A stretch of DNA of 64,000 bases, taken from Hyphomonas adhaerens MHS-3. Its GTDB lineage: Bacteria; Pseudomonadota; Alphaproteobacteria; Caulobacterales; Hyphomonadaceae. Positions 1 to 64,000 of the stretch are shown piece by piece (the first letter of the stretch is position 1; each line of letters opens with the position of its first letter). The stretch is from NCBI RefSeq assembly GCF_000685235.1, contig NZ_ARYH01000001.1, positions 310,001 to 374,000 on the forward strand, in the 5' to 3' direction. Made by a program: the position numbers and the translations under genes. Below the pieces are notes generated by a model. It saw only the letters and a program-made list of their open reading frames with translations, had not been told where the DNA came from and did not search any database.

Positions 1-1
1 C

Positions 2-382
2 CTGCTCGGCTTCGGGGTAAATGTCGTATCGCTCTTTGCCTATGCGTTCGCCAGCCATGGGTGGATGGTCTACGCGATCATTCCGTTCGGCGCGCTTGGC
101 GGCGTCGCGTCCCCCTCGCTGAACTCCCTGATGTCGACCGTCACACCCGCAAATGCGCAAGGCGAATTGCAGGGCGCCTCCTCCAGCCTGAACGCGATGG
201 CCATGATTATCGGGCCGCTCACCATGAATGGGGTCCTGTTTGCCTTCACATATGAAGGCGCGGCGGTTCACTTCGCCGGGGCTGCCTTCCTGCTGGCAGG
301 ATTGCTCACGCTGCTGTCGCTGGCCCCGTTCCTGCGGGGTGTGGCGGTCAATCGCGATGCCATCCCGGCCGATGCGGACTAG
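2..382 (+). CDS. MFS transporter, C-terminal part (TetA/TCR-like), truncated by window edge
   Basis: The reading frame is open from base 2 to the TAG at 380-382, so about 126 C-terminal residues of a larger protein are present and the start lies outside the window. Three hydrophobic stretches fit the last transmembrane helices of a 12-helix major facilitator. The loop with NSLMSTVTPANAQGELQG resembles the conserved loop of the tetracycline-resistance/TCR-type drug:H+ antiporters (family knowledge). It probably exports a small molecule across the inner membrane; the substrate cannot be told. It converges on the small membrane gene that ends at 389, with only 6 bases between the two stops. Confidence 0.8.
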   Translation: MLGFGVNVVSLFAYAFASHGWMVYAIIPFGALGGVASPSLNSLMSTVTPANAQGELQGASSSLNAMAMIIGPLTMNGVLFAFTYEGAAVHFAGAAFLLAGLLTLLSLAPFLRGVAVNRDAIPADAD

Positions 383-388
383 GCCGCC

Positions 389-643
389 TCAGGCTTTCTT
401 CTTCATCATGAACCCGCCCGCGAGCCCGAGCGCTGCGCCGCCTGCTGCGCCTTGCAGCAAGGCCGCCCAGTCTCCCGGAAGGCCGCTCTCTGAAACGGGA
501 TACAGATAGAAGTGAACGGCCATGGCACCGGCCATGCCGCCCAGCAGACCACCGGTCATGTTCCCCCGGATCAGGCGCGCCGCACCAAGCCCGGCGACAA
601 TACCACCGAGCGCGCTCAGCAGGATGGACACAAGAATAGCCAT
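389..643 (-). CDS. Small glycine-rich membrane protein, function unknown
   Basis: This 84-residue protein starts at ATG 643-641. GGGAG lies 7 bases upstream, which decides this start over the longer frame that opens at 745. Residues 1-24 are a hydrophobic helix rich in Gly and Ala, followed by Gly-rich segments (GGLLGGMAGAMA and GAAGGAALGLAGG) that look like two more membrane passes, and a lysine tail KKK. The pattern is reminiscent of GlsB/YeaQ-type stress membrane proteins, but I cannot assign the family. It is divergent from the GmhB-like gene, with about 110 bases between the two starts. Confidence 0.6.
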   Translation of the reverse strand: MAILVSILLSALGGIVAGLGAARLIRGNMTGGLLGGMAGAMAVHFYLYPVSESGLPGDWAALLQGAAGGAALGLAGGFMMKKKA

Positions 644-756
644 TGGCACAATCTCCCGGCAGACTTGCAACAAACGCCGTCTTCCTTCCGCCGTCCAGCC
701 CTGCCTGCATCCGCCGCAGTTGCCAGAGCCGGGAGATACGGGCAAAGACCAGCCCG

Positions 757-1287
757 ATGGCTGACCTGCGCCCTGCCCTGTTTCTCGACCGAGACGGCGT
801 GATCAACGTCGACAAAGGCTATGTCAGCCGCATCGAGGATTTCGAATGGATTGATGGCGCGGTCGAAACGATCGCCGCCTTCAACAAGCGCGGCTGGTTC
901 GTCTTCGTGACGACCAACCAGTCCGGCATCGCGCGCAATTACTACACGGAAGCCGACATGCAGGTCCTGCATGAATGGATGCAGTCAGAACTGGCCAAGG
1001 CTGGGGCGCACATCGACCGCATTTATTATTGCCCTTATCATGAAGCGGGGGAAAACCCGGCCTACCGGAAGGACAGTTACGACCGCAAGCCAAAGCCCGG
1101 CATGCTGCTGCACGCCATGTCCGACTTTCCGGTGAAGCGGGAATTGAGCTTCATGATCGGTGACAAGGAAGCCGACATGCAAGCCGCCCGCGCGGCAGGC
1201 GTCGCCGGGTTCCTTTTCAGCGGCGGCAATCTTGCGCAGTTCGCCGAATGGACCCTCGCCAGCTTCGAAGAGGGCAACCGGGGATAG
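757..1287 (+). CDS. gmhB: HAD-family phosphatase, D-glycero-beta-D-manno-heptose 1,7-bisphosphate 7-phosphatase-like
   Basis: A 176-residue HAD phosphohydrolase of the GmhB/HisB-N subgroup. GmhB removes the 7-phosphate of heptose bisphosphate on the way to ADP-heptose for LPS. HAD motif I is DRDGVIN (residues 11-17), motif II is TTNQSG (52-57), and motif III/IV appear as RKPKPGM (110-116) and GDKEAD (135-140). The start at ATG 757 follows from the protein family, since upstream codons in the frame look non-coding. An oddity is that the zinc loop of E. coli GmhB (Cys, His, then Cys-x-Cys before RKP) is only partly kept. The sequence reads CPYH at 92-95 and SYD before RKP, so the second cysteine pair is absent. 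The exact substrate is therefore less certain than the fold. Confidence 0.75.
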   Translation: MADLRPALFLDRDGVINVDKGYVSRIEDFEWIDGAVETIAAFNKRGWFVFVTTNQSGIARNYYTEADMQVLHEWMQSELAKAGAHIDRIYYCPYHEAGENPAYRKDSYDRKPKPGMLLHAMSDFPVKRELSFMIGDKEADMQAARAAGVAGFLFSGGNLAQFAEWTLASFEEGNRG

Positions 1288-1366
1288 CCAAAAACAACCT
1301 CGCGCCGAAAATCATTTCGTGCTATGAGCCCTGGATGGTTTATCTGCCCCCTGATCTTGCACAACG

Positions 1367-2101
1367 ATGAAGAAGTATGGCCCGGAAACGTTCGGTGAAC
1401 TGAACGCCGACGAATACGACCTCCTGCACAATCCCGGCACAACTGACGCAGCCATTGATCTGCTCTCGGAATTTGCCCTGCCCGGCCGCACATTGGAACT
1501 CGCCATCGGCACAGGGCGCGTTGCTCTGCCAATGGCAGCGCGCGGCTGCCGCATCGAAGGCATCGAGGCCTCGCCGCTTATGGTGGAGAAACTTCGCGAG
1601 AAGCCCGGCGGGCAAGACATTCCGGTCACGGTTGGCGATATGTCGGAGGTCAGGGCCGAAGGCGACTTCGACTTCATCTTCCTGATCTTCAACACGCTCT
1701 ACAATCTGACCAGCCAGGCCGCGCAGGTGAAGTGTTTCCGGAACGCCGCCGCCATGCTGGCCCCCGGCGGCGCCTTCCTGATCGAAGCCTTCGTTCCGGA
1801 TCTTTCACAGTTTCACGACCATCGCAGTGTGAAGCCCCGGCATGTCAGTTTCGGCGCCCTCGCGCTGGAAGCCGCGGTCCATGATCCGGTCACGCAGCGG
1901 ATCGACTATCAGGTCCTGCGCGTCACCTCCGAAGGCACGCGCCTGACACCGCTGCCCATGCGCTACGCCTGGCCGCAGGAAACAGACCTGATGGCCCAGC
2001 TGGCCGGCCTGGAGCTGGAAAGCCGCTGGGGCGGCTGGGACAAGTGCGCCTTCACCGCGGACAGCCGGATGCACATCTCCGTCTATCGGAAGCCGGCCTA
2101 G
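1367..2101 (+). CDS. Class I SAM-dependent methyltransferase
   Basis: A 244-residue protein with a Rossmann-type methyltransferase core. The glycine-rich SAM loop is LELAIGTGRV (residues 43-52). An acidic strand end (IEGIEAS, about 63-69) would bind the ribose, and DFDFIFLIFNTLYNL (about 102-116) fits motif IV and the following helix. It belongs to the broad Methyltransf_11/25 type; the substrate is not predictable. The ATG at 1367 has no clear Shine-Dalgarno. Its last codon overlaps the stop of the convergent EVE-domain gene by a few bases (2098-2101), so the two transcripts meet tail to tail. Confidence 0.75.
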   Translation: MKKYGPETFGELNADEYDLLHNPGTTDAAIDLLSEFALPGRTLELAIGTGRVALPMAARGCRIEGIEASPLMVEKLREKPGGQDIPVTVGDMSEVRAEGDFDFIFLIFNTLYNLTSQAAQVKCFRNAAAMLAPGGAFLIEAFVPDLSQFHDHRSVKPRHVSFGALALEAAVHDPVTQRIDYQVLRVTSEGTRLTPLPMRYAWPQETDLMAQLAGLELESRWGGWDKCAFTADSRMHISVYRKPA

Positions 2102-2535
2102 ACAGGCTTCAGCGTCTTCGGATCGATGCCGCCCATTTTGCAGACCTCATTCCACTCCGCCGCCTTTACCGGCTGCACGGACAGGCGGAAGGAGGTGACG
2201 AGGCTCATATCCTTCAGTTTCGGATTGGCCTTCACGGCCTTCAGGGTCACCGGGTTCGGCATGGGCGCCAGCGCCTTTACCCAGACGCAATCCCAACGCG
2301 GATCGTCCGTCGTCGAATCCGGCGTGCTTTCCTTGCAGACCTCGACGATCCCGACGACCTCCAGCCCCTTATTGGAATGATAGAAGAAGAGACGGTCGCC
2401 CAGTTTCATCTCGCGCATGAAGTTGCGGGCCTGGTAATTGCGGATGCCGCTCCACTCTTCGCCCTCATCCCCCTTGGCGACCTGTTCATCCCAGCTCCAT
2501 GCGTCGGGTTCGGATTTGATCAGCCAGTATTTCAT
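2098..2535 (-). CDS. EVE domain protein (thymocyte nuclear protein 1-like)
   Basis: A 145-residue protein that is almost entirely one EVE domain, a PUA-like fold that binds modified bases in DNA or RNA. The diagnostic start MKYWLIKSEPDAWSWD is present, followed by WSGIRNYQARNFMREMKLGD (typical WxGVRNYQARN motif) and FYHSN. The length matches stand-alone bacterial EVE proteins. The biological role of bacterial stand-alone EVE proteins is not settled; nucleic-acid modification reading is the family-based inference. It lies 63 bases downstream of the haem-dependent N-demethylase-like gene on the same strand and may be the last gene of that operon. Confidence 0.85.
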   Translation of the reverse strand: MKYWLIKSEPDAWSWDEQVAKGDEGEEWSGIRNYQARNFMREMKLGDRLFFYHSNKGLEVVGIVEVCKESTPDSTTDDPRWDCVWVKALAPMPNPVTLKAVKANPKLKDMSLVTSFRLSVQPVKAAEWNEVCKMGGIDPKTLKPV

Positions 2536-2598
2536 TGCGTCTTCCGTCTCTTATTCAGGGTGTGTGATTCAGTCTGAGGCATAACGCGGTTGCCCCGC

Positions 2599-3417
2599 TC
2601 AGGAAAGGTGACCGAGCGCAGCGCGCACAAGCCGCTCATAAGCGGGCCAGCCCTTGTACTCGGCCAGCCCGGGATCCGTTCCATCCCACGCCGCCTGAAA
2701 TGCTTTGACCCGCCCCGGCGTCGACAAGGCTGCGCGCAACGGATCGACCGCGATGCGGATCGTGAACAGGAGCAGGCCGCTTGCCGGCAATTTCGATACC
2801 GTCTGCCGCTCCACGCGCAAGTGAAGCACATCCAGCGCATCCGCTTCAGCAGTCGCAGCCGCCAGGGCCTTCAGCGGCGCCGCGCTGGGAGTAAAGCGAT
2901 CTGGGCCTGCCTGGACCGTCCAGTTGAACCGTTCCAGCACCTGCCCCGGACGCAAGGCATCGAACATGCGCGCAATCCGCGACACAAGGCCGGGATTGGC
3001 CTCCGGCACCGGATCATGCAATCCGCCAAGCGGTTGTCCGGCCTTCTCCGACAAGCGCCAGAACGTCGGCGCCACAAGGCTGGCCGCCTCCAGCCGCCAA
3101 AGCCCATCGGCGCCGCGCTGAAGCAGACATAGATCATCTGAGACGCGGGCCGCCGCGGCTTCCAGCGGCGTCGGCCAGTCTTCCTCCGATGGCGGAAAGT
3201 GGCAGGTCACCCGCGCGGCTGCCTCCAGCAATTCCGCTTCTGGCAGGCTGGAGACGAACACGTCCGCGCGCCGCTCCCGCATGATCTGCCGCTTTTCCGG
3301 CAGCCAGGCCTCCGCCTCCGTATCCGGCGCGATCAGGGACTCCGGTGGAATGGGTTTCAGCCCGGGCGCAAGACTGGCCGGGCCGTCAAGGAAAGGCAAA
3401 TAGGGAGGGTCCCGCAT
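2599..3417 (-). CDS. Haem-dependent oxidative N-demethylase family protein (DUF3445)
   Basis: A 272-residue protein starting at ATG 3417-3415, one base after the TGA of the upstream methyltransferase (TGACATG), so translation is probably coupled. It resembles the DUF3445 family, whose studied member is the haem subunit of an oxidative N-demethylase. Supporting stretches are PYLPF at the N terminus, PEKRQIMRERRADVF, the central W-rich segment LVAPTFWRLSEKAGQPLGGLHDPVP, and the RxNW motif (ERFNWTV) followed by HLRVERQTVSKLP. The electron-transfer partners of a full N-demethylase are not adjacent here. The family assignment is from recognition of these motifs, not from a search. Confidence 0.75.
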   Translation of the reverse strand: MRDPPYLPFLDGPASLAPGLKPIPPESLIAPDTEAEAWLPEKRQIMRERRADVFVSSLPEAELLEAAARVTCHFPPSEEDWPTPLEAAAARVSDDLCLLQRGADGLWRLEAASLVAPTFWRLSEKAGQPLGGLHDPVPEANPGLVSRIARMFDALRPGQVLERFNWTVQAGPDRFTPSAAPLKALAAATAEADALDVLHLRVERQTVSKLPASGLLLFTIRIAVDPLRAALSTPGRVKAFQAAWDGTDPGLAEYKGWPAYERLVRAALGHLS

Positions 3418-3418
3418 G

Positions 3419-4045
3419 TCAGACCGGAACGGCAGATCCCCAGGAACAGAAGCCCGCAATCTTCGGGGTGCCCGGCAGGTACATGGTTTCGGCGTCCTGC
3501 AGTTCGAAACCCGCTTCCTCCAACATTTTGTTCGTGTCGCGCGTCAGGTGGCAACCGCCCGCCAGCGGTTTCCAGACCGGCTCGACCCGGCGTTGCCACT
3601 TCGCAACGCCTTCGTCCGGGGCCAGGCCGTGTTCGGAGAAAATGATCTTGCCGCCCGGCTTCAGCAGGCGGCGTGTCTCTGCCAGGGCGCCTTTCCAGTC
3701 CGGAATGGTGCACAGCACAAAGGTATAGACGACCGTGTCGATGGAATGGTCTTCCAGCGGTACGGATTCTGCGCCGGTCTCAAGGAATTCGATATTGTTG
3801 CCATAGCCGAGCGCCCCCGCTGCACGGCGCGCCTTTTTCAGCATGCCGCCGGACGGCTCCAGGGCATAAAGGTGTTCGACCTTGTCCGGATCATAATAGG
3901 AAAAATTCGTCCCGCTTCCGCAGCCGATTTCCAGCACCTTGCCCTCTGCGTACGGAATGACCTTTTCGCGCTGCTTCATCATCGGCTTCGACGCGCAGGC
4001 GCAAGAAATCAGGTTCGGAACGACATATTTTTCCCAGGGGTTCAC
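3419..4045 (-). CDS. Class I SAM-dependent methyltransferase (METTL7/UbiE-like)
   Basis: A 208-residue methyltransferase. Motif I is VLEIGCGSGTNF (about residues 37-48) and the acidic residue after strand 2 is in YALEPS. Motif IV/post-IV is SIDTVVYTFVLCTI followed by LLKPGGKIIFSEHG, a typical motif VI with the KPGG turn. The pattern matches the methyltransferase-like 7 / Methyltransf_11 type, which often acts on small thiols or lipids; the substrate here is unknown. It is the middle gene of three: its ATG overlaps the stop of the upstream membrane-protein gene (ATGA at 4045-4042), and its own stop is one base from the next ATG. Confidence 0.8.
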   Translation of the reverse strand: MNPWEKYVVPNLISCACASKPMMKQREKVIPYAEGKVLEIGCGSGTNFSYYDPDKVEHLYALEPSGGMLKKARRAAGALGYGNNIEFLETGAESVPLEDHSIDTVVYTFVLCTIPDWKGALAETRRLLKPGGKIIFSEHGLAPDEGVAKWQRRVEPVWKPLAGGCHLTRDTNKMLEEAGFELQDAETMYLPGTPKIAGFCSWGSAVPV

Positions 4046-4749
4046 TGCTTTGTCTCCACGCCTGGCTGGAAGCCGGGATAGGCCGCCCGCTGCATCATCA
4101 GGCGCGTCGGCTCGGTCGGTCGGGCGACCAGGGCATCCTGAGTGATATTCACATCGAACTCGTATCCGTCGCCCATCGGCATGTAGGTGGCTGAGCCGTA
4201 TTGCGCATCTTCCAGACCGAAACGTGCGCCCTGCTCCGCTGCAAATTTGCGGACATCCAGCCCCGGATTGGCATAAAGGCGGATGCCATTGGACTCCGCC
4301 CGTGTAACCGCCTCAGTGGAGTAGCGGTTCGAGTCACGGCCTTCGAGGTATTCCAGCCGGTAGACTGAATCATAGCCCAGCATATTGGCCAGCGGCTTGA
4401 ACTTGATCACCTGCGCGCCCATCGAGAATTCATCGCCCTGCAGGGTGTAGACCCGCGGCTCGACTTCCTGAGGAACCGTCAGCGTGGCCTGATAGGTATT
4501 GGGCTGGCCGGCCACCGCGTCAAAGCGGATATGCGCGGCATCGCGTTCCAGCGTGAGGCGCTTGTAGGTCTGCAGGTTGAGGCCGGATAGCGCCACAACT
4601 CCGGCCAGACCAAGGAAGCCGACGCCGAAAATGAGCCGGCCGCCGCCGCTGACAGGCTTCAGACTGGCCAGCTTGCCAAAGCCGGCAAACAGCATCATCA
4701 GCCCGATCACACCTGAAATTGCTGGCAGAATCCACCAGATCAGAGACAT
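4042..4749 (-). CDS. Membrane-anchored protein with periplasmic domain, function unknown
   Basis: A 235-residue protein starting at ATG 4749-4747 behind GGGAGTAGG, a good ribosome site. Residues 1-26 form one hydrophobic helix with several Gly residues and residues 36-56 a second (RLIFGVGFLGLAGVVALSGL). The rest is a soluble, beta-rich domain without cysteines. Parts such as LTVPQEVEPRVYTLQGDEFSMGAQVIKFKPLANMLG resemble proteins annotated as multidrug or cation efflux-like in alphaproteobacteria, but I do not recognise a firm family. It is the first gene of a tightly coupled three-gene operon with two enzymes downstream. Confidence 0.6.
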   Translation of the reverse strand: MSLIWWILPAISGVIGLMMLFAGFGKLASLKPVSGGGRLIFGVGFLGLAGVVALSGLNLQTYKRLTLERDAAHIRFDAVAGQPNTYQATLTVPQEVEPRVYTLQGDEFSMGAQVIKFKPLANMLGYDSVYRLEYLEGRDSNRYSTEAVTRAESNGIRLYANPGLDVRKFAAEQGARFGLEDAQYGSATYMPMGDGYEFDVNITQDALVARPTEPTRLMMQRAAYPGFQPGVETKQ

Positions 4750-4928
4750 CCACCTACTCCCAAAAGGCCGCCGCACGCCGGCAGCTCAACCGCTCACCCC
4801 TATACAGGTTAACTTAAACCCAGCCTGAATGCGGCCACAAGTGTACGCATGAAACACAGTTCCGGTTCCCCAAGGGGATCTTTCTACAAAGTCTGCCCAA
4901 ACCGGAAAAAGCCTGATACGGGGCAAAC

Positions 4929-5831
4929 ATGAATTTCCGCGACTTTCTCCTCCTGTTCGGCGTCTGCCTCGTCTGGGGCCTCAACATCGTTCTGACACGG
5001 TGGGTGGTGGCGGACATGAACATTCCGCCCCTGTTCTTCGCCGCCGTCCGCTTCGCTGGCGTGGCGCTGTTCCTGATCCCTTTCCTGCGGCCGGTTCCGG
5101 ACAAGCTGTTCACGCTGCTGCTGATTTCGGTGATGATCGGATCGTTGAATTTCGCCCTGCTATTCATGGGACTGCGCAGCGCGGAAGCCTCAGCCGTCGC
5201 CGTGACGGGACAATTGGGTGTTCCGATCTCCACGCTCATGAGCATGGCTTTCCTGGGCGAAACGATCGGCTGGCGCCGGGGGCTGGGCATCATGTTGTCC
5301 TTTGCCGGCGTGGTCCTGATCGCGTTCGATCCGTCCAGCTTCCAGATTTCGGTCGGCCTGATGTTCGTTGTCGGTTCCGCCTTCATCGGGTCCTTCGGCG
5401 GGATCCTGATGAAGAAGATGCCGCCGCTGACAGGTCTTCAGGTTCAGGCCTGGGTCGGCCTGTTCAGCTTTGCCCCGCTGTTTGCCGTGTCCTTCCTCTG
5501 GGAACGCGGCCAGGTGGACGCCTATATCCATGGCGGCTGGCCGGTCTGGCTGGCCAGCCTGTTTGCCATCGCGGGTGTCTCGATCTTCGGCCACGGCGCT
5601 TTCTACACGCTGATCAAGAAGTATGATGTCTCCATGCTGTCGCCGTTGACCCTGATGACGCCGATTTGGGGTGTCGTGTTTGGTGTGGCCCTGCTGAACG
5701 AGCCGGTTTCGCCGAGACTGCTGATGGGCGCGGTCATCGCGCTCGCCGGTGTGTTCATGATCGCGGTGCGCCAGAACACCCGCCTGCCCGAGGCCGCCCT
5801 TGGCCGCAAAGCCGGTGCCGGAGACAGCTGA
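4929..5831 (+). CDS. DMT superfamily EamA-type exporter
   Basis: A 300-residue integral membrane protein with ten hydrophobic helices arranged as two EamA repeats (about residues 8-137 and 150-285), the hallmark of drug/metabolite transporters. The first helix contains the typical WGLNIVLTRW and the second repeat ends with PLTLMTPIWGVVFGVALLNEPVS, including the conserved LxEP-like turn (LNEPV). It probably exports an amino acid or other metabolite; no substrate can be read. Its TGA overlaps the ATG of the amidase gene (TGATG at 5829-5833), so the two form an operon. Confidence 0.85.
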   Translation: MNFRDFLLLFGVCLVWGLNIVLTRWVVADMNIPPLFFAAVRFAGVALFLIPFLRPVPDKLFTLLLISVMIGSLNFALLFMGLRSAEASAVAVTGQLGVPISTLMSMAFLGETIGWRRGLGIMLSFAGVVLIAFDPSSFQISVGLMFVVGSAFIGSFGGILMKKMPPLTGLQVQAWVGLFSFAPLFAVSFLWERGQVDAYIHGGWPVWLASLFAIAGVSIFGHGAFYTLIKKYDVSMLSPLTLMTPIWGVVFGVALLNEPVSPRLLMGAVIALAGVFMIAVRQNTRLPEAALGRKAGAGDS

Positions 5832-6586
5832 TGAACATCACGCTCTCGCCCAGCCCGAACTTCGATGAGCGCAAGCACCCGATCGACATGATTGTGCTCC
5901 ACTATACCGGCATGCAAACCGGACAGGCGGCCTTCGAGCAGCTGCGCAACCCGGACGCCAAGGTCTCTTCCCATTACCTCCTCTGGGAGGATGGGCGGGT
6001 AGACCAGCTGGTCGCCGAGGATCGCCGGGCCTGGCATGCCGGGGTCTCCAGCTGGCAGGGCGACGACGATCTGAACTCCCGCTCCATCGGGATCGAGATC
6101 GTCAATGGCGGGCACGACTTTCCGGCGGCGGATGGCACGCTGCCGCCGTATCCGGACATTCAGATCCAGACGCTGATCGAGCTTTGCCACAGGATCCTTG
6201 CCGGCCGTGACATTCCCCAAACGCGGATTGTCGGCCATTCCGACATCGCCCCCGTGCGCAAGCAGGATCCCGGCGAGCACTTCCCATGGGCACGCCTTGC
6301 TCAGGCCGGGATCGGCATCTGGGCCGACATCGAAGACCTGGACACTCCGGATGTACTCGGCAAAGGCCTGTCCCCCGGTGAGCAGACCGCCAGCGTCCGC
6401 CAGATGCAGGAACAGCTCCAGCGCATAGGCTATGACCTCTCCCCCACCGGGACCTTTAACGACCTCACCGAAGCGGTCGTTCGTGCCTTCCAGCGTCGCT
6501 GGCTGCCAGACCGGATCAGCGGCGCGGCCGACATCGCGACGCTTCGCCAGATCGGTGTGATCCAGGCGCTGTACGCGGCGACCTAG
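5831..6586 (+). CDS. N-acetylmuramoyl-L-alanine amidase with C-terminal peptidoglycan-binding domain (AmiD-like)
   Basis: A 251-residue protein. The N-terminal Amidase_2 domain (about residues 15-165) cleaves the amide between muramic acid and L-alanine and uses zinc. Visible zinc/catalytic positions are the His in IVLHYTG, the His in RIVGHSDIAPVRKQDPG and the Asp of that segment; AWHAGVSSW and SIGIEIVN are typical of the family. A C-terminal PG_binding_1 repeat (about 185-245) carries RQMQEQLQRIGYDLSPTGTF. No signal peptide is evident, so a role in recycling of anhydro-muropeptides in the cytosol is possible. The start overlaps the stop of the EamA gene. Confidence 0.88.
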   Translation: MNITLSPSPNFDERKHPIDMIVLHYTGMQTGQAAFEQLRNPDAKVSSHYLLWEDGRVDQLVAEDRRAWHAGVSSWQGDDDLNSRSIGIEIVNGGHDFPAADGTLPPYPDIQIQTLIELCHRILAGRDIPQTRIVGHSDIAPVRKQDPGEHFPWARLAQAGIGIWADIEDLDTPDVLGKGLSPGEQTASVRQMQEQLQRIGYDLSPTGTFNDLTEAVVRAFQRRWLPDRISGAADIATLRQIGVIQALYAAT

Positions 6587-7515
6587 CCTTCTCCGCGGAA
6601 GACGATGTCGTCGTCTTCATCTTCTTCTTCGATCAGTTCCGGCTCTGCCTGACGGGCAGCCCATTCGGCTGTCAGGGCTGCGCCGAAGAGAAGCGAAGAC
6701 ACCGAGGTTGCCAGCCAGATGAAGCCGAGGATGACCGAGGCCAGCGCGCCGTAGAAATTGTCCAGCGCCGTGAATTTCAGATAGAGGTGAAAGCCCCAGG
6801 TCGCGATCACCCAGCTGAGCGCCCCGGCTGCCGCGCCGGCCGCTTTCGCCCGGTGTCCCTTGAGCCGGCCATGCAGGGCAACGGCGAGGATCATGTAGAA
6901 GATGGCGAAACAGGCGATCCATTTGCCGAGCCAGAGCCGCGAAGCGAGATTGCTGATGTGCACGGCGAGGTCATAGGCGATAAAGCCCTGCTTCTCGGTG
7001 ATGAAAGACAGGATCAGCTGCAATGCGCCGAGTAGCCAGACGGCCAGGATCAGCAGCGCCGTCATCAGGATCGACACGCCCTGAAAACGGATGATGCGGG
7101 TGCGCCGCTCAGAGCCTGTCACCATGCGAATGCCGGTGATCGCCGCTTTCGCGCCGGAGCTTGCCGTGTACAGAACGATGATAACCGCCAGCAATGCCCG
7201 CAGGGTGACGCCCTGCGGCGTGACCTGCCGGATGGTTTCAAGATCGGCCTGCGAGAGCGGCGCGACGGCAGACACGAGCACATCGTCCACCGTTTCGGCG
7301 AGGCGCTGCGACAGCTCAAGCGGCATGAAGGCGAACAACAGGCTGAGCGTCAGGTAGACGATCGGGAAAATCGAGAACAGCGCATAGAAACTGATCCCGC
7401 CCGTGACGATGCGGACTTCCGGCTTCGACAGGCGCATGATGGCGCCCCAGACCGGCTCGATGGCCCAGACCTTCAGCCAGGTCGGCAGGGGCAGTTTCTC
7501 AATCCATGGCCGCAT
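6583..7515 (-). CDS. YihY/BrkB family inner-membrane protein
   Basis: A 310-residue membrane protein with about six hydrophobic segments. The diagnostic regions are the amphipathic start, GGISFYALFSIFPIVYLTLSLL (helix 1), the helices around residues 150-230, and WVIATWGFHLYLKFTALDNFYGALASVILGFIWL, the YihY/UPF0761 signature near the C terminus. The tail is strikingly acidic (EEEDEDDD). Family members were once called ribonuclease BN in error; the true role is unknown and may involve membrane integrity. It converges on the amidase with a 4-base overlap of stop codons. Confidence 0.85.
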   Translation of the reverse strand: MRPWIEKLPLPTWLKVWAIEPVWGAIMRLSKPEVRIVTGGISFYALFSIFPIVYLTLSLLFAFMPLELSQRLAETVDDVLVSAVAPLSQADLETIRQVTPQGVTLRALLAVIIVLYTASSGAKAAITGIRMVTGSERRTRIIRFQGVSILMTALLILAVWLLGALQLILSFITEKQGFIAYDLAVHISNLASRLWLGKWIACFAIFYMILAVALHGRLKGHRAKAAGAAAGALSWVIATWGFHLYLKFTALDNFYGALASVILGFIWLATSVSSLLFGAALTAEWAARQAEPELIEEEDEDDDIVFRGEG

Positions 7516-7652
7516 GGGGATCCTGTCGCTCCGGTGATCCTGCCCTGTCTAAAACGGTTCGGAACGCTTGGCCATGGGAAGACTCGTCCGCCAGCACGTC
7601 CGCCCGGCAACGCCCCCGCGCGCTCCGGCAAGTTTCCTGATTGTGCGTGAGT

Positions 7653-8243
7653 TCAGCTCGAATCCGGCCAGCGTTTCAGCGCTTCGATCAGCTGAACGGT
7701 TAGCCCACCCGAGACCAGGGCGAGCGCAGCAGGCATGCGATGCCGGTTCGGGATGGGTGGCACGTGCGGCCGGGCCTCGCCGGCTGCCTGCCAGCGCTGG
7801 ATCGTGCGCGCGAGACATCTCGCCCGGCGTTTGTGGTGCTTCAGCGTGTCGAGCATGGCCTGCCACCGCGCGATCAGCGGCGCAGCTGGCACAGGCCCGG
7901 GCGAAGGCACCGTCACCGGCCCTTTCAGGAAATGCGGGCACGGTCGGGATGGCGCGGGCACCATGGTGAAGACGTAACGATAGTCCGCATCCGGTTTCTT
8001 TGGCTCGTAATAATTGCTGCCCACGCGCGGTGTCAGCGGCGCCAGCTCCATCTGCAGCGCCGCCAGAAAGATCAGACGGCGGAGCAGAACGGCGAGGCGC
8101 TTCAGCTCCGCCCGCACGCGCCGGTTCACCGATTTCGCAATCGTCTGAGGATTCTTGAACAGGTCCACATTCACGCCCGCCTCGGCAATGGCGCGGGCGA
8201 TCGTGTAATAGGCCTGGGAGAAGAAATCGGTGCACTCTGTCAT
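7653..8243 (-). CDS. Hypothetical protein
   Basis: A 196-residue basic protein starting at ATG 8243-8241. The N-terminal 70 residues are predicted helical (IARAIAEAGVNVDL, then SVNRRVRAELKRLAVLLRRLIFLAALQMELAP), and a short hydrophobic part is present but no clear membrane anchor. The middle is Pro-rich and the C-terminal part contains RRARCLARTIQRWQAAGE. I do not recognise a family. Of the overlapping frames at 7549-8439 this one has the more balanced composition and a start near the intergenic region, so I prefer it. Similar proteins may be restricted to close relatives. Confidence 0.5.
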   Translation of the reverse strand: MTECTDFFSQAYYTIARAIAEAGVNVDLFKNPQTIAKSVNRRVRAELKRLAVLLRRLIFLAALQMELAPLTPRVGSNYYEPKKPDADYRYVFTMVPAPSRPCPHFLKGPVTVPSPGPVPAAPLIARWQAMLDTLKHHKRRARCLARTIQRWQAAGEARPHVPPIPNRHRMPAALALVSGGLTVQLIEALKRWPDSS

Positions 8244-8254
8244 GGCGGGAAGAT

Positions 8255-8424
8255 TGCCATAAGGGCTTAGCCGGTTGGATAGAGGCTGTGTCTACCGCCA
8301 CGAATGCCCGCGGTCTCAAGGGCTTATGGCATGTCCATACCGGAATTGGCACAAGCCTGTCCGCCCTCCCCCCGATTCCACTCACGAGTGTATCGCTTTG
8401 GCGGCGGCGCGGCGTTGCGATACA
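8255..8424. other. Intergenic region with two inverted repeats before the CHAD gene
   Basis: The 212 bases between the hypothetical gene and the CHAD start hold two perfect inverted repeats. TGCCATAAG at 8255-8263 pairs with CTTATGGCA at 8323-8331, and TGTATCGC at 8389-8396 pairs with GCGATACA at 8417-8424. The second could form a hairpin just upstream of the TTG start. No protein-like frame of its own is seen. Confidence 0.3.
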
Positions 8425-8455
8425 GATATGCCACCACAACCAACGGGTTCCCGCC

Positions 8456-9358
8456 TTGTCCTATTCCTTCCGCTTGTCCGATCATAGCCTGACTGACGGG
8501 GTGCGCCGTATTGCGCGCAGCCAGATCGAGACGGCGATTGCCGAGATCGATGACAAGACGCTCGGGCCGGTGACGACCGTCCACCAGCTGCGCAAGCGGT
8601 GCAAAAAGGTCCGGGGCCTCGTGCGCCTCGTCCGGCCCGGCTTCAAAGACTATGCGGAAGAGAATGCCGCCTTCCGCGACCTGTCGCGCAGTCTCGCCGA
8701 CCTGCGCGATGCCGGCGCCCTGCTGGAAACCGTTGCGGCGCTGGAAGCGCGTTTCGGCGAGGTGATTGGCGGACCCTTCTTTGCCGATGTGCGCGAGACG
8801 CTCGCCGCCGCCAGCCCGCCTGCTGGCGATGAAGACGTGACAGACCGGCTGGCCGGGGCACGCGCCGCGTTCGAGGACGCGCTCACCCGCACCCATGACT
8901 GGAAAGTCAAAGGCAAGGCGCCGGAAATTCTGGGCCGCGGCGTGAAGCAGACCTACAAGCGCGCCGAGACTGCGCTGGCGCAGGCGGAGCAAGACGGCAC
9001 GCCGGTCGAGTTCCATGAATTCCGCAAGCGGGTGAAATACCATTGGTATCACATGCGCCTGTTGAAACATGTCTGGCCGAAAATGATCCATGCACGGATT
9101 GTCGAGGCGCGCCACCTCGCCACATCGCTGGGCGACCTGCACGATCTTGCCGTCTTCCGGCTGACCGTCTTGCCGCTGATCGAACATGCGGATGCGAAGA
9201 CCGGCGAAGTACTGGGCGGCCTGATCGAAGCGGAAGAGAAACGCCTCGCGCCGGAATGCCTGCACCATGGCCACCGCCTGTTCGCCGAAAAGGCCGGGCC
9301 CTTTGGCAAGGGGGTCGGCGCCTACTGGTCCACCTGGCGGGAGACGGCCCGCGTCTGA
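8456..9358 (+). CDS. CHAD domain-containing protein (TTG start proposed)
   Basis: About 300 residues from TTG 8456. CHAD domains are helical bundles with conserved histidines that bind polyphosphate. The typical pattern is present: VHQLRKRCKKVRGLVRLVRP (about residues 40-60), then EFHEFRKRVKYHWYHMRLL (about 190-208) and a third arm with HDLAVFRL. The upstream in-frame extension to 8288 reads like intergenic sequence, and homologous proteins usually begin with a short YxFxL strand, seen here as SYSFRLSD right after the TTG. No CYTH triphosphatase domain is fused. It is followed 26 bases later by the small phosphatase gene and may be co-transcribed with it. Confidence 0.8.
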   Translation: MSYSFRLSDHSLTDGVRRIARSQIETAIAEIDDKTLGPVTTVHQLRKRCKKVRGLVRLVRPGFKDYAEENAAFRDLSRSLADLRDAGALLETVAALEARFGEVIGGPFFADVRETLAAASPPAGDEDVTDRLAGARAAFEDALTRTHDWKVKGKAPEILGRGVKQTYKRAETALAQAEQDGTPVEFHEFRKRVKYHWYHMRLLKHVWPKMIHARIVEARHLATSLGDLHDLAVFRLTVLPLIEHADAKTGEVLGGLIEAEEKRLAPECLHHGHRLFAEKAGPFGKGVGAYWSTWRETARV

Positions 9359-9384
9359 TTGGCGCCCGCGAAGGGGAGAAACCG

Positions 9385-9732
9385 ATGGCCGATGCCGCGC
9401 CCGTAAAAGTCCTGTTTGTCTGCACCCACAACAAATGGCGCAGCACGACGGGCGAGGCCGTGTTCTCCCGCGTGGCGGGGGTCTCGGCGCGCTCGGCCGG
9501 GACGGCGCGGGATGCCCGCCATCCGGTCACCGTGACCGACATCCGCTGGGCCGACCTGATTTTCGTCATGGAGGACCAGCATGAACAGCGCCTGCGCGCC
9601 GATTTCGGCCAGGACGTCACCGGCAAGACGCTGCACGTGCTGGATATCCCGGACGACTTCCAGTTCATGGACGAGGCCCTTATGGCGCTGTTGCGGGAGC
9701 GCTGTGACCCGCTGATCTTCGGCGCGGCGTAA
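9385..9732 (+). CDS. Low-molecular-weight protein tyrosine phosphatase-like protein, short form
   Basis: A 115-residue protein with start ATG 9385 behind GGGGAGAAACCG. The N terminus carries the CX5R phosphatase loop as CTHNKWRS (residues 12-19), matching the arsenate reductase/LMW-PTP family CX5R(S/T) with Trp before the Arg. A possible general-acid region is DIPDDFQFMDEAL (about 92-104). The protein is shorter than classical LMW-PTPs (about 150 residues) but typical of a compact bacterial subgroup. The substrate is unknown. Confidence 0.75.
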   Translation: MADAAPVKVLFVCTHNKWRSTTGEAVFSRVAGVSARSAGTARDARHPVTVTDIRWADLIFVMEDQHEQRLRADFGQDVTGKTLHVLDIPDDFQFMDEALMALLRERCDPLIFGAA

Positions 9733-9774
9733 ACACGGCTGGTCATGCGCGGCCCTTGCGCCTATATACCCGCC

Positions 9775-10149
9775 AGACCAGACGGCCGGGCAGCCGCTGG
9801 CATGCTGGTAACGGCATGCTGGAGGAAAGTCCGGGCTCCAGGGATACAGGGCGACGGCTAACGGCCGCCCGGCGCAAGCCGAGGGAAAGTGCCACAGAAA
9901 GCAAACCGCCTCCCCTCGGGGAGGTAAGGGTGAAAGGGTGGGGTAAGAGCCCACCGCAGGCCTGGCGACAGGACTGGCACGGTAAACCCCGCCCGGAGCA
10001 AGACCGAATAGGGGGCGCGCATGGGCTGTATCCCGCCTGCGCCCCGGGTGTGTCGCGTGAGGTGCCTGGCAACAGGCATCCCAGAGGAATGGCTGCCAGA
10101 CCCATGGCAACATGGGCGAACAGAACCCGGCTTACAGGCCGTCTGGTCT
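9775..10149 (+). ncRNA. rnpB: RNase P RNA (type A)
   Basis: The universal core GAGGAAAGTCCGGGCTCC is present at about 9821-9838, followed by ACAGGG and the typical GGTAAGGGTGAAAGGGTG and CCCGCCCGGAGCAAGACC blocks. The 3' part contains the family signature GGCTTACAGGCCGTCTGG. The closing P1 helix is exact: GACCAGACGGCC at 9776-9787 pairs with GGCCGTCTGGTC at 10137-10148, which fixes both ends. This is the catalytic RNA that matures tRNA 5' ends together with the RnpA protein. A TATATA box at about 9763-9768 is a likely -10 for transcription starting near 9775. Confidence 0.95.
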
Positions 10150-10180
10150 TTTCTCCCGGTCGTGCAAAGCACGGCAATTC

Positions 10181-10273
10181 GATCGAGGATCCAATTGAGG
10201 GAGAAAAGGCCCGAAGCGTAAGCGAGGGCTTCTCCGGTGCCGCGTCGCGGCCGTATTTGATCGAGGATCCAAT
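10181..10273. repeat. 15-bp direct repeats flanking a palindromic intergenic element
   Basis: GATCGAGGATCCAAT occurs twice, at 10181-10195 and 10259-10273. Between the copies lies an imperfect hairpin (about 10200-10235) whose arms are GGAGAA..GCCC and GGGCTTCTCC. The same 3' arm with its flank recurs at 11715-11732. The block sits between rnpB and the convergent gene ending at 10320. Confidence 0.55.
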
Positions 10274-10319
10274 ACAGGAAAAGCAGGGGTTTTCAGACTG
10301 CTGATGCAAGCCACCCCGC

Positions 10320-11465
10320 TCAGTTCAGATTCATCGGATGGAACCTTCTCCGCGTATTCGACTCTTTCGTCTCCGGCAGCGGAAACTGTTCCGGCTCGGC
10401 AATCACCAATTCGAATTTGTAATCAGCCGCATTGCCCGTGCCCTGACGTTCCCGGATGGCATCGGAGGCTTCCTGCGGGAAGATGAAGCAGAAATCAGCC
10501 GGACAGTCCGGCCCCGTCTCGACGTCGGCCATGAAGCTCAGCGACTTGCTGCGCCAATCCGGCTTGGACCATGCCCTGACGTCCGCCTCCTTCTGCACGA
10601 ACAATTGCGCCTGCAGCGCTTGTCCTGCGGCCTCAGCCGTATCCATGCTGACAAGTATCACCAGCCGTCCGTCATCCGTAATGCCGTCGACGCGGTTGAC
10701 GCTGACGGGCCAGCCTTCCGAATTCATGAAGCTTGGATCATCGCGTTCGGACAGTTTTGCCGGGAAGCGCGCGCCACTGCCATCCAGTTTCACGGCCTCA
10801 TACGTCGCGTTCCCATTCGGCAGGGGATGAAAACCATACCCCTTTTCACCCAACCTGAGCTGCCACTGCAGATCATTGATGGTGTCATCCAGTCCGTCCC
10901 ACGCCTTGTCGGAATCAAATCCTTCGGCCTGGAGTTCTGCGCTCACTTCCTGAACCAGGGGGTCAAACTTTGCGCCATACATCCCTTTGGAAAAATCAAA
11001 AAGGTTCTGTGCGGCGTATTTCCGTCCCGCTGTATCCTTCTGCAAATCCGGGGAGCTCTGAGATGCGAGCAGCGATTTTACGTACTCGCGGATGTAAAAT
11101 ATCCGTAGCACTTTTACGTCGTCACCCTGGCTGCACGCCTGGTTTGCCACGGCCTCCCTGGCTGTCGCCCGATGGGCTTTGACCATGTCGTCCCTCTTCG
11201 CGACAACCTCGTCGCGAAACGCTGTCCCGGCCATGACCTTCACGTCATTGCCTTCCGGGGTTACTGACGCAGAAGCGCTGATCCCGCGCTTGACCCGCTG
11301 CACTTCGAAATAGTTCAGCACGCGGCAGCGTTCATTGAACTCTGCGGCGCGCAGCCAGGTATCCAGTACGGCATAGGATTCCAACGGTTCCTCACGCGCC
11401 AGGGAGGGCTGGGCCAGCGCCGTCCAGAAGAACAGACCGCCGAGAAGCGAAAGCGCAAGACGCAT
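10320..11465 (-). CDS. Exported hypothetical protein
   Basis: A 381-residue protein starting at ATG 11465-11463, preceded by GGAG. Residues 1-23 form a clear Sec signal peptide (MRLALSLLGGLFF.. ending PSLA), which decides the start against the longer frame at 11510. The mature part is soluble and acidic with few cysteines (about 5, including CPADFC), consistent with a periplasmic protein. There are no catalytic motifs I can name. It converges on rnpB and is separated from the next gene by a 332-base gap. Confidence 0.65.
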   Translation of the reverse strand: MRLALSLLGGLFFWTALAQPSLAREEPLESYAVLDTWLRAAEFNERCRVLNYFEVQRVKRGISASASVTPEGNDVKVMAGTAFRDEVVAKRDDMVKAHRATAREAVANQACSQGDDVKVLRIFYIREYVKSLLASQSSPDLQKDTAGRKYAAQNLFDFSKGMYGAKFDPLVQEVSAELQAEGFDSDKAWDGLDDTINDLQWQLRLGEKGYGFHPLPNGNATYEAVKLDGSGARFPAKLSERDDPSFMNSEGWPVSVNRVDGITDDGRLVILVSMDTAEAAGQALQAQLFVQKEADVRAWSKPDWRSKSLSFMADVETGPDCPADFCFIFPQEASDAIRERQGTGNAADYKFELVIAEPEQFPLPETKESNTRRRFHPMNLN

Positions 11466-11797
11466 GAGGATGACTCCGATTGTTGTGCCCGGCACCCTAT
11501 TCCTATTCACACGGGAATCAATGCGCCACTTATCCTTGCATTTTCAGGCCGCAACCTGTCGCCACCATTGAGCCGGCCGCTAACTTATCCGCCTCCTCCG
11601 GAACCGGTGTATATTTGTCGGAATGGACAGTTTGCTCCGCTCCTCTCCGCCGCTTGCGCCGCACATGGAACCGGACGTAAACCCGTTCGCGGGAGAGGGG
11701 GGCCCGCGTCCAAAGGGCGAGGGCTTCTCCGGCACCACGCAGCGCAAGCAAGGGCTTCATCCGCATCCACACAGATTTTCTGCGGGAGATTCACATC
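11466..11797. other. Intergenic region with a REP-like palindromic element (copy B at 11691-11732)
   Basis: These 332 bases hold no credible gene. At 11691-11732 lies a hairpin with arms GGAGA..GGCCC and GGGCTTCTCC. It shares the block GCGAGGGCTTCTCCGG with the element at 10222-10237, including the following CC-CG positions. The two share sequence and the same palindromic layout, which suggests a small dispersed intergenic repeat. Confidence 0.5.
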
Positions 11798-12358
11798 ATG
11801 GACAATTTCATTCTGATCTCCGGATGTTCCGGCGGGGGCAAGTCGACGCTGCTGAAGGCGCTGAAGGCGCGTGGGCATCATGTCGTTGAGGAGCCGGGCC
11901 GCCGGATCGTGGAGGCTGAACAGGCAAGCGGCGGCAATGCCCTGCCCTGGACGGATATCGAGGCCTTCCTGCACCGCGCGCTGGATCTGGCCATCGCGGA
12001 CCACCGGGCGGCGCGGCGCCTCTCCGGCCCTGTCTTTTTCGACCGGGGCGTGGTGGACGCGGCAGTGGCCCTGCGCCACGTGACCGGACATCCCGAGGCC
12101 GAGACGCTGGCCGGTGACTATCGCTACAACCGGGCCGTGTTCCTTGCCCCGCCCTGGCCGGACATCTTCACGAGCGACGAAGCCCGGCGGCACGGGATGG
12201 ATGAAGCGGTTGCCGAATATGCCCGCCTGGAAGCGGCCCTCCCTGCGCTGGGCTATGACACGCACGTGCTGCCGAAAGCCCCCGTGGATACGCGGGCTGA
12301 ATACCTGCTGTCGGTGCTGGCGGATGCCGGGCCCCGTCCCGACGAGCCTGCCCCCTGA
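11798..12358 (+). CDS. AAA_28-type predicted ATPase/kinase
   Basis: A 186-residue P-loop protein. Walker A is GCSGGGKST (residues 9-17). VVEEPGRRIVEAEQ (about 29-42) and FFDRGVVDAA (about 80-89, probable Walker B-like Asp-Arg) match the small predicted ATPases of the AAA_28 group, some of which are annotated as NTP-binding kinases. There is no fused domain and no neighbour that suggests a substrate. It starts at ATG 11798 a few bases after a run ending TTCACATC; no strong ribosome site is seen. Confidence 0.75.
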   Translation: MDNFILISGCSGGGKSTLLKALKARGHHVVEEPGRRIVEAEQASGGNALPWTDIEAFLHRALDLAIADHRAARRLSGPVFFDRGVVDAAVALRHVTGHPEAETLAGDYRYNRAVFLAPPWPDIFTSDEARRHGMDEAVAEYARLEAALPALGYDTHVLPKAPVDTRAEYLLSVLADAGPRPDEPAP

Positions 12359-12450
12359 TAAAATTCAGCAAATACAATAATCTGGCACGCGCCATGCAAG
12401 GCTGAGCTCAAATTCTGCACGGAATCCGGCTGAAAGAGAGGGACTCCATC

Positions 12451-13164
12451 ATGCTGAAACGCCTTTTGCTGAGCGCGCTGCTTCTGGCTGTGCCCGCCTG
12501 CGCCAATCAGGATACGCCCGAGGGTCCACTGCCGGACCTGCCGGGGAAAGTGCTGATTGTCGGCGATTCCATCTCGCTCGGCCTTGGCGCGATGGGACCG
12601 GATACGACCTGCCCGCTGACCCCCGAATACAACTCGCAGACCAAGGCTTTTGGCCCTCAGGTCGCTGACGCGCTTGGCGTTGATTATGTCATGTTCGCCT
12701 GGCCCGGCATCGGCCTTGTGCACAATTACGGCGACGACCAGACCAATACGATGTCGATGCGCCTGACGCAGGCCGACGAGACGGCCCGTCTGGACGCAAC
12801 CGGCCCGGTGCAACTCGTCCTGATCAATCTGGGCACCCATGATTTCTTCCAGAACGACCCGTCAGACCAGTTCATCCCGGCGATGGAGGACCTGCTGTCC
12901 CAGATGCGCGACCGCTATCCGGACGCGACGATCTACGCCCTGACCGGCCCGATGCTGGGCGGGACCGACAAGATATTTCTCGCCCATGCCGTGGAAACAG
13001 CGGTCGATGCGGTGAATGCAGAAACAGGCACGGCCATCCGCTATCTCGCCCTGGATGGCGGCGACAAATCCGTCGCCTATGGCTGTCAGTGGCACCCGTC
13101 GGTGCCGGCACACGACCATATGGCGGACCTGATCCTGGACGACCTGCGCGCCCACAACCAGTAA
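12451..13164 (+). CDS. SGNH/GDSL-family hydrolase, probable lipoprotein (CE2-like esterase)
   Basis: A 237-residue protein. Residues 1-18 are a signal sequence ending in VPAC, a plausible lipobox with Cys at 17. The catalytic Ser is in GDSISLG (about 38-44), the oxyanion Asn region is INLGTHDF (about 126-133), and the Asp/His region near the C terminus is CQWHPSVPAHDHMAD. This arrangement resembles carbohydrate esterase family 2 acetyl esterases, so deacetylation of a glycan in the periplasm is a fair inference. The gene is followed by a strong hairpin. Confidence 0.78.
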   Translation: MLKRLLLSALLLAVPACANQDTPEGPLPDLPGKVLIVGDSISLGLGAMGPDTTCPLTPEYNSQTKAFGPQVADALGVDYVMFAWPGIGLVHNYGDDQTNTMSMRLTQADETARLDATGPVQLVLINLGTHDFFQNDPSDQFIPAMEDLLSQMRDRYPDATIYALTGPMLGGTDKIFLAHAVETAVDAVNAETGTAIRYLALDGGDKSVAYGCQWHPSVPAHDHMADLILDDLRAHNQ

Positions 13165-13185
13165 TCGCCAGCCTCACTCCCATCT

Positions 13186-13214
13186 TGCCGGACTGGACAG
13201 GGTTCAGTCCGGCA
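13186..13214 (+). terminator. Probable terminator hairpin of the GDSL gene
   Basis: TGCCGGACTG (13186-13195) and CAGTCCGGCA (13205-13214) form a perfect 10-bp stem with a 9-base loop. It is followed by TTTGCC, 22 bases after the stop codon. The T tract is short. Confidence 0.6.
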
Positions 13215-13449
13215 TTTGCCATGCGTTTTACATACCGCACGCCCCCGCCGGGCGATGCAGACAGCGTGTGCCGCGCCTCCGGTTGTGCTATTATACGTGT
13301 CAGGCGCTGGCGTATGGCAGTGGCAAGTCCGGCAATATCCCGCCCGGCAGGAAGTGACGGAGATGCACGCAAAAATGGCAGATCGCGGCGTTTCTGCCGC
13401 AGCGGTTTCCGGTGCAAATTGCGGCAGCATTGCCTGTATATGTCACGAT

Positions 13450-13511
13450 ACCTGACAGTTTCAGGTGACCGACTGGCCTTGCATCGTTGACACGAATGAC
13501 GGCACTACACT
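13450..13511 (+). promoter_or_regulatory. Palindrome and -35-like site upstream of the TetR-type gene
   Basis: The gap 13215-13584 (370 bases) has no convincing gene. It contains ACCTGA-CAGTT-TCAGGT at 13450-13466, a perfect 6-bp inverted repeat of operator size. A consensus TTGACA follows at 13487-13492; the best -10-like sequence (TACACT, 13506-13511) is spaced too closely to be certain. Autoregulation by the TetR protein is inference. Confidence 0.35.
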
Positions 13512-13584
13512 AGTCCAAACTATTGACCGGGGGACTTTGATCCAATGTTTTCCGTCAGTATCGCTTAGAGAGGCAGGCCCATCT

Positions 13585-14208
13585 ATGGCCCGAACACCCG
13601 GCGCCCGGAACTACAACTTTGACGCGAAGCGCTCGGCACTGCTTGAAAGCGTGATCAACTTCGCCCTGTCCGGTGAAATCCAGCGGCCCTCCCTGCGCCA
13701 GCTGGCCCTCGCCGCCGAAACGTCCGAGCCGACCCTCCGTCATTATTTTACGGACCGGAAAGGGCTGGTCATCGCCATGATGGCCGAATTGGGCGAACGT
13801 GCCCAACCCATCTGGCGGCAATTGGAGCAACCGTCTGAAAGCATGACGGACGCAATCAATGCCTGTTTCCGGCACGCCCTGACGCGGATGGGCGACGACC
13901 TCTTTTTCCGGATGCACGCTTTCGGAATGGTGGAAGGCATGGCCGAGCCGGACGTCGGACAGGCCTATCTGGAACACGTCCTGGAACCTTCGCTCGACTG
14001 CGTCTGCCGCAAGCTGTCGGGCACGCCCGGGTCTCCGGACGATCCGGAAGAGATCCGGACAGCCTCAATCGCCATGTTCTCCCCGGTTATCCTGATGTGC
14101 CTGCACCAGCATTTGCTGGGCGGCCGGGCGCTCGCACCGCTCGACGATCAATCGACGGTCCAGCACCTCAGCAACTGGTTGAGCAGCGCGTTCAAAAAGA
14201 CGGCCTAG
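13585..14208 (+). CDS. TetR-family transcriptional regulator
   Basis: A 207-residue protein starting at ATG 13585 behind AGAGAGG. The N-terminal helix-turn-helix is seen as SLRQLALAAETSEPTLRHYFTDRKGLVIAMM (about residues 33-63), the classic TetR_N recognition pattern with xLRHYFxxK. The ligand-binding part (about 70-200) is helical and unassigned. The next gene is convergent, so it does not obviously belong to an operon. It has a 370-base upstream gap with a palindrome, which may be its operator. Confidence 0.8.
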   Translation: MARTPGARNYNFDAKRSALLESVINFALSGEIQRPSLRQLALAAETSEPTLRHYFTDRKGLVIAMMAELGERAQPIWRQLEQPSESMTDAINACFRHALTRMGDDLFFRMHAFGMVEGMAEPDVGQAYLEHVLEPSLDCVCRKLSGTPGSPDDPEEIRTASIAMFSPVILMCLHQHLLGGRALAPLDDQSTVQHLSNWLSSAFKKTA

Positions 14209-15227
14209 GCCCGCAGGGCGTCAGCCACAGCAGCGATCTCGGCCTCTGCCGTGCTCCACGAACACACAAACCGATAGGCCCCGCCAGGCCAGGGATAGAA
14301 TTTCCCGCCGGCCGCCACCAGACGCCGGGCCGCGTCCTTGGACAGGATGGGGAACACCTCGTTGCCGTCGACCGGATAGGCGAGATCGAAGCCCGCCTGC
14401 GTGAACAGGTCTGCCAGCGCCTGCGCGCGGGCATTCGCCTGCCCGGCCAGCTTCAGCCACAGCCCATCGTCCAGCATCGCGTGCGCCTGCGCCGCGAGGA
14501 ACCGCATCTTGGGCGGCATGTGACCGGACCGTTTGGCACGCGCCCGTAACTCTCCGGACTTCTTCCGGGCATCGCCAAACAGAAGAATGATCTCGCACCC
14601 GATGGCGCCGGTCTTCGTCAGGCCGAGGGTCAGCACGTCGACACCGGCCCGCCACGTCATTTCGGCGGCCGCCGTCTTGCCATTGGCCAGCACATTGCCG
14701 AGGCGGGCGCCGTCGAGGTGTACTGACAGTCCCTTCTCTTTCGCCAGCCCCGCATAAAGCGCAATTTCGGCCGCCCGGTAGGCCGTCCCGCATTCGGTGA
14801 GATTGGTGAGGGACAGCACCTCGGCAGGCGTCTCGTGCACGAAAGACGGATTGATCTGGCCGAGCGCGGTTTCCAGCGCCTCACGGTCAATGCGTGCGCC
14901 AAAGCCGGTCAGCAGCTGCAGCTTGCCGCCGCCGGAAAAGAATTCCGGCGCGCCCCGTTCATCCCGCGCGATGTGCGCTTCCTCATGGCAAAGCACCGCG
15001 CCGATGGACGAGCAGAAGCAGGACAGCGCCAAGGCATTGGACGCCGTGCCCGACGCGGTCAGCCAGAACTCGAACTCCTCGGTTTCGAACAGGGCCGCAA
15101 GCTTCTCGCGCAGGCCAGCCGTGACGGAATCGCCGCCATAGCTTGCTTCCATGCCGGTGTTGACCGAGGCCAGCGCCTCGATCACGGCGGGATGCGCAGG
15201 TGCCGACGTATCCGAGGTAAAGTTCAT
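14205..15227 (-). CDS. ltaE: Low-specificity L-threonine aldolase (beta-eliminating lyase family)
   Basis: A 340-residue PLP enzyme that splits L-threonine/allo-threonine into glycine and acetaldehyde. The start MNFTSDTSAPAHPAVIEAL is typical. The PLP lysine lies in LTLGLTKTGAIGCE (about residues 195-208), and HLDGARLGNVLA is the conserved Asp/Arg block before it. Other hallmarks are YGGDSVT and HEEAHIARDERGAPE. The ATG at 15227-15225 overlaps the stop of the upstream SDR gene (ATGA). The frame extends upstream to 15494, but that part is inside the SDR gene and is rejected. It is the last gene of a three-gene operon. Confidence 0.88.
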   Translation of the reverse strand: MNFTSDTSAPAHPAVIEALASVNTGMEASYGGDSVTAGLREKLAALFETEEFEFWLTASGTASNALALSCFCSSIGAVLCHEEAHIARDERGAPEFFSGGGKLQLLTGFGARIDREALETALGQINPSFVHETPAEVLSLTNLTECGTAYRAAEIALYAGLAKEKGLSVHLDGARLGNVLANGKTAAAEMTWRAGVDVLTLGLTKTGAIGCEIILLFGDARKKSGELRARAKRSGHMPPKMRFLAAQAHAMLDDGLWLKLAGQANARAQALADLFTQAGFDLAYPVDGNEVFPILSKDAARRLVAAGGKFYPWPGGAYRFVCSWSTAEAEIAAVADALRA

Positions 15228-15976
15228 GCCTGCACGTCCGGGGTCTGCCACATCAGGTGCTGGCCGCCGTCGCTGGCGATCATCTGCCCGGTCACGCTGG
15301 ACGCCGCGATGAGATAGCGCATCGCCCGCACGATCTCCTCGGGCGAGGAGCCCTGCCCTGTCAGCGTGGCGGCCTTTTCGGCGGCAAACTCTTCCGGCGT
15401 CTGATGAGCACTGGCGAGCGTCGGGCCGGGACCGATGCCGTTGACGCGGATATCGGGGGCAAGCGCCTGAGCCAGCGTCCGGGTCGCCTGCCACAGCGCC
15501 GCCTTGGACAGCGTGTAGGTGAAGAAGATGGGGTTCAGCTTCCAGACGCGCTGGTCGATCATGTTGATCACCAGGCCCTTTTCGCCTTCCGGCAGGTCGG
15601 ACGCCATCTGCTGCGCCAGATGGATGGGCGCCCGCAGGTTGGGTTCCATATGCGCATCCCAGTCTTCCCGGGAATGGGTCAGCGCCGTATCGTCATGGAA
15701 AGTGGAGGCCGAATTGATCAGCAGGCTGACCGGCCCGCCCAAGACCTTTGCCGCCCCGGCGACGAGGCCGCTGCGGTCGGTTTCATCTGCGAGGTCGGCC
15801 TGCACCGGCTCTGCCATGCCACCGGCCTTGCGGATCCGCTCGCACGTCTCGTCCGCGCCCTCGCTGGAGCTGTGATAGTGCACCGCAACTTTCCAGCCGT
15901 CTTCACCAAGCGCCAACGCCATGGCGCGGCCGAGGCGGGCCCCGGCGCCGGTGACAAGCGCGATACCGGGCGTCAT
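15224..15976 (-). CDS. SDR oxidoreductase of the pteridine reductase (PTR1/FolM) type
   Basis: A 250-residue short-chain dehydrogenase. The NADPH loop is TGAGARLGRAMA (about residues 8-19), with an Arg in the position typical of pteridine reductases. The active-site block reads INMIDQRVWKLNP then TYTLSKAAL. An Asp replaces the usual catalytic Ser and is followed by YxxxK, the arrangement known from trypanosomatid PTR1 and bacterial FolM. Reduction of dihydropteridines or dihydrofolate is therefore the likely reaction. A classical dihydrofolate reductase is also in the window (52743-53282). It is coupled by ATGA overlaps to the antiporter upstream and threonine aldolase downstream. Confidence 0.78.
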   Translation of the reverse strand: MTPGIALVTGAGARLGRAMALALGEDGWKVAVHYHSSSEGADETCERIRKAGGMAEPVQADLADETDRSGLVAGAAKVLGGPVSLLINSASTFHDDTALTHSREDWDAHMEPNLRAPIHLAQQMASDLPEGEKGLVINMIDQRVWKLNPIFFTYTLSKAALWQATRTLAQALAPDIRVNGIGPGPTLASAHQTPEEFAAEKAATLTGQGSSPEEIVRAMRYLIAASSVTGQMIASDGGQHLMWQTPDVQA

Positions 15977-16968
15977 GTCCCCACCGGCTGGAACAAGCCG
16001 GAAATATTGAGGCCGGTGATCAGGCCGTAGATGTACGCCACATAGACGAGCAGCAGCAGCAGACCCATCAGGCGCCCGATGCGCGCCTTCGTCAGGATCA
16101 CGACCCCGATGACCAGCGTGGCGAGCGCCAGCGCCCAATGATCATATTGCTGGAAGGTCGGTGCCATGCGGATCGGTCCGAACAGGGAGATGATGCCGCC
16201 CGCGCCAAGGATGTTGAACACGTTCGAGCCCAGCACATTGCCGATCAGGACTTCGCCCTGCTTCTTCACAACGGCAACAAGGCCTGCACCGATTTCCGGC
16301 AGCGAGGTTCCGATCGCCAGCAGCGTGAGGCCGATATACTCCTCCGGCACGTTCAGGAACATGGCGATGCCGACACCGCCCTCAATCACGAGGTCTGCGC
16401 CGAGGATAAGCCCCAGGACGCCAAGCGGCACATAGATCAGCGCGAGCCAGAGCGGCAGGTGCGGGTCTTCCTCTTCCGTCACGCCGGGATCCTTGCCAAC
16501 GGCAACGGCGCGGCGCGCGGCAATGAAGGTCAGGCCGGTATAGGCGACGAGAAGCGCAATGAAGCAGATGCCGACCAGCGGTGTCAGCGGCATCAGGGCG
16601 GTGATGCCGATCCACGCCACGGCTGCGACGATCACGGCGATCAGGCCGCGCTTTTCCCCCACCCCGCCAGCGGCGATCGGTGCGATCAGGGCCGGCAGGC
16701 CCAGCACCAGGAAGACGTTTGCAATGTTGGAACCGACAATATTGCCGAGAGCGAGGCCCGAACGGTCCGACAGGGCGGCGTCGAGCGAAACGATCATTTC
16801 AGGCGCGGACGTACCGAAGCCGACAATGAAAATGCCCGCGACGAGGGGCGAAACCCCCATGCGGGCGGCAAGGGACACAGCCCCACTGACCAGCGCATTT
16901 CCCGCCAGTGCCATGATCACGAGGCCCCCGACGAGGGCAGCGATCAGAGAGAGCTCCGGGATGGGCAA
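15973..16968 (-). CDS. Calcium/sodium antiporter (YrbG/CaCA family), TTG start
   Basis: A 331-residue membrane protein with about ten helices. The two alpha repeats of the Ca:cation antiporter superfamily are visible: GFGTSAPEMIVSLDAAL with GNIVGSNIANV (about residues 50-90), and AIGTSLPEIGAGLVAVV with GNVLGSNVFNILG (about 240-280). The acidic residues in SAPE and SLPE bind the cation. The first codon is TTG (16968-16966). Four codons upstream in the same frame is the TAA of the 28-residue ORF, so translation is probably coupled. The gene heads an operon with a pteridine reductase-like SDR and threonine aldolase. Confidence 0.87.
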   Translation of the reverse strand: MPIPELSLIAALVGGLVIMALAGNALVSGAVSLAARMGVSPLVAGIFIVGFGTSAPEMIVSLDAALSDRSGLALGNIVGSNIANVFLVLGLPALIAPIAAGGVGEKRGLIAVIVAAVAWIGITALMPLTPLVGICFIALLVAYTGLTFIAARRAVAVGKDPGVTEEEDPHLPLWLALIYVPLGVLGLILGADLVIEGGVGIAMFLNVPEEYIGLTLLAIGTSLPEIGAGLVAVVKKQGEVLIGNVLGSNVFNILGAGGIISLFGPIRMAPTFQQYDHWALALATLVIGVVILTKARIGRLMGLLLLLVYVAYIYGLITGLNISGLFQPVGT

Positions 16969-16977
16969 GCCGAGCGG

Positions 16978-17064
16978 TTAGTCCAGCCGCTTGAATTCAA
17001 TCAGATTCAGTACGCCGAAAACGACGACGATTGCGGCGATGGCAAGCAGGGACGGATGGATCAT
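16978..17064 (-). CDS. 28-residue single-helix membrane microprotein (proposed)
   Basis: ATG at 17064-17062 opens a 28-codon frame ending in TAA at 16980-16978. The peptide begins MIHPSLLAIA, runs through a strongly hydrophobic helix (IAAIVVVFGVL) and ends NLIEFKRLD, a sharp charged terminus as in bona fide single-pass microproteins. GAGAAAG lies at a plausible ribosome-site distance. The stop is in the same frame as, and three codons before, the TTG of the Ca/Na antiporter. This could explain how a TTG start without its own good ribosome site is used. The role, as coupling ORF or antiporter subunit, is inference. Confidence 0.5.
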   Translation of the reverse strand: MIHPSLLAIAAIVVVFGVLNLIEFKRLD

Positions 17065-17090
17065 GTCGCTTTCTCGCTTGTGTAATCTTT

Positions 17091-17100
17091 ATCACGTGAT
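17091..17100. promoter_or_regulatory. Perfect 10-bp palindrome ATCACGTGAT upstream of the microprotein/antiporter operon
   Basis: ATCACGTGAT is exactly self-complementary and lies 27 bases before the start of the 28-codon ORF, in the divergent gap before the Nudix gene. It could be an operator for either side. No regulator is identified. Confidence 0.3.
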
Positions 17101-17260
17101 TGTGTTTGTTGGCGTTTGCATAGCGCGGTGCGCCGCGCATGGCGAGCCCAATTCGGCAGGGTTTTCACCCGAAATTCCACCGGAATCCCGTATTTTCACC
17201 CCAATCCGGGAAAATTTTTGCATTCACCCGATCTTGAGGCGAGTCTGTCAGGAAAACGCC

Positions 17261-17731
17261 ATGGCCCGTATTCGCACCCGCATCTTTCAGTCCTGGTTCC
17301 GTCTGTCCCGGCCGATGACGCTGGGCGTCCGCGCCGTGATGGAGAACGCCGCAGGTGAAGTCTTCATGATCCGCCACACCTACACGCCGGGCTGGTACCT
17401 GCCGGGCGGCGGTGTGGAAAAGGGGGAAACCAGCATCGAATCGCTGGAACGGGAGCTGCTGGAGGAAGGCGGCTTCACCCTGACGGCCCCGCCGGACCTG
17501 GTCGGCATCTATTCCAACCATTTCGTGTTCCCGAATGACCATGTCGTGCTTTACCGGGCCCGTCCCGGCACCTGGACGCAGGGCGAAGCAACCTCATTCG
17601 GGGAAATCGCCGAAGCGGTCTGGGCCGACCCGCTGTCCCCGCCGGAGGGAACCACGCCCGGCACGCACCGCAAGCTTCAGGAATTGTTCGCCGGAGCCCC
17701 GCCGTCCCCCTATTGGGCGCCGCAGCGCTGA
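17261..17731 (+). CDS. Nudix hydrolase
   Basis: A 156-residue protein starting at ATG 17261. The Nudix box is complete: G-x5-E-x7-R-E-L-L-E-E-G-G, seen from GGVEKGE through RELLEEGGF (about residues 50-71). These residues bind Mg and cleave nucleoside diphosphate-linked compounds. The N terminus (RLSRPMTLGVRAVMENAAGEVFMIRHTYTPGW) is typical of a common alphaproteobacterial Nudix type. The substrate is unknown. The longer frame opening at 16991 runs through intergenic sequence and was not used. Confidence 0.85.
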   Translation: MARIRTRIFQSWFRLSRPMTLGVRAVMENAAGEVFMIRHTYTPGWYLPGGGVEKGETSIESLERELLEEGGFTLTAPPDLVGIYSNHFVFPNDHVVLYRARPGTWTQGEATSFGEIAEAVWADPLSPPEGTTPGTHRKLQELFAGAPPSPYWAPQR

Positions 17732-17765
17732 GACAGGGTGCCAGACCGGATCTGGCCAGGTGAGA

Positions 17766-18527
17766 TCAGGTTCCCGGGGTAATTTCGTAGGTTCCATCGG
17801 AGACACGCACCGCAGGCACGTGGCCGGTTTCCTCAAACGCTTCCCAGGCCGGGGCGAGCGAGCGCCAGAAGGCGGCGTTCGGGTCCCCGGCATGACGCTG
17901 CAGGTTCGCTGCGGTCATCGGGAAGGGATAGATGTGCACCGGCACGGATTTCTGCCCCTCGCCCATCGCGGCCTGCATCAGGGTCCAGACCTCTTCGATC
18001 GCCTCATCGGTCATGGCGTAGCAGCCGACCGACACGCAATCGCCGTGGACCATGAGATAGGAGCCCGTGCGGCCCTGTGCCCGGTCGAAGGCGTTGGGAT
18101 AACCCAGATTGAAGGCGAGATGGTAGTCCGACGCCGCGTTCATCTGGCCCGGCGCGACGGAATAGAAGCCTTCCGGCGCCTGCAGGTCCCCTTCCGCGAG
18201 TTTTGGCCCAAGTTTTCCGGAATAGGCGCACACCGGCCAGGAGCGGAACGGTTCGTACACCCCATCGGGAGTCGCCACATAGGCCGTCAGGACAGCAGGT
18301 TCCTTGGTAAGCCGGAGGTAAACGGGCGCGCCGAGATGCGTCCCCTGCTCCGCCAGCGCCTCGCTGAGGTCTGCGGTGTGCGCTTCCACGATGGCCCGTG
18401 ACCCCGGGGTTTCGCGGACATCATCGACCCCCGCCACCGCCAGAACCGCCGGCAGGCAGAGGAAAGCCATCGCCGCGCTGAACACGGCAACAAGCTTCCA
18501 GGCGGCGATGGGGCGTTTACGTTTCAT
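17766..18527 (-). CDS. L,D-transpeptidase family protein (YafK/DpaA-like)
   Basis: A 253-residue protein starting at ATG 18527-18525. Residues 1-32 are a basic stretch and a hydrophobic segment (signal peptide or anchor). The YkuD-type catalytic block is SYLMVHGDCVSVGCYAMTD (about residues 155-175) with the active Cys in VGC. It is closest to the YafK group, whose E. coli member DpaA removes lipoprotein from peptidoglycan (family knowledge). The following SVPVHIYPFPMT is also characteristic. A CtrA-type box lies about 90 bases upstream of the start, which would fit cell-cycle control of a cell-wall enzyme. Confidence 0.82.
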   Translation of the reverse strand: MKRKRPIAAWKLVAVFSAAMAFLCLPAVLAVAGVDDVRETPGSRAIVEAHTADLSEALAEQGTHLGAPVYLRLTKEPAVLTAYVATPDGVYEPFRSWPVCAYSGKLGPKLAEGDLQAPEGFYSVAPGQMNAASDYHLAFNLGYPNAFDRAQGRTGSYLMVHGDCVSVGCYAMTDEAIEEVWTLMQAAMGEGQKSVPVHIYPFPMTAANLQRHAGDPNAAFWRSLAPAWEAFEETGHVPAVRVSDGTYEITPGT

Positions 18528-18616
18528 AAACCTAGTGGTCTGCCCGGAATGCGGCAGCACAGGGGCCAGATCCGTGGCCGTTTCGTGGAAATGGCGCCCC
18601 ATTTCCGCCCCGAGTG

Positions 18617-18631
18617 TTAAACAGCTTTTAA
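18617..18631. promoter_or_regulatory. CtrA-type site TTAA-N7-TTAA
   Basis: TTAA-ACAGCTT-TTAA at 18617-18631 matches exactly the full-site consensus of the alphaproteobacterial cell-cycle regulator CtrA. It lies 90 bases before the L,D-transpeptidase start (minus strand) and could equally serve a transcript running right into 18640-18780. Confidence 0.45.
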
Positions 18632-18742
18632 GATCCCGGTGAGACGCTTTTTGCGTGACGGGGGAGTGAACCAGTTCTCGTCATCAACAGACAGCTGGCG
18701 CAGCAGGTTTCCCTTTGCCCTGCGCGCCGGCAAAGCAAACGG

Positions 18743-18774
18743 AACGCCGGCTCTTTTTCCCCTGGGCCGGCGTT
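18743..18774. terminator. Hairpin downstream of pgsA
   Basis: AACGCCGGC (18743-18751) and GCCGGCGTT (18766-18774) form a perfect 9-bp stem. It lies 15 bases after the pgsA stop on the minus strand, with only a weak T tract on either side (TTTCTT on plus). It may end pgsA transcription or a plus-strand RNA from the CtrA-site region. Confidence 0.45.
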
Positions 18775-18788
18775 TCTTGTGTCCAGCC

Positions 18789-19451
18789 TCAGCGGCTGCG
18801 GACCGCCGCCACCATGTAGCGCCAGCCGGTCAGCAGCGACAGGGCCGCCGCGATCCAGAGCAGACCGACAAGGCCGGTCACGATGAACGTCGCCGTCAGG
18901 CTGCCCGCCTGATGCTGCGACGCCGCCGCCTGTGGCATCAGCGCCAGCGGCAGCATCAGGCCGATAATGGCGGCCATTTCAAAAGCGGTCTTCCATTTGG
19001 CGAGGTTGGACGGATCGACCACGGCCTTGCCAGCGGGCGTGGTGCGCAGCCAGGTCATGAAAACATCGCGCGCAATGATGGCCGCTGCCGGAATGTAGAT
19101 CAGCCAGGTGTGGAAAATCAGCGCGAGCCCCAGCAGCGCAAAGCCGACCAGGAACTTGTCCGCGATCGGATCGAGCCAGACACCGAAACGGGACTGTGCC
19201 TGGAGCTTTCGCGCCAGCCAGCCATCAAGGAAGTCTGTCAGCGCGCCCGACAGGAAGGCCAGCAAGGCAAACTGGTACCAGAGCTGCTGGACCACGATGC
19301 GGCTTTCCTGATCTGCCGCGCTGGCATCCTGCGCCGCGCCCAGGGCGATGAGGTCCTGCACGCGCAGGGCCTGAACGATACCGCCGAGGCAGAGCAGCGC
19401 GAACACGCAGCGCGCAATCGTCAACGCATTGGGGAGCCATTTGAAGGTCAT
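18789..19451 (-). CDS. pgsA: CDP-diacylglycerol--glycerol-3-phosphate 3-phosphatidyltransferase-like
   Basis: A 220-residue membrane protein from ATG 19451-19449. The CDP-alcohol phosphatidyltransferase motif DG-x2-AR-x8-G-x3-D-x3-D is exact (DGWLAR...GVWLDPIAD, about residues 72-95). Four to five hydrophobic helices surround it. The enzyme makes phosphatidylglycerol phosphate, the first committed step to PG and cardiolipin. The frame could start at 19517, but that codon lies inside a perfect hairpin. The start here gives the usual KWLPNALTIAR beginning. It lies 97 bases downstream of hslO on the same strand. Confidence 0.87.
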   Translation of the reverse strand: MTFKWLPNALTIARCVFALLCLGGIVQALRVQDLIALGAAQDASAADQESRIVVQQLWYQFALLAFLSGALTDFLDGWLARKLQAQSRFGVWLDPIADKFLVGFALLGLALIFHTWLIYIPAAAIIARDVFMTWLRTTPAGKAVVDPSNLAKWKTAFEMAAIIGLMLPLALMPQAAASQHQAGSLTATFIVTGLVGLLWIAAALSLLTGWRYMVAAVRSR

Positions 19452-19504
19452 CTGCGCGGTGTGCCAGCGGCCGGGCGCCGAGGCAATGCGCAATATCGGC
19501 GGCA

Positions 19505-19540
19505 CGTCATCTCCCATCGCCGGAACAATGGGAGATGACG
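19505..19540. terminator. Perfect 13-bp inverted repeat between hslO and pgsA
   Basis: CGTCATCTCCCAT at 19505-19517 is the exact reverse complement of ATGGGAGATGACG at 19528-19540, with a 10-base loop. It lies 8 bases after the hslO stop in the direction of transcription. No U tract follows, so factor-independent termination is uncertain; mRNA end protection is an alternative. Confidence 0.55.
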
Positions 19541-19547
19541 CGGCCGG

Positions 19548-20480
19548 TCAGTTCGACGCGCCGGTGACTTTTTCGATCGGCACGGTGTAGTGACGGCCGC
19601 AGAACTGGCAGTCGATCGACAGGGTGCCATCGTCTTCCACGAGGTCCCGCAGGCCGTCGTCCGAGATGTTCTGCAGCGTGGCAATGAGGCGTTCCTCATT
19701 GCAGGTGCAGCGGTCGTCCAGCTGTGTCGGCGGCTCCATCCGGACGCCCTGTTCGTGGAACAGCCGGTAAAGCAGCTGGTCCATCGGCAGATCCGGATCG
19801 GCGAGTTCCTGATCGGTGATCGTCGCGAACAGGGCCTGCGCCTCGTTCCACGCTTCTTCCGTATCGCCGCGCGCCTCATCGTCGGCGATACGCTGGACCA
19901 TCATGCCGCCGGAGACCCAGACGCCGGGCTCTCCCTTGCGCTCGAACTCGGCGAGCGACAGGCGAATCCGCGTGGGCACCTGTTCGGACTGGGCGAAGTA
20001 ATCCTCCGCACATTCCGCCAGCGTGCCTTTCACCAGCGGAACAATGCCCTGATAGGGCTGGATCGCCGGATTGTCCTGAACGATGATCAGGCCGAGCCGT
20101 CCGGACGCGCCGAACAGTTGCGGCATGTGCGGGGCCGCGCCCTTGTTGACCCGGTCCAGGTTTTCCCAGGCCTCCATGTCGAAGCGGGCATAGCCGCGCA
20201 CGCCGCCATCAGAGCGGTATTCGCCGACCAGCATCTTCACCGGACCATCGCCTTCGGCCTGAACCAGCAGGCGCCCTTCGAACTTGAGCGAGGAGCCGAC
20301 CAGCGCTGCCAGCGTCACCGCTTCGCCGAGGACCCGGGCGAGGTTCACGGGATAATCGTGGCGTTGCAGGATTGGCGAAATGCTGGCCGCACCCATGCGG
20401 ACAGCCCGGCCGCGCACGGGCCGCTGCTCGATCTGGAAATTGGCAACGAAATCGCTGAGGGGTGTGGATGTGTCAGCCAT
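19548..20480 (-). CDS. hslO: Hsp33 redox-regulated chaperone
   Basis: A 310-residue protein starting at ATG 20480-20478 behind AAGGAG. The C-terminal redox switch that binds zinc with four cysteines is complete: CTC (about residue 249-251) and CQFC (about 282-285). On oxidation these cysteines form disulphides and activate holdase activity against aggregating proteins. The N-terminal fold shows VNLARVLGEAVTLAALVGSSLKFEGRL and YQGIVPL, typical of Hsp33. The upstream extension to 20531 is not needed. Confidence 0.93.
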   Translation of the reverse strand: MADTSTPLSDFVANFQIEQRPVRGRAVRMGAASISPILQRHDYPVNLARVLGEAVTLAALVGSSLKFEGRLLVQAEGDGPVKMLVGEYRSDGGVRGYARFDMEAWENLDRVNKGAAPHMPQLFGASGRLGLIIVQDNPAIQPYQGIVPLVKGTLAECAEDYFAQSEQVPTRIRLSLAEFERKGEPGVWVSGGMMVQRIADDEARGDTEEAWNEAQALFATITDQELADPDLPMDQLLYRLFHEQGVRMEPPTQLDDRCTCNEERLIATLQNISDDGLRDLVEDDGTLSIDCQFCGRHYTVPIEKVTGASN

Positions 20481-20546
20481 GACGGGCTCCTTGTGACGCC
20501 CCCATGTGGCAGCGCCCTCCCCCCGTATCAAGACTGAAGTCTGTGA

Positions 20547-21497
20547 TCAGGCCGAGCAGCTGCCGCCGCCAAGCACGCAGAAGCTGGCGCACCAGGGATG
20601 GTTCAGCTTCACCGGCTCCGCTGTCGCCTGCTTCAGCGTGTGGCCGAGCTCAAAAGCCGGATCGTCGACCAGCAATGTGCAGGCCGTGACGGTGGCGCGG
20701 GCAGCGTCCTTGCGCCGGATGACCATGCGCTGGTCTGCGCACATGATGCTTTCCGGCACCTTGTCGAGAATGCCCCAGCAGGCCGTTGTGATTTCCGGCG
20801 GATCATCCTGCGGAATCATCTCCGGAAACAGGACCAGCTGTTTGGGGTCGGCAGCGTCCAGCGACAGGCCGAGCGAACTGGCCAGCGCCCCATAGCCGGC
20901 GCGGGCCGCGGCTTCGTCTTCATGCAGGGACTGACGCCCGGCAATCGCAACCTGAAAGCCCTCGTCGGCCAGCCAGCGGAGGCCCGCGCAGGCCTCCTCG
21001 AAAGCCCCTTCGCCGCGTTCGGCGTCGTGCAGGGCCGGGTCGTGGCTGTCGAGCGAGACGCGCAGGGTGAGCTTTTCTGCGAGGCCGTTATCGCGCAAGC
21101 GGCAGAGCCCCTCCCGGATGCGGGGACGCATCATTGGCCGCATGGCATTGGTGAGCAGCAGGAGGCTGTGTTCCCGGAACAGGATCGCCTCCATGATGGG
21201 CAGGATATCCGGGCACATGAACGGCTCACCGCCCGTGATCCCGATCTCAACCCCGTCCGGTGTCATCCGGTCAACCTCATCCAGATAAGGCATGACATCG
21301 GCGAGGGTCAGATAGACCAGCCGGTCGTTCTTGGGAGAGGAGAGGATGTAGCAATTCCGGCACTCGATGTTGCAGAGCGTGCCGGTATTGAACCAGAGCG
21401 TTTTCAGCCCCGTCCAGGCAACACTGGCACGGGTCTCGCCCTTGGCCGTGAAGTCTGGGTGGGTGAATTTCTCAGCGGGAAAATCTGTGTCTGCCAT
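20547..21497 (-). CDS. Radical SAM protein, substrate unknown
   Basis: A 316-residue protein. The [4Fe-4S] SAM cluster motif CX3CX2C is CNIECRNC (residues about 42-49), and the SAM-binding GGEP is ITGGEPFMCPDIL (about 88-100). The C terminus has additional cysteines (CASFCVLGGGSCSA), which might bind an auxiliary cluster. The overall layout recalls the MoaA/PqqE type, but no peptide substrate or cofactor operon is next to it. It lies just upstream of hslO with a 66-base gap, so it may share a transcript with it. Confidence 0.8.
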   Translation of the reverse strand: MADTDFPAEKFTHPDFTAKGETRASVAWTGLKTLWFNTGTLCNIECRNCYILSSPKNDRLVYLTLADVMPYLDEVDRMTPDGVEIGITGGEPFMCPDILPIMEAILFREHSLLLLTNAMRPMMRPRIREGLCRLRDNGLAEKLTLRVSLDSHDPALHDAERGEGAFEEACAGLRWLADEGFQVAIAGRQSLHEDEAAARAGYGALASSLGLSLDAADPKQLVLFPEMIPQDDPPEITTACWGILDKVPESIMCADQRMVIRRKDAARATVTACTLLVDDPAFELGHTLKQATAEPVKLNHPWCASFCVLGGGSCSA

Positions 21498-21671
21498 GGG
21501 CGCACCCTAACCGGCTGCGCCGCGCGTGCCAGCGGGAAAATACCGATCTGACAAAGGTTTGATCATTGCGTGTGTATCGATCAGAGAGCGGGTGGCTGCG
21601 CCTTCGCGATTGTCTTTTATGCAGGAAACATGATCCTTCCATGATCTGAATGGCTGAGGGCAATCCGGGCA

Positions 21672-22979
21672 ATGGTGCAGGACAAGAAGAAAGCCGTCTT
21701 TCGCTTGCTCACTTCGACGAGCGAAGCGCCCGGCAATCTCGATATTTCCGATACTGCCCGCGAGCACGAGCCCGACAATTTCTTCCGGCATGTCACCAGC
21801 CTGTCGGCCAGCAAGATCGCGGACGGGCTGATCGATCCGAAACTCGTCCTCAGCTGGCTGCTCACCGCGCTCGGCGCCCCGGCCGGGTTGCTGGGCCTGC
21901 TTGTTCCGATCCGGGAGGCGGGGGCCCTCTTCCCGCAAATGTTTACCGCCGGCGCACTCCGCCAGTTCAAGCACCGCAAATGGGCCTGGGCAGGCGGCGC
22001 CCTGATCGAAGGGGTCGCCGCGATCGCCATGGGGCTGACGGCCTTTATGCTGACCGGTGCCGCGGCAGGCTGGGCCATCCTCGCGGCGCTGGCCGTTCTG
22101 GCGCTCGCCCGCTCTGTCTGTTCGGTCACCTACAAGGATGTCCTTGGCAAGACGATTGCCAAATCCCGGCGCGGCACAGCCACAGGCACCGCAGGCACGA
22201 TCGGCGCCGGGGCTGTGCTGGCCTATGGCGTCTTGCTCGCCTTTGCGGGGGAAGACCGTCTGGCCCTGGTCACGGGCGGGTTGGTTCTGGCGGGCGTGTT
22301 ATGGGTCGCTGCCGCCATCGTGTTCGCCAGCCTGACCGAAGAAGCCAGCGCGCCGGAAACCAGTTCCAGCCCGGTCCGCAGGCTGGCAGAGGATTTCGGC
22401 CTGCTGGCACGCGATGCCCAGCTGCGCCGGTTCATCCTTGTGCGGGCCTTGCTCACCTCCACCGCCCTGGCCCCGCCTTTCATGGTGGCGCTGGGCACAC
22501 AGACCGATACCGCGCGCAACATGTTTGGCGGCCTTGGCCTGCTGGTTGTCGCCTCGGCCAGCGCAGGCCTGCTCAGCTCCTATGTCTGGGGCCGCCTTGC
22601 CGACCGGTCCAGCCGCAAGGTCCTGATCCTGACCGGGCTGTCCGGGGCGCTCGCCCTGTTCGGCACGCTGGGCCTGAACGCGGCCGGCCTGCTCGCGGCA
22701 AAAGCCGGCCTGCCCGTCATGATCTTTATCCTGATGATTGCCTATCAGGGCGTTCGCCTCGGGCGGTCGACCCATCTCGTCGACATGGCAACGGCCGAAA
22801 CCCGCGCGGCCTACACGGCGCTTTCCAACACGATCATCGGCACGGTGCTGATCCTCGGCGGCGGCTTCAGCCTGGTGGCAAGCTTTGCCGGGCTGACAGC
22901 CGTCATCGCCATCCTTGGCGTCATGAGCGCGGTGGCGGCCCTGTTCGCGCTGGGGCTGGACGAGGTCCAGTCCGGCTGA
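21672..22979 (+). CDS. MFS transporter
   Basis: A 435-residue membrane protein with about twelve hydrophobic helices after an N-terminal soluble stretch of about 60 residues. The loop between helices 2 and 3 region (RQFKHRKWAWAGGALIEG) and the later LADRSSRKVLILTGL, with a DRSSRK motif, fit the major facilitator A-like motif. The long N-terminal extension is unusual for a simple antiporter. The substrate is not predictable. It converges on argF with 3 bases between stops. Confidence 0.75.
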   Translation: MVQDKKKAVFRLLTSTSEAPGNLDISDTAREHEPDNFFRHVTSLSASKIADGLIDPKLVLSWLLTALGAPAGLLGLLVPIREAGALFPQMFTAGALRQFKHRKWAWAGGALIEGVAAIAMGLTAFMLTGAAAGWAILAALAVLALARSVCSVTYKDVLGKTIAKSRRGTATGTAGTIGAGAVLAYGVLLAFAGEDRLALVTGGLVLAGVLWVAAAIVFASLTEEASAPETSSSPVRRLAEDFGLLARDAQLRRFILVRALLTSTALAPPFMVALGTQTDTARNMFGGLGLLVVASASAGLLSSYVWGRLADRSSRKVLILTGLSGALALFGTLGLNAAGLLAAKAGLPVMIFILMIAYQGVRLGRSTHLVDMATAETRAAYTALSNTIIGTVLILGGGFSLVASFAGLTAVIAILGVMSAVAALFALGLDEVQSG

Positions 22980-22982
22980 GGC

Positions 22983-23909
22983 TTATTTTTCGAGGCACCA
23001 GCGCAGCACGGCCTTCTGGGCGTGCAGGCGGTTTTCGGCTTCGTCAAAGACAAGGCTCTGCGGCCCGTCAATGACTTCAGGGTCCACTTCCTCGCCCCGG
23101 TGGGCCGGCAGGCAGTGCAGGAAGTGGGCACCCTTGTTCGCCAGTTCCATCAGGTCTTCGGTGACGGCGTAAGGTTCCAGGATTTCGAGGCGGCGCTCGG
23201 CATCCTTGTCACCCATGGACACGAACGTGTCGGCAATGACGACATCGGCCCCGGCAACGGCCTCTTCGGCCGTCTCGAAGAGATCGATCTTGCCCTGAAG
23301 TTCGCGCGCAATGTCGAGATCCTCATCATCCGGCGCAAAACGGGCGGGCGTGCCGACCGCCAGCGAGAAGCCGAACTTCGCGGCCGCATGGATGAAGCTG
23401 GCGCAGACATTGTTGCCGTCGCCGACCCAGGCGATCCGCGCGCCGCGAAGATCGAGGCCATTCTCTTCCAGCGTCTGCAAATCCGCCATGATCTGGCAGG
23501 GGTGCGAGCGGTCAGTCAGGCCGTTGATGACGGGAACGGAGGAAAACTCCGCGAACGCCTCGACATCGGAATGATCATTGGCGCGGATCATCACGGCATC
23601 GACATAGCGGGACAGGACGCGGGCCGTATCGTCGATCGTCTCGCCGCGGCCAAGCTGCATGTCGCTGGACGTCGCCGTGATCGACGAGCCGCCCAGCTGG
23701 CGCATCGCCATGTCGAACGAAAACCGCGTACGGGTGGACGACTTCTCGAAGATCATCGCCAGCGTGTGGCCTTCCAGCGGCGCCCCGTCATCGACGCGGC
23801 CCTTCGGCCAACCGGCGCGGGCTTTCTTCATGGCATGGGCCATGTCGAGAATTTCGCGTAGCTCGACATGATCGAGATGCCAGAGATCAATGAAGTGACG
23901 GCCTGCCAT
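22983..23909 (-). CDS. argF: Ornithine carbamoyltransferase
   Basis: A 308-residue enzyme joining ornithine and carbamoyl phosphate to citrulline in arginine synthesis. Signature blocks are [13 protein letters not shown] (carbamoyl-phosphate binding, about residues 56-68), HPCQ (about 135-138), VGDGNNV, and [11 protein letters not shown] (about 270-280) with the catalytic Cys. The ATG at 23909 is standard. It stands apart from argD (31607-32797), although the two are neighbours in many alphaproteobacteria. Confidence 0.95.
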
Positions 23910-24025
23910 GGCGTCCCCCTGTTTAAAATGAAGGGCGCGCCTTAGCCTAAATCTGTCTATACGGCTAGATGCGATCCGGATTGGCCTGGCCGCCGTACAG
24001 ACAACAGGATACCGGAGGGCACGCG

Positions 24026-24490
24026 ATGATCCGTTCCATATTGGCTTGCGCCACCCTGCTTCTGTGCGCCGCTTGCGCCTCCGCGCCCAAACCTGCCGGG
24101 AGCTGGATCAGTTTTGCCACGCTTGAGCCTGGCCTGCCGACCAATCGTTACCTGGCGTGCAATCCGTCCATCTGCGAGGCGGCCGGAAACACCGGAGACG
24201 CGCTGGCGTTTGCCTCTCCGGCCACGGACGTGGCCGCCGCCCTTGTCCGGCTTCAGCCGGATGCTGAACAGCGTACGTTGCCAAATGGCGACATCCAGCT
24301 GCGCTATGTCGCTGTCACCCCTATCGCCCGGTTCCGGGACGATGTGGACGTTCTCATCCGGCCCACAGGTCCGGACACGTCACAGGTGGCGGTCTATTCC
24401 CGCTCCCGCATCGGCCTGTCAGACCTCGGCAAGAACAAGTCGCGCGTCGAGGCGCTTGCGAAACAGCTGGATGCCGAACTGGCGGGCTGA
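24026..24490 (+). CDS. DUF1499 family lipoprotein
   Basis: A 154-residue protein starting at ATG 24026 behind GGAGGGCACGCG. Residues 1-16 are a signal peptide with lipobox around CAAC (Cys about 15). The C-terminal half ([15 protein letters not shown], then [27 protein letters not shown]) is characteristic of DUF1499, a small periplasmic domain of unknown function. It converges with the GlsB-like gene. Confidence 0.75.
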
Positions 24491-24501
24491 TGCCCGCCGC
24501 G

Positions 24502-24756
24502 TCAGGCGCGCTTCAGCACACGCACAATCAGAAGCAGGACCACAGCACCGATGGTCGCGTGCAGGATCGACGCAACGATCCCAGCGCCCAGGCTGATGCC
24601 GACGGCCGGAAAAAGGAATCCGGCGACAAAAGCGCCGATGATGCCAACGAGAATATTGCCAACAAGGCCGAACCCGCCGCCGCGCACGACCAGGCCTGCC
24701 AGCCAACCGGCCACGCCGCCGACCAGCAGAAAAATAAGAATGCCTTCAAGAGTCAT
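24502..24756 (-). CDS. GlsB/YeaQ/YmgE family stress-response membrane protein
   Basis: An 84-residue protein with three hydrophobic helices and many glycines: MTLEGILIFLLVGGVAGWLAG, then GLVGNILVGIIGAFVAGFLFP and HATIGAVVLLLIVRVLKRA. This is the typical transglycosylase-associated/GlsB fold. The start at ATG 24756-24754 follows GGAG and is the short one; upstream frame to 25119 is spurious. The function of the family is unknown beyond stress induction. Confidence 0.88.
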   Translation of the reverse strand: MTLEGILIFLLVGGVAGWLAGLVVRGGGFGLVGNILVGIIGAFVAGFLFPAVGISLGAGIVASILHATIGAVVLLLIVRVLKRA

Positions 24757-24880
24757 CTGGTGTCTCCTCACCGTTTTACCGGCCCCTGAAAGAGGTCGGT
24801 TTATCAGGTGTACAACCCTCAGGAGCGGCATTCGTTCCCATCGGCAAGCCAAATCGCGGCGAGGACCGCCTGCGACATTT

Positions 24881-24947
24881 TTGAGAATGACTTGCAACAA
24901 GCGGGCCTGTGTGCAACATTCGTCATGAGAATGCTTCGCAATTGCAA
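24881..24947 (+). promoter_or_regulatory. Two Fur-like boxes upstream of the 63-residue gene
   Basis: TTGAGAATGACTTGCAA (24881-24897) and TGAGAATGCTTCGCAATTGCAA (24926-24947) both resemble the Fur box of alphaproteobacteria, with TGAGAAT followed by a complementary TTGCA-type half. The second lies about 12 bases before the start codon at 24959, where bound repressor would block transcription or initiation. Assigned by eye to the 7-1-7 consensus with about 10-11 of 15 matches. Confidence 0.5.
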
Positions 24948-24958
24948 GGAGACGTGTG

Positions 24959-25150
24959 ATGTGTGTTCCGGTCGATGACCCCGCCATGCTGTGCTGGCTG
25001 CAAACCCAGCTGCGCGTGATCTCAGCCTGGCAGGACGAACTGGCCAGCCGGCCCGACGCCGACCTCCGGCAGGTCGAACGGCTGGCCCGGCACCATGACT
25101 GGCTGACCGAGGAACTCACCCGGCTGTCTCCTTACCGGCAGGCCGCCTGA
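24959..25150 (+). CDS. Small protein of unknown function, probably iron regulated
   Basis: A 63-residue protein, MCVPVDDPAML.. to the C-terminal SPYRQAA. The ATG at 24959 has AGGAGA 8 bases upstream. It contains two cysteines (positions 2 and 12) and an amphipathic helical pattern (LQTQLRVISAWQDELASRP then ADLRQVERLARHHDWLTEELTRL). It is not HemP or a bacterioferritin-associated ferredoxin, since the motifs are absent. Two Fur-like boxes precede it, so an iron-sparing or iron-uptake role is inference. A large inverted repeat follows. Confidence 0.6.
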   Translation: MCVPVDDPAMLCWLQTQLRVISAWQDELASRPDADLRQVERLARHHDWLTEELTRLSPYRQAA

Positions 25151-25160
25151 CCTTCCCCCC

Positions 25161-25218
25161 GGCGCAGCGCGGGCGGACCCTCGTTTCCTCCCTCTTCGCG
25201 AGCCGTTCGCGCTGCGCC
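25161..25218. terminator. Long-loop inverted repeat after the Fur-box gene
   Basis: GGCGCAGCGCG (25161-25171) and CGCGCTGCGCC (25208-25218) are exact 11-bp complements with a 36-base loop. It is 11 bases downstream of the stop of the 63-residue gene. No T tract follows. Confidence 0.35.
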
Positions 25219-25310
25219 ACCCCTCATGTCTCCACTGGCGAAGCCCCCCGGTTTGCCCTATGTGACGGGTCAATTCAGGAACCCCGCAGAGTATTGGAGG
25301 CCCAGCCATC

Positions 25311-26525
25311 ATGGACCGCGTTCTCATCATCGGTGCCGGCGCTGCCGGTTCGGTCGTCGCCCAGAAATGCGCGATGGACCGTGACACGTTCAAGCACATC
25401 ACCCTCGCCTCGCGCCGCATCGAAAGCTGCGAGAACGTGGCAAAGCTCTGCAAGACGCCGATCGAGATCGCCCAGGTCGATGCCGACAATGTGCCGGAAG
25501 TCGTCGCCCTCATCGAAAAGGTGAAGCCGGACCTGCTGATCAACATGGCCCTGCCCTATCAGGACCTGCCGATCATGGATGCCTGCCTCGAAACGGGCTG
25601 CAACTATATGGACACGGCGAACTATGAGCCGCGCGACGTGGCCAAGTTCGAATATCACTGGCAGTGGGCCTATCATGACCGCTTCAAGGAGAAGGGCATC
25701 ACCGCCATTCTCGGCTGCGGCTTCGACCCCGGCGTGACCAACGTCTACTGCGCCTACGCGCAGGAGCATCTGTTCGACGAGATCGAATATATCGACATTG
25801 TCGACTGCAATGCCGGCGACCACGGCAAGACGTTCGCGACGAACTTCAATCCGGAGATCAACCTCCGCGAAGTCACGCAGGACGGCAAATACTGGAAGAA
25901 TGGCGAATGGATCGAGATCCCCGCCCTCTCCATCAATTGCGACATCGACTATCCGGAAGTCGGCCCGAAGGATTCCTACCTCATCTATCACGAGGAAGAG
26001 GAAAGCCTGGTCAAGAACATCAAGGGCCTGAAGCAGATCCGCTTCTGGATGACCTTTGGCAGCGAATACATCAAGCATTTGCAGGTGTTCAAATCCATCG
26101 GCCTGATTGGCCTCGAACCGATCAAGCACAAGGGCATGGACATCATTCCGATGGAGTTCCTGAAAGACCTGCTGCCGCCGCCGTCGTCCCTTGCAGAAGG
26201 CTATACCGGCAAGACCAGCATCGGCGTGATCGTCCGTGGAAAGAAGGATGGCCAGCCGCTGACCAAGATGATCTACAATGTCTCCGACCATGCCGAGACC
26301 AACAAGGAAGTCTCCGCGCAGGCCGTCTCCTATACGACGGGCGTCCCGCCGGTGTCCGGCGCGGCCATGTTCTTCCGCGGCGAATGGGCCGGCAAGGGCG
26401 TGTTCAATGTCGAGCAATTCCCGGCCAAGCCCTTCCTCGACGACGTCGCCCAGCGCGGCCTGCCCTGGCACGTCATCGACGTGAACCCCGGCGATCAGGA
26501 AGAGCTCTTCGCGGTGGAAACCTAG
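25311..26525 (+). CDS. Carboxynorspermidine/carboxyspermidine dehydrogenase (LYS1-like saccharopine dehydrogenase family)
   Basis: A 404-residue NAD(P)-dependent enzyme. The nucleotide loop is IIGAGAAGSV (residues 5-14). Other signature stretches are LINMALPYQDL, ETGCNYMDTANYEPRD (about 95-110), ILGCGFDPGVTNVYCAYA (about 137-154) and SINCDIDYPEV. This matches carboxynorspermidine synthase, which condenses aspartate semialdehyde with a diamine. The cognate decarboxylase gene nspC follows at 28050 but is separated by two inserted genes. Together they give spermidine or norspermidine, depending on the diamine supplied. Confidence 0.88.
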   Translation: MDRVLIIGAGAAGSVVAQKCAMDRDTFKHITLASRRIESCENVAKLCKTPIEIAQVDADNVPEVVALIEKVKPDLLINMALPYQDLPIMDACLETGCNYMDTANYEPRDVAKFEYHWQWAYHDRFKEKGITAILGCGFDPGVTNVYCAYAQEHLFDEIEYIDIVDCNAGDHGKTFATNFNPEINLREVTQDGKYWKNGEWIEIPALSINCDIDYPEVGPKDSYLIYHEEEESLVKNIKGLKQIRFWMTFGSEYIKHLQVFKSIGLIGLEPIKHKGMDIIPMEFLKDLLPPPSSLAEGYTGKTSIGVIVRGKKDGQPLTKMIYNVSDHAETNKEVSAQAVSYTTGVPPVSGAAMFFRGEWAGKGVFNVEQFPAKPFLDDVAQRGLPWHVIDVNPGDQEELFAVET

Positions 26526-26550
26526 GGGAGCCTGATCGGGGGTGTTGAAA

Positions 26551-27291
26551 ATGCTAAAACATTTGAATTTTGCGGTGAAGCTCACAATCGGCGCAACCTG
26601 CCTGATGCTCCAAGCTTGCGCCACTGCCACTACTACTTATAACTCATCGAATTCTGACGCCCTACTTATACATTGGGCGAACAAGCATGAAATGGTCTTT
26701 GTTCCCGTAAACCTTCAATCGGGACAGGTTATTGGTAACAGTAAACTAGTTCTGAAGGACCGCGTTTCCGCCCCCCGCTTGTATTTCAAAGGGTCGAAAG
26801 AGGACAAAGCAACTGCAAGAGTGATGCTGGACAATGGGTGGGATGGCCGGGATACAATCGACTACGCAACAGCAACCGTTAAACCTGGGACATATGCTTT
26901 GGTATTCTCCGGTTATTGGTTTGATCCCGGAACGGGCTATATGGGAATATCGTCGGCGCATATGGTGAACTCATACTGCTTCACTGACAGGGCCGCCGTA
27001 TTCGAGTTCAAAGCTGGAACCATTAACACCCTTGAGAACTGGGCGCATCTGAAGCAGCGCGTCGAATCTGATTCGGGGCAAAAAAACAAGCTGACAGAAC
27101 AAAACGATGAACTAATTCGTCTTTTGCTAAAAGGCTACCCAGATCTGGAGGGCGAGGTTAAGAGCTCTCCAATTATTGCACTCATTGAATTCGATCAATC
27201 CGTACCAAGAGAATCCAATGGTTGCTACGGGTCAAACAGCTTTCATATCTTGCGGTTACCCCCAGCTACAGAAGTAGCCACCACACATTGA
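26551..27291 (+). CDS. Hypothetical lipoprotein, AT-rich, probably foreign
   Basis: A 246-residue protein from ATG 26551. A signal sequence ends in LMLQAC, a good lipobox with Cys about 22. The codon use and base composition are visibly AT-richer than the flanking genes (for example AAA, AAT, TTA and ATT are common), a mark of recent acquisition. I do not recognise a family; the mature part is beta-rich with six cysteines or fewer. The gene ends at TGA 27289-27291, exactly where similarity to the nspC 5' end begins. It therefore sits between the carboxynorspermidine dehydrogenase and a remnant of its partner. Confidence 0.6.
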   Translation: MLKHLNFAVKLTIGATCLMLQACATATTTYNSSNSDALLIHWANKHEMVFVPVNLQSGQVIGNSKLVLKDRVSAPRLYFKGSKEDKATARVMLDNGWDGRDTIDYATATVKPGTYALVFSGYWFDPGTGYMGISSAHMVNSYCFTDRAAVFEFKAGTINTLENWAHLKQRVESDSGQKNKLTEQNDELIRLLLKGYPDLEGEVKSSPIIALIEFDQSVPRESNGCYGSNSFHILRLPPATEVATTH

Positions 27292-27386
27292 CGCGCACTC
27301 ACATCCCCACCCCCGTTTTCGTCCTCGATGTTGCGCGTCTCCAGAAGAATATGGAAACAACGAAGCGCGTACGGGAGGAAGCCTTC
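27285..27386 (+). pseudogene. Diverged remnant of the nspC 5' end
   Basis: Bases 27285-27386 align with the start of the intact nspC at 28062 onwards: ACATTG, then CATCCCCAC.CCCGT.TTCGTCCTCGA and so on to CGGGAGGA.GC. I count about 14 differences in the best 84 bases, mostly third-position and transitions. The peptide IPTPVFVLDVARLQKN and TKRVREEA mirrors IPTPVFVLDVARLRKN and AKRVREEA of the intact gene. The ATG is replaced by CAC. The intact copy lies 780 bases downstream, so this is a partial duplicate or recombination scar. Confidence 0.75.
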
Positions 27387-27389
27387 GGC

Positions 27390-28049
27390 ATGCGCCGCGC
27401 TGCCGTCTCGCTTCTTGCTGCACTGACCTTCGCTGCGTGCAGCGAGGAAGCCGCTGCGCCCCAGGGACCGCTCGTCTTCGAGAAGGCCATCGACTATGCC
27501 GCCTTCCAGCCGATCGAAGGCTGCACGGGCGAGCGGGCGAAGCCGACCTATTTCAAATGCCTCGATGCGCAGCAGCTGTACGATGCGGCCTTCAACCAGG
27601 CCAGGGAAGACGGCCGCCCCCTGATGATCGTCTGGGGCTTTGACGAATGCCCCTCCTGCATGAAGCTGGAGAAGACCGAACTGTCCGGCAGGAAAGCCTG
27701 GACGGTGGACCGTTTCCTTAAGGACGCGCTGACGCCCGCCCAGCGTGACGCCGCCCTCGCCAGTCAGGACGATTACCGCATCCTGACCCTGAAGATCGAC
27801 ATACGCCGCCCGAGTGGTGAGGCCCTAGCGGACAAGATCGGTGTCACCCGCATCTCGCGTGAACGCGGACATGATCGCGTGCGGACGCCGTTCATCACGC
27901 TCACCAACGCGGAAACCGGCGCACTCGTCTCGCAGGCGGAACTGGGTGAGGGCTTCCGGCCATGCACCCGCGAAGATGAATTCGTTCTCAATCTCGTCGA
28001 GGCCGGTTTCCTTCCGGACGATCCCTCGCGTGACCGCCGAATGTGCTAG
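27390..28049 (+). CDS. Thioredoxin-like lipoprotein
   Basis: A 219-residue protein from ATG 27390. The signal sequence has a lipobox ending FAAC (Cys about 18). A thioredoxin-type CXXC is present as CPSC in the context IVWGFDECPSCMKLEKTEL, with a Trp before it, and the downstream fold with a DDYRILTLKIDIR strand fits. It probably acts in the periplasm on disulphides. Its ribosome site GGGAGGA is provided by the nspC remnant. The reading frame runs in phase through the remnant, so an N-terminal fusion read-through is possible. The stop (TAG 28047-28049) is directly followed by the nspC ATG. Confidence 0.65.
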   Translation: MRRAAVSLLAALTFAACSEEAAAPQGPLVFEKAIDYAAFQPIEGCTGERAKPTYFKCLDAQQLYDAAFNQAREDGRPLMIVWGFDECPSCMKLEKTELSGRKAWTVDRFLKDALTPAQRDAALASQDDYRILTLKIDIRRPSGEALADKIGVTRISRERGHDRVRTPFITLTNAETGALVSQAELGEGFRPCTREDEFVLNLVEAGFLPDDPSRDRRMC

Positions 28050-29198
28050 ATGGGACACGCCATGACATTGCCCGCCGACATCCCCACGCCCGTCTTCGTC
28101 CTCGACGTCGCGCGCCTCCGGAAGAATCTGGAGACGGCGAAGCGTGTGCGGGAGGAGGCTGGCTGCAAAGTGCTGCTCGCCACCAAGGCCTTTGCCATGC
28201 CGGCGGCCTTCCCGGTGATGACCGACTATCTCGACGGCACGACGGCCAGCGGCGAGCATGAAGCCATCATGGGCAAGGACTCCTTCGGCAAGGAAGTGCA
28301 TGTCTACTCCCCGGCCTACACCGAAGAGACGGTCCGTAACCTGACGAAGATTGCAGGCCATATCTATTTCAACAGCGCTGCACAGCTTGACCGCTTTGGC
28401 GACATCGCCCGCGATGCGGGCGCCCATGTCGGCCTGCGCGTCAATCCCGGCTACTCGAACGCCACCCTCGGCGGCGATCTCTACAACCCGACCGCGCCGA
28501 TGAGCCGGTTCGGCGAAGTCCCGGCGAAGCTGGACAGCGTGGACTGGTCCGGCATCGACATCTTCCACGTTCACGCCCTCTGCGAGAGCCTGCACGAGGG
28601 CTCGGTTGGCCTGATCAACCACGTCGCCGACAATTTCGGACAATATATCGAACAGGTCTCCGCCGTGAATTTCGGCGGCGGGCATTTCCTGAACAAGCCG
28701 GGCTATGATGTCAGCGCGCTGATTGACGCCATCAAGGCCTTCAAGGCGCGCTTCGGCGTCGAGGTCATCCTCGAGCCCGGCGGCGGCCTCGTCGTCAATA
28801 CCGGCGAACTCCATGCCTCCGTTCTGGACCTGCACTGGAACGAGATGGACCTCGCCATCCTCGACGCCTCCGCCTCCACCCACATGCCGGACGTTCTGGA
28901 AGTTCCCTACCGGCCGGACGTCATCGGCGCAGGCCAGCCCGGCGAGAAGGCGCACACCTACCGGTTCGGTGGCAACACCTGCATGACCGGCGATGTGATC
29001 GGCGACTATTCCTTCGACGCCCCGCTAAAGCCCGGCGATCAGGTGATCTTCACCGACCAGATGCACTACAGCTTCGTGAAGACGAACACGTTCAACGGCA
29101 CGCCGCTGGCCAATCTCGCCATCCGCTGGGAAGACGGCCGTGTCGAACAGATCAGCGATTTCGGATACGAGGAATTCCGGCGCCGCCTCGGGCGCTAG
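28050..29198 (+). CDS. nspC: Carboxynorspermidine decarboxylase
   Basis: A 382-residue PLP enzyme (or 378 from ATG 28062, which starts MTLPAD). It decarboxylates carboxy(nor)spermidine to (nor)spermidine. The PLP lysine is in LLATKAFAM (about residue 47). HVHALCESL (about 170-178), NFGGGHFLNKPGYD and the C-terminal CMTGDVIGDYSF with the catalytic Cys and Asp match the family. A terminator-like hairpin follows. The ATG at 28050 directly follows the TAG of the thioredoxin-like gene. The 28062 ATG also lacks a strong ribosome site, so the exact start is open. Confidence 0.9.
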   Translation: MGHAMTLPADIPTPVFVLDVARLRKNLETAKRVREEAGCKVLLATKAFAMPAAFPVMTDYLDGTTASGEHEAIMGKDSFGKEVHVYSPAYTEETVRNLTKIAGHIYFNSAAQLDRFGDIARDAGAHVGLRVNPGYSNATLGGDLYNPTAPMSRFGEVPAKLDSVDWSGIDIFHVHALCESLHEGSVGLINHVADNFGQYIEQVSAVNFGGGHFLNKPGYDVSALIDAIKAFKARFGVEVILEPGGGLVVNTGELHASVLDLHWNEMDLAILDASASTHMPDVLEVPYRPDVIGAGQPGEKAHTYRFGGNTCMTGDVIGDYSFDAPLKPGDQVIFTDQMHYSFVKTNTFNGTPLANLAIRWEDGRVEQISDFGYEEFRRRLGR

Positions 29199-29226
29199 GC
29201 CTTACCGGATTTCTTAGCGCTGCCGT

Positions 29227-29247
29227 AAAAATCGCATAGATTTTTTT
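29227..29247 (+). terminator. AT-rich terminator hairpin of nspC
   Basis: AAAAATC (29227-29233) pairs with GATTTTT (29239-29245) over a 5-base loop and continues into a T run to 29247. It lies 28 bases after the nspC stop. Confidence 0.5.
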
Positions 29248-29298
29248 CACTCGATCTTCCCTTCCCTCTGCCAGACTGCAGGGCACGGAGGAATGCGC

Positions 29299-29382
29299 AT
29301 GGCTGGGCGTATCGCACTCGGATGTCTTGTTCTCTGCCTGCTGGCGGTATGCCTGCTCGCACCGGCCGCCGCGAACGGCTAG
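29299..29382 (+). CDS. 27-residue hydrophobic ORF with excellent ribosome site (tentative)
   Basis: GGAGG at 29287-29291 is 7 bases before ATG 29299. The peptide (begins MAGRIALGC, ends APAAANG) is a strongly hydrophobic segment rich in Leu and Cys followed by Ala, like a signal peptide or a very small exported peptide. An upstream ATG at 29293 is too close to GGAGG. It could also be a decayed signal peptide. Its stop is 13 bases before the convergent nitrilase stop. Confidence 0.35.
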   Translation: MAGRIALGCLVLCLLAVCLLAPAAANG

Positions 29383-29394
29383 CTGCCCAACCGG

Positions 29395-30231
29395 CTAGCT
29401 GCCAAGGCGCGCCATACGGACGTCCCGGTCGTTCCCGAGTGACGGGATACGCCCGCGCGCCCTGGCCACCTCATCAAGATCCAGTTCCGCCAGCACGATT
29501 CCCGGCTCCGCCCCGTCGGCTTCCGCGATCACCTCACCCCAGGGCGAGACGATCAGAGAATGGCCAAAGGTCTCGCGTCCGTCTTCGTGCTTGCCGCCCT
29601 GCGCTGGCGCGACGACGAAACAACCTGTCTCGATCGCCCGCGCGCGGACCAGCACATGCCAGTGCGCCTCGCCCGTCACCCGGGTAAAAGCCGCCGGGAT
29701 GGTGAGGATGTCTGCGCCCGCTTGCGCCAGCTTGCGATAAAGGTGCGGGAAGCGCAGGTCGTAGCAGATCGTCATGCCGACCTGGCCAAACGGCGCCTTG
29801 GCCAGCACAGCCTGCTCGCCCGGCCGGTAGGCCCGGCTCTCGCGATAGTTCTGCCCGTCGCCAACTTCCACATCGAACATGTGGATCTTGTCATAGCGCG
29901 CGATGACGCCGCCATCCGGACCGATCAGAAGAGACCGGTTGGCAAAGCGCTCCTCATCCGGCAGCGCCACGGCGATAGACCCGATCAGCAGCGTCACGCC
30001 CAGCTCCGCCGCCAGGGCCTGGAAGGCATGCTGGGGGACGTCGTCCTGTTCCATGATTTTCGGCCGCGCCATGCCCGGGCGGATATCCAGCAGGTTCGTC
30101 ATTTCAGGCGTCGCGATGAATTTCGCGCCCTTCCCCGCAGCTTCGCGGATCAGGGTCAGGGCGGCCGCGATGTTCGGGGCAACTTCCACGCCGGAGCGCA
30201 TCTGGACACAGGCAGTTTTGATCTTGGTCAT
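29395..30231 (-). CDS. Carbon-nitrogen hydrolase (nitrilase superfamily, Nit1/Nit2-like)
   Basis: A 278-residue amidase. The Glu-Lys-Cys triad is visible: Glu in ATPEMTNLL (about residue 44), Lys in RYDKIHMFDVE (about 112), and Cys in TICYDLRFPHLYRKLA (about 153). The order and surrounding motifs fit the Nit subgroup, which hydrolyses deaminated glutathione or omega-amides of 2-oxo acids. The ATG at 30231 is the only reasonable start. It is a single gene followed by a divergent regulator. Confidence 0.88.
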   Translation of the reverse strand: MTKIKTACVQMRSGVEVAPNIAAALTLIREAAGKGAKFIATPEMTNLLDIRPGMARPKIMEQDDVPQHAFQALAAELGVTLLIGSIAVALPDEERFANRSLLIGPDGGVIARYDKIHMFDVEVGDGQNYRESRAYRPGEQAVLAKAPFGQVGMTICYDLRFPHLYRKLAQAGADILTIPAAFTRVTGEAHWHVLVRARAIETGCFVVAPAQGGKHEDGRETFGHSLIVSPWGEVIAEADGAEPGIVLAELDLDEVARARGRIPSLGNDRDVRMARLGS

Positions 30232-30275
30232 CTGGCGATCCTAGCGCCCCGCGCGCCAAGCGCCAGCGCCGATAC

Positions 30276-30782
30276 TCATCCGCCGGCACCCGGCAGCAGG
30301 TCTTCCAGAAAATAGGCAGACAAGGCATTGCGCCCGGCAAGGCTGCTCTTGCGGTAAACCGCGCGGGCCTGCTCGCGCACGGTGCGCTCACTGGTCTCAC
30401 GAAGATCGGCAATCTCCTGCAGGGAGAGCCCCTTCAACAGCAACAGGCCGACATCCGATTCCGCATCCGTCAGGCCCCAGGCCGAGAACTGGCGGGCGAT
30501 GGCAACGCCAAGCCCCTGAACCAGGTCGCGGTTCTCCTCCTGCCAGCGCCCGGCATCCTCCCGGGCGTCGGCCAGAGCCCGGCGAAGGCGGCCAAGGCGC
30601 CACAGCATGGCGCCGAGCCCAAATGATGCGGCGACCAGCACAACCAGTTCGGCAGCAAGATGCCCCGCCCCGGCGCCTTCCCCGCTATCGGTGATCAGGT
30701 CTGCCCCAATGAACAGGGCAATCGCGCCAAACAGCACGGCAACGCCCAAAAGGCCTCTGCGTCCGGATACGTCATCTGACAT
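30276..30782 (-). CDS. Membrane-anchored LuxR-type helix-turn-helix regulator
   Basis: A 168-residue protein starting at ATG 30782-30780 behind AAGGGC. Two hydrophobic helices occupy residues about 10-30 and 42-62. A coiled stretch (RRALADAREDAGRWQEENRDL) follows, then a GerE/LuxR-like DNA-binding domain: GLTDAESDVGLLLLKGLSLQEIADLRETSERTVREQARAVYRKSSLAGRNALSAYF is read as its recognition helix region (positions about 105-160). A membrane-tethered regulator of a nearby target such as the divergent cytochrome gene is possible. The ligand is unknown. Confidence 0.75.
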   Translation of the reverse strand: MSDDVSGRRGLLGVAVLFGAIALFIGADLITDSGEGAGAGHLAAELVVLVAASFGLGAMLWRLGRLRRALADAREDAGRWQEENRDLVQGLGVAIARQFSAWGLTDAESDVGLLLLKGLSLQEIADLRETSERTVREQARAVYRKSSLAGRNALSAYFLEDLLPGAGG

Positions 30783-30895
30783 ATGCCCTTGTCCCCCAAA
30801 GCGCAGGCAAAGGGAATGCGTCATGTGACGGATAGTTCCGGCGGCCCGTTCGCGCCACCTTCTCCCAGCCAGCAGGTAGCAACGGAGACATTCGC

Positions 30896-31537
30896 ATGAG
30901 CCAGTCCAAGACCTCCACCCGCCCGATATGGGATCCCCTTGTCCGCATCGGGCACTGGACGCTCGTGATCGCGTTTTTCACCGCCTACCTGTCTGGCGAC
31001 GATCTGTTCAACATCCACAAATGGGCCGGCTATGTGGTGGCCGGTTATGTGCTGGTCCGCATCGTCTGGGGTCTCATCGGCACGCGGCACGCGCGGTTCA
31101 CCAATTTCGTCCGCGGCCCCGGCGCCGTCCTCGGATATCTGCGCGGTCTCTTCACGGGCCATGTGAAGGATTATGCCGGGCACAACCCCGCAGGCGGGGC
31201 CATGGTCGTGGCCCTGCTTTTCAGCCTTCTCGTCACAACCGGGTCCGGCATGGCGCTCTACGCCGTGGAGGACAATGCCGGCCCGCTGGCCGGGATCGTG
31301 ACCGAGGAAACCTTCGCGCCGATGGCCTCAGCCTTCGGAGAAGAAGGCGAGCATGGGCGCGATGAGGAATCCGGCGCAGAGGAATTGCTCGAAGGCGTGC
31401 ACAAGGCGTTCGTCTACATCACGCTCGCCCTGATCGGAATCCACCTTGCCGGGGTCGTCGCCTCAAGCCTCGCCCACAAGCAAAACCTCGCCCGCGCCAT
31501 GGTCACCGGCCGCAAACCGGAGACTGACGAGCGCTGA
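30896..31537 (+). CDS. Cytochrome b561-like diheme membrane protein
   Basis: A 213-residue protein with four hydrophobic helices. The conserved histidines of bacterial cytochrome b561/Ni-Fe hydrogenase b-type family are in RIGHWTLVIAFFTAYL (about residue 18), NIHKWAGYVVAGYVL (about 42) and ALIGIHLAGVV (about 183). It shuttles electrons between the quinone pool and an acceptor. There are no partner genes beside it. It is divergent from the LuxR-like gene and is followed by a bidirectional terminator. Confidence 0.82.
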   Translation: MSQSKTSTRPIWDPLVRIGHWTLVIAFFTAYLSGDDLFNIHKWAGYVVAGYVLVRIVWGLIGTRHARFTNFVRGPGAVLGYLRGLFTGHVKDYAGHNPAGGAMVVALLFSLLVTTGSGMALYAVEDNAGPLAGIVTEETFAPMASAFGEEGEHGRDEESGAEELLEGVHKAFVYITLALIGIHLAGVVASSLAHKQNLARAMVTGRKPETDER

Positions 31538-31550
31538 TCCACGCTGGAAC

Positions 31551-31587
31551 AAAAAAAAGGCCGGGCGCAAAAGGCCCGGCCGCTTTA
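31551..31587. terminator. Bidirectional terminator between cytochrome b561 and argD
   Basis: GGCCGGGC (31559-31566) and GCCCGGCC (31574-31581) form an 8-bp stem. A run of eight A at 31551-31558 gives a U tract for the minus strand (argD). CTTTATT after the stem serves the plus strand (cytochrome gene). Confidence 0.85.
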
Positions 31588-31606
31588 TTCTATCAAACCG
31601 AGGGCC

Positions 31607-32797
31607 TCAGGCCGGATCCCAGTCGCCGATCGCTTCGTCCATCACGCGGGTCGCCTCGCGGACGTTCTCGTCCGTGATCACCAGCGGCGGCGCAAGACGC
31701 AGGACATTGTTGCCCGCGACACCGACCAGAAGGTTCTTGTCGCGGCAGACGCCCTGCAGGCCTTTCGGATCGCCTTTCATTTTCAGGCCGGTCAGCAGGC
31801 CCTTGCCAGTCACGCCTTCGACCTTGTCCGGGTGGCTGTCGGCGATGCTCTTCAGGCTCTGCGCAACCGTACCGGAGACGCGGCGCACTTCGGCCAGGAA
31901 AGCCTCATCGGAGATGATGTCCCAGACGACATTGCCGACGGCCATGGCCAGCGGGTTGCCGCCATAGGTCGAGCCATGGCTGCCCGGCTGCATGTGCTCG
32001 CCGCAGGCCTCGGTCGTCAGGCAGGCGCCGAACGGGAAGCCGCCGCCGATGCCTTTCGCCGAACACAGAATGTCCGGCGTGGCGCCCTCGGCCCATTCAT
32101 GGGCGAACAGCTTGCCGGTGCGGCCCATGCCGCACTGGACTTCGTCATAGATCAGCAGAACGCCATGTTCATCGCACAGCTCACGGAAGCGTTTCAGGTC
32201 TTCCTCCGGCAGGGCGCGCACGCCGCCTTCGCCCTGCACCGGCTCGATCAGGACAGCGGCCGCAGTCGGGCGGGCGATGGCGTCTTCAAGGGCAGCCATG
32301 TCGCCCCATTCGAGATGCACGAAACCAGGCAGCGCCGGGCCGAAGCCTTCGAGGTATTTCGGATTGCCGCCAGCATTGATCGCCCCGATGGAGCGGCCAT
32401 GGAAGGCACCCGTGAAGGTGATGATGTCGATCCGGTCTTCATGACCGTTGGCCCACTGATACTTGCGGGCCGACTTGATCGCGCACTCGATCGCTTCGGT
32501 GCCGGAATTGGTGAAGAAGACGCGGTCTGCAAACGTGTCACGGCAGATCTTGTCGGCCAGCTCTTCCGCCCCGCGCACACGGAACATGTTCGACGTGTGC
32601 CACAGCTTGCCCGCCTGCTCGCGCAGGGCGTCCACCATGGCCGGGTGCGAATGGCCGAGCGCATTGACCGCGATGCCAGCGATGAAATCCAGATATCGCG
32701 TACCGTCTTCGGTGAAGAGGTAGACGCCCTCTCCTTTCTCGAAAACCTGTTCCGGCGGCCGGTAGACCGGCATGATATGCTGGCGGGGATCGCTCAT
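31607..32797 (-). CDS. argD: Acetylornithine aminotransferase
   Basis: A 396-residue class III PLP aminotransferase that converts N-acetylglutamate semialdehyde to N-acetylornithine in arginine synthesis. The PLP Asp is in LLIYDEVQCGMGRTGKLFAHEW (about residue 217) and the PLP Lys in CSAKGIGGGFPFGACL (about 246). The start MSDPRQHIMPVYRPPEQVFEKGEG and the block FHGRSIGAINAGG are typical. It ends at the bidirectional terminator. A role in succinylornithine metabolism is also possible for related enzymes. Confidence 0.93.
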   Translation of the reverse strand: MSDPRQHIMPVYRPPEQVFEKGEGVYLFTEDGTRYLDFIAGIAVNALGHSHPAMVDALREQAGKLWHTSNMFRVRGAEELADKICRDTFADRVFFTNSGTEAIECAIKSARKYQWANGHEDRIDIITFTGAFHGRSIGAINAGGNPKYLEGFGPALPGFVHLEWGDMAALEDAIARPTAAAVLIEPVQGEGGVRALPEEDLKRFRELCDEHGVLLIYDEVQCGMGRTGKLFAHEWAEGATPDILCSAKGIGGGFPFGACLTTEACGEHMQPGSHGSTYGGNPLAMAVGNVVWDIISDEAFLAEVRRVSGTVAQSLKSIADSHPDKVEGVTGKGLLTGLKMKGDPKGLQGVCRDKNLLVGVAGNNVLRLAPPLVITDENVREATRVMDEAIGDWDPA

Positions 32798-32945
32798 CTT
32801 TTACCCTTCCGATGTCGCGAGGATTGCTCTCAGGGCGCCACGCATGACGGGGGGCTGACCGGAAGTCAACACACAGCACACCCGCGCATGTGACAGCCAC
32901 CTCGATTCGCGGTTATGTACGCCTGATATGAACGGGAGTGAGAGG

Positions 32946-33359
32946 ATGAAGACGCTTGCCAGCCTGGCCGCAGGGCTCGGCCTGCTTGTGCTGCCTGCAG
33001 CCGCTCAGACCACGACCGGACGCCTGTCTCCGCCGCTCAATGTCGTGCAGGCGCGGACCGCACCGGACAGCGCGGACAGCTCCGAAGTGACGCAACGTCA
33101 ATCCATGATCATCGAGGAAGACGGAACGGTCCGCTTCCTGACACCGGCGGAAGCGGCGGAGATTTTTGTCCCGTCAGACCAGGCCAGCGCCTTCAATGTC
33201 GAGCTCGACCAGCCGGACGATGCGCCCGATTCCCTGCGGATCGAAATCTCCGGCGCCGAGATCAGCGAAACCCTCACGCCAGATGGCGATACGCGGATTC
33301 TGCGGGTCGTTCCGGAAGACGGAAGCCCCAGCTGGCTGATCACAATTACAAAAGATTAA
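32946..33359 (+). CDS. Exported hypothetical protein
   Basis: A 137-residue protein from ATG 32946 behind GGAGTGAGAGG. Residues 1-20 are a Sec signal peptide (ending LPAAAQ). The mature part has no cysteine and is acidic (VELDQPDDAPDSLRIEISG), consistent with a small periplasmic protein. No family is recognised. Its stop is close to a 30-bp palindrome. Confidence 0.65.
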   Translation: MKTLASLAAGLGLLVLPAAAQTTTGRLSPPLNVVQARTAPDSADSSEVTQRQSMIIEEDGTVRFLTPAEAAEIFVPSDQASAFNVELDQPDDAPDSLRIEISGAEISETLTPDGDTRILRVVPEDGSPSWLITITKD

Positions 33360-33383
33360 TTGAAAAACGATAATAATACTTGA

Positions 33384-33413
33384 CGATAAACGATAAGTAC
33401 TTATTGTTAATCG
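33384..33413. promoter_or_regulatory. 30-bp near-perfect AT-rich palindrome with embedded promoter-like elements
   Basis: The left arm CGATAAACGATAAGT (33384-33398) and the right arm (33399-33413) are complementary at 13 of 15 positions. Another CGATAA occurs at 33368-33373. TTGACG (33380-33385) and (T)ATTGTT 17-18 bases later look like a plus-strand promoter overlapping it. It lies between two convergent genes, where an operator is not expected. The region 33414-33627 downstream has no convincing gene. Confidence 0.5.
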
Positions 33414-33522
33414 GGAAGCCGGGCGGGACGGAAGTGATGTCCAAACGCCCCCTACCTCACCTGAGCCGTTGCTCCGGTCTGCCCGGTTCTCACTTATCCC
33501 TGAATAATACCTCCAAACGGAA

Positions 33523-33549
33523 GAGGCGCGGACCCTTGGTCCGCGCCTC
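33523..33549. terminator. Strong GC hairpin downstream of hisG
   Basis: GAGGCGCGGACC (33523-33534) and GGTCCGCGCCTC (33538-33549) form a perfect 12-bp stem with a 3-base loop. It is 79 bases past the hisG stop (minus) and also about 110 bases past the 33384-33413 promoter-like site (plus). There is no good T tract. Confidence 0.5.
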
Positions 33550-33627
33550 CCACCGTTTGCAGCGTTTCCTCCCAGAAACTTGCTGGGACATAAGGCCGCG
33601 CATTTCCGGATGTGTCAAGATTGTGTC

Positions 33628-34350
33628 CTAGATTTTTTCTAGTATTTCCTTACCTTTAATTGCTGCACCTGCGAACAAGACCTCCAGGCTGGCCTTCGCT
33701 TCAGGTGACCATACGGCACCCGGCGACGCCGCGAACACCGCTTCGCTTTTCAGGATCAGCCCGTCCGACAGGATTTTCAGCCCGTTGGCTTTCAGCGTCG
33801 CCCCGGTGGAGGTGATATCGACGATCACATCGGCCGAACCTGTCGTGGGGGCAGCTTCCGTCGCCCCGGCGCTCTCAACCAGGCGGTATTCCCCGACAGA
33901 CCGGGCCGCGAAGAAGCGGCGCGTGAGGCGCATGTATTTGGTCGCCACCCGGAGGCGGCGGTGATGCGCCTTGCGGAACGCTGCGCCCGCCGCTTCGAGA
34001 TCCGACATCGTGTCGACATCGACCCAGGCCTGCGGCACGGCGACGATCACGTCCGCCCCGCCGAAGCCGAGCCGTTTCAGAACCTCGAAATCGCTCTCCC
34101 CGGTCGGGGCGAGATCATGCAGCAGGTCTTCCCCGGTCACGCCGGCATGCAGGCTGCCATCGACCAGGCCCTGCGCGATCTCCCGCGCGGAGAGAAGCCG
34201 CATCTCGACATCGCCAAGGCCTTCGATCTCTGCCTGATAGCCGCGCTCGCCGCCGATCTGGGTGACAGGGAAACCGGCCGAGGCCAGCCAGGCTTCGGAT
34301 TTTTCCTTCAGCCGTCCCTTGGACGGAATGGCAAGTGACAGACGGGTCAT
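33628..34350 (-). CDS. hisG: ATP phosphoribosyltransferase, short form
   Basis: A 240-residue enzyme that makes phosphoribosyl-ATP, the first step of histidine synthesis. Signature blocks are LAIPSKGRLKEK (residues 5-16), GVTGEDLLHDL, RLRVATKYMRLTRRFF (about 124-140) and the PRPP loop DVIVDITSTGATLKANGLKIL (about 170-190). The protein lacks the C-terminal regulatory domain of long HisG and so must pair with HisZ. The ATG overlaps the hisZ stop (34350-34347). Confidence 0.93.
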   Translation of the reverse strand: MTRLSLAIPSKGRLKEKSEAWLASAGFPVTQIGGERGYQAEIEGLGDVEMRLLSAREIAQGLVDGSLHAGVTGEDLLHDLAPTGESDFEVLKRLGFGGADVIVAVPQAWVDVDTMSDLEAAGAAFRKAHHRRLRVATKYMRLTRRFFAARSVGEYRLVESAGATEAAPTTGSADVIVDITSTGATLKANGLKILSDGLILKSEAVFAASPGAVWSPEAKASLEVLFAGAAIKGKEILEKI

Positions 34351-35477
34351 GCGCCCCTCCCCTTTGCACGCAGCACGCGGTCGGGCCGCACCATGCCGCC
34401 AATGGCGGTCGCATCGGCCGCAGCGTTCGACAGGCCGGAGACGAGGCCGTCATAGCGCCCGCCGGACGCGATCGGCTGGTTGTCCGACAGGTTCGGCCCC
34501 AGCGTTTCAAACAGGAAGCCGTCATAATAGGTGAACCGGCGTCCGAAGCCGGAGCGGAAGCGGCAGATGGCCTTCACTTCCGGCAGCAATTCGCGGATCA
34601 GTTCCATGCGCCGCGCCACACGCTCAATGGCGCCGGAGGTGCGCGGCAGGCTGTATTTTACGGCAATATCGTCAAGCTGATCGGCGGCCTCCGCTGCGGT
34701 ACAGTTCACGGCAGCCAACGCGCCGATCACTTCCCGCACTTTTTCCGGCACGCCGCCGGCGGCAAGCGCCGCGGCCCGGGCACGCAGGCCCGAAATGATT
34801 TCCGGAACGCTCCGGGTTCCGATCAAGGGAATACCGCGTGCGGCGAGGGCGGCGCGGAAGGCCGTTTCGGCCTCGGCCTGCGTCGCCGCTTCCAGCGTCG
34901 GCACAAGGTCTGCCTCGATGGGCGCCGGCTCCGCTTCGACCAGGGCCCGTACGCCGCCTTCCTGCCGGAAGGCTCGTTTCAGCAGGTCCGCCGTCACACG
35001 CGGCAGTCCGAGGGCGTCAATAAAGGCCGGGAAAATGGCAAGGTCCCCTGTGGCAATCGCCACCGGAACGACATCGCACGCGCGCACAGCTTCGTGCACA
35101 AGGGCGAACGCCTGGGCATCCTCGACGGGGTCGGAGTCGAGCCCGAACCGTTCGAAGCCGACCTGCGTGAATTCCATCGGGTCGCCCGGTGTGGCCGGCA
35201 GGCGGAACGCCTCGGCCGCGTAGCAATAGGCTTTCGGCCCGTTGGCGCCACTGGCGAGGCGGTCGGCTTCCAGCCCTGCCACCGGCAGGGTCAGGTCCGG
35301 CCGCATGACCATTTCATTGCCGCGATGATCCGTGAACACGCAAAGCCGCGCACGGACCGCTTCGCCGGACAGTTCCAGCGGAATATCGGACGGCAGGATA
35401 TAGGCGGGATTGACCGGCTCAGCGCCAGAGCCCTCGAACCGGGACCGGGCGGCCTTGACGATAGCGGCGTGCGTCAT
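34347..35477 (-). CDS. hisZ: ATP phosphoribosyltransferase regulatory subunit HisZ
   Basis: A 376-residue HisRS-like protein without synthetase activity. The core shows RPDLTLPVAGLE, FTQVGFERFG and the C-terminal SGGRYDGLVSGL, which mirror histidyl-tRNA synthetase motifs but lack the intact catalytic set. It binds short HisG and confers feedback control by histidine. It overlaps hisS at its start (35477-35474) and hisG at its end, so the three are translated as a coupled operon. Confidence 0.9.
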   Translation of the reverse strand: MTHAAIVKAARSRFEGSGAEPVNPAYILPSDIPLELSGEAVRARLCVFTDHRGNEMVMRPDLTLPVAGLEADRLASGANGPKAYCYAAEAFRLPATPGDPMEFTQVGFERFGLDSDPVEDAQAFALVHEAVRACDVVPVAIATGDLAIFPAFIDALGLPRVTADLLKRAFRQEGGVRALVEAEPAPIEADLVPTLEAATQAEAETAFRAALAARGIPLIGTRSVPEIISGLRARAAALAAGGVPEKVREVIGALAAVNCTAAEAADQLDDIAVKYSLPRTSGAIERVARRMELIRELLPEVKAICRFRSGFGRRFTYYDGFLFETLGPNLSDNQPIASGGRYDGLVSGLSNAAADATAIGGMVRPDRVLRAKGRGA

Positions 35478-36955
35478 GCCTGGGCCTCGACGATACGGCG
35501 GATGGCTTCAACCATTTCGGCGCGCGGCACTTCGATCTGGCCGGGGCGTGCCTCACGGTATTCCTCGTTGGACTTGATGGCCTTCGCCTTCAGCGCGCCC
35601 ATTTCCAAATCCTTGATCGTGACCGTACCCTTGGCGACCTCGTCCTCGCCGACGATCACGACGGCCGGGGCATTCCGCCGGTCGGCATATTTCATCTGCG
35701 GCCGCATGCCGGACCCGCCCATATAGGCTTCGGCGCGGATGCCGGCACGGCGCAGGTCCGCCGCGATGGAGAGCGCCGTGGACGGATTTTCCTTGTCGAG
35801 GTTCAGCACCACGACCGGCCCGTCCAGCTTGCCGGTCTCGCCCATGATCTGAAGAGCGGACGCCAGCCGGGAAATACCGATTGAGAAGCCGGTCGCCGGC
35901 ACCGTCTCGCCGGTGAAGCGCGCGACGAGGTCATCATACCGCCCGCCGCCGCCGATGGAGCCGATGCGATAGGTCTTGCCATCGTCGCCGGTCACTTCGC
36001 GCAGAAGCTCGGCCTCATAGACCGGGCCGGTGTAATATTCGAGGCCGCGCACGACCGACGGGTCGATCACGACATCGCCTTCCGGCGCGCCAAGCGCATC
36101 GAGGGCGAGCGCGATGGCTTCCAGTTCGGCGAGCCCCGCCTTGCCCTCTTCCGTCGACCCCGTCGCTTTCGAGAGATTGGCCAGCGTTTCGGCCCGCGTC
36201 TTCGCGCCGGCTTCGGCGAAGGCCAGCACGGTCTTCACCTCATCCGCCCCGAGCCCGGCGCCCTTGGTGAAGTCGCCGCTGTCGTCCATGCGGCCCTTGC
36301 CGAGCAGGTCGGCCACGCCGGACGATCCGAGACGGTCCAGCTTGTCGAGCGCACGCAGAATGGCGAGACGGGTCTCGGCGCTCGATGCGCCAACCCCGTC
36401 CAGCACGCCGTTCAGCAGGCGGCGGGTGTTCACGCGGATCACGAACTCGCCCGTCTCCATGCCGACCGCGCGCAAGGCTTCGGCGCCCATGGCGATCATC
36501 TCGGCATCGGCGTGGAAGCCCGGTGCCCCGACTGTATCGGCATCGCACTGCCAGAATTCGCGGAACCGGCCGGGGCCCGGCTTCTCGTTGCGCCAGACCG
36601 GCCCGGCGGCGTAGCGGCGGAACGGCTTGCCCAGCGACTGGCCGGCCTCGGCCACGAACCGGGCCAGCGGGGCCGTCAGGTCGTAGCGCAGGGCCATCCA
36701 TTGCTCGTCATCATCCTGCAGGGAAAACACGCCGGCGTTCGGGCGGTCGTCATCCGGCAGGAACTTGCCGAGCGCATCGGCATATTCGAACGCGCCGGTG
36801 TCCAGCGCCTCGAAGCCCCATTGGCGGTAAATCGCGGTGACCTTGCCGACCAGGTCGGCCTGGGCATGGATCAGGCCCTCGCGCTTGTCGGGAAAGCCGC
36901 GCGGCTTGCGGGCGAGATCCTTGCCAGAGAGAGGTTGGCTGTCTTTGTCACTCAT
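35474..36955 (-). CDS. hisS: Histidine--tRNA ligase
   Basis: A 493-residue class II synthetase starting at ATG 36955-36953, close to the N terminus KPRGFPDKREG. Motif 2 is RRYAAGPVWRNEKPGPGRFREFWQCDADTVG (about residues 117-147), the histidine-specific block is RGLEYYTGPVYE (about 310-321), and motif 3 is GFSIGISRLASAL (about 362-374). At 493 residues it is longer than many bacterial enzymes. It is the first gene of the hisS-hisZ-hisG operon and has a 170-base leader with an attenuator-like arrangement upstream. Confidence 0.95.
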   Translation of the reverse strand: MSDKDSQPLSGKDLARKPRGFPDKREGLIHAQADLVGKVTAIYRQWGFEALDTGAFEYADALGKFLPDDDRPNAGVFSLQDDDEQWMALRYDLTAPLARFVAEAGQSLGKPFRRYAAGPVWRNEKPGPGRFREFWQCDADTVGAPGFHADAEMIAMGAEALRAVGMETGEFVIRVNTRRLLNGVLDGVGASSAETRLAILRALDKLDRLGSSGVADLLGKGRMDDSGDFTKGAGLGADEVKTVLAFAEAGAKTRAETLANLSKATGSTEEGKAGLAELEAIALALDALGAPEGDVVIDPSVVRGLEYYTGPVYEAELLREVTGDDGKTYRIGSIGGGGRYDDLVARFTGETVPATGFSIGISRLASALQIMGETGKLDGPVVVLNLDKENPSTALSIAADLRRAGIRAEAYMGGSGMRPQMKYADRRNAPAVVIVGEDEVAKGTVTIKDLEMGALKAKAIKSNEEYREARPGQIEVPRAEMVEAIRRIVEAQA

Positions 36956-36979
36956 GGGGTCGCTCTTAGTCCTGTTTGC

Positions 36980-37127
36980 GCACCGCATAGTCGGTGCTGG
37001 TCCGGATTGGAAGGCGACACGTCAACATCAGGCACGCCCCGGCTGTGGCTTGCCTCGTCTGGTCTGGTTCTTGGGGGGAACACTTTAGCAGAGGCGCAGC
37101 CGGACCGGTTCGCGCCTCATCGGCGCG
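36980..37127 (-). promoter_or_regulatory. his leader RNA: mutually exclusive hairpins
   Basis: Immediately after the leader stop, CGCGCC (37111-37116) and GGCGCG (37122-37127) form a 6-bp hairpin. GCGCCTC at 37112-37118 can alternatively pair with GAGGCGC at 37091-37097, breaking the first stem. A third stem, GCACCG (36980-36985) with CGGTGC (36992-36997), lies just upstream of hisS. There is no U tract, so termination may be Rho-dependent or the control may be translational. Confidence 0.5.
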
Positions 37128-37166
37128 TCACGAATGGTGATGATGGTGGTGCAGTGCTGTGTTCAT
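37128..37166 (-). CDS. hisL: his operon leader peptide, MNTALHHHHHHS
   Basis: ATG 37166-37164 opens a 12-codon frame, Met-Asn-Thr-Ala-Leu, then six consecutive histidine codons (CAC CAC CAT CAT CAC CAT), Ser, TGA. It lies 172 bases upstream of hisS on the same strand, directly downstream of a promoter whose -10 ends 10 bases before the ATG. The mRNA may therefore be leaderless or nearly so. Ribosome stalling on the His codons when His-tRNA is scarce would then choose between the two RNA folds at 37091-37127. This is the textbook logic of attenuation, applied to a hisS-hisZ-hisG operon. Confidence 0.85.
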   Translation of the reverse strand: MNTALHHHHHHS

Positions 37167-37176
37167 TACGAAAAGG

Positions 37177-37205
37177 CCGATACGGGGGCGCCTGCGCAAA
37201 GTCAA
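37177..37205 (-). promoter_or_regulatory. his operon promoter
   Basis: TTGACT (37205-37200 on the minus strand), a 17-base spacer, and TATCGG (37182-37177). The -10 ends 10 bases before the leader-peptide ATG at 37166. The -35 lies next to the tandem repeats at 37212-37273. Confidence 0.65.
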
Positions 37206-37211
37206 CCGAAA

Positions 37212-37273
37212 GGTCAGGCCTTCCCGGTCATGCCTTTTGGTCAGGCCTTTTCGGTCAGGCCTTCTCGGTCTGG
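37212..37273. repeat. Four and a half tandem 14-bp repeats upstream of the his promoter
   Basis: Copies of GGTCAGGCCTTNNC begin at 37212, 37226, 37239, 37253 and (partial) 37267, with spacing 14, 13, 14, 14. Each carries the palindrome AGGCCT or its variant. The array overlaps the last codons and stop of the thioesterase gene and ends 7 bases from the -35 of the his promoter. Confidence 0.75.
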
Positions 37274-37728
37274 CGCGTGAACGGCTTCTCCTGCCCGTCC
37301 CGGCGCTCGATCACCTTGAAAATGCCCGTGCCGCGCATCAGCAGCTTGTCGTCCGCCCAGATCTTGCCCTCGACCGTGAACACATCGTCCTGCCGGCCGA
37401 TCACGTGGCCCTTGCCCTCGACAAAGCTGCCCTGCTTGGCGCCGGACAGGAAATCGCACATCAGGCGCACGGTGACCCACCAGGTATCGTCGTTCTTTTC
37501 GACCGCTGCGCCCCACGCCATGTCGGCGAAGGTCATGAGCATGCCGCCATGGGCATTCATCATGCCGTTGGTGTGGTGTTCCTCGACGCGGAAGGCGCGG
37601 GTGAGGCCCGTCTCGTCCCGCTTCTCGAACAGCGGGCCCACCTGGCGGCCGAAGCCCCGGTGCCAGGGCAAAATCTGGTAGCCGTCCGGCAGGTCGAAAG
37701 TCTGGTTGCGTGAAAGATCGTCAGTCAT
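37255..37728 (-). CDS. PaaI-type hot-dog thioesterase
   Basis: A 157-residue protein. NGMMNAHGGMLMTFADMAWGAAV (about residues 53-75) is the hot-dog central helix of acyl-CoA thioesterases of the PaaI family; the HGG motif is the usual catalytic region. It presumably cleaves an acyl-CoA. The final residues (QTEKA) and stop lie within the tandem repeat array, so the C terminus may have changed with repeat number. Confidence 0.8.
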   Translation of the reverse strand: MTDDLSRNQTFDLPDGYQILPWHRGFGRQVGPLFEKRDETGLTRAFRVEEHHTNGMMNAHGGMLMTFADMAWGAAVEKNDDTWWVTVRLMCDFLSGAKQGSFVEGKGHVIGRQDDVFTVEGKIWADDKLLMRGTGIFKVIERRDGQEKPFTRQTEKA

Positions 37729-37787
37729 TACGTCCGCTTAGCGCCGTCAGACAGGATTTGCCAGCCCTCCCCTTGCGAAGGGGCGCG

Positions 37788-38438
37788 TCACATCGTCAGC
37801 GAGATGAGATTGATGAAGAAATGGGCCATGATCGGCAGGAACAGTCCGCCGCTCGCGACGCGCAGCAGGCCCAGCATCACGCCATAAACCAGCACGACCA
37901 GAATCCCGATCCAGCCATATTGTATGTGCTGAAGGGCGAAGATCATCGCCGACAGGCCCGCGGCCGGCAGCGGCGCCCAGCCACGCGCCAGCAAGACGCC
38001 CATGACCAGGCCGCGATAGATGAACTCTTCCGCAAACGGGGCGACCAGCACGATTGTGAAGAACAGCTCCGCCCGTGAGGCCGTCTGCAGCTGATGGGTG
38101 AACCCGTCACTGACGCTCAGACCCTGAGGCCCGAACATCGTCGCCAGCAAGCCGGCCAGGAATGTTGTCAGGGCGATCGCAACAATCGCGGCCGCCACAG
38201 CGATCAGCACGACGATCAGGTTCATGTCGCCCGGTTCGGCAACCTCGTCGGCCACGCCCTGGACCTTCAGATATCCATAGACCGCCATCACCGTCAGGAC
38301 GTTCGCAATTCCGGACAGCACGATGATCGACATGTCGGGCATCATGCCGTGAACGACAATCGCCGGCAGGATCACGAAAAACTGGTAGGCGACGGCGATA
38401 ATGATTGCCGTCCAGACCATTGAGCGAAGGCGGGTCAA
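37788..38438 (-). CDS. CPBP family intramembrane metalloprotease
   Basis: A 216-residue membrane protein with about six to seven helices. The CPBP (Abi) motifs are present: EE-x3-R in APFAEEFIYRGLVMGVL (about residues 118-134) and His in IFALQHIQYGWIGIL (about 163), with later MAHFFINLISL carrying another His. The role may be proteolysis of a membrane substrate or protein prenyl processing; the substrate is unknown. Confidence 0.82.
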   Translation of the reverse strand: MTRLRSMVWTAIIIAVAYQFFVILPAIVVHGMMPDMSIIVLSGIANVLTVMAVYGYLKVQGVADEVAEPGDMNLIVVLIAVAAAIVAIALTTFLAGLLATMFGPQGLSVSDGFTHQLQTASRAELFFTIVLVAPFAEEFIYRGLVMGVLLARGWAPLPAAGLSAMIFALQHIQYGWIGILVVLVYGVMLGLLRVASGGLFLPIMAHFFINLISLTM

Positions 38439-38477
38439 TTGAGTCTTGCGTCCCTCTGGCCCGTGAGGGCGAAGGCC

Positions 38478-38657
38478 CTAGAGCTCAATCATGTCAAAGT
38501 CCGATTTCGGCGTGCCGCAGAGCGGACAGACCCAATCCTCCGGAATGTCGGCCCAACGGGTGCCGGGCGCAAGCCCCTCGGTCGGGTCGCCATGCTCTTC
38601 TTCATAAATATAGCCGCAGGTGCGGCACTGCCAGACCTTGTAGGGTGCCTCGCTCAT
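38478..38657 (-). CDS. Rubredoxin
   Basis: A 59-residue protein with two CXXCG-type knuckles, CRTCGYIYEE (Cys 11 and 14) and DWVCPLCGTPKSDF (Cys 44 and 47), which bind one iron. Rubredoxins pass electrons to monooxygenases and other acceptors. ATG 38657-38655 follows GAGGAGGG and overlaps the TetR gene stop (ATGA). It is probably translated with the TetR gene and may serve the divergent P450 or another oxygenase. Confidence 0.93.
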   Translation of the reverse strand: MSEAPYKVWQCRTCGYIYEEEHGDPTEGLAPGTRWADIPEDWVCPLCGTPKSDFDMIEL

Positions 38658-39325
38658 TCCTTCCCTCCTCCTCGGACCGGCGCCAGGCGGGCGCGCAGCG
38701 ACTGGATCAGTGAATCCCGTATCGGTGCGATCTCCGTGCCCGGGTCGATCATGTTTTGCATGCGAATGCCGATCAGGGCGCACCCCGCCATCAGGGCGGT
38801 GGCATCGGCATCGGCATCTTTCCGGATGCTGCCTTCGGCCTGCCCGCGCTCGATGAGGCCGCGGATCAGCACGCGCTCGACCTCGTGCGACTCGGCAAAG
38901 GCGGCGCGGGTTTCCAGCCGGTCGGCCACGGCCGCGGCCAGCAGCATGTAATACGCCTTGTCTTCCTCCCGCCCGTCCAGCGACCGGCAGTGCAGGTCGA
39001 CAAAGGCACACAAGGCGGAAAGGCCGTCCATGCGCTCCACATCCGCCTCATCCAGCGCGTCCCGCTGCCAGCCATGCAGGGCGCTGATGAGGCTGCGGAT
39101 CAGCCCGTCCTTGGACCCGAAGCGCTGCGTCACCAGCCCGCGGGAGTAGCCCGCCTCTTTCCCGATGGCATCGAAGGTGGCCGCGGCCACGCCATTTGCG
39201 GACACCACCCGCATCGTCGCTTCCAGCAATTCCTGCTCGGACCGTTCGCGCCGTTCGGCCTGTGTGAGCCGGCCACTGTCCGGGGCGGCGGGATCGGTCG
39301 GCGAGGCTGTGGGCGCTTCTGACAT
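38654..39325 (-). CDS. TetR-family regulator next to rubredoxin and P450
   Basis: A 223-residue protein (start ATG 39325-39323 behind GGCGGAG; a second ATG lies at 39340). The TetR_N helix-turn-helix is around residues 35-75 (GVAAATFDAIGKEAGYSRGLVTQRFGSKDGLIRSLI). The rest is a helical ligand domain. The palindrome at 39334-39371 lies in the divergent gap, so this protein probably represses its own operon and the P450. Confidence 0.85.
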   Translation of the reverse strand: MSEAPTASPTDPAAPDSGRLTQAERRERSEQELLEATMRVVSANGVAAATFDAIGKEAGYSRGLVTQRFGSKDGLIRSLISALHGWQRDALDEADVERMDGLSALCAFVDLHCRSLDGREEDKAYYMLLAAAVADRLETRAAFAESHEVERVLIRGLIERGQAEGSIRKDADADATALMAGCALIGIRMQNMIDPGTEIAPIRDSLIQSLRARLAPVRGGGKE

Positions 39326-39333
39326 GGCTCCGC

Positions 39334-39371
39334 CTAACATATTTGTTGGCTGTATAGCAAGTATATGTTAG
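39334..39371. promoter_or_regulatory. Operator palindrome between TetR/rubredoxin and P450 genes
   Basis: CTAACATAT (39334-39342) and ATATGTTAG (39363-39371) are exact 9-bp inverted arms 20 bases apart. The region between contains a -10-like TATAGC/TATATG context. Placement overlaps the possible second TetR start and lies 50 bases upstream of the P450 ATG. Confidence 0.65.
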
Positions 39372-39421
39372 AGCCTGTTCCAACCGGGAGCCAAAAGCCG
39401 CTCCCACGACCGGAGGAACGC

Positions 39422-40696
39422 ATGACCATACCCGCCCATATCGCCGAAGCCGTTGTTGATCCGAAGGCCTATGCCGACTGGGACCGATCGCACGAAGCCT
39501 TTGCCTGGCTGCGCAAGAATGCCCCGCTGGATGTGGCCGAGATCGAAGGGTTCGACCCGTTCTGGGTGGTCAGCAAACATGCCGACATCCAGAACATCGA
39601 GAAGCAGAACGACCTCTTCCATAATGAAGACCGCTCCGCGACGCTGACCAATATCGAGACGGACAAGAAAGTCCGCGAGATGATGGGCGGCTCGCCCAAT
39701 TTGCTCCGCTCGCTCGTCCAGATGGATAATCCGGACCACATGCAGTACCGCCGCCTGACGCAGGCCTGGTTCATGCCGCAGAATTTGCGCAAGCTGGAAG
39801 ACCGCATCCGCGAGATCGCCCGCGGCTTCATCGACAAGATGGCCGACAAGGGCACCGAGTGCGACTTCGCCCGCGACGTGGCATTCCTCTATCCGCTGCA
39901 CGTCATCATGGAAGTGCTGGGCGTGCCGGAGATTGACGAACCGCGCATGCTGAAGCTGACGCAGGAATTGTTCGGCGCGCAGGATCCGGAAGTGAACCGC
40001 TCGGGCGCAGAAGTCACCGACTCCGATACCGGCCTCGCCAACATCCAGGCCACGGTCGCGGACTTCTTCACCTATTTCGTGGAAATGACCGAAGACCGCC
40101 GCAAGAATCCGCGCGAAGACCTCGCCAGCGTGATCGCCAATGGTGAAGTCTACGGCAAGCCGCTCGGCCACCTCGAAGCCATGTCTTATTATATCATCGC
40201 CGCGACGGCCGGGCATGACACGACCTCCAACACAACCGGCGGCGCGCTCTGGGCGCTGGCGGAAAACCAGGACCAGTTCCGTAAACTGAAGGACGATCTC
40301 TCGCTGATCCCGTCCATGGTGGAAGAATCCATCCGCTGGGAAACGCCGGTGAAGCACTTCATGCGCACGGCGACCGCCGACACCGAGGTCCACGGCAAGC
40401 AGATCAAGAAGAATGACTGGCTGTTCCTGGCCTATCCGTCCGGCAACCGCGACGAGGACGTGTTCGACGATCCTTACAGCTTCAGGATCGACCGTTCACC
40501 CAACAAGCATGTCGCCTTCGGCTATGGCGCGCATGTCTGCCTCGGCCAGCACCTCGGCCGGATGGAAATGCGCATCCTGTGGGAAGAGCTGCTGCCGCGC
40601 CTGCAATCGGTCGAACTGAACGGTACGCCAAGCCGTGTGCAGGCGAACTTCGTCTCCGGACCGAAGAGCATCCCGATCAAGTTCAAGATGACCTAG
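39422..40696 (+). CDS. Cytochrome P450
   Basis: A 424-residue P450. The haem Cys motif FGYGAHVCLG (about residues 361-370) is intact, the I-helix oxygen motif is ATAGHDTTSN (about 261-270), and ESIRW is the ExxR of the K helix. It hydroxylates a hydrophobic substrate, probably a lipid or terpenoid, using an external redox chain. It resembles the soluble bacterial class. ATG 39422 follows GGAGGAACGC. It is divergent from TetR-rubredoxin, which may provide control and electrons. Confidence 0.93.
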   Translation: MTIPAHIAEAVVDPKAYADWDRSHEAFAWLRKNAPLDVAEIEGFDPFWVVSKHADIQNIEKQNDLFHNEDRSATLTNIETDKKVREMMGGSPNLLRSLVQMDNPDHMQYRRLTQAWFMPQNLRKLEDRIREIARGFIDKMADKGTECDFARDVAFLYPLHVIMEVLGVPEIDEPRMLKLTQELFGAQDPEVNRSGAEVTDSDTGLANIQATVADFFTYFVEMTEDRRKNPREDLASVIANGEVYGKPLGHLEAMSYYIIAATAGHDTTSNTTGGALWALAENQDQFRKLKDDLSLIPSMVEESIRWETPVKHFMRTATADTEVHGKQIKKNDWLFLAYPSGNRDEDVFDDPYSFRIDRSPNKHVAFGYGAHVCLGQHLGRMEMRILWEELLPRLQSVELNGTPSRVQANFVSGPKSIPIKFKMT

Positions 40697-40715
40697 GGCT
40701 CTCGCCCCACACGCT

Positions 40716-42101
40716 TCAGTTCAGGCCGGCGGCTTTCAGGGCGTCGGCCTGTCTTTTTGCGACCGCCTCCACGGAGAAGCCCTCAAGGCTTTCCTCGAAC
40801 AGGCGGCAATAGTTCAGCTCCGCCCCGAGGCGCAGATAGGCGGCGCCGAGGCCGATGGCGGCGCGGTCCATGAAGACAAACTCGCGGGGGATCTTCACCG
40901 GGCCCTTCTCCTTCAGGAGCTTGCGGACGGCGAAGGCTTCCTTGCGGCCATATTCCCCGGACGTCACACCATCGGCGACACTGCGCACGCGGTCGTCCAG
41001 CAGCGGGCCATAGATGAAGCGCGCCCAGATGTTCAGCACTTCGACCAGCTCTTTCGACAGGCCGTCAAAGCCCCATTTCTCATAGGCCGCATAGGTCGCG
41101 TCGAAGTCTTCTTTCTGGAGGGCGCGATAGAGATCGACGACGCCTTCCACAAAGACCGGCGGGAAAACGCGGATACAGCCGAAGTCGAGCAGGTTGAGGC
41201 CCGTCCCCTCCCCGGTCACCTGATAGTTCCCGAGATGCGGGTCGCCATGGATCACGGCGTAGGTGTTCATCGGGCCCCACCAGGTCCAGAACAGCATTTC
41301 GGCGATATGGTTGCGCGTCTCCTGCGGGGCGTCCTCGAACGCGGTGAGGCGCTGGCCGGTCAGCCAGGTCATGGTCAGGAGGCGCGGCGTGGAGAGCTCC
41401 TCTACCGGTTCGGGCACCTGCACGAAGTCCTTCTCCGCCAGCATGCGCGCGTAGAGTTCCATGTGTTTGGCCTCGCGGGCGTAATCGAGCTCCTCGCGCA
41501 GGCGGTCGGTAATCTCTTCCACCATCGCGGTCGGGTCGATCGAGCCGTCCATGCGCTTGAAGAGGCCGAGCACGGTCTTGAGCTGGCCGACATCGCTCTC
41601 CACGGCGCTGGCCATATCCGGATATTGCAGCTTGCAGGCGACCTTGCGGCCGTCATGCAGCGTCGCGGCATGGACCTGGCCGAGGGAGGCGGCGTGTGAC
41701 GCCTCGTGGCCGAAGTCTGCGAACCGGCCCTGCCAGTCTCCGCCCAGCTCTGCCCGCATGCGGCGGCGCACGAAGGGCCAGCCCATGGCCGGGGCCTCGG
41801 CCTGCAGCTGGGCGAACTCGGCGGCGTATTTCTCGGGCAAGAGGTCCGGCACGGTGGACAGCATCTGCGCCACCTTCATCAGCGGGCCTTTCGACTTGCC
41901 GAGGGCCGCGGCCAGCGCCTTTGCGATCTTCTCGTCGCCCTGGTCGCCGCCAAACAGGCTCTGCGCCGCGAAGGTCAGCCCTGCGCCGGACAGGTTCGCC
42001 CCGACTTTCGCCGTGCGGGTCAGCCGCCCCGTCAGACGGTTGCGCTCAGGATCGGAGGGTGGGCCGCCAGACGGGCCGGATGTGTCGCTCATGTCACTCA
42101 T
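40716..42101 (-). CDS. ABC1/UbiB-family atypical kinase
   Basis: A 461-residue protein. The invariant block KVAQMLS (KxGQ-like motif), SLGQVHAATL, the ATP-lysine VACKLQYPDM, HGDPHLGNYQV and LLDFGCIRVF (DFG-like) mark the UbiB/AarF/Coq8 group. It supports ubiquinone biosynthesis or lipid transport. The frame continues upstream to 42182; ATG 42101 (or 42092) is preferred because the upstream part looks intergenic. Confidence 0.85.
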   Translation of the reverse strand: MSDMSDTSGPSGGPPSDPERNRLTGRLTRTAKVGANLSGAGLTFAAQSLFGGDQGDEKIAKALAAALGKSKGPLMKVAQMLSTVPDLLPEKYAAEFAQLQAEAPAMGWPFVRRRMRAELGGDWQGRFADFGHEASHAASLGQVHAATLHDGRKVACKLQYPDMASAVESDVGQLKTVLGLFKRMDGSIDPTAMVEEITDRLREELDYAREAKHMELYARMLAEKDFVQVPEPVEELSTPRLLTMTWLTGQRLTAFEDAPQETRNHIAEMLFWTWWGPMNTYAVIHGDPHLGNYQVTGEGTGLNLLDFGCIRVFPPVFVEGVVDLYRALQKEDFDATYAAYEKWGFDGLSKELVEVLNIWARFIYGPLLDDRVRSVADGVTSGEYGRKEAFAVRKLLKEKGPVKIPREFVFMDRAAIGLGAAYLRLGAELNYCRLFEESLEGFSVEAVAKRQADALKAAGLN

Positions 42102-42378
42102 ATAGAGTGTACGCACGAGACTAGCACAGGGTTTGCGCCGCCGCAGGGCAAAATGAACGCTCCATCCGCATTCTGCCGCCATGGGGTGACAAGCCGATCC
42201 AGCGGCGTTATAGCGCGCCCCTCGAATTCATGACCGGCCCGTAATGCACGGTTAACCACACGAGGTACCCGCCGGCCCGTCCGGCCATGCCAATCCCTTC
42301 TTAACCAAGACATCATCATACTGGGCCCCTGTGCTGTCCCGTGGACAGTTTTGCGGCCAAAGAAAGGATACCCTTTCC

Positions 42379-43161
42379 ATGCCCTACGATACGCTTCTTA
42401 CAGAGTTTGACGAGGATACCGGCGTTGCGGTGATCCAGATGAACCGCCCGGACGCGCTGAATGCGCTGTCCGAAGCCTTGATGAACGACCTGACCAGCGC
42501 GCTCGACCGCTGCGACAAGGAAGACAAGGTCGGCTGTGTCATCCTGACCGGCACGAAAAAGGCCTTCTCCGGCGGCGCCGACATCAATGAAATCAAGGAC
42601 AAGACCTTCCCGGAGTCCTATTATGAGGACTTTATCTCCCGGAACTGGGAGCGGACGGCCCGCCTGCGCAAGCCGATCATCGCTGCCGTCTCGGGCTATG
42701 CCGTCGGCGGGGGCTGCGAACTGGCCCTGATGTGCGACATCATCCTGGCGGCCGACAATGCCAAGTTCGGCCAGCCGGAAGTCCGTCTCGGCGTGATGCC
42801 CGGCGCAGGCGGCACGCAGCGCCTCACACGCGCCATCGGCAAGTCGAAAACGATGGAACTCTGCCTCACCGGCCGCCTGATGGATGCCGGCGAAGCCGAA
42901 CGGTTCGGGCTGGTCAGCCGGGTCGTGAAGGCCGAGGACCTGATGGACGAGGCACGCAGCCTCGCCCGCACCATCGCCTCGATGCCCATGGCCGGCGCCA
43001 TGATGACCAAGGAAGCCGTGAACTATGCCTACGAGACCCCGCTCTCGCAGGGCATCCAGTTCGAACGGCGTCTCTTCCAGTCCCTCTTCTCGACCTCGGA
43101 CCAGAAAGAGGGCATGGCCGCCTATGTTGAAAAACGGTCGGCGCATTTCCGCGACAAGTAA
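42379..43161 (+). CDS. Enoyl-CoA hydratase
   Basis: A 260-residue crotonase-fold enzyme starting at ATG 42379 behind AAAGGATA. The oxyanion-hole stretches AFSGGADINEI (about residues 62-72) and GYAVGGGCELALMCD (about 98-112) and the catalytic Glu pair in QPEVRLGVMPGAGGTQRL (about 130-148) are all present. It hydrates a trans-2-enoyl-CoA in beta-oxidation. The 277-base gap upstream holds two TTAACC stretches but no gene. Confidence 0.93.
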   Translation: MPYDTLLTEFDEDTGVAVIQMNRPDALNALSEALMNDLTSALDRCDKEDKVGCVILTGTKKAFSGGADINEIKDKTFPESYYEDFISRNWERTARLRKPIIAAVSGYAVGGGCELALMCDIILAADNAKFGQPEVRLGVMPGAGGTQRLTRAIGKSKTMELCLTGRLMDAGEAERFGLVSRVVKAEDLMDEARSLARTIASMPMAGAMMTKEAVNYAYETPLSQGIQFERRLFQSLFSTSDQKEGMAAYVEKRSAHFRDK

Positions 43162-43286
43162 GAACAAGGACGGCCAGATGCATTTTTCCCGCCCTGGACG
43201 GGACTCTCCGGTTGACGCCCAACCGGCCTTTATGTATCTCCGCGCCTTCAGCCTGAGGGTCGCCCCTCGGGCAACAGGAGTTTGAT

Positions 43287-43550
43287 ATGGCTAATACCCG
43301 TTCCGCCAAGAAAATGGTCCGCAAGATCGAGCGGCGCACCGAGGTCAACAAGGCCCGGCGTTCGCGCGTGCGCACATTCGTCCGTCAGGTCGAAGAAGCC
43401 ATTGCCTCGGGCGACAAGACCGCTGCCGCAGATGCGCTCAAGGCTGCCCAGCCAGAGCTGATGCGTGCCGTCACCAAAGGCGTCATGCACAAGAACACTT
43501 CTGCGCGAAAAGTCTCGCGCCTGGCTGCCCGTGTTAAGTCGATGGCCTGA
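43287..43550 (+). CDS. rpsT: 30S ribosomal protein S20
   Basis: An 87-residue basic protein. The start [36 protein letters not shown] is typical S20, followed by the helical region [39 protein letters not shown]. It binds 16S rRNA during 30S assembly. A strong terminator follows. The position just upstream of dnaA is common in alphaproteobacteria. Confidence 0.97.
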
Positions 43551-43594
43551 GGCCAGCCGCTTTAAACATTCGGGCCGGACCACCGGCAAGAAAC

Positions 43595-43628
43595 AAACCC
43601 GCCCGGCCTCTCGCCCGGCGGGTTTTTT
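43595..43628 (+). terminator. rpsT terminator
   Basis: AAACCCGCC (43595-43603) pairs with GGCGGGTTT (43617-43625) and runs into a T tract TTTTTT. It is 45 bases after the rpsT stop. Confidence 0.88.
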
Positions 43629-44172
43629 CTTGCCCGGCATTCGCTTTCCGTCTTTTATTTCCCTGCGCCCAATTCATGGTCAGCGACTGCCCGCTTGAGT
43701 GTCACGGATATGATCGAACAACCTACAGAAATGCGATTATGCAGGTCTCGCCGCCTCGCCCCCTGCACGAATGCACGATCACGGGAAGTCCTGAAACCGT
43801 TCCAAAATATTTCCTGTTTTTGATGAGAATTACACAGCCAATATTGATGAATCCGTGTTGACAGAACAAAAGTGAACCTTTGTACGCAAAGACTCACTTC
43901 AAAAAAAATGCAGGCTTTGTCGGGAATAAAAAACCGTTGTGCCATATAGGTTTTTTCCCCTCACAAGGGTGCTGTGGAAAGAGTCAACACGCCAATCACG
44001 GCCGTACAAAAAAAGATACACTTGTCTTTGAAACCGCCCGTCGGTACCTTGAGTTTACCAACGATAAACATCCCTGTACGGAGTATTTTCGGGGCCAGTT
44101 TCGGGTAACTGGACAGGGGTGTTGCGTGCCGGTTTGGTGGCTGTAACAGATAACAAAAAAATGGGGCTCGGC
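43629..44172. other. AT-rich region upstream of dnaA with palindromes; possible origin or dnaA control region
   Basis: These 544 bases hold no convincing gene and are AT-richer than the flanks. At 43870-43899 is an interrupted palindrome AAGTGA-ACC-TTTG-TACG-CAAA-GAC-TCACTT, partly overlapping a TTGACA at 43858-43863. A second hairpin pairs AAAAAACC (43928-43935) with GGTTTTTT (43949-43956). TGTGGAAAG at 43973-43981 differs by one base from the reverse of a DnaA box (TT-T/A-T-N-CACA). No cluster of perfect DnaA boxes is visible, so an origin claim is not supported by this alone. Confidence 0.4.
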
Positions 44173-45666
44173 ATGGACCGAAACAGACTCTTTGACACTC
44201 CAGCCAGCGTAGATTCAAATACCAACAAGAAGATCTCCAGCCTTCCCGGCCAGGCCATCTGGCAAGCCGTCCGGGAACATCTCAAGGAGGTCCTCTCCAC
44301 TGCGGATTTCGAACGGTGGATCACCGATCTGAAACTGATCGCAGAAGTTGACGGCAAGATCGTGATCGCTGCACGGGATCGCCTTTCCTATGATCGTGTG
44401 TCCGCGGATCACCGTCATATCCTCCAGCGTATCTGGAAGGAGCATGACGACGTCCGGCGCGATATCCGGCTGGTCTGCTGGAAAGAAGCAGGCGCAGACC
44501 TGCGCACGATCGTCGAGGATCCGTGGGCCGACGCGACGCCGGAAGCGGCTGCAGGCGGGGCCGGAAGCGGATCCGGCGGCAATGATGGCGGGACACCGAC
44601 CAGCGGGCCGCGTCCCTCCTCCGGTGCGCCGGAAATGACGTTCGGGACGCTGGTGACCGGAAAATCGAACGCGATTTCGGTGGAACTGGCCAAACGCGTG
44701 GCCGATGGCCAGCCGGTCGGGACACAGGTTCACCTGATCTCCGGCCCGCAGGGCACCGGCAAGACGCACACGCTGCTGGCGCTGCGCACCCGTGCGCTGG
44801 AAACCAATACGGACGCCACGGTCGTGTACCTGACGGCAGAGGAATTCCTCTCCGCCTATACGGACGGCGTGAAGGCCAAGGACACGAGCGCCCTGAAAAA
44901 GCGCCTGCGGGCGGCCTCCATCCTGCTGATCGACGATCTGCACCGCATTTCCGGCAAGCCGGGAACGGAGACCGAGCTGTTCCAGAACATCCGTGAAGTC
45001 ACCGGACAGGGCGGTAATGTCGTCCTCGCCGGAGACAAGACACCGGGCGAACTGGCTGGCTTCTCCCCGCGGATGATGAGCGAGCTGAAAGGCGCCACCG
45101 TGGTTGAGGTGGAGCTGCCGGACGAGGACATGCGGCGCGAGATCATCCGCCGCCTGGCCCGCCACATCGCAGAGGCCCATCCGGACTTCGTGCTGGACGA
45201 GGCGCTGATCGAGCGGATCCATACCGGCATCCGCGGCCCCGGCCGGGAACTGACCGGCGCTGTCTGGAACCTCTTCACCGAGGCAGGCTTCGGCACGATG
45301 GCGCCGACATCCGACATGCTGGAACGGGTCATCCGCCGCATGGAAGGTGAAGTGCGCGCCCCGACGATCGAACTGGTGAAAAAGGCGGCGATGAAAGTCT
45401 TCAACGTCTCGAAGGCCGACCTCGAAAGCCCGTCCAAGGCCCGCACAGTCGTCTATCCACGCCAGATCGCCATGTATCTGTGCCGGGAGCAGACCCATAA
45501 GTCCTTCCCGCAGATCGGACGTGCCTTCGGGCGGCGTGACCACACCACCGTGCTCTATGCACACCGGAAGCTGACCAAGGCCCTGCCCAAGGATCCGGAA
45601 CTGGCCGCCGACATCGCACGCGTGGCTGCTGCGATCCTCGAACTGCAGGCCACCGGCAACCATTAA
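44173..45666 (+). CDS. dnaA: Chromosomal replication initiator protein DnaA
   Basis: A 497-residue AAA+ initiator (501 from ATG 44161). Domain I is IWQAVREHLKEVLSTADFERWITDL; a Gly/Ser-rich linker (about residues 125-160) precedes the ATPase. Walker A is GPQGTGKTH (about 192-200) and Walker B is ILLIDDLHRI (about 250). The C-terminal DNA-binding helix-turn-helix has the signature RRDHTTVLYAHRKL (about 453-466). It is the master initiator binding oriC. Domain III motifs are somewhat divergent from the enterobacterial ones (GPQGTG rather than GGVGLG), as in other alphaproteobacteria. Confidence 0.96.
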   Translation: MDRNRLFDTPASVDSNTNKKISSLPGQAIWQAVREHLKEVLSTADFERWITDLKLIAEVDGKIVIAARDRLSYDRVSADHRHILQRIWKEHDDVRRDIRLVCWKEAGADLRTIVEDPWADATPEAAAGGAGSGSGGNDGGTPTSGPRPSSGAPEMTFGTLVTGKSNAISVELAKRVADGQPVGTQVHLISGPQGTGKTHTLLALRTRALETNTDATVVYLTAEEFLSAYTDGVKAKDTSALKKRLRAASILLIDDLHRISGKPGTETELFQNIREVTGQGGNVVLAGDKTPGELAGFSPRMMSELKGATVVEVELPDEDMRREIIRRLARHIAEAHPDFVLDEALIERIHTGIRGPGRELTGAVWNLFTEAGFGTMAPTSDMLERVIRRMEGEVRAPTIELVKKAAMKVFNVSKADLESPSKARTVVYPRQIAMYLCREQTHKSFPQIGRAFGRRDHTTVLYAHRKLTKALPKDPELAADIARVAAAILELQATGNH

Positions 45667-45729
45667 CGAACTGATTGAGCCGGGACCGCGATCAACGCTT
45701 GGCTTTTTCGTATGGATGTTTAAGTGTTC

Positions 45730-45760
45730 TCAGCCCGTTCCCTTCCCGGGAGCGGGCTGA
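45730..45760 (+). terminator. Hairpin after dnaA
   Basis: TCAGCCCGTTCCC (45730-45742) pairs with GGGAGCGGGCTGA (45748-45760), a 13-bp stem with one T-G pair and a 5-base loop. It lies 64 bases after the dnaA stop and 95 bases before dnaN. The T tract is weak, so partial read-through is possible. Confidence 0.6.
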
Positions 45761-45854
45761 TTCCATCGGCATGTATCGACGGGACAGACCAGCAGGCAGA
45801 CGCAACAGGGTTTAGCGGGCAGCGGCAGCGTTGCCCGGGATGGACGGAAACACG

Positions 45855-46976
45855 ATGAAACTGACGATCGAACGCGGCGACCTCCTCAACGCACTCTCCC
45901 ACGTGCAAAACGTGGTCGAGCGGCGCAATACGATCCCGATCCTGTCCAACGTGCTGCTGCAGGCCTCAGGCAACGAATTGCGGCTGACCGCGACCGACCT
46001 CGACATCGAAGCGGTCGACAGCGCCCCGGCCAAGGTGGCCAGCGAAGGCGCCGTGACGGCCCCGGCCGGCACGCTGTTCGACGTGGTGCGCAAACTGCCC
46101 GCCGGCGCCGAGGTCGAGCTGGAACTGCAACCCGAGAACCAGCGCCTGTCGATCCAGGCAGGCCGCTCGCATTTCGAGCTGCCCACCCTGCCGGCTTCCG
46201 ACTTCCAGACCATGACGTCCGATGACAGCGCCATCAAGTTTGCGCTCGACGCCAAGGATCTCGTCCGCCTGATCGACAAGACCCGTTTCGCGATCTCGAC
46301 CGAGGAAACGCGCTATTATCTGAACGGTGTCTTCCTGCACACGACCGACGATGCCGATGGCAAGCCGGTGCTGCGCGCCGTGGCGACCGACGGCCACCGC
46401 CTGGCGCTGGCCGAGGCGAAGGCGCCGGACGGCTCTGCCGGGCTGGAAGGCGTAATCGTGCCACGCAAGGCCGTGAGCGAAGCCCGCCGCCTGATCGACG
46501 GGCTGGATGGCCCGGTCGACATTGAGGTGTCGGATACGAAGATCGTCGTCCGCGCCGGCCGCGCCACGCTGACGTCGAAACTCATTGATGGTTCGTTCCC
46601 GGATTATGGCCGCGTCATTCCGAAGGGCAACACGCGCAAGCTGACGATCGACAACAAGGCGTTCGAAGCGGCGGTCGACCGCGTGTCGACCGTTTCGGCA
46701 GAGCGGTCCCGGTCTGTCAAACTGTCCCTGTCGGAAGGCAAGCTGGTCCTCGCGGTGAACCACGCCGAGACCGGTGCCGGTAATGAGGAACTCGAAGCCG
46801 AGTATGGCGACGAACCGATGGAAATCGGCTTCAACGCCAAATACCTGCTCGACATCGCCGGTCAGATCGAGGCTCCGGAAGCCGAGTTCATGTTCAATGA
46901 TCCGGCCTCCCCCGCCCTCGTTCTGGACCCGTCCGACGACTCGGCCCGCTATGTGCTGATGCCGCTGCGCGTCTGA
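45855..46976 (+). CDS. dnaN: DNA polymerase III beta sliding clamp
   Basis: A 373-residue protein with three repeats of the DnaN fold. The start MKLTIERGDLLNALSHVQNVVERRNTIPILSNVLL is characteristic; the central AVATDGHRLALAEA (about residues 180-193) and the C-terminal ends with YVLMPLRV, the conserved clamp tail. It forms a dimeric ring that tethers polymerase III. ATG 45855 lies behind GGACGGA. Confidence 0.97.
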   Translation: MKLTIERGDLLNALSHVQNVVERRNTIPILSNVLLQASGNELRLTATDLDIEAVDSAPAKVASEGAVTAPAGTLFDVVRKLPAGAEVELELQPENQRLSIQAGRSHFELPTLPASDFQTMTSDDSAIKFALDAKDLVRLIDKTRFAISTEETRYYLNGVFLHTTDDADGKPVLRAVATDGHRLALAEAKAPDGSAGLEGVIVPRKAVSEARRLIDGLDGPVDIEVSDTKIVVRAGRATLTSKLIDGSFPDYGRVIPKGNTRKLTIDNKAFEAAVDRVSTVSAERSRSVKLSLSEGKLVLAVNHAETGAGNEELEAEYGDEPMEIGFNAKYLLDIAGQIEAPEAEFMFNDPASPALVLDPSDDSARYVLMPLRV

Positions 46977-47042
46977 TTTCCTGACAAGGAGCGGCCAGAC
47001 TCCTGAGGATGATGACGCCCCACACTATGGCCGCCTGACGAC

Positions 47043-48158
47043 ATGACCGCCTTAACGAGACTGTCGCTCACGGATTTCCGCAATTATGCGTCCCTCACCC
47101 TGCCGCTGGATGGTCGGCATGTCTGCCTCTATGGCGCCAATGGCGCGGGCAAGACGAACCTTCTGGAAGCCGTGAGCCAGCTGGGCCCGGGCCGGGGCCT
47201 CCGGTCCTCCACCCTGCCGGACATGGCGCGCTCGGGCTCTGCCGGCAGCTGGACGGTGGCGGCAACCCTGGCCGATGAGCACAAGGTCGGCGTGACGCTG
47301 GACACTTCCGGGGGCAGTTCCAAACGCGTTGTGCGCCTCGACGGGGCCCCCTCCACGGCGACCGAACTGGCCGAGATTGTCCGCATCGTCTGGCTGACCC
47401 CGAACATGGACGGCGTCTTCCGCGGCAGTGCCAGTGACCGGCGGCGCTTCTATGACCGGCTGGTGCTGGCCCACACGCCGTCACATGCCAGCGCCTCCAG
47501 CCGCTATGAGCGGGCGATGCGCGAGCGCAATGCCCTGCTGGAACGCGGCCATGTCGACCCGGCCTGGGCCGATGCGATTGAAACGCGCCTTGCCGAAAGC
47601 GGAGCGGAGATCGCGATCAATCGCGCGCACGTCATGGACTCCCTGCAGGCCGCGATCGAAGCCCGGCCGGAAGGGCATTTTCCCAAGGCGGATATTTCCC
47701 TCGAAGGCGCCGCCGAACAGGCCGCCACGCGGGGCGACGACTTCAAGTCGATTTTCGAAATGCTTGCCGAGACCTGGCGCACCTCCCGCCGCCGGGACAT
47801 GGCCGCCGGCCGCACGCTGGAAGGTCCGCACCGCTCTGACCTCGCCGTTATTCACCGCCCCACAGGCGCCCCGGCGAAAGACGCCTCGACCGGGCAGCAG
47901 AAGGCCCTGCTGATCGGGCTGATCCTCGCCTCGGCAACTGCGCTCAAGGCGGAACGCGACGGGCCGCCGCCGCTTCTCCTGCTGGACGAGGCCGCCGCGC
48001 ATCTCGACCCCGACCGGCGCGCAGCCCTGTTCGACGAGATCTGCGCCCTCGGCGGCCAGGCCTGGCTGACCGGCACGGAGAAATTCCTGTTCGACAGTTT
48101 CGGCGACCGTGCCCAGGCCCTGCACGTGGCAGACGGCACGGTGACCGCGGAAAACTAG
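47043..48158 (+). CDS. recF: DNA replication and repair protein RecF
   Basis: A 371-residue SMC-like ATPase. Walker A is YGANGAGKTNLLEA (about residues 29-42), the signature is STGQQKALLIGL (about 281-292) and Walker B is LLLLDEAAAHLDPDRR (about 315-330). It loads RecA at gaps with RecO and RecR. It is 66 bases from dnaN, completing the conserved dnaA-dnaN-recF order (gyrB is not next). Confidence 0.95.
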   Translation: MTALTRLSLTDFRNYASLTLPLDGRHVCLYGANGAGKTNLLEAVSQLGPGRGLRSSTLPDMARSGSAGSWTVAATLADEHKVGVTLDTSGGSSKRVVRLDGAPSTATELAEIVRIVWLTPNMDGVFRGSASDRRRFYDRLVLAHTPSHASASSRYERAMRERNALLERGHVDPAWADAIETRLAESGAEIAINRAHVMDSLQAAIEARPEGHFPKADISLEGAAEQAATRGDDFKSIFEMLAETWRTSRRRDMAAGRTLEGPHRSDLAVIHRPTGAPAKDASTGQQKALLIGLILASATALKAERDGPPPLLLLDEAAAHLDPDRRAALFDEICALGGQAWLTGTEKFLFDSFGDRAQALHVADGTVTAEN

Positions 48159-48161
48159 GGC

Positions 48162-49691
48162 CTAGCTCTTGATGCGCAGGTCAGCGATCGACTGGGCGAT
48201 TTCCTTGTACACCTGCAGCAACTGGTCCCCATCCGCCGCCGAATAGGCGAAGGCGGGGCTGGTGGCGCAGTATTCAAGGATCGTGCGTCCGTCACCGGTT
48301 TTCTGCACGCTATCGGGCACCTGGAAGCCGACCGTGTAAATGGTCACCTTGGACGGCGAGGATTTCATCTGATCGCACAGGTCCATGGCCTGATGGAACG
48401 AATCCTTGGCGGCGGATGGATGTTCGCGGTTGAAGTCACCATCGGTCATCAGGATCACGGCCTTGGTGGCGTTCACCTCATCATAGTTCCACGGCTTGGA
48501 CTCCGTCGGCCAGATCGACGACCATTTCGGCGAGATCAGGTACCAGCCCCAGGCGATGCCGAGATGGCCCGCGGTGCCACCGCCTGCCGTCAGGCTGTTC
48601 ACATGCGCTTTCAGCGACGCCTTGTTGTCCGTCAGCGGAACAGGTCCGGAATCGCGGCATGTGGCATAATTGTTACGAAACGCACCGGTATTGCTGTTGG
48701 CGCCGCCATAGGCGACTTCCTGCCAGCCGCGATACTTGTTGCGGTCACTGTAGCTGAAATACCATTCCGGATTGGCCGCGCCGATCCAGGCGAGCGAGCC
48801 GGGCGCCGCATCCGTGTCGGCCTGGCTGCCTGTCCGTTCATAGACACAGGAAGACGGCACCGAAACATCGGAATAGTTGCGCCGGGCCGGATCCCAGTCC
48901 CAGTTGGAGTACTGGTCGCAATACCCGTAATCCGTGCAGGTGCCTGTCTGGTAATAGAAGAACCGCTTGCCGGTCGACGAGTCGTACATCCGCTTGCCAT
49001 TGTACGAATTGAAATTCGCCGATGCGGCAATATTGGAGGCATCTGCCGCCAGCGACACGCCGTCGGTGACCGAATTGATATAGGATCCGGCATTGACGGC
49101 ATTGTTGTAGGTCGTGATCGCGATACGGATTGTCTTGTCGTCCGGCATATCGTCCGGCAGCAGCGTATCGAACGCCGCATTGGCGGCCGTCTTGAGAAGC
49201 GACAGGCGGTTATAGCTGTTCATCGAGCCCGAAACGTCGAAGACGAACGCCACGTCCACCTTGCCGACCGAATAGGTCGATGTGGTCGATACGTTAAAGT
49301 CCAGATGATCCCGGCCCATGATCTGCGAAATGAATGTCGGCTGCGCACAGGAAATGTTTGCGGAGATGTCTTCGCTGACATCGTCCATCACAACGCCAAT
49401 CGCCGAACAGGTCATGCCGCCGCCCTGCATGTCGATCAGGGCCCCGGCATATTCGCGGACTTCAGCGATCACCTCCGTCTCGGTCTTGCCTTTCTGGCGT
49501 TCCAGCGCGCCCGCCAGAACGGCTGAATCCAGCGCATACTGGACCTTTTCCTTCTGCGAGATCGTGAAACGCAGATCGATCGCAAAGCCGGCCAGCCCCA
49601 TGATCGCCACGATAATCAGGGCCATCAGCACCATGATGTTACCGCCGGTATCCTGCTGATACCGACGCACAAATTGTTGCAGAATCTTCAT
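48162..49691 (-). CDS. TadG-like pilus assembly protein with von Willebrand A domain
   Basis: A 509-residue protein. Residues about 17-42 are a TadE/TadG-type N-terminal hydrophobic helix (GGNIMVLMALIIVAIMGLAGFAIDLRF). A VWA domain follows with the MIDAS-type DVSGSMNS (about 148-155) and VILMTDGDFNREHP (about 410-422). TadG proteins help assemble Flp/Tad pili or act in the secretion apparatus. No other tad genes adjoin it. Upstream, TTTTCCA (49704-49710) and TGGAAAA (49729-49735) form an inverted repeat around the start region. Confidence 0.78.
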   Translation of the reverse strand: MKILQQFVRRYQQDTGGNIMVLMALIIVAIMGLAGFAIDLRFTISQKEKVQYALDSAVLAGALERQKGKTETEVIAEVREYAGALIDMQGGGMTCSAIGVVMDDVSEDISANISCAQPTFISQIMGRDHLDFNVSTTSTYSVGKVDVAFVFDVSGSMNSYNRLSLLKTAANAAFDTLLPDDMPDDKTIRIAITTYNNAVNAGSYINSVTDGVSLAADASNIAASANFNSYNGKRMYDSSTGKRFFYYQTGTCTDYGYCDQYSNWDWDPARRNYSDVSVPSSCVYERTGSQADTDAAPGSLAWIGAANPEWYFSYSDRNKYRGWQEVAYGGANSNTGAFRNNYATCRDSGPVPLTDNKASLKAHVNSLTAGGGTAGHLGIAWGWYLISPKWSSIWPTESKPWNYDEVNATKAVILMTDGDFNREHPSAAKDSFHQAMDLCDQMKSSPSKVTIYTVGFQVPDSVQKTGDGRTILEYCATSPAFAYSAADGDQLLQVYKEIAQSIADLRIKS

Positions 49692-49933
49692 TCGAGAATG
49701 CATTTTTCCAGCTCCGCCACCCGGATTTTGGAAAAGAATGCACGCTTTTGATTGCGTGGCGGTTCTGTTTTGCTGGTGAATTTCCCGTTTGCCTGCAAAG
49801 CTGATTTAACCATGCAGGTCCCGCCGCGGCCTGCACCGCCCGGCGAATGCGCGGCAAGGGAGGTGCGCAAACGGGAATCACGCTAGAGACCGTTCGTTTG
49901 CGATACGCCAGAGAAGCTTAGGAGTCCGGAGCC

Positions 49934-50728
49934 ATGCAACAGTATCTCGATCTTCTGCGGGACGCGCTCGAGAACGGCTTCGAACGAGGAGATCGGACAG
50001 GCACGGGCACACGGGCAGTCTTTGGCCGCCAGCTGCGCTTCAACCTCGAAGATGGTTTCCCGATGGTAACCACAAAGAAGCTGCACCTGCGCTCGATCAT
50101 CATCGAGCTGCTCTGGTTCCTGAAGGGCGATACCAACATCAAGTACCTGAAGGACAACAAGGTCTCGATCTGGGATGAGTGGGCCGACGAGAACGGCGAT
50201 CTCGGCCCGGTCTATGGCAAGCAGTGGCGCAGCTGGGCCGCACCGGACGGGCGGACAATCGACCAGATCCAGTGGGTGCTGGACGAGATCCGCACCAATC
50301 CGAATTCCCGCCGCCTGATCGTGTCCGCCTGGAACCCGGCCGATGTGAACGAGATGGCCCTGCCGCCCTGCCACTGCCTGTTCCAGTTCAATGTCATGGA
50401 CGGCAAGCTGAACTGCCAGCTCTACCAGCGCTCAGCCGACATTTTCCTCGGCGTGCCGTTCAACATCGCCTCCTATGCGCTGCTCACCATGATGATGGCC
50501 CGCGCGACCGGCCTGAAGCCGGGCGAGTTCATTCACACGTTCGGCGACGCCCATCTCTACCTGAACCATGTCGAACAGGCGGAGCTGCAGCTCTCGCGGG
50601 AGCCGCTGCCCCTGCCGACCATGCGCATGAATCCGGACAAGACGGACCTGTTCGGCTGGGAGTTCGAGGACTTTACGGTCGAGAACTACCAGGCCCACGC
50701 TCACATCAAGGCGCCGGTCGCAGTCTGA
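49934..50728 (+). CDS. thyA: Thymidylate synthase
   Basis: A 264-residue enzyme that methylates dUMP with methylene-tetrahydrofolate. Conserved blocks are [18 protein letters not shown] (residues about 19-36), the catalytic Cys in [13 protein letters not shown] (about 146), [23 protein letters not shown] (about 160-183) and [14 protein letters not shown]. All catalytic residues are visible. folA, which regenerates tetrahydrofolate, is 2 kb downstream. The 230 bases before it have no gene. Confidence 0.96.
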
Positions 50729-50738
50729 TGACTCCAGC

Positions 50739-51092
50739 TTAGTCCTTCAGCGCCTGCCAGGCGTTCCAGGCATCGCCCGCATACATCAGGGCCGGGCCGC
50801 CGCCCATGTAGACCGTCATGCCAAGCGCTTCGGCGACTTCGCCATCGGTTGCGCCGAGGCGTTTCAGCGCCTTGGTGTGGAATCCGATACAGCCGTCGCA
50901 CTGTTTGGCGACGCCGATGGACAGCGCGATCAGTTCCTTGGTCTTCTTGTCGAGCGCGCCGTCTTCGAGGGCGGCTTTCGACATGGCGTTGAACTGGTTC
51001 ACCGTCTCTGCGGCGCCAGCGGACCGCAGCCCGCCAATGCCCTGGCTGATGGAGCCGGTAATGGCGGCAAAATCCTTGGTTCCCATGCTCAT
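50739..51092 (-). CDS. Carboxymuconolactone decarboxylase/AhpD-like protein
   Basis: A 117-residue protein of the CMD fold. The conserved AhpD-type CxxC with following His is CDGCIGFHTKALKRLG (about residues 65-80), preceded by KELIALSIGVA. Many such proteins are small peroxidase-like or alkylhydroperoxidase D-like helpers. The role is unknown. It converges on thyA with 10 bases between stops. Confidence 0.83.
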   Translation of the reverse strand: MSMGTKDFAAITGSISQGIGGLRSAGAAETVNQFNAMSKAALEDGALDKKTKELIALSIGVAKQCDGCIGFHTKALKRLGATDGEVAEALGMTVYMGGGPALMYAGDAWNAWQALKD

Positions 51093-51138
51093 GTTCGCTC
51101 CTGTCGTCTGTGCTGGTCTCTAGCTGGGAGCTTAAAGT

Positions 51139-51172
51139 GGCCTCATCAATAAGGGTTTAACCGGATGAGGCC
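51139..51172. promoter_or_regulatory. Inverted repeat in the SRAP/AhpD-like divergent gap
   Basis: GGCCTCATC (51139-51147) and GATGAGGCC (51164-51172) are exact 9-bp arms with a 16-base loop. The region lies between the two divergent starts at 51092 and 51227. Confidence 0.35.
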
Positions 51173-51226
51173 CGCAGCGGTCAGATCGCGATTGGCAGGC
51201 GCGCCGGGCACCTCTACGCTGCCGGC

Positions 51227-51916
51227 ATGTGCGGACGATTTTTCAGACATGGCGTGACCTGGGCGGAATATCACGCAGCCCTGTCGATCATCCAGCCGCT
51301 CGGCGTGGAGCCGCCGGAAGCGGCGTACAATATCGCGCCGACCCAATATGTCCCGATCATCCGCCTGACACCGGAGGGAGAGCCGGACCCGGCCGGATCC
51401 CGTCAGATGGCGCCGGCCATGTGGGGCCTCGTGCCCAGCTGGTGGCACCAGCCGCTGAAGGAGAAGAAATTCTCCACATTCAATGCCCGCGCCGAGGGCC
51501 TGCAGGAATCGAACACGTTCCGCGGCTCGTTCCGCCACCGGCGCTGCCTCGTGCCCGCCAGCGGCTTCTATGAGTGGACCGGGCCGAAGGGCAAACGCAC
51601 CCCCTTTGCGATCGGACTGCGCAACCGGCGCTGGTTCTGCTTTGCGGGCCTGTGGGACCGCGCCATGATCGACGGGTCGGAGATCGACAGCTTCACGATC
51701 ATCACGACCCAGCCGAACGATCTGATGGCCGGGCTGCACACGCGGATGCCGGTGATCATAGACCCGCAGAATTATTCGCGCTGGCTGACCGCTTCCACGC
51801 GGGAGGTGGAAAGACTGTTCGAGCCCTACCCCACCGACGCCATGCATGCCTGGCCCGTCGGCGCTGCGGTCGGCAATGTCCGCAACCAGGGCCCGCAACT
51901 GATCGAGGAAGTCTGA
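51227..51916 (+). CDS. SOS response-associated peptidase (SRAP/YedK/HMCES family)
   Basis: A 229-residue protein starting MCGRFFRHGVTWAEY. Cys2 is the residue that crosslinks to abasic sites in single-stranded DNA; the processed N terminus is therefore Cys. The family blocks FNARAEGLQESNTFRGSFRHRRCLVPASGFYEW (about residues 85-117) and HTRMPVIIDP with the active His (about 171) are present. The start at ATG 51227 is required for Cys2 to be at the N terminus. Confidence 0.92.
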   Translation: MCGRFFRHGVTWAEYHAALSIIQPLGVEPPEAAYNIAPTQYVPIIRLTPEGEPDPAGSRQMAPAMWGLVPSWWHQPLKEKKFSTFNARAEGLQESNTFRGSFRHRRCLVPASGFYEWTGPKGKRTPFAIGLRNRRWFCFAGLWDRAMIDGSEIDSFTIITTQPNDLMAGLHTRMPVIIDPQNYSRWLTASTREVERLFEPYPTDAMHAWPVGAAVGNVRNQGPQLIEEV

Positions 51917-51923
51917 GCGCGGG

Positions 51924-52595
51924 TCACAATTCCTTCGGGTCGGTCAGGCCAAGGTCCTCCCGCCGCCTGATGACAACCGAGACAATCACCGCCCCGACCA
52001 TCTTGCCGATCACGAAGACAATCCAGTTCCAGAAATGCAGGGAATTGCCAGGCTCGGCCCCGAATTCCATCTGCTTGGCAAGGTCTGCGCCGTAAAGAAA
52101 CACGGTCGTGTCCACCGGCGCCGCAAACAGGCTGGAGAGCAGGATCCGCGTCGACAGGCGGTATTTGGTGAAGGTGAACATCAGCCAGTCCACGCCTTCG
52201 GAAATGGCGAAGGCCACGCCGCTGGCCAATGCAATCACCGGCCAGGCGTAATAGAACGACCAGCCCACCGCGAGCGCCATGGCGATGAGCACCCGGTGGT
52301 GCATCTCGCGCTGAACGAAATCGCGCACAACGAACACCATGCCCGTCACCATTGTCATCGGGTGCAGCGACACGCCATGCGCGAACAGGGCGCTTTGATG
52401 CGGTTCGATGACCTGGAACTCGGGAATGACCCCGAACGACCAGTTCAGGAAGGGAATCAGGGCCACGTAAATAATGGCCCAGAAGCGCCCCTTGAGCATC
52501 CAGATCGCGCTGAATGTAAGCAGAAGCGCCACCAGCGCAGGCAACAGCTGCTCTGCGTGCCCGTTCGTAAGCACTGAAATCAAAGTATTAATCAC
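51924..52595 (-). CDS. VUT family putative queuosine-precursor transporter, GTG start
   Basis: A 223-residue membrane protein with about six helices starting at GTG 52595-52593 behind GGGGAG, which beats the longer frame at 52676. Conserved blocks AFAISEGVDWLMFTFTKYRLSTRILLSSLFAAPVDTTVFL (about residues 115-155) are typical of the YhhQ/VUT (DUF165) family. It is thought to import queuosine precursors or other small molecules. The C terminus is basic (VVIRRREDLG). Confidence 0.8.
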   Translation of the reverse strand: MINTLISVLTNGHAEQLLPALVALLLTFSAIWMLKGRFWAIIYVALIPFLNWSFGVIPEFQVIEPHQSALFAHGVSLHPMTMVTGMVFVVRDFVQREMHHRVLIAMALAVGWSFYYAWPVIALASGVAFAISEGVDWLMFTFTKYRLSTRILLSSLFAAPVDTTVFLYGADLAKQMEFGAEPGNSLHFWNWIVFVIGKMVGAVIVSVVIRRREDLGLTDPKEL

Positions 52596-52742
52596 GAAGC
52601 TCCCCGAATGGATCGCATTATTGGCAGGTGAGACTGAGTTGCAAGCCTTGCTTTTGCGCCCGCCTAGCGGCCACAACCTTCCGGTGCTGGGCCCACCCCC
52701 AACTCAACCCGACAGGAACCTCGCAACAAAGGTGTTGCCACC

Positions 52743-53282
52743 ATGCCGGACAATTTGAACGTCTGCCTTATCGCGGCCCGCGGCCGCAACAATGTGATCG
52801 GTAATGAGGGCGACCTGCCCTGGCGCCTGAAGGATGACCTGTCCTTTTTCAAGAAGGTCACCATGGGCTGCCCGATCCTGATGGGGCGCAAGACCTGGGA
52901 AAGCCTGCCATTCCGCCCGCTCAAAGGCCGCGAGAACATCGTGATGACGCGCGACTGGACCTATAACGCACCCGGCGCGCGGGTCTATTCGAGCTTCCCG
53001 GCCGCGATCAATGCCGCCCGGGCCGTCGCGGCCCGTGAAGGCGCCGGGTGCGTCTTCGTGATCGGCGGCGCCACGATCTACGACCTTGCCCTGCCCTATG
53101 CCGACCGGATCTTCATGACCGAAGTCGACGCCAATCCCGAAGGCGATGTCTTCTTCCCCGAGCTGCGCGGGAGCGAGTGGTCCAGCGAGACCCTGGCCAG
53201 CTACCCGGCAGGTGACGGCAACGACCATGCGTTTTCCATTGTGCGCATGGACCGGCAATTGGCGGTCTCGCCCCGGTCCTGA
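52743..53282 (+). CDS. folA: Dihydrofolate reductase
   Basis: A 179-residue enzyme that reduces dihydrofolate with NADPH. The conserved GNEGDLPWRLKDDLSFFKKVTMG (about residues 20-42), MGRKTWESLP (about 47-56) and VIGGATIYDLALPYADRIFMTEV (about 107-129) are all present. Its product supplies the cofactor for thyA, 2 kb away. Confidence 0.95.
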   Translation: MPDNLNVCLIAARGRNNVIGNEGDLPWRLKDDLSFFKKVTMGCPILMGRKTWESLPFRPLKGRENIVMTRDWTYNAPGARVYSSFPAAINAARAVAAREGAGCVFVIGGATIYDLALPYADRIFMTEVDANPEGDVFFPELRGSEWSSETLASYPAGDGNDHAFSIVRMDRQLAVSPRS

Positions 53283-53377
53283 CGGGCCTGCCTGCGAAAA
53301 CATTTGACACTCTGACTGCCAGATTGCAGTTTCGCTGACACGCGCATAGGGTGGCCTCCTTCTATGGGAGGAAAAAC

Positions 53378-54286
53378 ATGGAATATGAAACAGTCGCGAG
53401 CGGTCTCCGCTTTCCGGAAGGCCCGGTCGTCATGGCCGACGGCTCCATCATCGTGGTGGAGATCGAGAAGAAGTGCATCACGCGCTGCTGGGATGGCGGC
53501 AAGACCGAAGTGATCGCGACGCCCGGCGGCGGCCCCAACGGCCTCGCCATCGGGCCGGATGGCGCGCTCTGGGTCTGCAACAATGGCGGCTTCCTCTATC
53601 ACGAACAGGACGGCATGCTGATCCCCGGCAATTGCCCGCCGGACTATGATGGCGGCCGCATCGAACGGGTCGACCTGTCGACCGGCAAGGTCGAGCGCGT
53701 GCTGGACACGGTGGACGGCAACAAGCTGACCGGCCCGAACGACCTCGTCTTCGACAAGGCCGGCAATCTCTACTTCACTGACCATGGCAAGACCTATTCC
53801 CGTCACCGCGACTTTGGCGGGCTTTACTTCCTGGCGAAGGGCGCCAGCGAAGCGAAGGAGCTCGACTTCCACTATTCCAGCCCCAATGGCGTCGGCCTCT
53901 CGCCTGACGAGCAGACCGTCTACATGGCCGACACGATGACCGGCCGCATGTGGGCGTTCGACCTGGAAAGCCCCGGCGTGATCAAGCCAGCCAGCCCGCT
54001 GAATGGCGGCCGCGTCGTCGCCACCATGCCCGGCCTGCAATATTTCGACAGCCTCGGCATGACCGCGGCCGGGAATGTCTGTGTAGCAACCATCCTGAAT
54101 GGCGGCATCACCACGATCACACCCGAAGGTGAGTTCAGCCACATCGCCTTCCCGGACCTGCTGGTCACCAATATCGCCTTTGGCGGAGACGACATGCGCG
54201 ATGCCTACATCACGCTGTCGGGGACGGGAAACCTGATCAAATGCCGATGGCCGGAACCCGGCCTGACACTCAATTTCAACGCCTGA
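53378..54286 (+). CDS. SMP-30/gluconolactonase family protein
   Basis: A 302-residue beta-propeller protein starting at ATG 53378 behind GGGAGG. Metal-binding motifs include RFPEGPVVMADGS (Glu about residue 14), GPNDLVFDKAGNLYFTDHGKT (Asn and Asp about 127-145) and SSPNGVGLSPDEQTVYMADT (Asp about 176). It hydrolyses a lactone or related ester with Ca, Mg or Zn. The short frame before 53378 is not needed. Confidence 0.85.
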   Translation: MEYETVASGLRFPEGPVVMADGSIIVVEIEKKCITRCWDGGKTEVIATPGGGPNGLAIGPDGALWVCNNGGFLYHEQDGMLIPGNCPPDYDGGRIERVDLSTGKVERVLDTVDGNKLTGPNDLVFDKAGNLYFTDHGKTYSRHRDFGGLYFLAKGASEAKELDFHYSSPNGVGLSPDEQTVYMADTMTGRMWAFDLESPGVIKPASPLNGGRVVATMPGLQYFDSLGMTAAGNVCVATILNGGITTITPEGEFSHIAFPDLLVTNIAFGGDDMRDAYITLSGTGNLIKCRWPEPGLTLNFNA

Positions 54287-54308
54287 CCTGTCAGGCTGGG
54301 GGACGACA

Positions 54309-55385
54309 ATGCGATACCTGAGGCCGGTTCTGGTTATTCTGGCGCTGCTATTGGTGACCGGGGCAGTTGCCCGCACCGTATTCAGTGTACAGATCGGAGA
54401 AATGGCTTTCAGGAGCGCGGTCAAGAAGAATGCCGGGAAAAGCGCATTGGCAGACGTCCCGGATGGCCTGATGGTCGTCCTGGTCGGCACCGGCTCCCCC
54501 CTGCCTGACCCGAACCGGGCCGGCCCGATGACGGTCGTCGCGGCAGGCAATCGTGTCTTCATCGTCGATGCGGGTGCAGGTTCCGGCCGGAAATTCGGTG
54601 AGTTCTCCCTGCCCTGGGGCCGGGTGGAGGCGGCGTTCCTGACGCACTTCCATTCCGATCATATCGACGGGCTCGGCGAGGTCATGCTGCAGCACTGGGC
54701 CGCGGGCGGGGCCGATACGCCGCTGGCCCTCTACGGCCCGGAAGGTGTGGAACGGGTCGCGGCGGGCTTCAACGAGGCCTATGCGCAGGATGCGGTCTAC
54801 CGCATCGCGCATCATGGGGCCGAGGTCGTGCCGCCGTCCGGTGCAGGCGCAGAAGCCTTCCCCTTCACCACCGATGGCGGCGCCGTGCGCGTCTATGAGC
54901 GGGACGGCCTGATCATCACCGCCGTGCCGGTGGACCACAGCCCGGTGCATCCGGCGGTCGCCTACCGCTTCGACTACAAGGGCCGCTCGGTGACGATTTC
55001 GGGCGACACGAAGAAGGATCAGGCCCTGATCGATCTGGCGCGGAGCACGGACGTGCTGGTGCACGAGGCGCTGAACGATGAAATGGTCGGCGAGGTCGCC
55101 AGCCGGCTCGACACGCTCGGCGCCAAGCGTCTGGAAAAGATCATGAACGACATTCCGGATTACCACACCAGCCCCGTCCAGGCCGCGGAAGTGGCCAGCG
55201 AGGCCGGCGCAGGCCTGCTCGTCTTCAGCCACATCGTCCCGGCCCAGCCAAGCCGCCTCCTCTACCCCGCCTTCATGAAGGGCACGAAAAAAGCCTTCGA
55301 CGGCCCGATCCTGATGGGCGAAGACGGCATGGCGTTTGTCCTGCCGGCAGGCTCTGACAAGATCGAGCGCAGGCGGCTGGACTAG
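54309..55385 (+). CDS. MBL-fold metallohydrolase, membrane anchored
   Basis: A 358-residue protein with an N-terminal hydrophobic segment (residues 4-23). The zinc motif is HFHSDHIDG (about residues 117-125); other metal ligands are suggested by ISGDTKKD (about 233-240) and FSHIVPAQ (about 303-310). The layout is like arylsulfatase/RNase Z-type MBL hydrolases. It follows the SMP-30 gene by 22 bases and may be co-transcribed. The substrate is unknown. Confidence 0.83.
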   Translation: MRYLRPVLVILALLLVTGAVARTVFSVQIGEMAFRSAVKKNAGKSALADVPDGLMVVLVGTGSPLPDPNRAGPMTVVAAGNRVFIVDAGAGSGRKFGEFSLPWGRVEAAFLTHFHSDHIDGLGEVMLQHWAAGGADTPLALYGPEGVERVAAGFNEAYAQDAVYRIAHHGAEVVPPSGAGAEAFPFTTDGGAVRVYERDGLIITAVPVDHSPVHPAVAYRFDYKGRSVTISGDTKKDQALIDLARSTDVLVHEALNDEMVGEVASRLDTLGAKRLEKIMNDIPDYHTSPVQAAEVASEAGAGLLVFSHIVPAQPSRLLYPAFMKGTKKAFDGPILMGEDGMAFVLPAGSDKIERRRLD

Positions 55386-55717
55386 GCCGGGTCTGCCAGT
55401 GCGTCGGCGATGGCGCCCTGGTGCTGTTCGCCCCATTCGCAAAGCGGCACGAGGGTCTGGCTGAGGCTTTTGCCCAGAGGTGTCAGAGCATAGTCCACGC
55501 GCGGGGGCACTTCGCCGTGGTCGGTGCGGCTCACAAGGCCGTGGTATTCCATTTCCTTGAGCTGCTGGATCAGCATCTTGTCGCTGACGCCTTCAATGCT
55601 CCGCTTCAGCTCGCCATACCGCATCGGCTGCCGGGCCAGGAAGAACAGGATCAGAGGTTTCCACTTGCCGCCGATCAGGCGGAGCGCAGCGTCCAGTCCG
55701 CAGATAAAAGGTTTCAT
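55382..55717 (-). CDS. HxlR-family transcriptional regulator
   Basis: A 111-residue winged-helix protein. The start CGLDAALRLIGGKWKPLILFFLARQPMRYGELKRSIEGVSDKMLIQQLKEMEYHGLV is the HxlR signature. Cys8 (FICGLDAAL) is in the position of the redox-sensing Cys known from HypR/QorR-type members. It is divergent from the SDR gene, with 107 bases between, which contain repeated elements. Confidence 0.9.
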   Translation of the reverse strand: MKPFICGLDAALRLIGGKWKPLILFFLARQPMRYGELKRSIEGVSDKMLIQQLKEMEYHGLVSRTDHGEVPPRVDYALTPLGKSLSQTLVPLCEWGEQHQGAIADALADPA

Positions 55718-55742
55718 CGTTTCAGCCTCGCAAATTTTCTTT

Positions 55743-55781
55743 CATACTTACCAAATGGTGCATACTTGTCCAAAAGTAAGT
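55743..55781. promoter_or_regulatory. HxlR operator candidate: direct and inverted repeats
   Basis: CATACTTACCAAA (55743-55755) and CATACTTGTCCAAA (55761-55774) are near-direct repeats 18 bases apart. ACTTAC (55746-55751) and GTAAGT (55776-55781) are inverted. It lies between the two divergent starts, as expected for HxlR regulation. Confidence 0.6.
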
Positions 55782-55823
55782 GGCCGCCCAGCTAACCGTC
55801 TCCAACATGAAAGGAGATTGGAC

Positions 55824-56558
55824 ATGAAAAAGCTTGAAGGAAAAATCGCAGTCGTCACCGGAGGTGGTTCCGGGATCGGCTTCGCCACGGCCCGCCGGTT
55901 TATTGAGGACGGCGCCACCGTTTACCTGTTCGGACGCCGTCAGGATGTTCTGGATACGGCCGTCCGGGAATTGGGCCCGCAGGCCCACGCGGTCGCTGGC
56001 GATGTGACGCATCCGGAAGACCTCGACCGCCTGTACGATGCGATCGCAAAGGCGCACGGCCAGGTCGACATCGTGTTCGCCAATGCCGGACTGGGCGATC
56101 TGGCACCGCTCGGCGACATAACGCCTGAACAGTTCGACCGCACCTTCGGGGTCAATGTGAAGGGTACTCTGTTCACTGTACAAAAGGCCCTGCCGCTGCT
56201 GAAGCCCGGCAGTTCCATCATTCTCACCGGCTCAACCACTGGCGTACAAGGCACGCCCGCCTTCAGCGTCTACAGCGCATCGAAAGCGGCGGTCCGGAAC
56301 TTCGCCCGCAGCTGGGCGCAGGATCTCCGGGGCACCGGCATCCGCATCAATGTCCTGGTACCCGGCGGCACGGAAACCGAAACGGTCATGCGCGACATCG
56401 GTTCAGACGTGATGACGCAGATCGGCGCATCCAGCCCGCTCGAGCGTCTGGGGCAGCCGGACGAGACCGCTGCGGTCGCCGCCTTCCTCGCCTCGGCTGA
56501 CAGCAGCTACATGACCGGAAGCGAAGTGTTCGTGGATGGCGGCCTCGCCCAGGTTTGA
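55824..56558 (+). CDS. SDR family oxidoreductase (HxlR-linked)
   Basis: A 244-residue classic short-chain dehydrogenase: TGGGSGIG (about residues 12-19), NAG (about 85-87), catalytic Ser in [11 protein letters not shown] (about 136) and YSASK (YxxxK, about 149-153). ATG 55824 follows AAGGAG. It is divergent from the HxlR gene, and similar pairs respond to reactive quinones or aldehydes. The substrate is unknown. Confidence 0.88.
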
Positions 56559-56634
56559 GCCGCCGCAGATCAACGGGGCTGGCCCCGGAACATGGCAGGC
56601 CTGCCGCCATGTCCGAAGACCGGCCCCGGACGGA

Positions 56635-57858
56635 CTAATCCTCGAACACAATCTCGGGTGGCGCCTTGGTTTCCAGCGTGTCGAGGCCGATGGCGACCTT
56701 GCGGGCAAGCTCGTGGAACGCCTGCGCGGTTTCTTCATCGCCGATGGCAGCGGGCACGCCCTTGTCGCCGCCTTCGCGGATGGCCTGCAGCATCGGCACT
56801 TCGGCGAGCAGCGGCAGGCCCAGCGCATCGGCCATGCGCTGGCCGCCGCCATGGCCCATCAGGTAATGCTTGTTGCCGGCCGGGTCCTGGAAATAGCTCA
56901 TCGTCTCGACAAGGCCGATCACCGGCACGGCGGTCTTGGTGAACATGGCCGCGCCGCGGCGCACGTCTGCGAGGGCCACTTCCTGCGGCGTCGTCACGAT
57001 CAGCGCGGCGGTGACCGGCACTTTCTGCGCGATGGTCAGCTGGGCATCGCCCGTGCCGGGCGGCGTGTCGATCACCAGCACGTCCAGCGGATCTTCCGGC
57101 GTGCCCCATTCGGCATCGTTCAGCATCTGCGTGATCGCCGACATGACGATCGGCCCGCGCCAGATCATCGGCGCATCCGGATCTGACAGATAGCCGATCG
57201 ACAGCGTCTTCAGCCCGTGCGCCTCGACCGGCACCAGTTTCTTGTTCTTCGACCCCTTCGGCTCGGCCCCCTGGGTGCCGAGCATGGTGGGAATGGACGG
57301 GCCGTAGACGTCGGCGTCCAGCAGGCCGACTTTCATGCCGGTTTTCGCGAGGGCGGCAGCCAGGTTCACCGAAACGGTGGACTTGCCGACCCCGCCCTTG
57401 GCGCTGGCGACGACCAGGATGCGGGAAATGCCGGGGATTTTCGCGACGCTCCCCTGCTGACGCTGCGGCGCGCCCTGCTGCATCGCCTCGTCCGACAGGC
57501 GCGCGCCTTTTTGCACGCGGCGCGGCGACGGGGTCAGGTTCAGCAGCTCTGAACGGCCTTTGGGCTGGCCCTTTGGCGCGGCGGGCGCATGCGTGTGCGT
57601 GCGGGGCGCGGCCCCCTGCTGGCGCTCTGCGGTCAGCACGGTGGTGACCGATTCCACCCCCGGAACGAGGCCCGCCTTGCCCTCGGCTTCCATCCGCAGC
57701 GCTTCGGCGCCCGCCGTATCGGCCGGGTCGGCGACGATCACCAGCACGGCGCGGCCGCTCTCATCGACGCTGACAGACTCCAGCCAGTCCGGGCTGCCAA
57801 GCGCCTTCATGACTGCATCTGCCTGTTTTTGCCGGGTTTTCCCCTTGGAACCGAACAT
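56635..57858 (-). CDS. apbC: Mrp/NBP35-family iron-sulfur cluster carrier ATPase
   Basis: A 407-residue protein. A DUF59-like N-terminal domain (about residues 1-80) and a Pro/Ala-rich linker precede the ParA-like ATPase. Walker A is ASAKGGVGKST (about 150-160), a deviant P-loop, and VIDTPPGTGDA (about 256-266) is Walker B region. The usual CxxC after MSYF is missing (MSYFQDPAGN, about 310), which I recall as the norm in alphaproteobacteria. It transfers [4Fe-4S] clusters. Confidence 0.88.
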   Translation of the reverse strand: MFGSKGKTRQKQADAVMKALGSPDWLESVSVDESGRAVLVIVADPADTAGAEALRMEAEGKAGLVPGVESVTTVLTAERQQGAAPRTHTHAPAAPKGQPKGRSELLNLTPSPRRVQKGARLSDEAMQQGAPQRQQGSVAKIPGISRILVVASAKGGVGKSTVSVNLAAALAKTGMKVGLLDADVYGPSIPTMLGTQGAEPKGSKNKKLVPVEAHGLKTLSIGYLSDPDAPMIWRGPIVMSAITQMLNDAEWGTPEDPLDVLVIDTPPGTGDAQLTIAQKVPVTAALIVTTPQEVALADVRRGAAMFTKTAVPVIGLVETMSYFQDPAGNKHYLMGHGGGQRMADALGLPLLAEVPMLQAIREGGDKGVPAAIGDEETAQAFHELARKVAIGLDTLETKAPPEIVFED

Positions 57859-57952
57859 GACCGCGACCCTCTATCCCTTGATGCCCCGAAAAGGGCATGC
57901 ACTTATTAGCAAAGCACCTATATGGAAGCGAACACGCGCAACAGGAGGGGCC

Positions 57953-59056
57953 ATGCCCTGGGATGATAAAACAAAAGGTAGCGGCCCATGGGGCGGCGGT
58001 GGCGACGACAAGGGAGGGGGCGACGGCAACTCCCCTTGGAAGCGCCCATCCGGCGGCAATGGCGGCGGTGACCTGGAAGACCAGATGCGCCGGATGCAGG
58101 AGCGTTTCCGCGGTCGCGGCAATGGCGGCGGCGGTGGCCGGCGCAAAGGCGGCGGCTCTGGCCCGAATTTCGGCCCGCTCGGCGTCCTTGTGCTCGCCGG
58201 CATCGCACTCATTGCCTGGCTGATGACGGGTGTCGTCGTGGTCGACGAAGGCTCGCGCGCCGCTGTGTTCCGTTTCGGCCAGTGGCAGACGAATTTCACG
58301 CCCGGCCTGCACTTCCACCTGCCTGCCCCGATCGAGACGCATGTCGTCATGCCGTCCGAGAAGCAGCAGGAAACGCAGATCGGCAACAACGCCAATGAAG
58401 CCCTGATGCTGACCGGCGACGAAAACATCGTCGACGTCCGCTTCCGCGTGTTCTGGTTCTACGATCCGGCCAATCCGGAGAATTTCATCCTCAACGTGGA
58501 TGGCGGCAGCGAGCTGCTGAAAGCCTCCGCCGAGAGCGTGATGCGCGAAGTGGTCGGCAAATCGGACCTGAATGACGTCATCACCACGGGCCGGACCACG
58601 ATCTCCGAACAGGTGAAGGCCCAACTGCAGGCCCTGATGAACGACTATCGCGCGGGTATTCAGGTGCAGAACGTCGAAATCCAGGAAGCGGCCGCCCCTG
58701 CGCAGGTGCGCCAGGCCTTTATCGACGTGGTCAATGCCGGGCAGGATGCCGAAAAGGCCATCCAGGAAGCCAACAAGTACGCCAACGACATCATCCCGCG
58801 TGCAGAAGGCCAGGCCCAGCAGGTGTTGCAAAACGCCGAAGCCTATCGCGAGCAGGTGATCGCCAATTCGACCGGTGAAGCCGCCCGCTTCACCTCCATC
58901 CTCGACGAATACCGCAAGGCACCTCAGGTGACCCGCGAGCGGATGTATCTCGAGACCATGGAACGCGTCCTTGGCAACACCGACAAGGTGATCCTCGATT
59001 CCGACTCCGGCGCGGTGCCATACCTGCCGGTCAACCCCAACCGCAGCAGCCAATAG
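57953..59056 (+). CDS. hflK: FtsH protease modulator HflK
   Basis: A 367-residue SPFH protein starting at ATG 57953 behind GGAGGGG. The N terminus is Gly-rich and cytoplasmic (MPWDDKTKGSGPWGGGG), followed by one transmembrane helix (about residues 78-98) and the band-7 domain with VDEGSRAAVFRFGQW. The C-terminal coiled region contains INAGQDAEKAIQEANKYANDI-like sequence. With HflC it forms a membrane complex around FtsH and modulates protease activity. Confidence 0.95.
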   Translation: MPWDDKTKGSGPWGGGGDDKGGGDGNSPWKRPSGGNGGGDLEDQMRRMQERFRGRGNGGGGGRRKGGGSGPNFGPLGVLVLAGIALIAWLMTGVVVVDEGSRAAVFRFGQWQTNFTPGLHFHLPAPIETHVVMPSEKQQETQIGNNANEALMLTGDENIVDVRFRVFWFYDPANPENFILNVDGGSELLKASAESVMREVVGKSDLNDVITTGRTTISEQVKAQLQALMNDYRAGIQVQNVEIQEAAAPAQVRQAFIDVVNAGQDAEKAIQEANKYANDIIPRAEGQAQQVLQNAEAYREQVIANSTGEAARFTSILDEYRKAPQVTRERMYLETMERVLGNTDKVILDSDSGAVPYLPVNPNRSSQ

Positions 59057-59068
59057 GAGCGATTCATC

Positions 59069-59962
59069 ATGCGTGGACTTGGTATCTTCGCCCTAATCAT
59101 CGCCGCCGCGGCGCTGATTGTCGGCATGAACAGTTTTTTCATCGTCAACCAGACCGAACAGGCCCTCGTCCTGCAGGTTGGTAAGGCGCAGGCCGCCTAC
59201 AATGCCCCCGGGCAGAACCAGGCCGGCCTGAAAATGAAATTGCCGTTCGTTCAGAACGTCATCAAATATGACCGCCGCAATATCGGGCTCGACATTCCCA
59301 ACATCGAAGTTCTGGCCTCGAACCAGGAACAGCTGATCGTGGACGCCTTCGTGCGCTACCAGATCTCTGATCCACTGGCCTTCTACCAGCGCCTGCAGAC
59401 GCAGCGCGTGGCCGAGAACCAGCTGTCGCAGTTCACCAACACGGCCATCCGGAACGCCCTGGCCAACAAGCTGCCGGAGGAGATCATCTCCGGCCAGCGG
59501 GCCAAGCTGATGGACGAGATCCGGGAGAACCTGTCGGACTCCATCGCCGGCCGCGGTATCGACATCATCGATGTGCGCATCCGCCGGGCGGACCTGCCGC
59601 AGGACGTCTCCGAGCGTGTCTTCCGCCGCATGGAAGCCGCCCGGAACCAGGAAGCCGAGCTGATCCGCGCCAATGGCGACAAGCAGGCCCAGGCCGTCCG
59701 CGCCAAGGCCGATCGCGACAAGACGGTGATCCTCGCCGAAGCGAACCAGAGATCTGAAGAGATCCGCGGTGAAGGCGATGCCAAGCGGAACGAGATCTAT
59801 GCCAGCGCTTATGGCCGCGATCCCGAATTCTTCCGCTTCCAGCGTGCCCTGATCGCTTGCGAACAGGGGCTGAAGAAAGGCACCACGCAGATCGTCGTCG
59901 GCCCGCAAAATCTCGGCCTGTGCGACGAGTTCATTGCGGCCGCTCGCAAGAACTCCAAGTGA
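59069..59962 (+). CDS. hflC: FtsH protease modulator HflC
   Basis: A 297-residue SPFH protein with an N-terminal helix (residues 3-22, LGIFALIIAAAALIVGMNSFF) and the band-7 domain. ILAEANQRSEEIRGEGDAKRNEIYASAYGRDPEFFRFQRAL is the HflC C-terminal signature. It starts 12 bases after hflK and forms the complex with it. Confidence 0.95.
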   Translation: MRGLGIFALIIAAAALIVGMNSFFIVNQTEQALVLQVGKAQAAYNAPGQNQAGLKMKLPFVQNVIKYDRRNIGLDIPNIEVLASNQEQLIVDAFVRYQISDPLAFYQRLQTQRVAENQLSQFTNTAIRNALANKLPEEIISGQRAKLMDEIRENLSDSIAGRGIDIIDVRIRRADLPQDVSERVFRRMEAARNQEAELIRANGDKQAQAVRAKADRDKTVILAEANQRSEEIRGEGDAKRNEIYASAYGRDPEFFRFQRALIACEQGLKKGTTQIVVGPQNLGLCDEFIAAARKNSK

Positions 59963-59982
59963 TCTGAGGGAGTTAATTGGCC

Positions 59983-60183
59983 ATGACGCTGCCACTGATC
60001 CTGCTGGCGGGTGTCGGCATGTGGTTTCTGCTTGAAGGGGCGGCCTATGCGGTCGCCCCGGACTTCATGCGACGCCTCGCCGTTCTCGTCACACAGATGA
60101 GCACCCGGGAGCTGACCATGGCGGGCCTTGTCGGCGGGGCCGTCGGGATCGTGCTGATCTGGCTTGCAGTTCACTTGGGCTGA
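59983..60183 (+). CDS. DUF2065 small membrane protein
   Basis: A 66-residue protein with two hydrophobic helices, TLPLILLAGVGMWFLLEGAAYAVAP and AGLVGGAVGIVLIWLAVHLG. DUF2065 proteins typically sit between hflC and degP in alphaproteobacteria, as here. The start ATG 59983 (a TTG at 59977 also has GGGAG close) is chosen because family members begin near it. The role is unknown but may relate to the HflKC complex. Confidence 0.82.
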   Translation: MTLPLILLAGVGMWFLLEGAAYAVAPDFMRRLAVLVTQMSTRELTMAGLVGGAVGIVLIWLAVHLG

Positions 60184-60266
60184 ATCTGTTGCGCCTTGCC
60201 CGCAAAGCGCCATAGTCTGCGATACAATAAGTTCCTTATTCCGCCCGCAGAGGAAGCCGAAGTCCC

Positions 60267-61718
60267 ATGCGTTTTCCGGCTCTTGCCGCCCTTGCCCTTC
60301 TCGTTTCCGTCCCACTGGCGGCCCCCGCCGCCGCGCAGCAGAGCCTGTCACGTTCGGTTGAAGGCCTCGACCAGAGGGACCGCCCGGCAAGTTTCCGTGA
60401 CTTGTCGAAACGGCTGATGCCGGCCGTGGTGAATATCTCCACATCCAAGACCGTCGCGCCGGAAGGCATGCCCACCTTTCCGGAGGGCTCGCCGATGGAA
60501 CGGTTCAATGATTTCTTCGGCCGCGACGAAGACGGCTTCCGCCGGGAAGGCTCGCTCGGCTCCGGCTTCGTGATCAGCGCCGACGGCTATGTCGTGACCA
60601 ACAATCACGTCATCGACGGGGCAGACGAGATCGAAGTGAATTTCGCCAATGGCCGCGTTCTGGACGCCGAACTGGTCGGACGGGACCGGGATACAGACCT
60701 CGCCGTTCTGAAGGTGAAATCCGACACCCCCCTGTCCTATGTCAGCTTCGCCGACAGCGATGCCGCGGAAGTGGGCGACTGGGTGATCGCCATCGGCAAC
60801 CCGTTCGGCTTTGGCGGCTCTGTGTCCGCCGGCATCATCTCGGCCCGCAACCGCGACCTGAATGCCGGACGTTCGGATGATTTCATCCAGACCGACGCGG
60901 CCATCAACCGGGGCAATTCCGGCGGCCCGCTGTTCAATCTCGGCGGCGAAGTCGTCGGCGTGAACACGGCGATCATCTCGCCCACGGGCGGCTCGGTCGG
61001 TATCGGCTTTTCGGTGCCGTCGAACCTCGTCAACCGGATCACGGGCGAACTGATCAAGTCCGGGCGCATCCGCCGGTCCTGGCTGGGCGTCAATGTTCAG
61101 GATGCGGATGAAGCGCTGGTCCGCGCCTATCGCGCCTCCGGCAAGGGCGGCGTGATCGTCACCCGCATCACCGATGACGGCCCGGCCGACAAGGCGAAAC
61201 TGGAAGTCGGTGACCTGATCCTCAGCTTCGACGGCCAGCCGGTTGCCAGTGTGCGGGAACTGACCCGCGTCATCGCCGACACGCCGATCGACAAGAGCGT
61301 GCCCGTCCGTCTGGTGCGCGATGGCCGCGCCCGCACCTTCACCGTCACCATGGGCGAGCTTCAGGAAGAGACCCCCGAAGACACCACCCAGCTGCCGGAC
61401 CTGCCCGCCAGTGCCAATGATCTCGGCGCAGACCTTTCCAGCCTCGACGATGACATCCGCCGCCGCTATGGCGTGCCGAAAGACGTCGAAGGCGTTGTCG
61501 TCACCTCCGTCTCCGCCCGCGGGCCCGCCTATGGCAAACTGGTGCGCGGCGACGTGATCATCGAGATCAATTTCGAACGTGTCGCCACGGTGACCGATAC
61601 GCTGGAAAAGGTGAAAGCCGCCCGCGCCAATCCGGCAGAGCCGCTGCTGGTCCGCGTCAAACGCCGCGGCGATGCCGGCTGGTTCGATCAGTTCCTCAGC
61701 GTCGACCTTGGCAAGTAA
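60267..61718 (+). CDS. degP: Periplasmic serine protease, Do/DegP family
   Basis: A 483-residue HtrA-type protease with a Sec signal peptide (residues 1-25). The catalytic triad is visible as His in TNNHVIDG (about 113), Asp in RDTDLAVLKV (about 145) and Ser in NRGNSGGPLFN (about 220). Two PDZ domains follow (about 275-370 and 390-480). It degrades and chaperones misfolded envelope proteins. The order hflK-hflC-DUF2065-degP is a conserved alphaproteobacterial operon. Confidence 0.95.
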   Translation: MRFPALAALALLVSVPLAAPAAAQQSLSRSVEGLDQRDRPASFRDLSKRLMPAVVNISTSKTVAPEGMPTFPEGSPMERFNDFFGRDEDGFRREGSLGSGFVISADGYVVTNNHVIDGADEIEVNFANGRVLDAELVGRDRDTDLAVLKVKSDTPLSYVSFADSDAAEVGDWVIAIGNPFGFGGSVSAGIISARNRDLNAGRSDDFIQTDAAINRGNSGGPLFNLGGEVVGVNTAIISPTGGSVGIGFSVPSNLVNRITGELIKSGRIRRSWLGVNVQDADEALVRAYRASGKGGVIVTRITDDGPADKAKLEVGDLILSFDGQPVASVRELTRVIADTPIDKSVPVRLVRDGRARTFTVTMGELQEETPEDTTQLPDLPASANDLGADLSSLDDDIRRRYGVPKDVEGVVVTSVSARGPAYGKLVRGDVIIEINFERVATVTDTLEKVKAARANPAEPLLVRVKRRGDAGWFDQFLSVDLGK

Positions 61719-61796
61719 GCCCCGCGCACCGCAGGAAGGACGCGAAACGGGCGCTATATAGTGTCCATAGAAGGTCCATAGAGGGTGTTTGTGATT

Positions 61797-61811
61797 GTCC
61801 GGAAGCCGGAC
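61797..61811. terminator. Small hairpin between degP and serB
   Basis: GTCCGG (61797-61802) and CCGGAC (61806-61811) form a 6-bp stem with a 3-base loop between the convergent genes. The 104-base gap also has a direct repeat GTCCATAGA. Confidence 0.4.
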
Positions 61812-61822
61812 TTATCCAACAC

Positions 61823-62707
61823 CTAGCCGAGGAATTCGCTCGCCTCATAGCCCTGGAAGAAGAGCGCGGCGCGCAGGTCCGTATGCTCGATCGACGCATG
61901 GGCTTCGGCGGCCACGACAGGCTTGGCATGATAGGCGATGCCGAGGCCCGACGCCTTGATCATGGCGAGGTCGTTGGCCCCGTCGCCCAGGGCGATCACC
62001 TCGTCGCGGCCGATGCCTTTCGCCGCGGCGAACTCGTCCAGCGCGGACAGTTTCGCTTCGCGGCCCAGGATCGGGCGGCCGACCTCCCCTGTCAGGGCCT
62101 TGCCGTCATCGACCAGCGTGTTGCCGCGATGCGTGTGAAAGCCTGCCGCCGCCGCGACGCGGGAGGTGAAATAGGTGAAGCCGCCCGACACCAATACAGT
62201 TTCTGCCCCGTCCGCTTTCATCGTCTCGACCAGCGTTTTCGCGCCGGGGTTCAGCGTGATCCGCTCCGAATAGGCCTGTTCCAGGGCGTCGAGGCCGAGG
62301 CCTTTCAGCATGGCGACACGGGTTGTCAGGGCGCCTTCAAAGTCCAGCTCGCCGCGCATGGCGCGCTCGGTGATGGCCGACACTTCCGCCTTCAAGCCGG
62401 CAAAATCTGCCAGTTCATCAAGGCATTCCTGTCCGATGATCGTGGAATCCATGTCGGAGATCAGCAGGCGTTTGCGGCCGCTTGCGGCCGGCAGCACGGC
62501 GGTATCGACCGGGTGGCCCCGCTCCGCCAGCCGGGCCCGCATGCGGGCGGCCTGGTCCTGATCGCCCGGCAGCTGCCATTCCAGCGCGACCAGCCCGTCC
62601 ACGCTGCCCAGCGCGCGCGACGGGGCCACGCGGCCAAGCTCAGCCGAAACTTCCGCTTCCAGCTTCGCCGCATCCATGGCGGCGACGGCGACGATCCTGA
62701 GGCTCAT
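61823..62707 (-). CDS. serB: Phosphoserine phosphatase
   Basis: A 294-residue HAD enzyme that makes serine from phosphoserine. Residues 1-70 resemble the N-terminal ACT-like region. The catalytic motif is DMDSTIIGQECLDELA (about residues 90-105), then SGGFTYF (motif II) and GDGANDLAMIKASGLGIAYHAKP (motif IV, about 243-265). ATG 62707 is the usual position. It is divergent from miaA. Confidence 0.94.
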   Translation of the reverse strand: MSLRIVAVAAMDAAKLEAEVSAELGRVAPSRALGSVDGLVALEWQLPGDQDQAARMRARLAERGHPVDTAVLPAASGRKRLLISDMDSTIIGQECLDELADFAGLKAEVSAITERAMRGELDFEGALTTRVAMLKGLGLDALEQAYSERITLNPGAKTLVETMKADGAETVLVSGGFTYFTSRVAAAAGFHTHRGNTLVDDGKALTGEVGRPILGREAKLSALDEFAAAKGIGRDEVIALGDGANDLAMIKASGLGIAYHAKPVVAAEAHASIEHTDLRAALFFQGYEASEFLG

Positions 62708-62778
62708 GTCAGTCTTCCCGGGTTTTCCCGCGTCTTCATGGGTTTCCTACTGGATGACAACCCCTTACCTCTATTGGA

Positions 62779-63729
62779 ATGCATCCGGCTATCCTGATCC
62801 ATGGCCCCACGGCCAGCGGCAAGACCGCCCTCGCCATCGAAGTCGCCCGGCGGCTCGACGGAGAGGTGATCAATGCCGATTCCATGCAGGTTTACAGAGA
62901 CCTGAAAGTCATCTCGGCCCGCCCGGACGAGGACGAAATGCGCGGCGTGCCGCATCACCTGTTCGGACACGTCAACGCGGCCGAGCGCTATTCCACCGGC
63001 CAGTGGCTGGAAGAGGCGCGGGCCAAGATCCGCGTGCTCCAGAAGAAGAACAAGCGCGCCGTCATTGTTGGCGGCACGGGGCTTTACCTTCTGGCGCTGA
63101 CGCAGGGCCTGTCGGCCATTCCGCCCGTCCCCGAGGATGTCCGCGCCCAAGTCCGTGACATCGCCGAAGCCGAGGGCGCCGACGGCCTGCGCGCGCGCCT
63201 GGCCCCACACGATCCGGAAACCGCCGAACGGCTGGGCTCGGGCGACAAGCAGCGCCTGGCCCGGGCCTATGAAATCTGGCTCGCCACCGGGCGGCCGATC
63301 ACCGACTTCCACAATGAGCGCCAGCCCCCGGTCCTGCTGGACCGGGAATGGATGGGATTTGCCCTCACCCCGCCGCGCGCCAAGCTCTATTCCAAGATCG
63401 ACCGGCGCTTCGAAGGCATGCTGATGCAGGGTGCCATGGCCGAGGCCCGCGCGCTGATCGAACGGGGGCTCGACCCCGAACTGCCGGCCATGAAGGCCCA
63501 TGGCATGCCGTGGCTGGCCGCGTTTGCCCGCGGCGAGATCAGCGCCGAATTCGCCGCCGAGAACGCCAAGCGCGACACGCGGCGCTATGCAAAGAGGCAA
63601 TTCACGTGGATTGGCAGGCAATTCCCGTTCTGGCCCAGAATCCCCGGCACGGAGCTGAACGACCGCATGCGGGTGATTCTTGCCCTCTATAGGGAGATTG
63701 ACAGGGAGATGGAGGCAGATTATTCCTAG
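62779..63729 (+). CDS. miaA: tRNA dimethylallyltransferase
   Basis: A 316-residue enzyme that prenylates A37 of tRNAs reading U-starting codons. Walker A is HGPTASGKTALA (about residues 8-19), DSMQVYRDLKVISARP (about 34-49) is typical, and GGTGLYLLALTQGLS is the substrate region. RQFTWIGRQFPFW near the C terminus is the conserved anticodon-binding part. The 3' end carries a promoter for ilvB. Confidence 0.94.
   Translation: MHPAILIHGPTASGKTALAIEVARRLDGEVINADSMQVYRDLKVISARPDEDEMRGVPHHLFGHVNAAERYSTGQWLEEARAKIRVLQKKNKRAVIVGGTGLYLLALTQGLSAIPPVPEDVRAQVRDIAEAEGADGLRARLAPHDPETAERLGSGDKQRLARAYEIWLATGRPITDFHNERQPPVLLDREWMGFALTPPRAKLYSKIDRRFEGMLMQGAMAEARALIERGLDPELPAMKAHGMPWLAAFARGEISAEFAAENAKRDTRRYAKRQFTWIGRQFPFWPRIPGTELNDRMRVILALYREIDREMEADYS
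63698..63726 (+). promoter_or_regulatory. ilvB operon promoter inside the miaA 3' end
   Basis: TTGACA (63698-63703), 17-base spacer, TATTCC (63721-63726). The predicted start is near 63733, about 27 bases before the leader peptide. The consensus -35 and ideal spacing make this a strong candidate. Confidence 0.7.
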
Positions 63730-63759
63730 CCCCCGACGTTGGAGGAAACGCACGTGCGC

Positions 63760-63792
63760 ATGTCAGAGGTACTCGTAATTAGGCACCCGTAG
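63760..63792 (+). CDS. ilvL: ilv leader peptide, MSEVLVIRHP
   Basis: A ten-codon frame from ATG 63760 to TAG 63792 reads Met-Ser-Glu-Val-Leu-Val-Ile-Arg-His-Pro. The four branched-chain codons (GTA CTC GTA ATT) are contiguous, as expected of a Val/Leu/Ile-sensing leader. GGAGG at 63741 is better spaced for an in-frame GTG at 63754 (adding Met-Arg), so that start is an alternative. It is followed by an antiterminator-like hairpin and a terminator before ilvB. Confidence 0.75.
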   Translation: MSEVLVIRHP

Positions 63793-63861
63793 CCGCCGTT
63801 CATCAGAACCGGTTGCGGGTGTGCGCACAAAAGGGTCTCCGAAGGGGGCCCTTTTTCTTTT
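63784..63861 (+). terminator. ilvB attenuator: pause/antiterminator hairpin and intrinsic terminator
   Basis: The terminator is AAAGGGTCTCC (63830-63840) with GGGGGCCCTTT (63844-63854), an 11-bp stem with two G-U pairs and a 3-base loop, followed by TTCTTTTC. Upstream, CACCCG (63784-63789) around the leader stop can pair with CGGGTG near 63816-63821, with AGCCG/CGGTT extending it. Ribosome position on the leader would select the fold. Confidence 0.8.
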
Positions 63862-63918
63862 CAGAAAACATTCCGGACAATCACCCTCCTTTCTAACCCC
63901 AGACGCCAGAGCAAAGTC

Positions 63919-64000
63919 ATGACCGTCAAAACCAAGCAGAAGACCGAAACCCGCCTGATGACCGGCGCCGAGATCGTAATCACGGCCCTACGGGAACAGG
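63919..64000 (+). CDS. ilvB: Acetolactate synthase large subunit, N terminus only
   Basis: Only the first 27 codons are in the window (MTVKTKQKTETRLMTGAEIV.. to ALREQ). The block MTGAEIVITALREQ matches the conserved start of the ThDP-dependent large subunit that makes acetolactate for valine, leucine and isoleucine. The leader peptide and attenuator just upstream support this strongly. An internal ATG at 63958 is an alternative start. Confidence 0.85.
   Translation, partial: MTVKTKQKTETRLMTGAEIVITALREQ

Follow-up and report, generated by a model that had tools for sequence, protein, structure and literature searches.

An orphan nspC start between two polyamine genes of Hyphomonas adhaerens suggests an illegitimate splice of two versions of one locus

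In the 64,000-nucleotide stretch of Hyphomonas adhaerens MHS-3 DNA analyzed here (the window), the beginning of a second nspC gene lies stranded between the two polyamine genes, which encode carboxynorspermidine dehydrogenase and carboxynorspermidine decarboxylase (Table 1). We consider it probable that two versions of one locus were spliced here by a single illegitimate crossover. One version, haplotype 1, would have had the order dehydrogenase, AT-rich lipoprotein, nspC, and the other, haplotype 2, the order dehydrogenase, thioredoxin-like gene, nspC, like five relatives. The product would follow haplotype 1 as far as nspC codon 37 and then switch to haplotype 2 at the point where the dehydrogenase gene of that version ended, and the orphan nspC start would be the leftover of the nspC gene of haplotype 1. 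This is a known kind of event, and its scar is unusually legible.

Table 1. Features of the dehydrogenase-nspC locus in the window
Feature	Coordinates	Strand	Remarks
Carboxynorspermidine/carboxyspermidine dehydrogenase	25311..26525	+	Left conserved flank; PF16653 and PF03435
AT-rich lipoprotein-like ORF	26542..27291	+	ATG 26551 is the likelier start; unique in the genus; assigned to haplotype 1
nspC 5′ remnant	27288..27383	+	TTG start overlaps the lipoprotein stop (TTGA); codons match nspC 11-37
Putative illegitimate joint	27376..27389	+	GGAAGCC of the nspC remnant at the place of the relatives' dehydrogenase end (GGAAACC TGA), before the thioredoxin-like ATG
Thioredoxin-like lipoprotein	27390..28049	+	PF13899; fills the slot in haplotype 2; shares the reading frame of the remnant; start ATG 27390, 219 aa, matching the relatives' length
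nspC, carboxynorspermidine decarboxylase	28050..29198	+	Right conserved flank

The best NCBIfam match of the dehydrogenase was NF043000, at 410 bits under its 800-bit cutoff, and nspC scored 417.7 bits against TIGR01047, over the cutoff of 409.05. The AT-rich lipoprotein matched no Pfam or NCBIfam family, and its GC3 is 50.4%, versus 84% in the dehydrogenase gene and nspC. A single-sequence structure model of this protein was discarded (pLDDT of 34.5).

A repeat search paired positions 27301-27382 with 28078-28159 (82 nt, 84% identical, spacing of 777), and nspC genes searched by blastn against the dehydrogenase-nspC gap hit the remnant at an E value of 1e-19. The resemblance is more than chance, and a first-pass annotation of this DNA, which had reported a diverged nspC start upstream of the intact gene, is confirmed on this point. 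Across the aligned codons (remnant positions 27303-27383), 14 of 81 nucleotides differ (67/81 identical); 11 of these differences fall at third positions, and 3 of 27 residues are changed. Under random mutation about nine residue changes would be expected, and three or fewer arise from 14 mutations with a P value of 5e-5 to 4.5e-4 (20,000 simulated sets). Because the 14 nucleotide differences alter just three residues, the remnant and nspC must have diverged while both were selected as working genes. Since this divergence is mostly silent, a recent local copy that then decayed is unlikely, as the annotation had also argued.

The 5′ part of the remnant reads TTG ACG CGC ACT CAC. An overlap of stop and start of the TTGA type is typical of coupled genes, and TTG 27288 is a plausible native start of the remnant. 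As the remnant start overlaps the lipoprotein stop in this manner, we infer that nspC lay directly 3′ of the lipoprotein gene in the source genome; the idea that the remnant is the nspC start of a dehydrogenase-lipoprotein-nspC arrangement is thus supported. The remnant is about equidistant from every nspC gene (best, 68/81; local nspC, 67/81) and indicates no donor lineage.

We compared the locus across 42 Hyphomonas genomes, which included the window genome (G000) and records of H. jannaschiana, H. beringensis, and H. pacifica. A full nspC gene was present in 39 of the 42, with weak distant matches only in G016, G017, and G025; the dehydrogenase-nspC gap was readable in 38 (in G035 it stops at a contig edge). 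The two polyamine genes had been described as usually adjacent, which did not hold in this genus: they directly abut in just 3 of the 38 genomes (G011, G027, and G030). The arrangement of the window occurs in 1 of the 38, the window genome itself, which excludes the case of an arrangement common to all relatives. The thioredoxin-like gene occupies the gap in the window genome and in G024, G004, G040, G020, and G019, starting 4 to 5 nt past the dehydrogenase stop in these five relatives, of which G024 is an early branch of the subclade. Strong matches to this gene are limited to 6 of the 42 genomes, and 4 more have weak matches elsewhere. Of the 42 genomes, the window genome alone carries the AT-rich lipoprotein. 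The sister species by rpoB (G039; the tree is of one gene and covers 30 of the 42 genomes) has neither the thioredoxin-like gene nor the lipoprotein. Five Henriciella loci (L063, L064, L066, L067, and L072) carry thioredoxin-like homologues (34 to 40% identity) with the same two flanking genes; some of these gaps also hold VOC-like, ArsR-like, enoyl-CoA-hydratase-like, and GNAT-like genes.

In the five relatives with the thioredoxin-like gene, the dehydrogenase end is GTGGAAACCTGA, with the thioredoxin-like ATG directly after it; in the window, the remnant (GAGGAAGCC) is followed by TTCGGC and then by the ATG. The remnant thus occupies the position that a dehydrogenase end has in these relatives. 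GGAAGCCT and GGAAACCT agree at 7 of 8 bases (P of about 4e-4 to 6e-4 in one register, uncorrected for neighboring registers), a match computed with two of the five relatives and with proxies for the parental sequences; to the eye, the dehydrogenase ends of all five look the same.

A second scar, independent of that in the window and of the same design, is present in H. beringensis (G002, locus L044). The order there is dehydrogenase, small membrane ORF, nspC fragment, dehydrogenase fragment, thioesterase-like gene, and nspC. The nspC fragment (L044 positions 413-517) has a frame broken near its start, the internal dehydrogenase piece (510-594) is 92% identical to H. pacifica, and the thioesterase-like gene is the gap filler in H. 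pacifica. At the joint, the two pieces overlap by CACCAAGG, a run of 7 to 8 nt (P of about 3e-4 to 8e-4 in one register, likewise uncorrected). The internal dehydrogenase piece at this joint is direct evidence that the right-hand haplotype began inside the dehydrogenase gene. The left haplotype runs to about nspC codon 46 in H. beringensis and to codon 37 in the window, and the right haplotype takes over from the 3′ region of the dehydrogenase gene. Among 49 distinct gap sequences, searched where the gap exceeded about 70 bases, only those of the window and H. beringensis hold nspC fragments, and a whole-genome search of the 42 genomes for an extra nspC start returned the same two alone. An antisense 39-nt dehydrogenase match in L063 was taken as chance.

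The probable route would be import from another Hyphomonas with a homology anchor in the dehydrogenase gene, the other end of the incoming DNA being joined at short microhomology, that is, homology-facilitated illegitimate recombination. Nonhomologous DNA (the lipoprotein gene, which the other 41 genus genomes lack) adjoins a homologous anchor (the dehydrogenase gene), and the locus likely belongs to the products of this process. The dehydrogenase gene of the window is near that of the sister G039 throughout (90 to 98%), and sliding identity along it gave no clear foreign tract marking the left crossover. The genome encodes members of the ComEC and DprA families; both are common, occurring in 10 and 11 of 14 control genomes, respectively, and not diagnostic of competence. 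A search for a donor with the AT-rich gene beside nspC, as had been proposed, found none among 42 genus, 385 class, and 398 order genomes, plasmids, phages, and viral contigs. The best outside matches were weak (E of about 1e-3; G082 and G610, with lipoprotein-like ORFs at L086 and L119). The lipoprotein segment had no match in plasmids or phages, and viral contigs yielded two short 53% segments and nothing more. No paper in the literature searched joins "carboxynorspermidine" with "Hyphomonas," and the part of PMC11999265 considered here holds no operon passage on the two polyamine genes.

The remnant is best explained by recombination with a foreign version. Because the lipoprotein gene is unique and has a GC content of 47.5%, versus 63.1% for the whole window, we favor, by a modest preference, the lipoprotein and the remnant as the newcomer rather than the thioredoxin-nspC piece. 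The earlier claim that the whole block entered by recombination is thus partly supported, for the foreign-looking lipoprotein and the remnant but not for the thioredoxin-like gene, which has the same place in five relatives. The events could also have run in the reverse order, with the lineage first having dehydrogenase-lipoprotein-nspC and receiving a thioredoxin-nspC piece from a relative later; homologous exchange at the right end would then have replaced nspC, with the left end joined illegitimately inside the old nspC. This order is a subcase of the splice proposed above and is included in the probability that we give to that explanation; on balance it seems unlikely to us. It would sit well with the thioredoxin-like gene of the window, which is 87.2% identical to that of G040, compared with 87.8% for the G004 copy; rpoB nevertheless sets G004 nearer to G040 (94.5) than the window genome (91.6). 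That the window copy is nearly as close to G040 as that of G004 argues for some exchange of the thioredoxin-like gene, too. Likewise, over its first 81 nt, the nspC of the window differs less from G040, G020, and G019 (6 to 8 differences) than from the sister G039 (10 differences); G011, G013, and G004 also have 10 differences from the window. The presence of the thioredoxin-like gene in the slot of six species, including the early-branching G024, tells against the reverse order, however, as does the lipoprotein, unique and compositionally foreign. Over nucleotides 75 to 225, moreover, the nspC of the window groups with those of G039 and G040, as if this lineage had exported the tract to G040.

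Three further explanations dispense with a splice of two haplotypes. That the nspC 5′ end was duplicated locally in this lineage and then decayed is improbable: the three residue changes seen are well below the nine or so that decay would give, and neither the foreign lipoprotein gene, whose stop overlaps a start codon, nor the dehydrogenase fragment in H. beringensis would be explained. In its favor, the remnant matches no outside donor clearly better than it matches the local gene. A mobile element that carried in the lipoprotein and left the repeat as a target duplication would suit an AT-rich, genus-unique gene. Such a duplication would be identical, however, and the repeat is 17% diverged (83 to 84% identical); no inverted repeats bracket the segment, and the plasmid, phage, and viral contig searches described above also weigh against an element, which we find hardly credible. 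It had further been proposed that the remnant supplies the ribosome site of the thioredoxin-like gene. A Shine-Dalgarno-like GGGAGGA from the remnant lies 10 bases 5′ of the thioredoxin-like ATG and adjoins the joint, with a predicted pairing of −10.3 kcal/mol in the window versus −5.1 kcal/mol in all five relatives, and the proposal is plausible rather than proven. To regard the remnant as an old functional element, kept as a translational leader of the thioredoxin-like gene, goes further. The stronger predicted pairing agrees with it, and the remnant has an open frame, the same as that of the ATG; yet the remnant is absent from the other five genomes carrying the gene, GGGAGGA is plain nspC coding sequence, and selection cannot be shown from one genome. 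We consider a leader of this kind very improbable.

The splice of two haplotypes took place, by our reading, in a gap of changing content. Across the 38 genomes, the dehydrogenase-nspC gap measures 0.02 to 2.2 kb and contains thioredoxin-like, thioesterase-like, or sulfotransferase-like genes, several small membrane ORFs, an opposite-strand GNAT-like gene, hairpin repeats alone, or nothing (slot gene names beyond the profile-matched ones are readings of translations). When junctions between neighboring conserved genes of the window were ranked by length states in up to 13 other genomes (junctions with at least 7 genomes), this gap ranked 1 of 53, with 7 length states in 14 genomes, a rank to be read in light of the fact that the locus was picked beforehand and has data from more genomes than most, and that all control junctions come from this 64-kb window. 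The next same-strand junction had 4 length states, and 30 of the 53 had a single state. Within the window's own subclade, the gap had 5 states and was tied with junction 31537-31607. The right flank may also have been exchanged, to judge from nspC identities. In G040 (L007), nspC nucleotides 1 to 225 are 93.3% identical to those of G000 and G039, compared with 86.2% for G020 and 85.8% for G019, whereas the remainder is 93 to 94% identical to its sisters G020 and G019 and about 81 to 84% identical to G000 and G039. The nspC gene of G041 has a similar tract with G024, and the nspC 5′ ends appear to be mosaic.

These observations fit a gene-turnover hotspot where homology-facilitated illegitimate recombination acted. 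We also entertain, tentatively and with the balance against it, a genus-wide exchange slot in which the flanking genes serve as matched recombination arms, with crossing over at the 3′ end of the dehydrogenase gene and at the 5′ end of nspC. Unrelated cargo would be traded between species through such arms, and a misaligned arm would produce haplotypes in tandem and the signature of a leftover nspC start. If this is true, failed exchanges could be counted in genomes via leftover nspC starts.

Homology-facilitated illegitimate recombination has reportedly been worked on in Acinetobacter, Pneumococcus, and P. stutzeri. Core-gene-flanked hotspots, for their part, are usually inferred via gene presence and absence. 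The two independent scars keep the misjoined product itself, including pieces of the flanking genes, and would make a route of interspecies exchange readable from sequence. The locus also shows that a two-gene polyamine pathway unit tolerates repeated exchange of cargo between its genes. In E. coli conjugation, homology-facilitated illegitimate recombination has been described (PMC3240628); as in the part of that paper considered, foreign DNA would have entered beside a homologous anchor and been joined illegitimately at the other side, but here the event is read from sequence scars and the incoming DNA is homologous at both ends. As far as the parts of the two papers considered go, the closest patterns are the displacement proposed for Vibrio type VI secretion system (T6SS) modules (PMC5361080) and hotspots exchanged through flanking core genes (PMC5635113). 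For the Vibrio T6SS effector-immunity modules, sequential displacement by the same mechanism has been proposed, and old slot genes or fragments remain there, too, as new modules enter beside a conserved anchor (PMC5361080, in the part considered); in contrast, the cargo here consists of unrelated small genes with no effector-immunity pairs, and two haplotypes stand in tandem. The gene-turnover hotspots exchanged through recombination in flanking core genes, as presented in the part of PMC5635113 considered, share with our locus the high turnover between conserved genes, signs of recombination in a flank, and, in the window slot, no mobile element seen; unlike them, the slot of 0.02 to 2.2 kb lies inside a two-gene pathway and was compared across species, not strains.

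Several minor observations accompany these results. Junction 31537-31607 is the second most variable in the window, its length (0.07 to 2.1 kb) falling into 5 states among 8 genomes. The gaps of L052, L045, L046, L048, L050, and L053 hold only a palindromic repeat (e.g., of the CCCGCGAAGGCGGGG type), which occurs in several versions. L045, L046, L050, and L051 are Hyphomonas-type loci (85 to 86% nspC) filed under Acidobacteria/Candidatus Sulfopaludibacter titles, and these titles look wrong.

Follow-up and report, generated by a model that had tools for sequence, protein, structure and literature searches.

Attenuators that respond to histidine have been reported for the his operons of gammaproteobacteria and for hisZ and hisS paralogues in bacilli (PMC4833913, PMC2965389, PMC9413887). 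In Sinorhizobium meliloti, rnTrpL begins at the trpL AUG, and the RNA and the peptide both act in trans (PMC7298713). In Caulobacter, 375 leaderless mRNAs are known (PMC4117421). A search of the freely readable literature found no report of a leader preceding hisS in Alphaproteobacteria. Here we describe a short, His-rich leader ORF upstream of the hisS-hisZ-hisG operon of Hyphomonas adhaerens MHS-3, on the minus strand of a 64,000-nt window (contig NZ_ARYH01000001.1, positions 310,001 to 374,000; coordinates below are those of the window). We think it likely that the leader is a ribosome-controlled attenuator of the operon, in which the RNA adopts either a state X that permits read-through or a state Y that leads to a stop.

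The leader and its promoter, P1, can be read directly from the minus strand. The -35 box TTGACT (37205-37200) is followed by a 17-nt spacer, the -10 box TATCGG (37182-37177) and, 10 nt further on, by the ATG at 37166 that opens the ORF. The promoter, the gap of 10 bases and the ORF with six His codons had been reported in a first-pass annotation, and the sequence is exactly as described there. With only 10 nt between the end of the -10 box and the ATG, the transcript is expected to be leaderless; it probably starts at the AUG or a few bases to either side of it. The ORF, whose frame and codons are conserved, is presumably translated. Runs of five His codons occur at only three places in the 3.67-Mb genome, of which the leader is one; another (L176) is antisense within an ABC-transporter-like gene. 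The three downstream genes have overlapping ends, and profile matches agree with their earlier assignment as a His-tRNA ligase gene followed by those for HisZ and a short HisG. As in his-type attenuators, then, the genes downstream of the leader are cognate to the amino acid its codons specify. Between the upstream thioesterase gene and P1, at 37205-37290, are several imperfect copies of a short AGGCCTTYTCGGTC-like unit. Elsewhere in the window, at 9778-10150, lies a class A bacterial RNase P RNA (314.6 bits).

Table 1. Features of the hisS leader region and operon in the window.
Feature	Position	Strand	Basis
Promoter P1, TTGACT-N17-TATCGG	37177..37205	-	Sequence; spacing kept in relatives
Leader ORF, MNTALHHHHHHS and stop, 12 residues	37128..37166	-	Conserved at 63 distinct loci; covariance model E 1.5e-23 here
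Six His control codons in tandem, CAC CAC CAU CAU CAC CAU	37134..37151	-	
Element A, AUGAACAC, start codon region, pairs with E	37159..37166	-	Pair counts
Element B, CGCGCC, immediately 3' of the stop codon, 5' arm of B:C	37122..37127	-	
Element C, GAGGCGCG, partner of B or of D	37111..37118	-	Pair counts, folding
Element D, UGCGCCUC, 3' arm of C:D	37091..37098	-	
Element D*, CCGGUCCGGCUGCGCCUC, C:D loop plus D, complementary to F*	37091..37108	-	
Element E, AGUGUUC, partner of A or of E' (GUUC:GAAC)	37078..37084	-	
Element E', GAAC, apical hairpin with E inside D*:F*	37067..37070	-	
Element F*, 3' arm of the long hairpin D*:F*	37034..37057	-	Duplex versus shuffles
Candidate promoter P2, CTTCCAAT-N15-CTATGC	36985..37013	-	Conserved block upstream of hisS, family alignment
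hisS, histidine-tRNA ligase, 493 aa	35474..36955	-	HisRS model TIGR00442, 371 bits
hisZ, ATP phosphoribosyltransferase regulatory subunit	34347..35477	-	HisZ-type models, best 195 bits, none at curated cut-off
hisG, short catalytic subunit	33628..34350	-	TIGR00070

To ask how far the leader is shared, we searched for HisS, which was present in 100 of 105 genomes from the family and in 80 named contigs; the nearest named relative is Hyphomonas sp. CY54-11-8 (97% in HisS). The sequences upstream of hisS were taken from these loci and from 60 further stretches. Leaders of the same layout could be anchored before hisS in 63 distinct versions, from Hyphomonas, Henriciella-type and related genomes. 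Most have 4-6 His codons, at a fixed position upstream of hisS, and the distance from TTGAC to ATG is 29-33 nt in 63/63. Most of those from Hyphomonas and Henriciella read MNTxLHHHHHHS/A; forms such as MKTxLHHHHQQT and MKTxLHHLHPKT, and shorter ones, occur elsewhere. A covariance model built from the leaders had a single match, at hisS, in each of 62 out of 398 genomes from the order, at places that agree with those from the HisS search. The alignment of upstream regions that had been proposed with the first reading thus finds a short ORF with tandem cognate codons, the mark of a his-type attenuator, conserved at 63 loci, so that a lack of conserved His codons, which would have refuted the first reading, does not apply. 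Residues outside the His run vary, except at the RNA-paired start, where codons 2-3 (AAC ACN) are better conserved than codons 4-5, a difference explained by the A:E RNA pairing described below.

In the named set, hisZ and hisG directly follow hisS at every leader locus with enough downstream sequence. At hisS genes that lack hisZ-hisG, for example in Brevundimonas, neither this leader nor the longer Caulobacteraceae type described below was found. Some hisS-hisZ-hisG operons have no leader, including those of at least two Hyphomonas lineages that appear to have lost it while keeping hisZ-hisG. The Hyphomonas genomes that have hisS and no leader are those of L020, L029, L030, L047 and L115, and the tree suggests at least two separate losses. 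The operon itself, which had been called unusual for containing no other his gene, is nothing out of the ordinary: many relatives have hisS-hisZ-hisG alone and without a leader. Three contigs labelled Candidatus Sulfopaludibacter or Acidobacteria (L042, L046, L047) carry Hyphomonas-type hisS operons, and these MAG names look wrong. Just before hisS, a conserved block reads as a candidate second promoter, P2, which overlaps a possible hairpin (GCACCG-ACTATG-CGGTGC, 36980-36997). A related form of this block is also present in relatives without the leader.

The stop codon of the leader is followed by two overlapping and mutually exclusive hairpins, of about -12.6 and -13.4 kcal/mol: B:C (CGCGCC/GGCGCG, 37127-37122 with 37116-37111) and C:D (GAGGCGCG/UGCGCCUC, 37118-37111 with 37098-37091). 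Both had been noticed at the outset, but the structure is larger, as A:E and D*:F* pairings are present too. Folding the leader as a single sequence told little (z -1.6). RNAalifold on all 63 leaders recovered B:C alone, as loops differ in length and the alternative pairings compete with each other; the pairings were therefore tested singly. B:C is paired in 99.7% of cells (62 sequences) and C:D in 97.2%. In A:E, element A pairs with the downstream GUGUUCAU, giving six pairs in the window (GAACAC:GUGUUC). Its inner pairs are formed in 94.8% of cells, with ten CG-to-AU double changes (AUGAAAAC/GUUUUCAU), mostly from one clade, and with wobble changes at other positions. Further variants seen by eye are GAGCA/UGCUC (L152) and AUGAG/CUCAU (L058). 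At 58/63 loci A:E has at least six contiguous pairs or is paired at that site; L058 pairs elsewhere, and A:E is weak or absent at L017, L151, L153 and L154. Whole structures are 94-95% paired, and only 17-64% once the partners are slid. In sum, A:E, B:C and C:D are pairings shown by comparison among the relatives.

The backing for the long hairpin D*:F*, whose 3' arm lies some 30-50 nt beyond D*, is weaker than that for A:E, B:C and C:D. The duplex has -26.3 kcal/mol in the window, where a fraction 0.02 of shuffles is equally good; D*:F* beats shuffles (p <0.05) at 35/63 loci, with a median of 0.04. RNAalifold applied to Hyphomonas alone gave six D*:F* pairs, which are kept in nearly all Hyphomonas with no double-sided changes, so that support comes from complementarity versus shuffles and from compensated variants by lineage, such as GCGUCUCUG/CAGAGACGC (L026) and ACCCA/UGGGU (L134). 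The small hairpin E:E' (GUUC:GAAC) is kept in 34/34 and 14/14 aligned relatives, invariant and hence without covariation within these sets; at L055 the equivalent, judged by eye, is GUUUU:AAAAC. Pair counts and folds indicate that B:C excludes C:D and that A:E excludes E:E', and mutually exclusive structures are again what a his-type attenuator has.

These pairings suggest a two-state RNA switch, with B:C, D*:F* and E:E' making up X, and C:D and A:E making up Y. Counted from the AUG, A occupies nt 1-8, the His codons 16-33, the stop codon 37-39 and B 40-45. A ribosome spans about 15 nt on each side of its P site. Given these positions, the choice between the exclusive structures would depend on the ribosome. 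Transcription from P1 would begin at or near the AUG, with ribosomes translating the His-rich leader behind the advancing RNA polymerase. If charged tRNA-His is scarce, a ribosome waiting on the His codons should cover A and leave B free; B:C could then form, D would be released to F*, and the operon would be read through. If charged tRNA-His is plentiful, a ribosome at the stop codon should cover B and free A, so that C:D forms, A pairs with E, and transcription stops shortly after. That both pairs of alternatives shift together is the main argument for a switch set by ribosome position. Equilibrium folding finds X much more stable than Y, and Y can thus act only during transcription, with RNA polymerase near. 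The choice of X as the ON state would follow from physiology: Y is taken as OFF because a shortage of histidine should raise hisS. The leader is thus probably a real switch that raises HisRS when charged tRNA-His is scarce, and since HisRS charges tRNA-His the loop would be one of negative feedback. P2 may supply a basal level of hisS. The core of the first-pass annotation, a probably leaderless His-codon leader through which charging of tRNA-His controls hisS-hisZ-hisG, is supported by the conserved codons, the promoter spacing and the exclusive hairpins.

How transcription would stop in state Y, by a hairpin or by Rho, bears on the best-placed alternative, which is a variant of the attenuator reading and compatible with it. 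C:D and A:E together may expose a C-rich, G-poor stretch after E, on which Rho would act, while the loop of D*:F* would close that stretch in state X. On this strand of the window, no U-tract or terminator-like site was found after the leader, just as had been stated earlier, and neither hairpin is followed by one; a GC hairpin with a U-tract is thus absent from the window, and weak U-rich tails occur in some relatives only. Inspection by eye shows the stretch beyond E to be rich in C and poor in G in most relatives. Against this, Rho sites cannot be reliably recognised from sequence, and at L027, L055, L127 and L152 a U-rich tail after C:D resembles a weak intrinsic terminator. Termination by Rho is a contender to which we give a little less than an even chance.

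The first reading had named translational control beside Rho; with no U-tract Rho stays viable, but the translational option loses ground to a tRNA gene. ARAGORN found a tRNA-Gln(TTG) gene between the leader and hisS at seven distinct loci of a sister group (L055, L126, L127, L132, L141, L151 and L154). All seven leaders contain Gln codons (7/7), compared with 2/56 at loci without the gene; Fisher's exact probability, calculated by hand, is about 6.5e-8 when the loci are counted as independent and kinship is ignored. One of the two exceptions, L149, has its Gln codons beside what reads as a decayed tRNA-Gln. On the tree the tRNA label changes at least three times if the genome of L149 is counted as a carrier. 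Since L147 keeps sequence that looks like the two ends of a deleted tRNA, loss of the tRNA is part of this history. The match between Gln codons and tRNA-Gln gene suggests that these leaders may also sense Gln. Tentatively, and with slightly more doubt than belief, we propose that the leaders represent an attenuator of new layout, with the message's 5' start codon itself serving as a switching strand, and that a sister clade senses tRNA-His and tRNA-Gln at once, the Gln codons being lost with the tRNA gene.

The tRNA gene also bears on where control is exerted. A ribosome on the leader might open or close the hisS start site, or couple translation, with transcription not ended; the conserved element with its possible hairpin just upstream of the hisS start and the lack of a visible intrinsic terminator would fit such a scheme. 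We regard it as improbable, given that about 170 nt separate the leader stop from the hisS start, that the hisS start takes part in none of the supported pairings, and that in seven relatives the intervening tRNA-Gln has to be cut from the transcript. Such cutting would sever the leader from the hisS mRNA, which speaks for transcriptional control rather than for control of hisS translation. The opposite polarity, in which D*:F* blocks and C:D permits, is no better placed. D*:F* is the strongest structure, and its position resembles that of the 3:4 hairpin of a classical attenuator. It likewise has no U-tract, however, and a stall on the first His codons, by leaving B free, would favour D*:F* and so shut the operon in a histidine shortage.

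A function for the peptide or a short attenuated RNA in trans, as with peTrpL and rnTrpL, or metal binding by the His run, would make the operon position secondary. There are precedents in the trans-acting RNA and peptide of S. meliloti (PMC7298713) and in the matching Caulobacter region, which Rfam lists as an sRNA family on the opposite strand. Yet linkage to hisS-hisZ-hisG is strict, Gln codons track the presence of tRNA-Gln, and residues beyond the His run vary except at the RNA-paired start, leaving these readings very little room. That the His run is due to chance or is a His-tag sequencing artefact, as the resemblance of MNTALHHHHHHS to a cloning tag might suggest, is refuted for practical purposes: the leader occurs naturally in 63 distinct versions, which come from independent genomes, differ in their choice of His codons and keep the flanking folds.

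Further leaders precede hisS in other lineages. At 18 loci in Caulobacteraceae, including Caulobacter and Phenylobacterium, there is a longer and different His leader, typically MTRTPHHHGHHHHPTSPRGIGRVRSL followed by a stop; a -10-like GCTATA lies near its ATG. After this leader come exclusive hairpins of its own: AGCCCC/GGGGCU is 91% paired, not beyond shuffles on all measures, and CGGAUGG/CCAUCCG is 97.6% paired, with UA-to-CG double changes in five sequences. A model of this leader found matches in 41 of 398 genomes from the order, and almost all of these belong to one other family. The Caulobacter His leader is overlapped, on the opposite strand, by Rfam family RF01528 (sRNA CC3513; L075:3727-3900), and the strand or nature of the CC3513 sRNA may need revisiting. 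We also looked at 17 long-type hisS loci elsewhere in the class, 16 of them outside the order and one from another family of the same order. Only G505 has a clearly His-rich leader; other flagged ORFs at these loci were rejected as His leaders, being longer frames with scattered His. In the G505 group, an order of small genomes (L257-L286), His-rich short ORFs that look independent in origin precede hisS. In one family the ORF ends in THRHHFHAGCTLAI and a stop, and a tRNA-His gene separates it from hisS; in another it reads MIVFTHHHIHI and stop. The presence of His-rich hisS leaders in so distant an order suggests that such control arose repeatedly.

If the attenuator reading holds, codon-counting control of histidine genes would reach an alphaproteobacterial operon for a tRNA synthetase. 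The model genus Caulobacter would be among the bacteria concerned, and there the equivalent region is so far catalogued solely as an opposite-strand sRNA. The leader codons that match a tRNA gene of the operon would be a natural record of which tRNA a leader senses. A message that probably starts at its AUG, and whose AUG pairs with a downstream strand, raises the question whether leaderless RNA can switch off translation of its own sensor peptide.

Several known systems can be set beside the Hyphomonas leader. No T-box riboswitch was matched at the leader by Rfam, and neither RF00514 nor any other Rfam his leader model matched it, whether at the gathering score or at E up to 5. The leader also has no match to RF01528, which covers the Caulobacter His leader region with 134.7 bits, is modelled on the opposite strand and is annotated only as an sRNA. 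In Bacillus, the leaders of hisZ and of a hisS paralogue (Naville and Gautheret 2010, PMC2965389) likewise have a short ORF with a run of His codons. They belong to Firmicutes and were found as premature terminators; the authors saw no similarity to proteobacterial leaders, and the available part of that report describes neither a leaderless start nor start-codon pairing (PMC2965389). The S. meliloti trpL attenuator is alphaproteobacterial like the present one, and its RNA begins at the AUG of the leader ORF, as is predicted for Hyphomonas; it differs in its Trp codons, in controlling trpE(G), and in the terminator hairpin of the published scheme (PMC7298713). The enterobacterial hisL attenuator (Rfam RF00514, His_leader) likewise combines a short ORF of tandem His codons with exclusive hairpins and control of His-related genes. 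The Hyphomonas leader, in contrast, precedes hisS-hisZ-hisG rather than a his biosynthesis operon, lacks a U-tract terminator in the window, is probably leaderless, and would use the start codon region itself as a switching strand.
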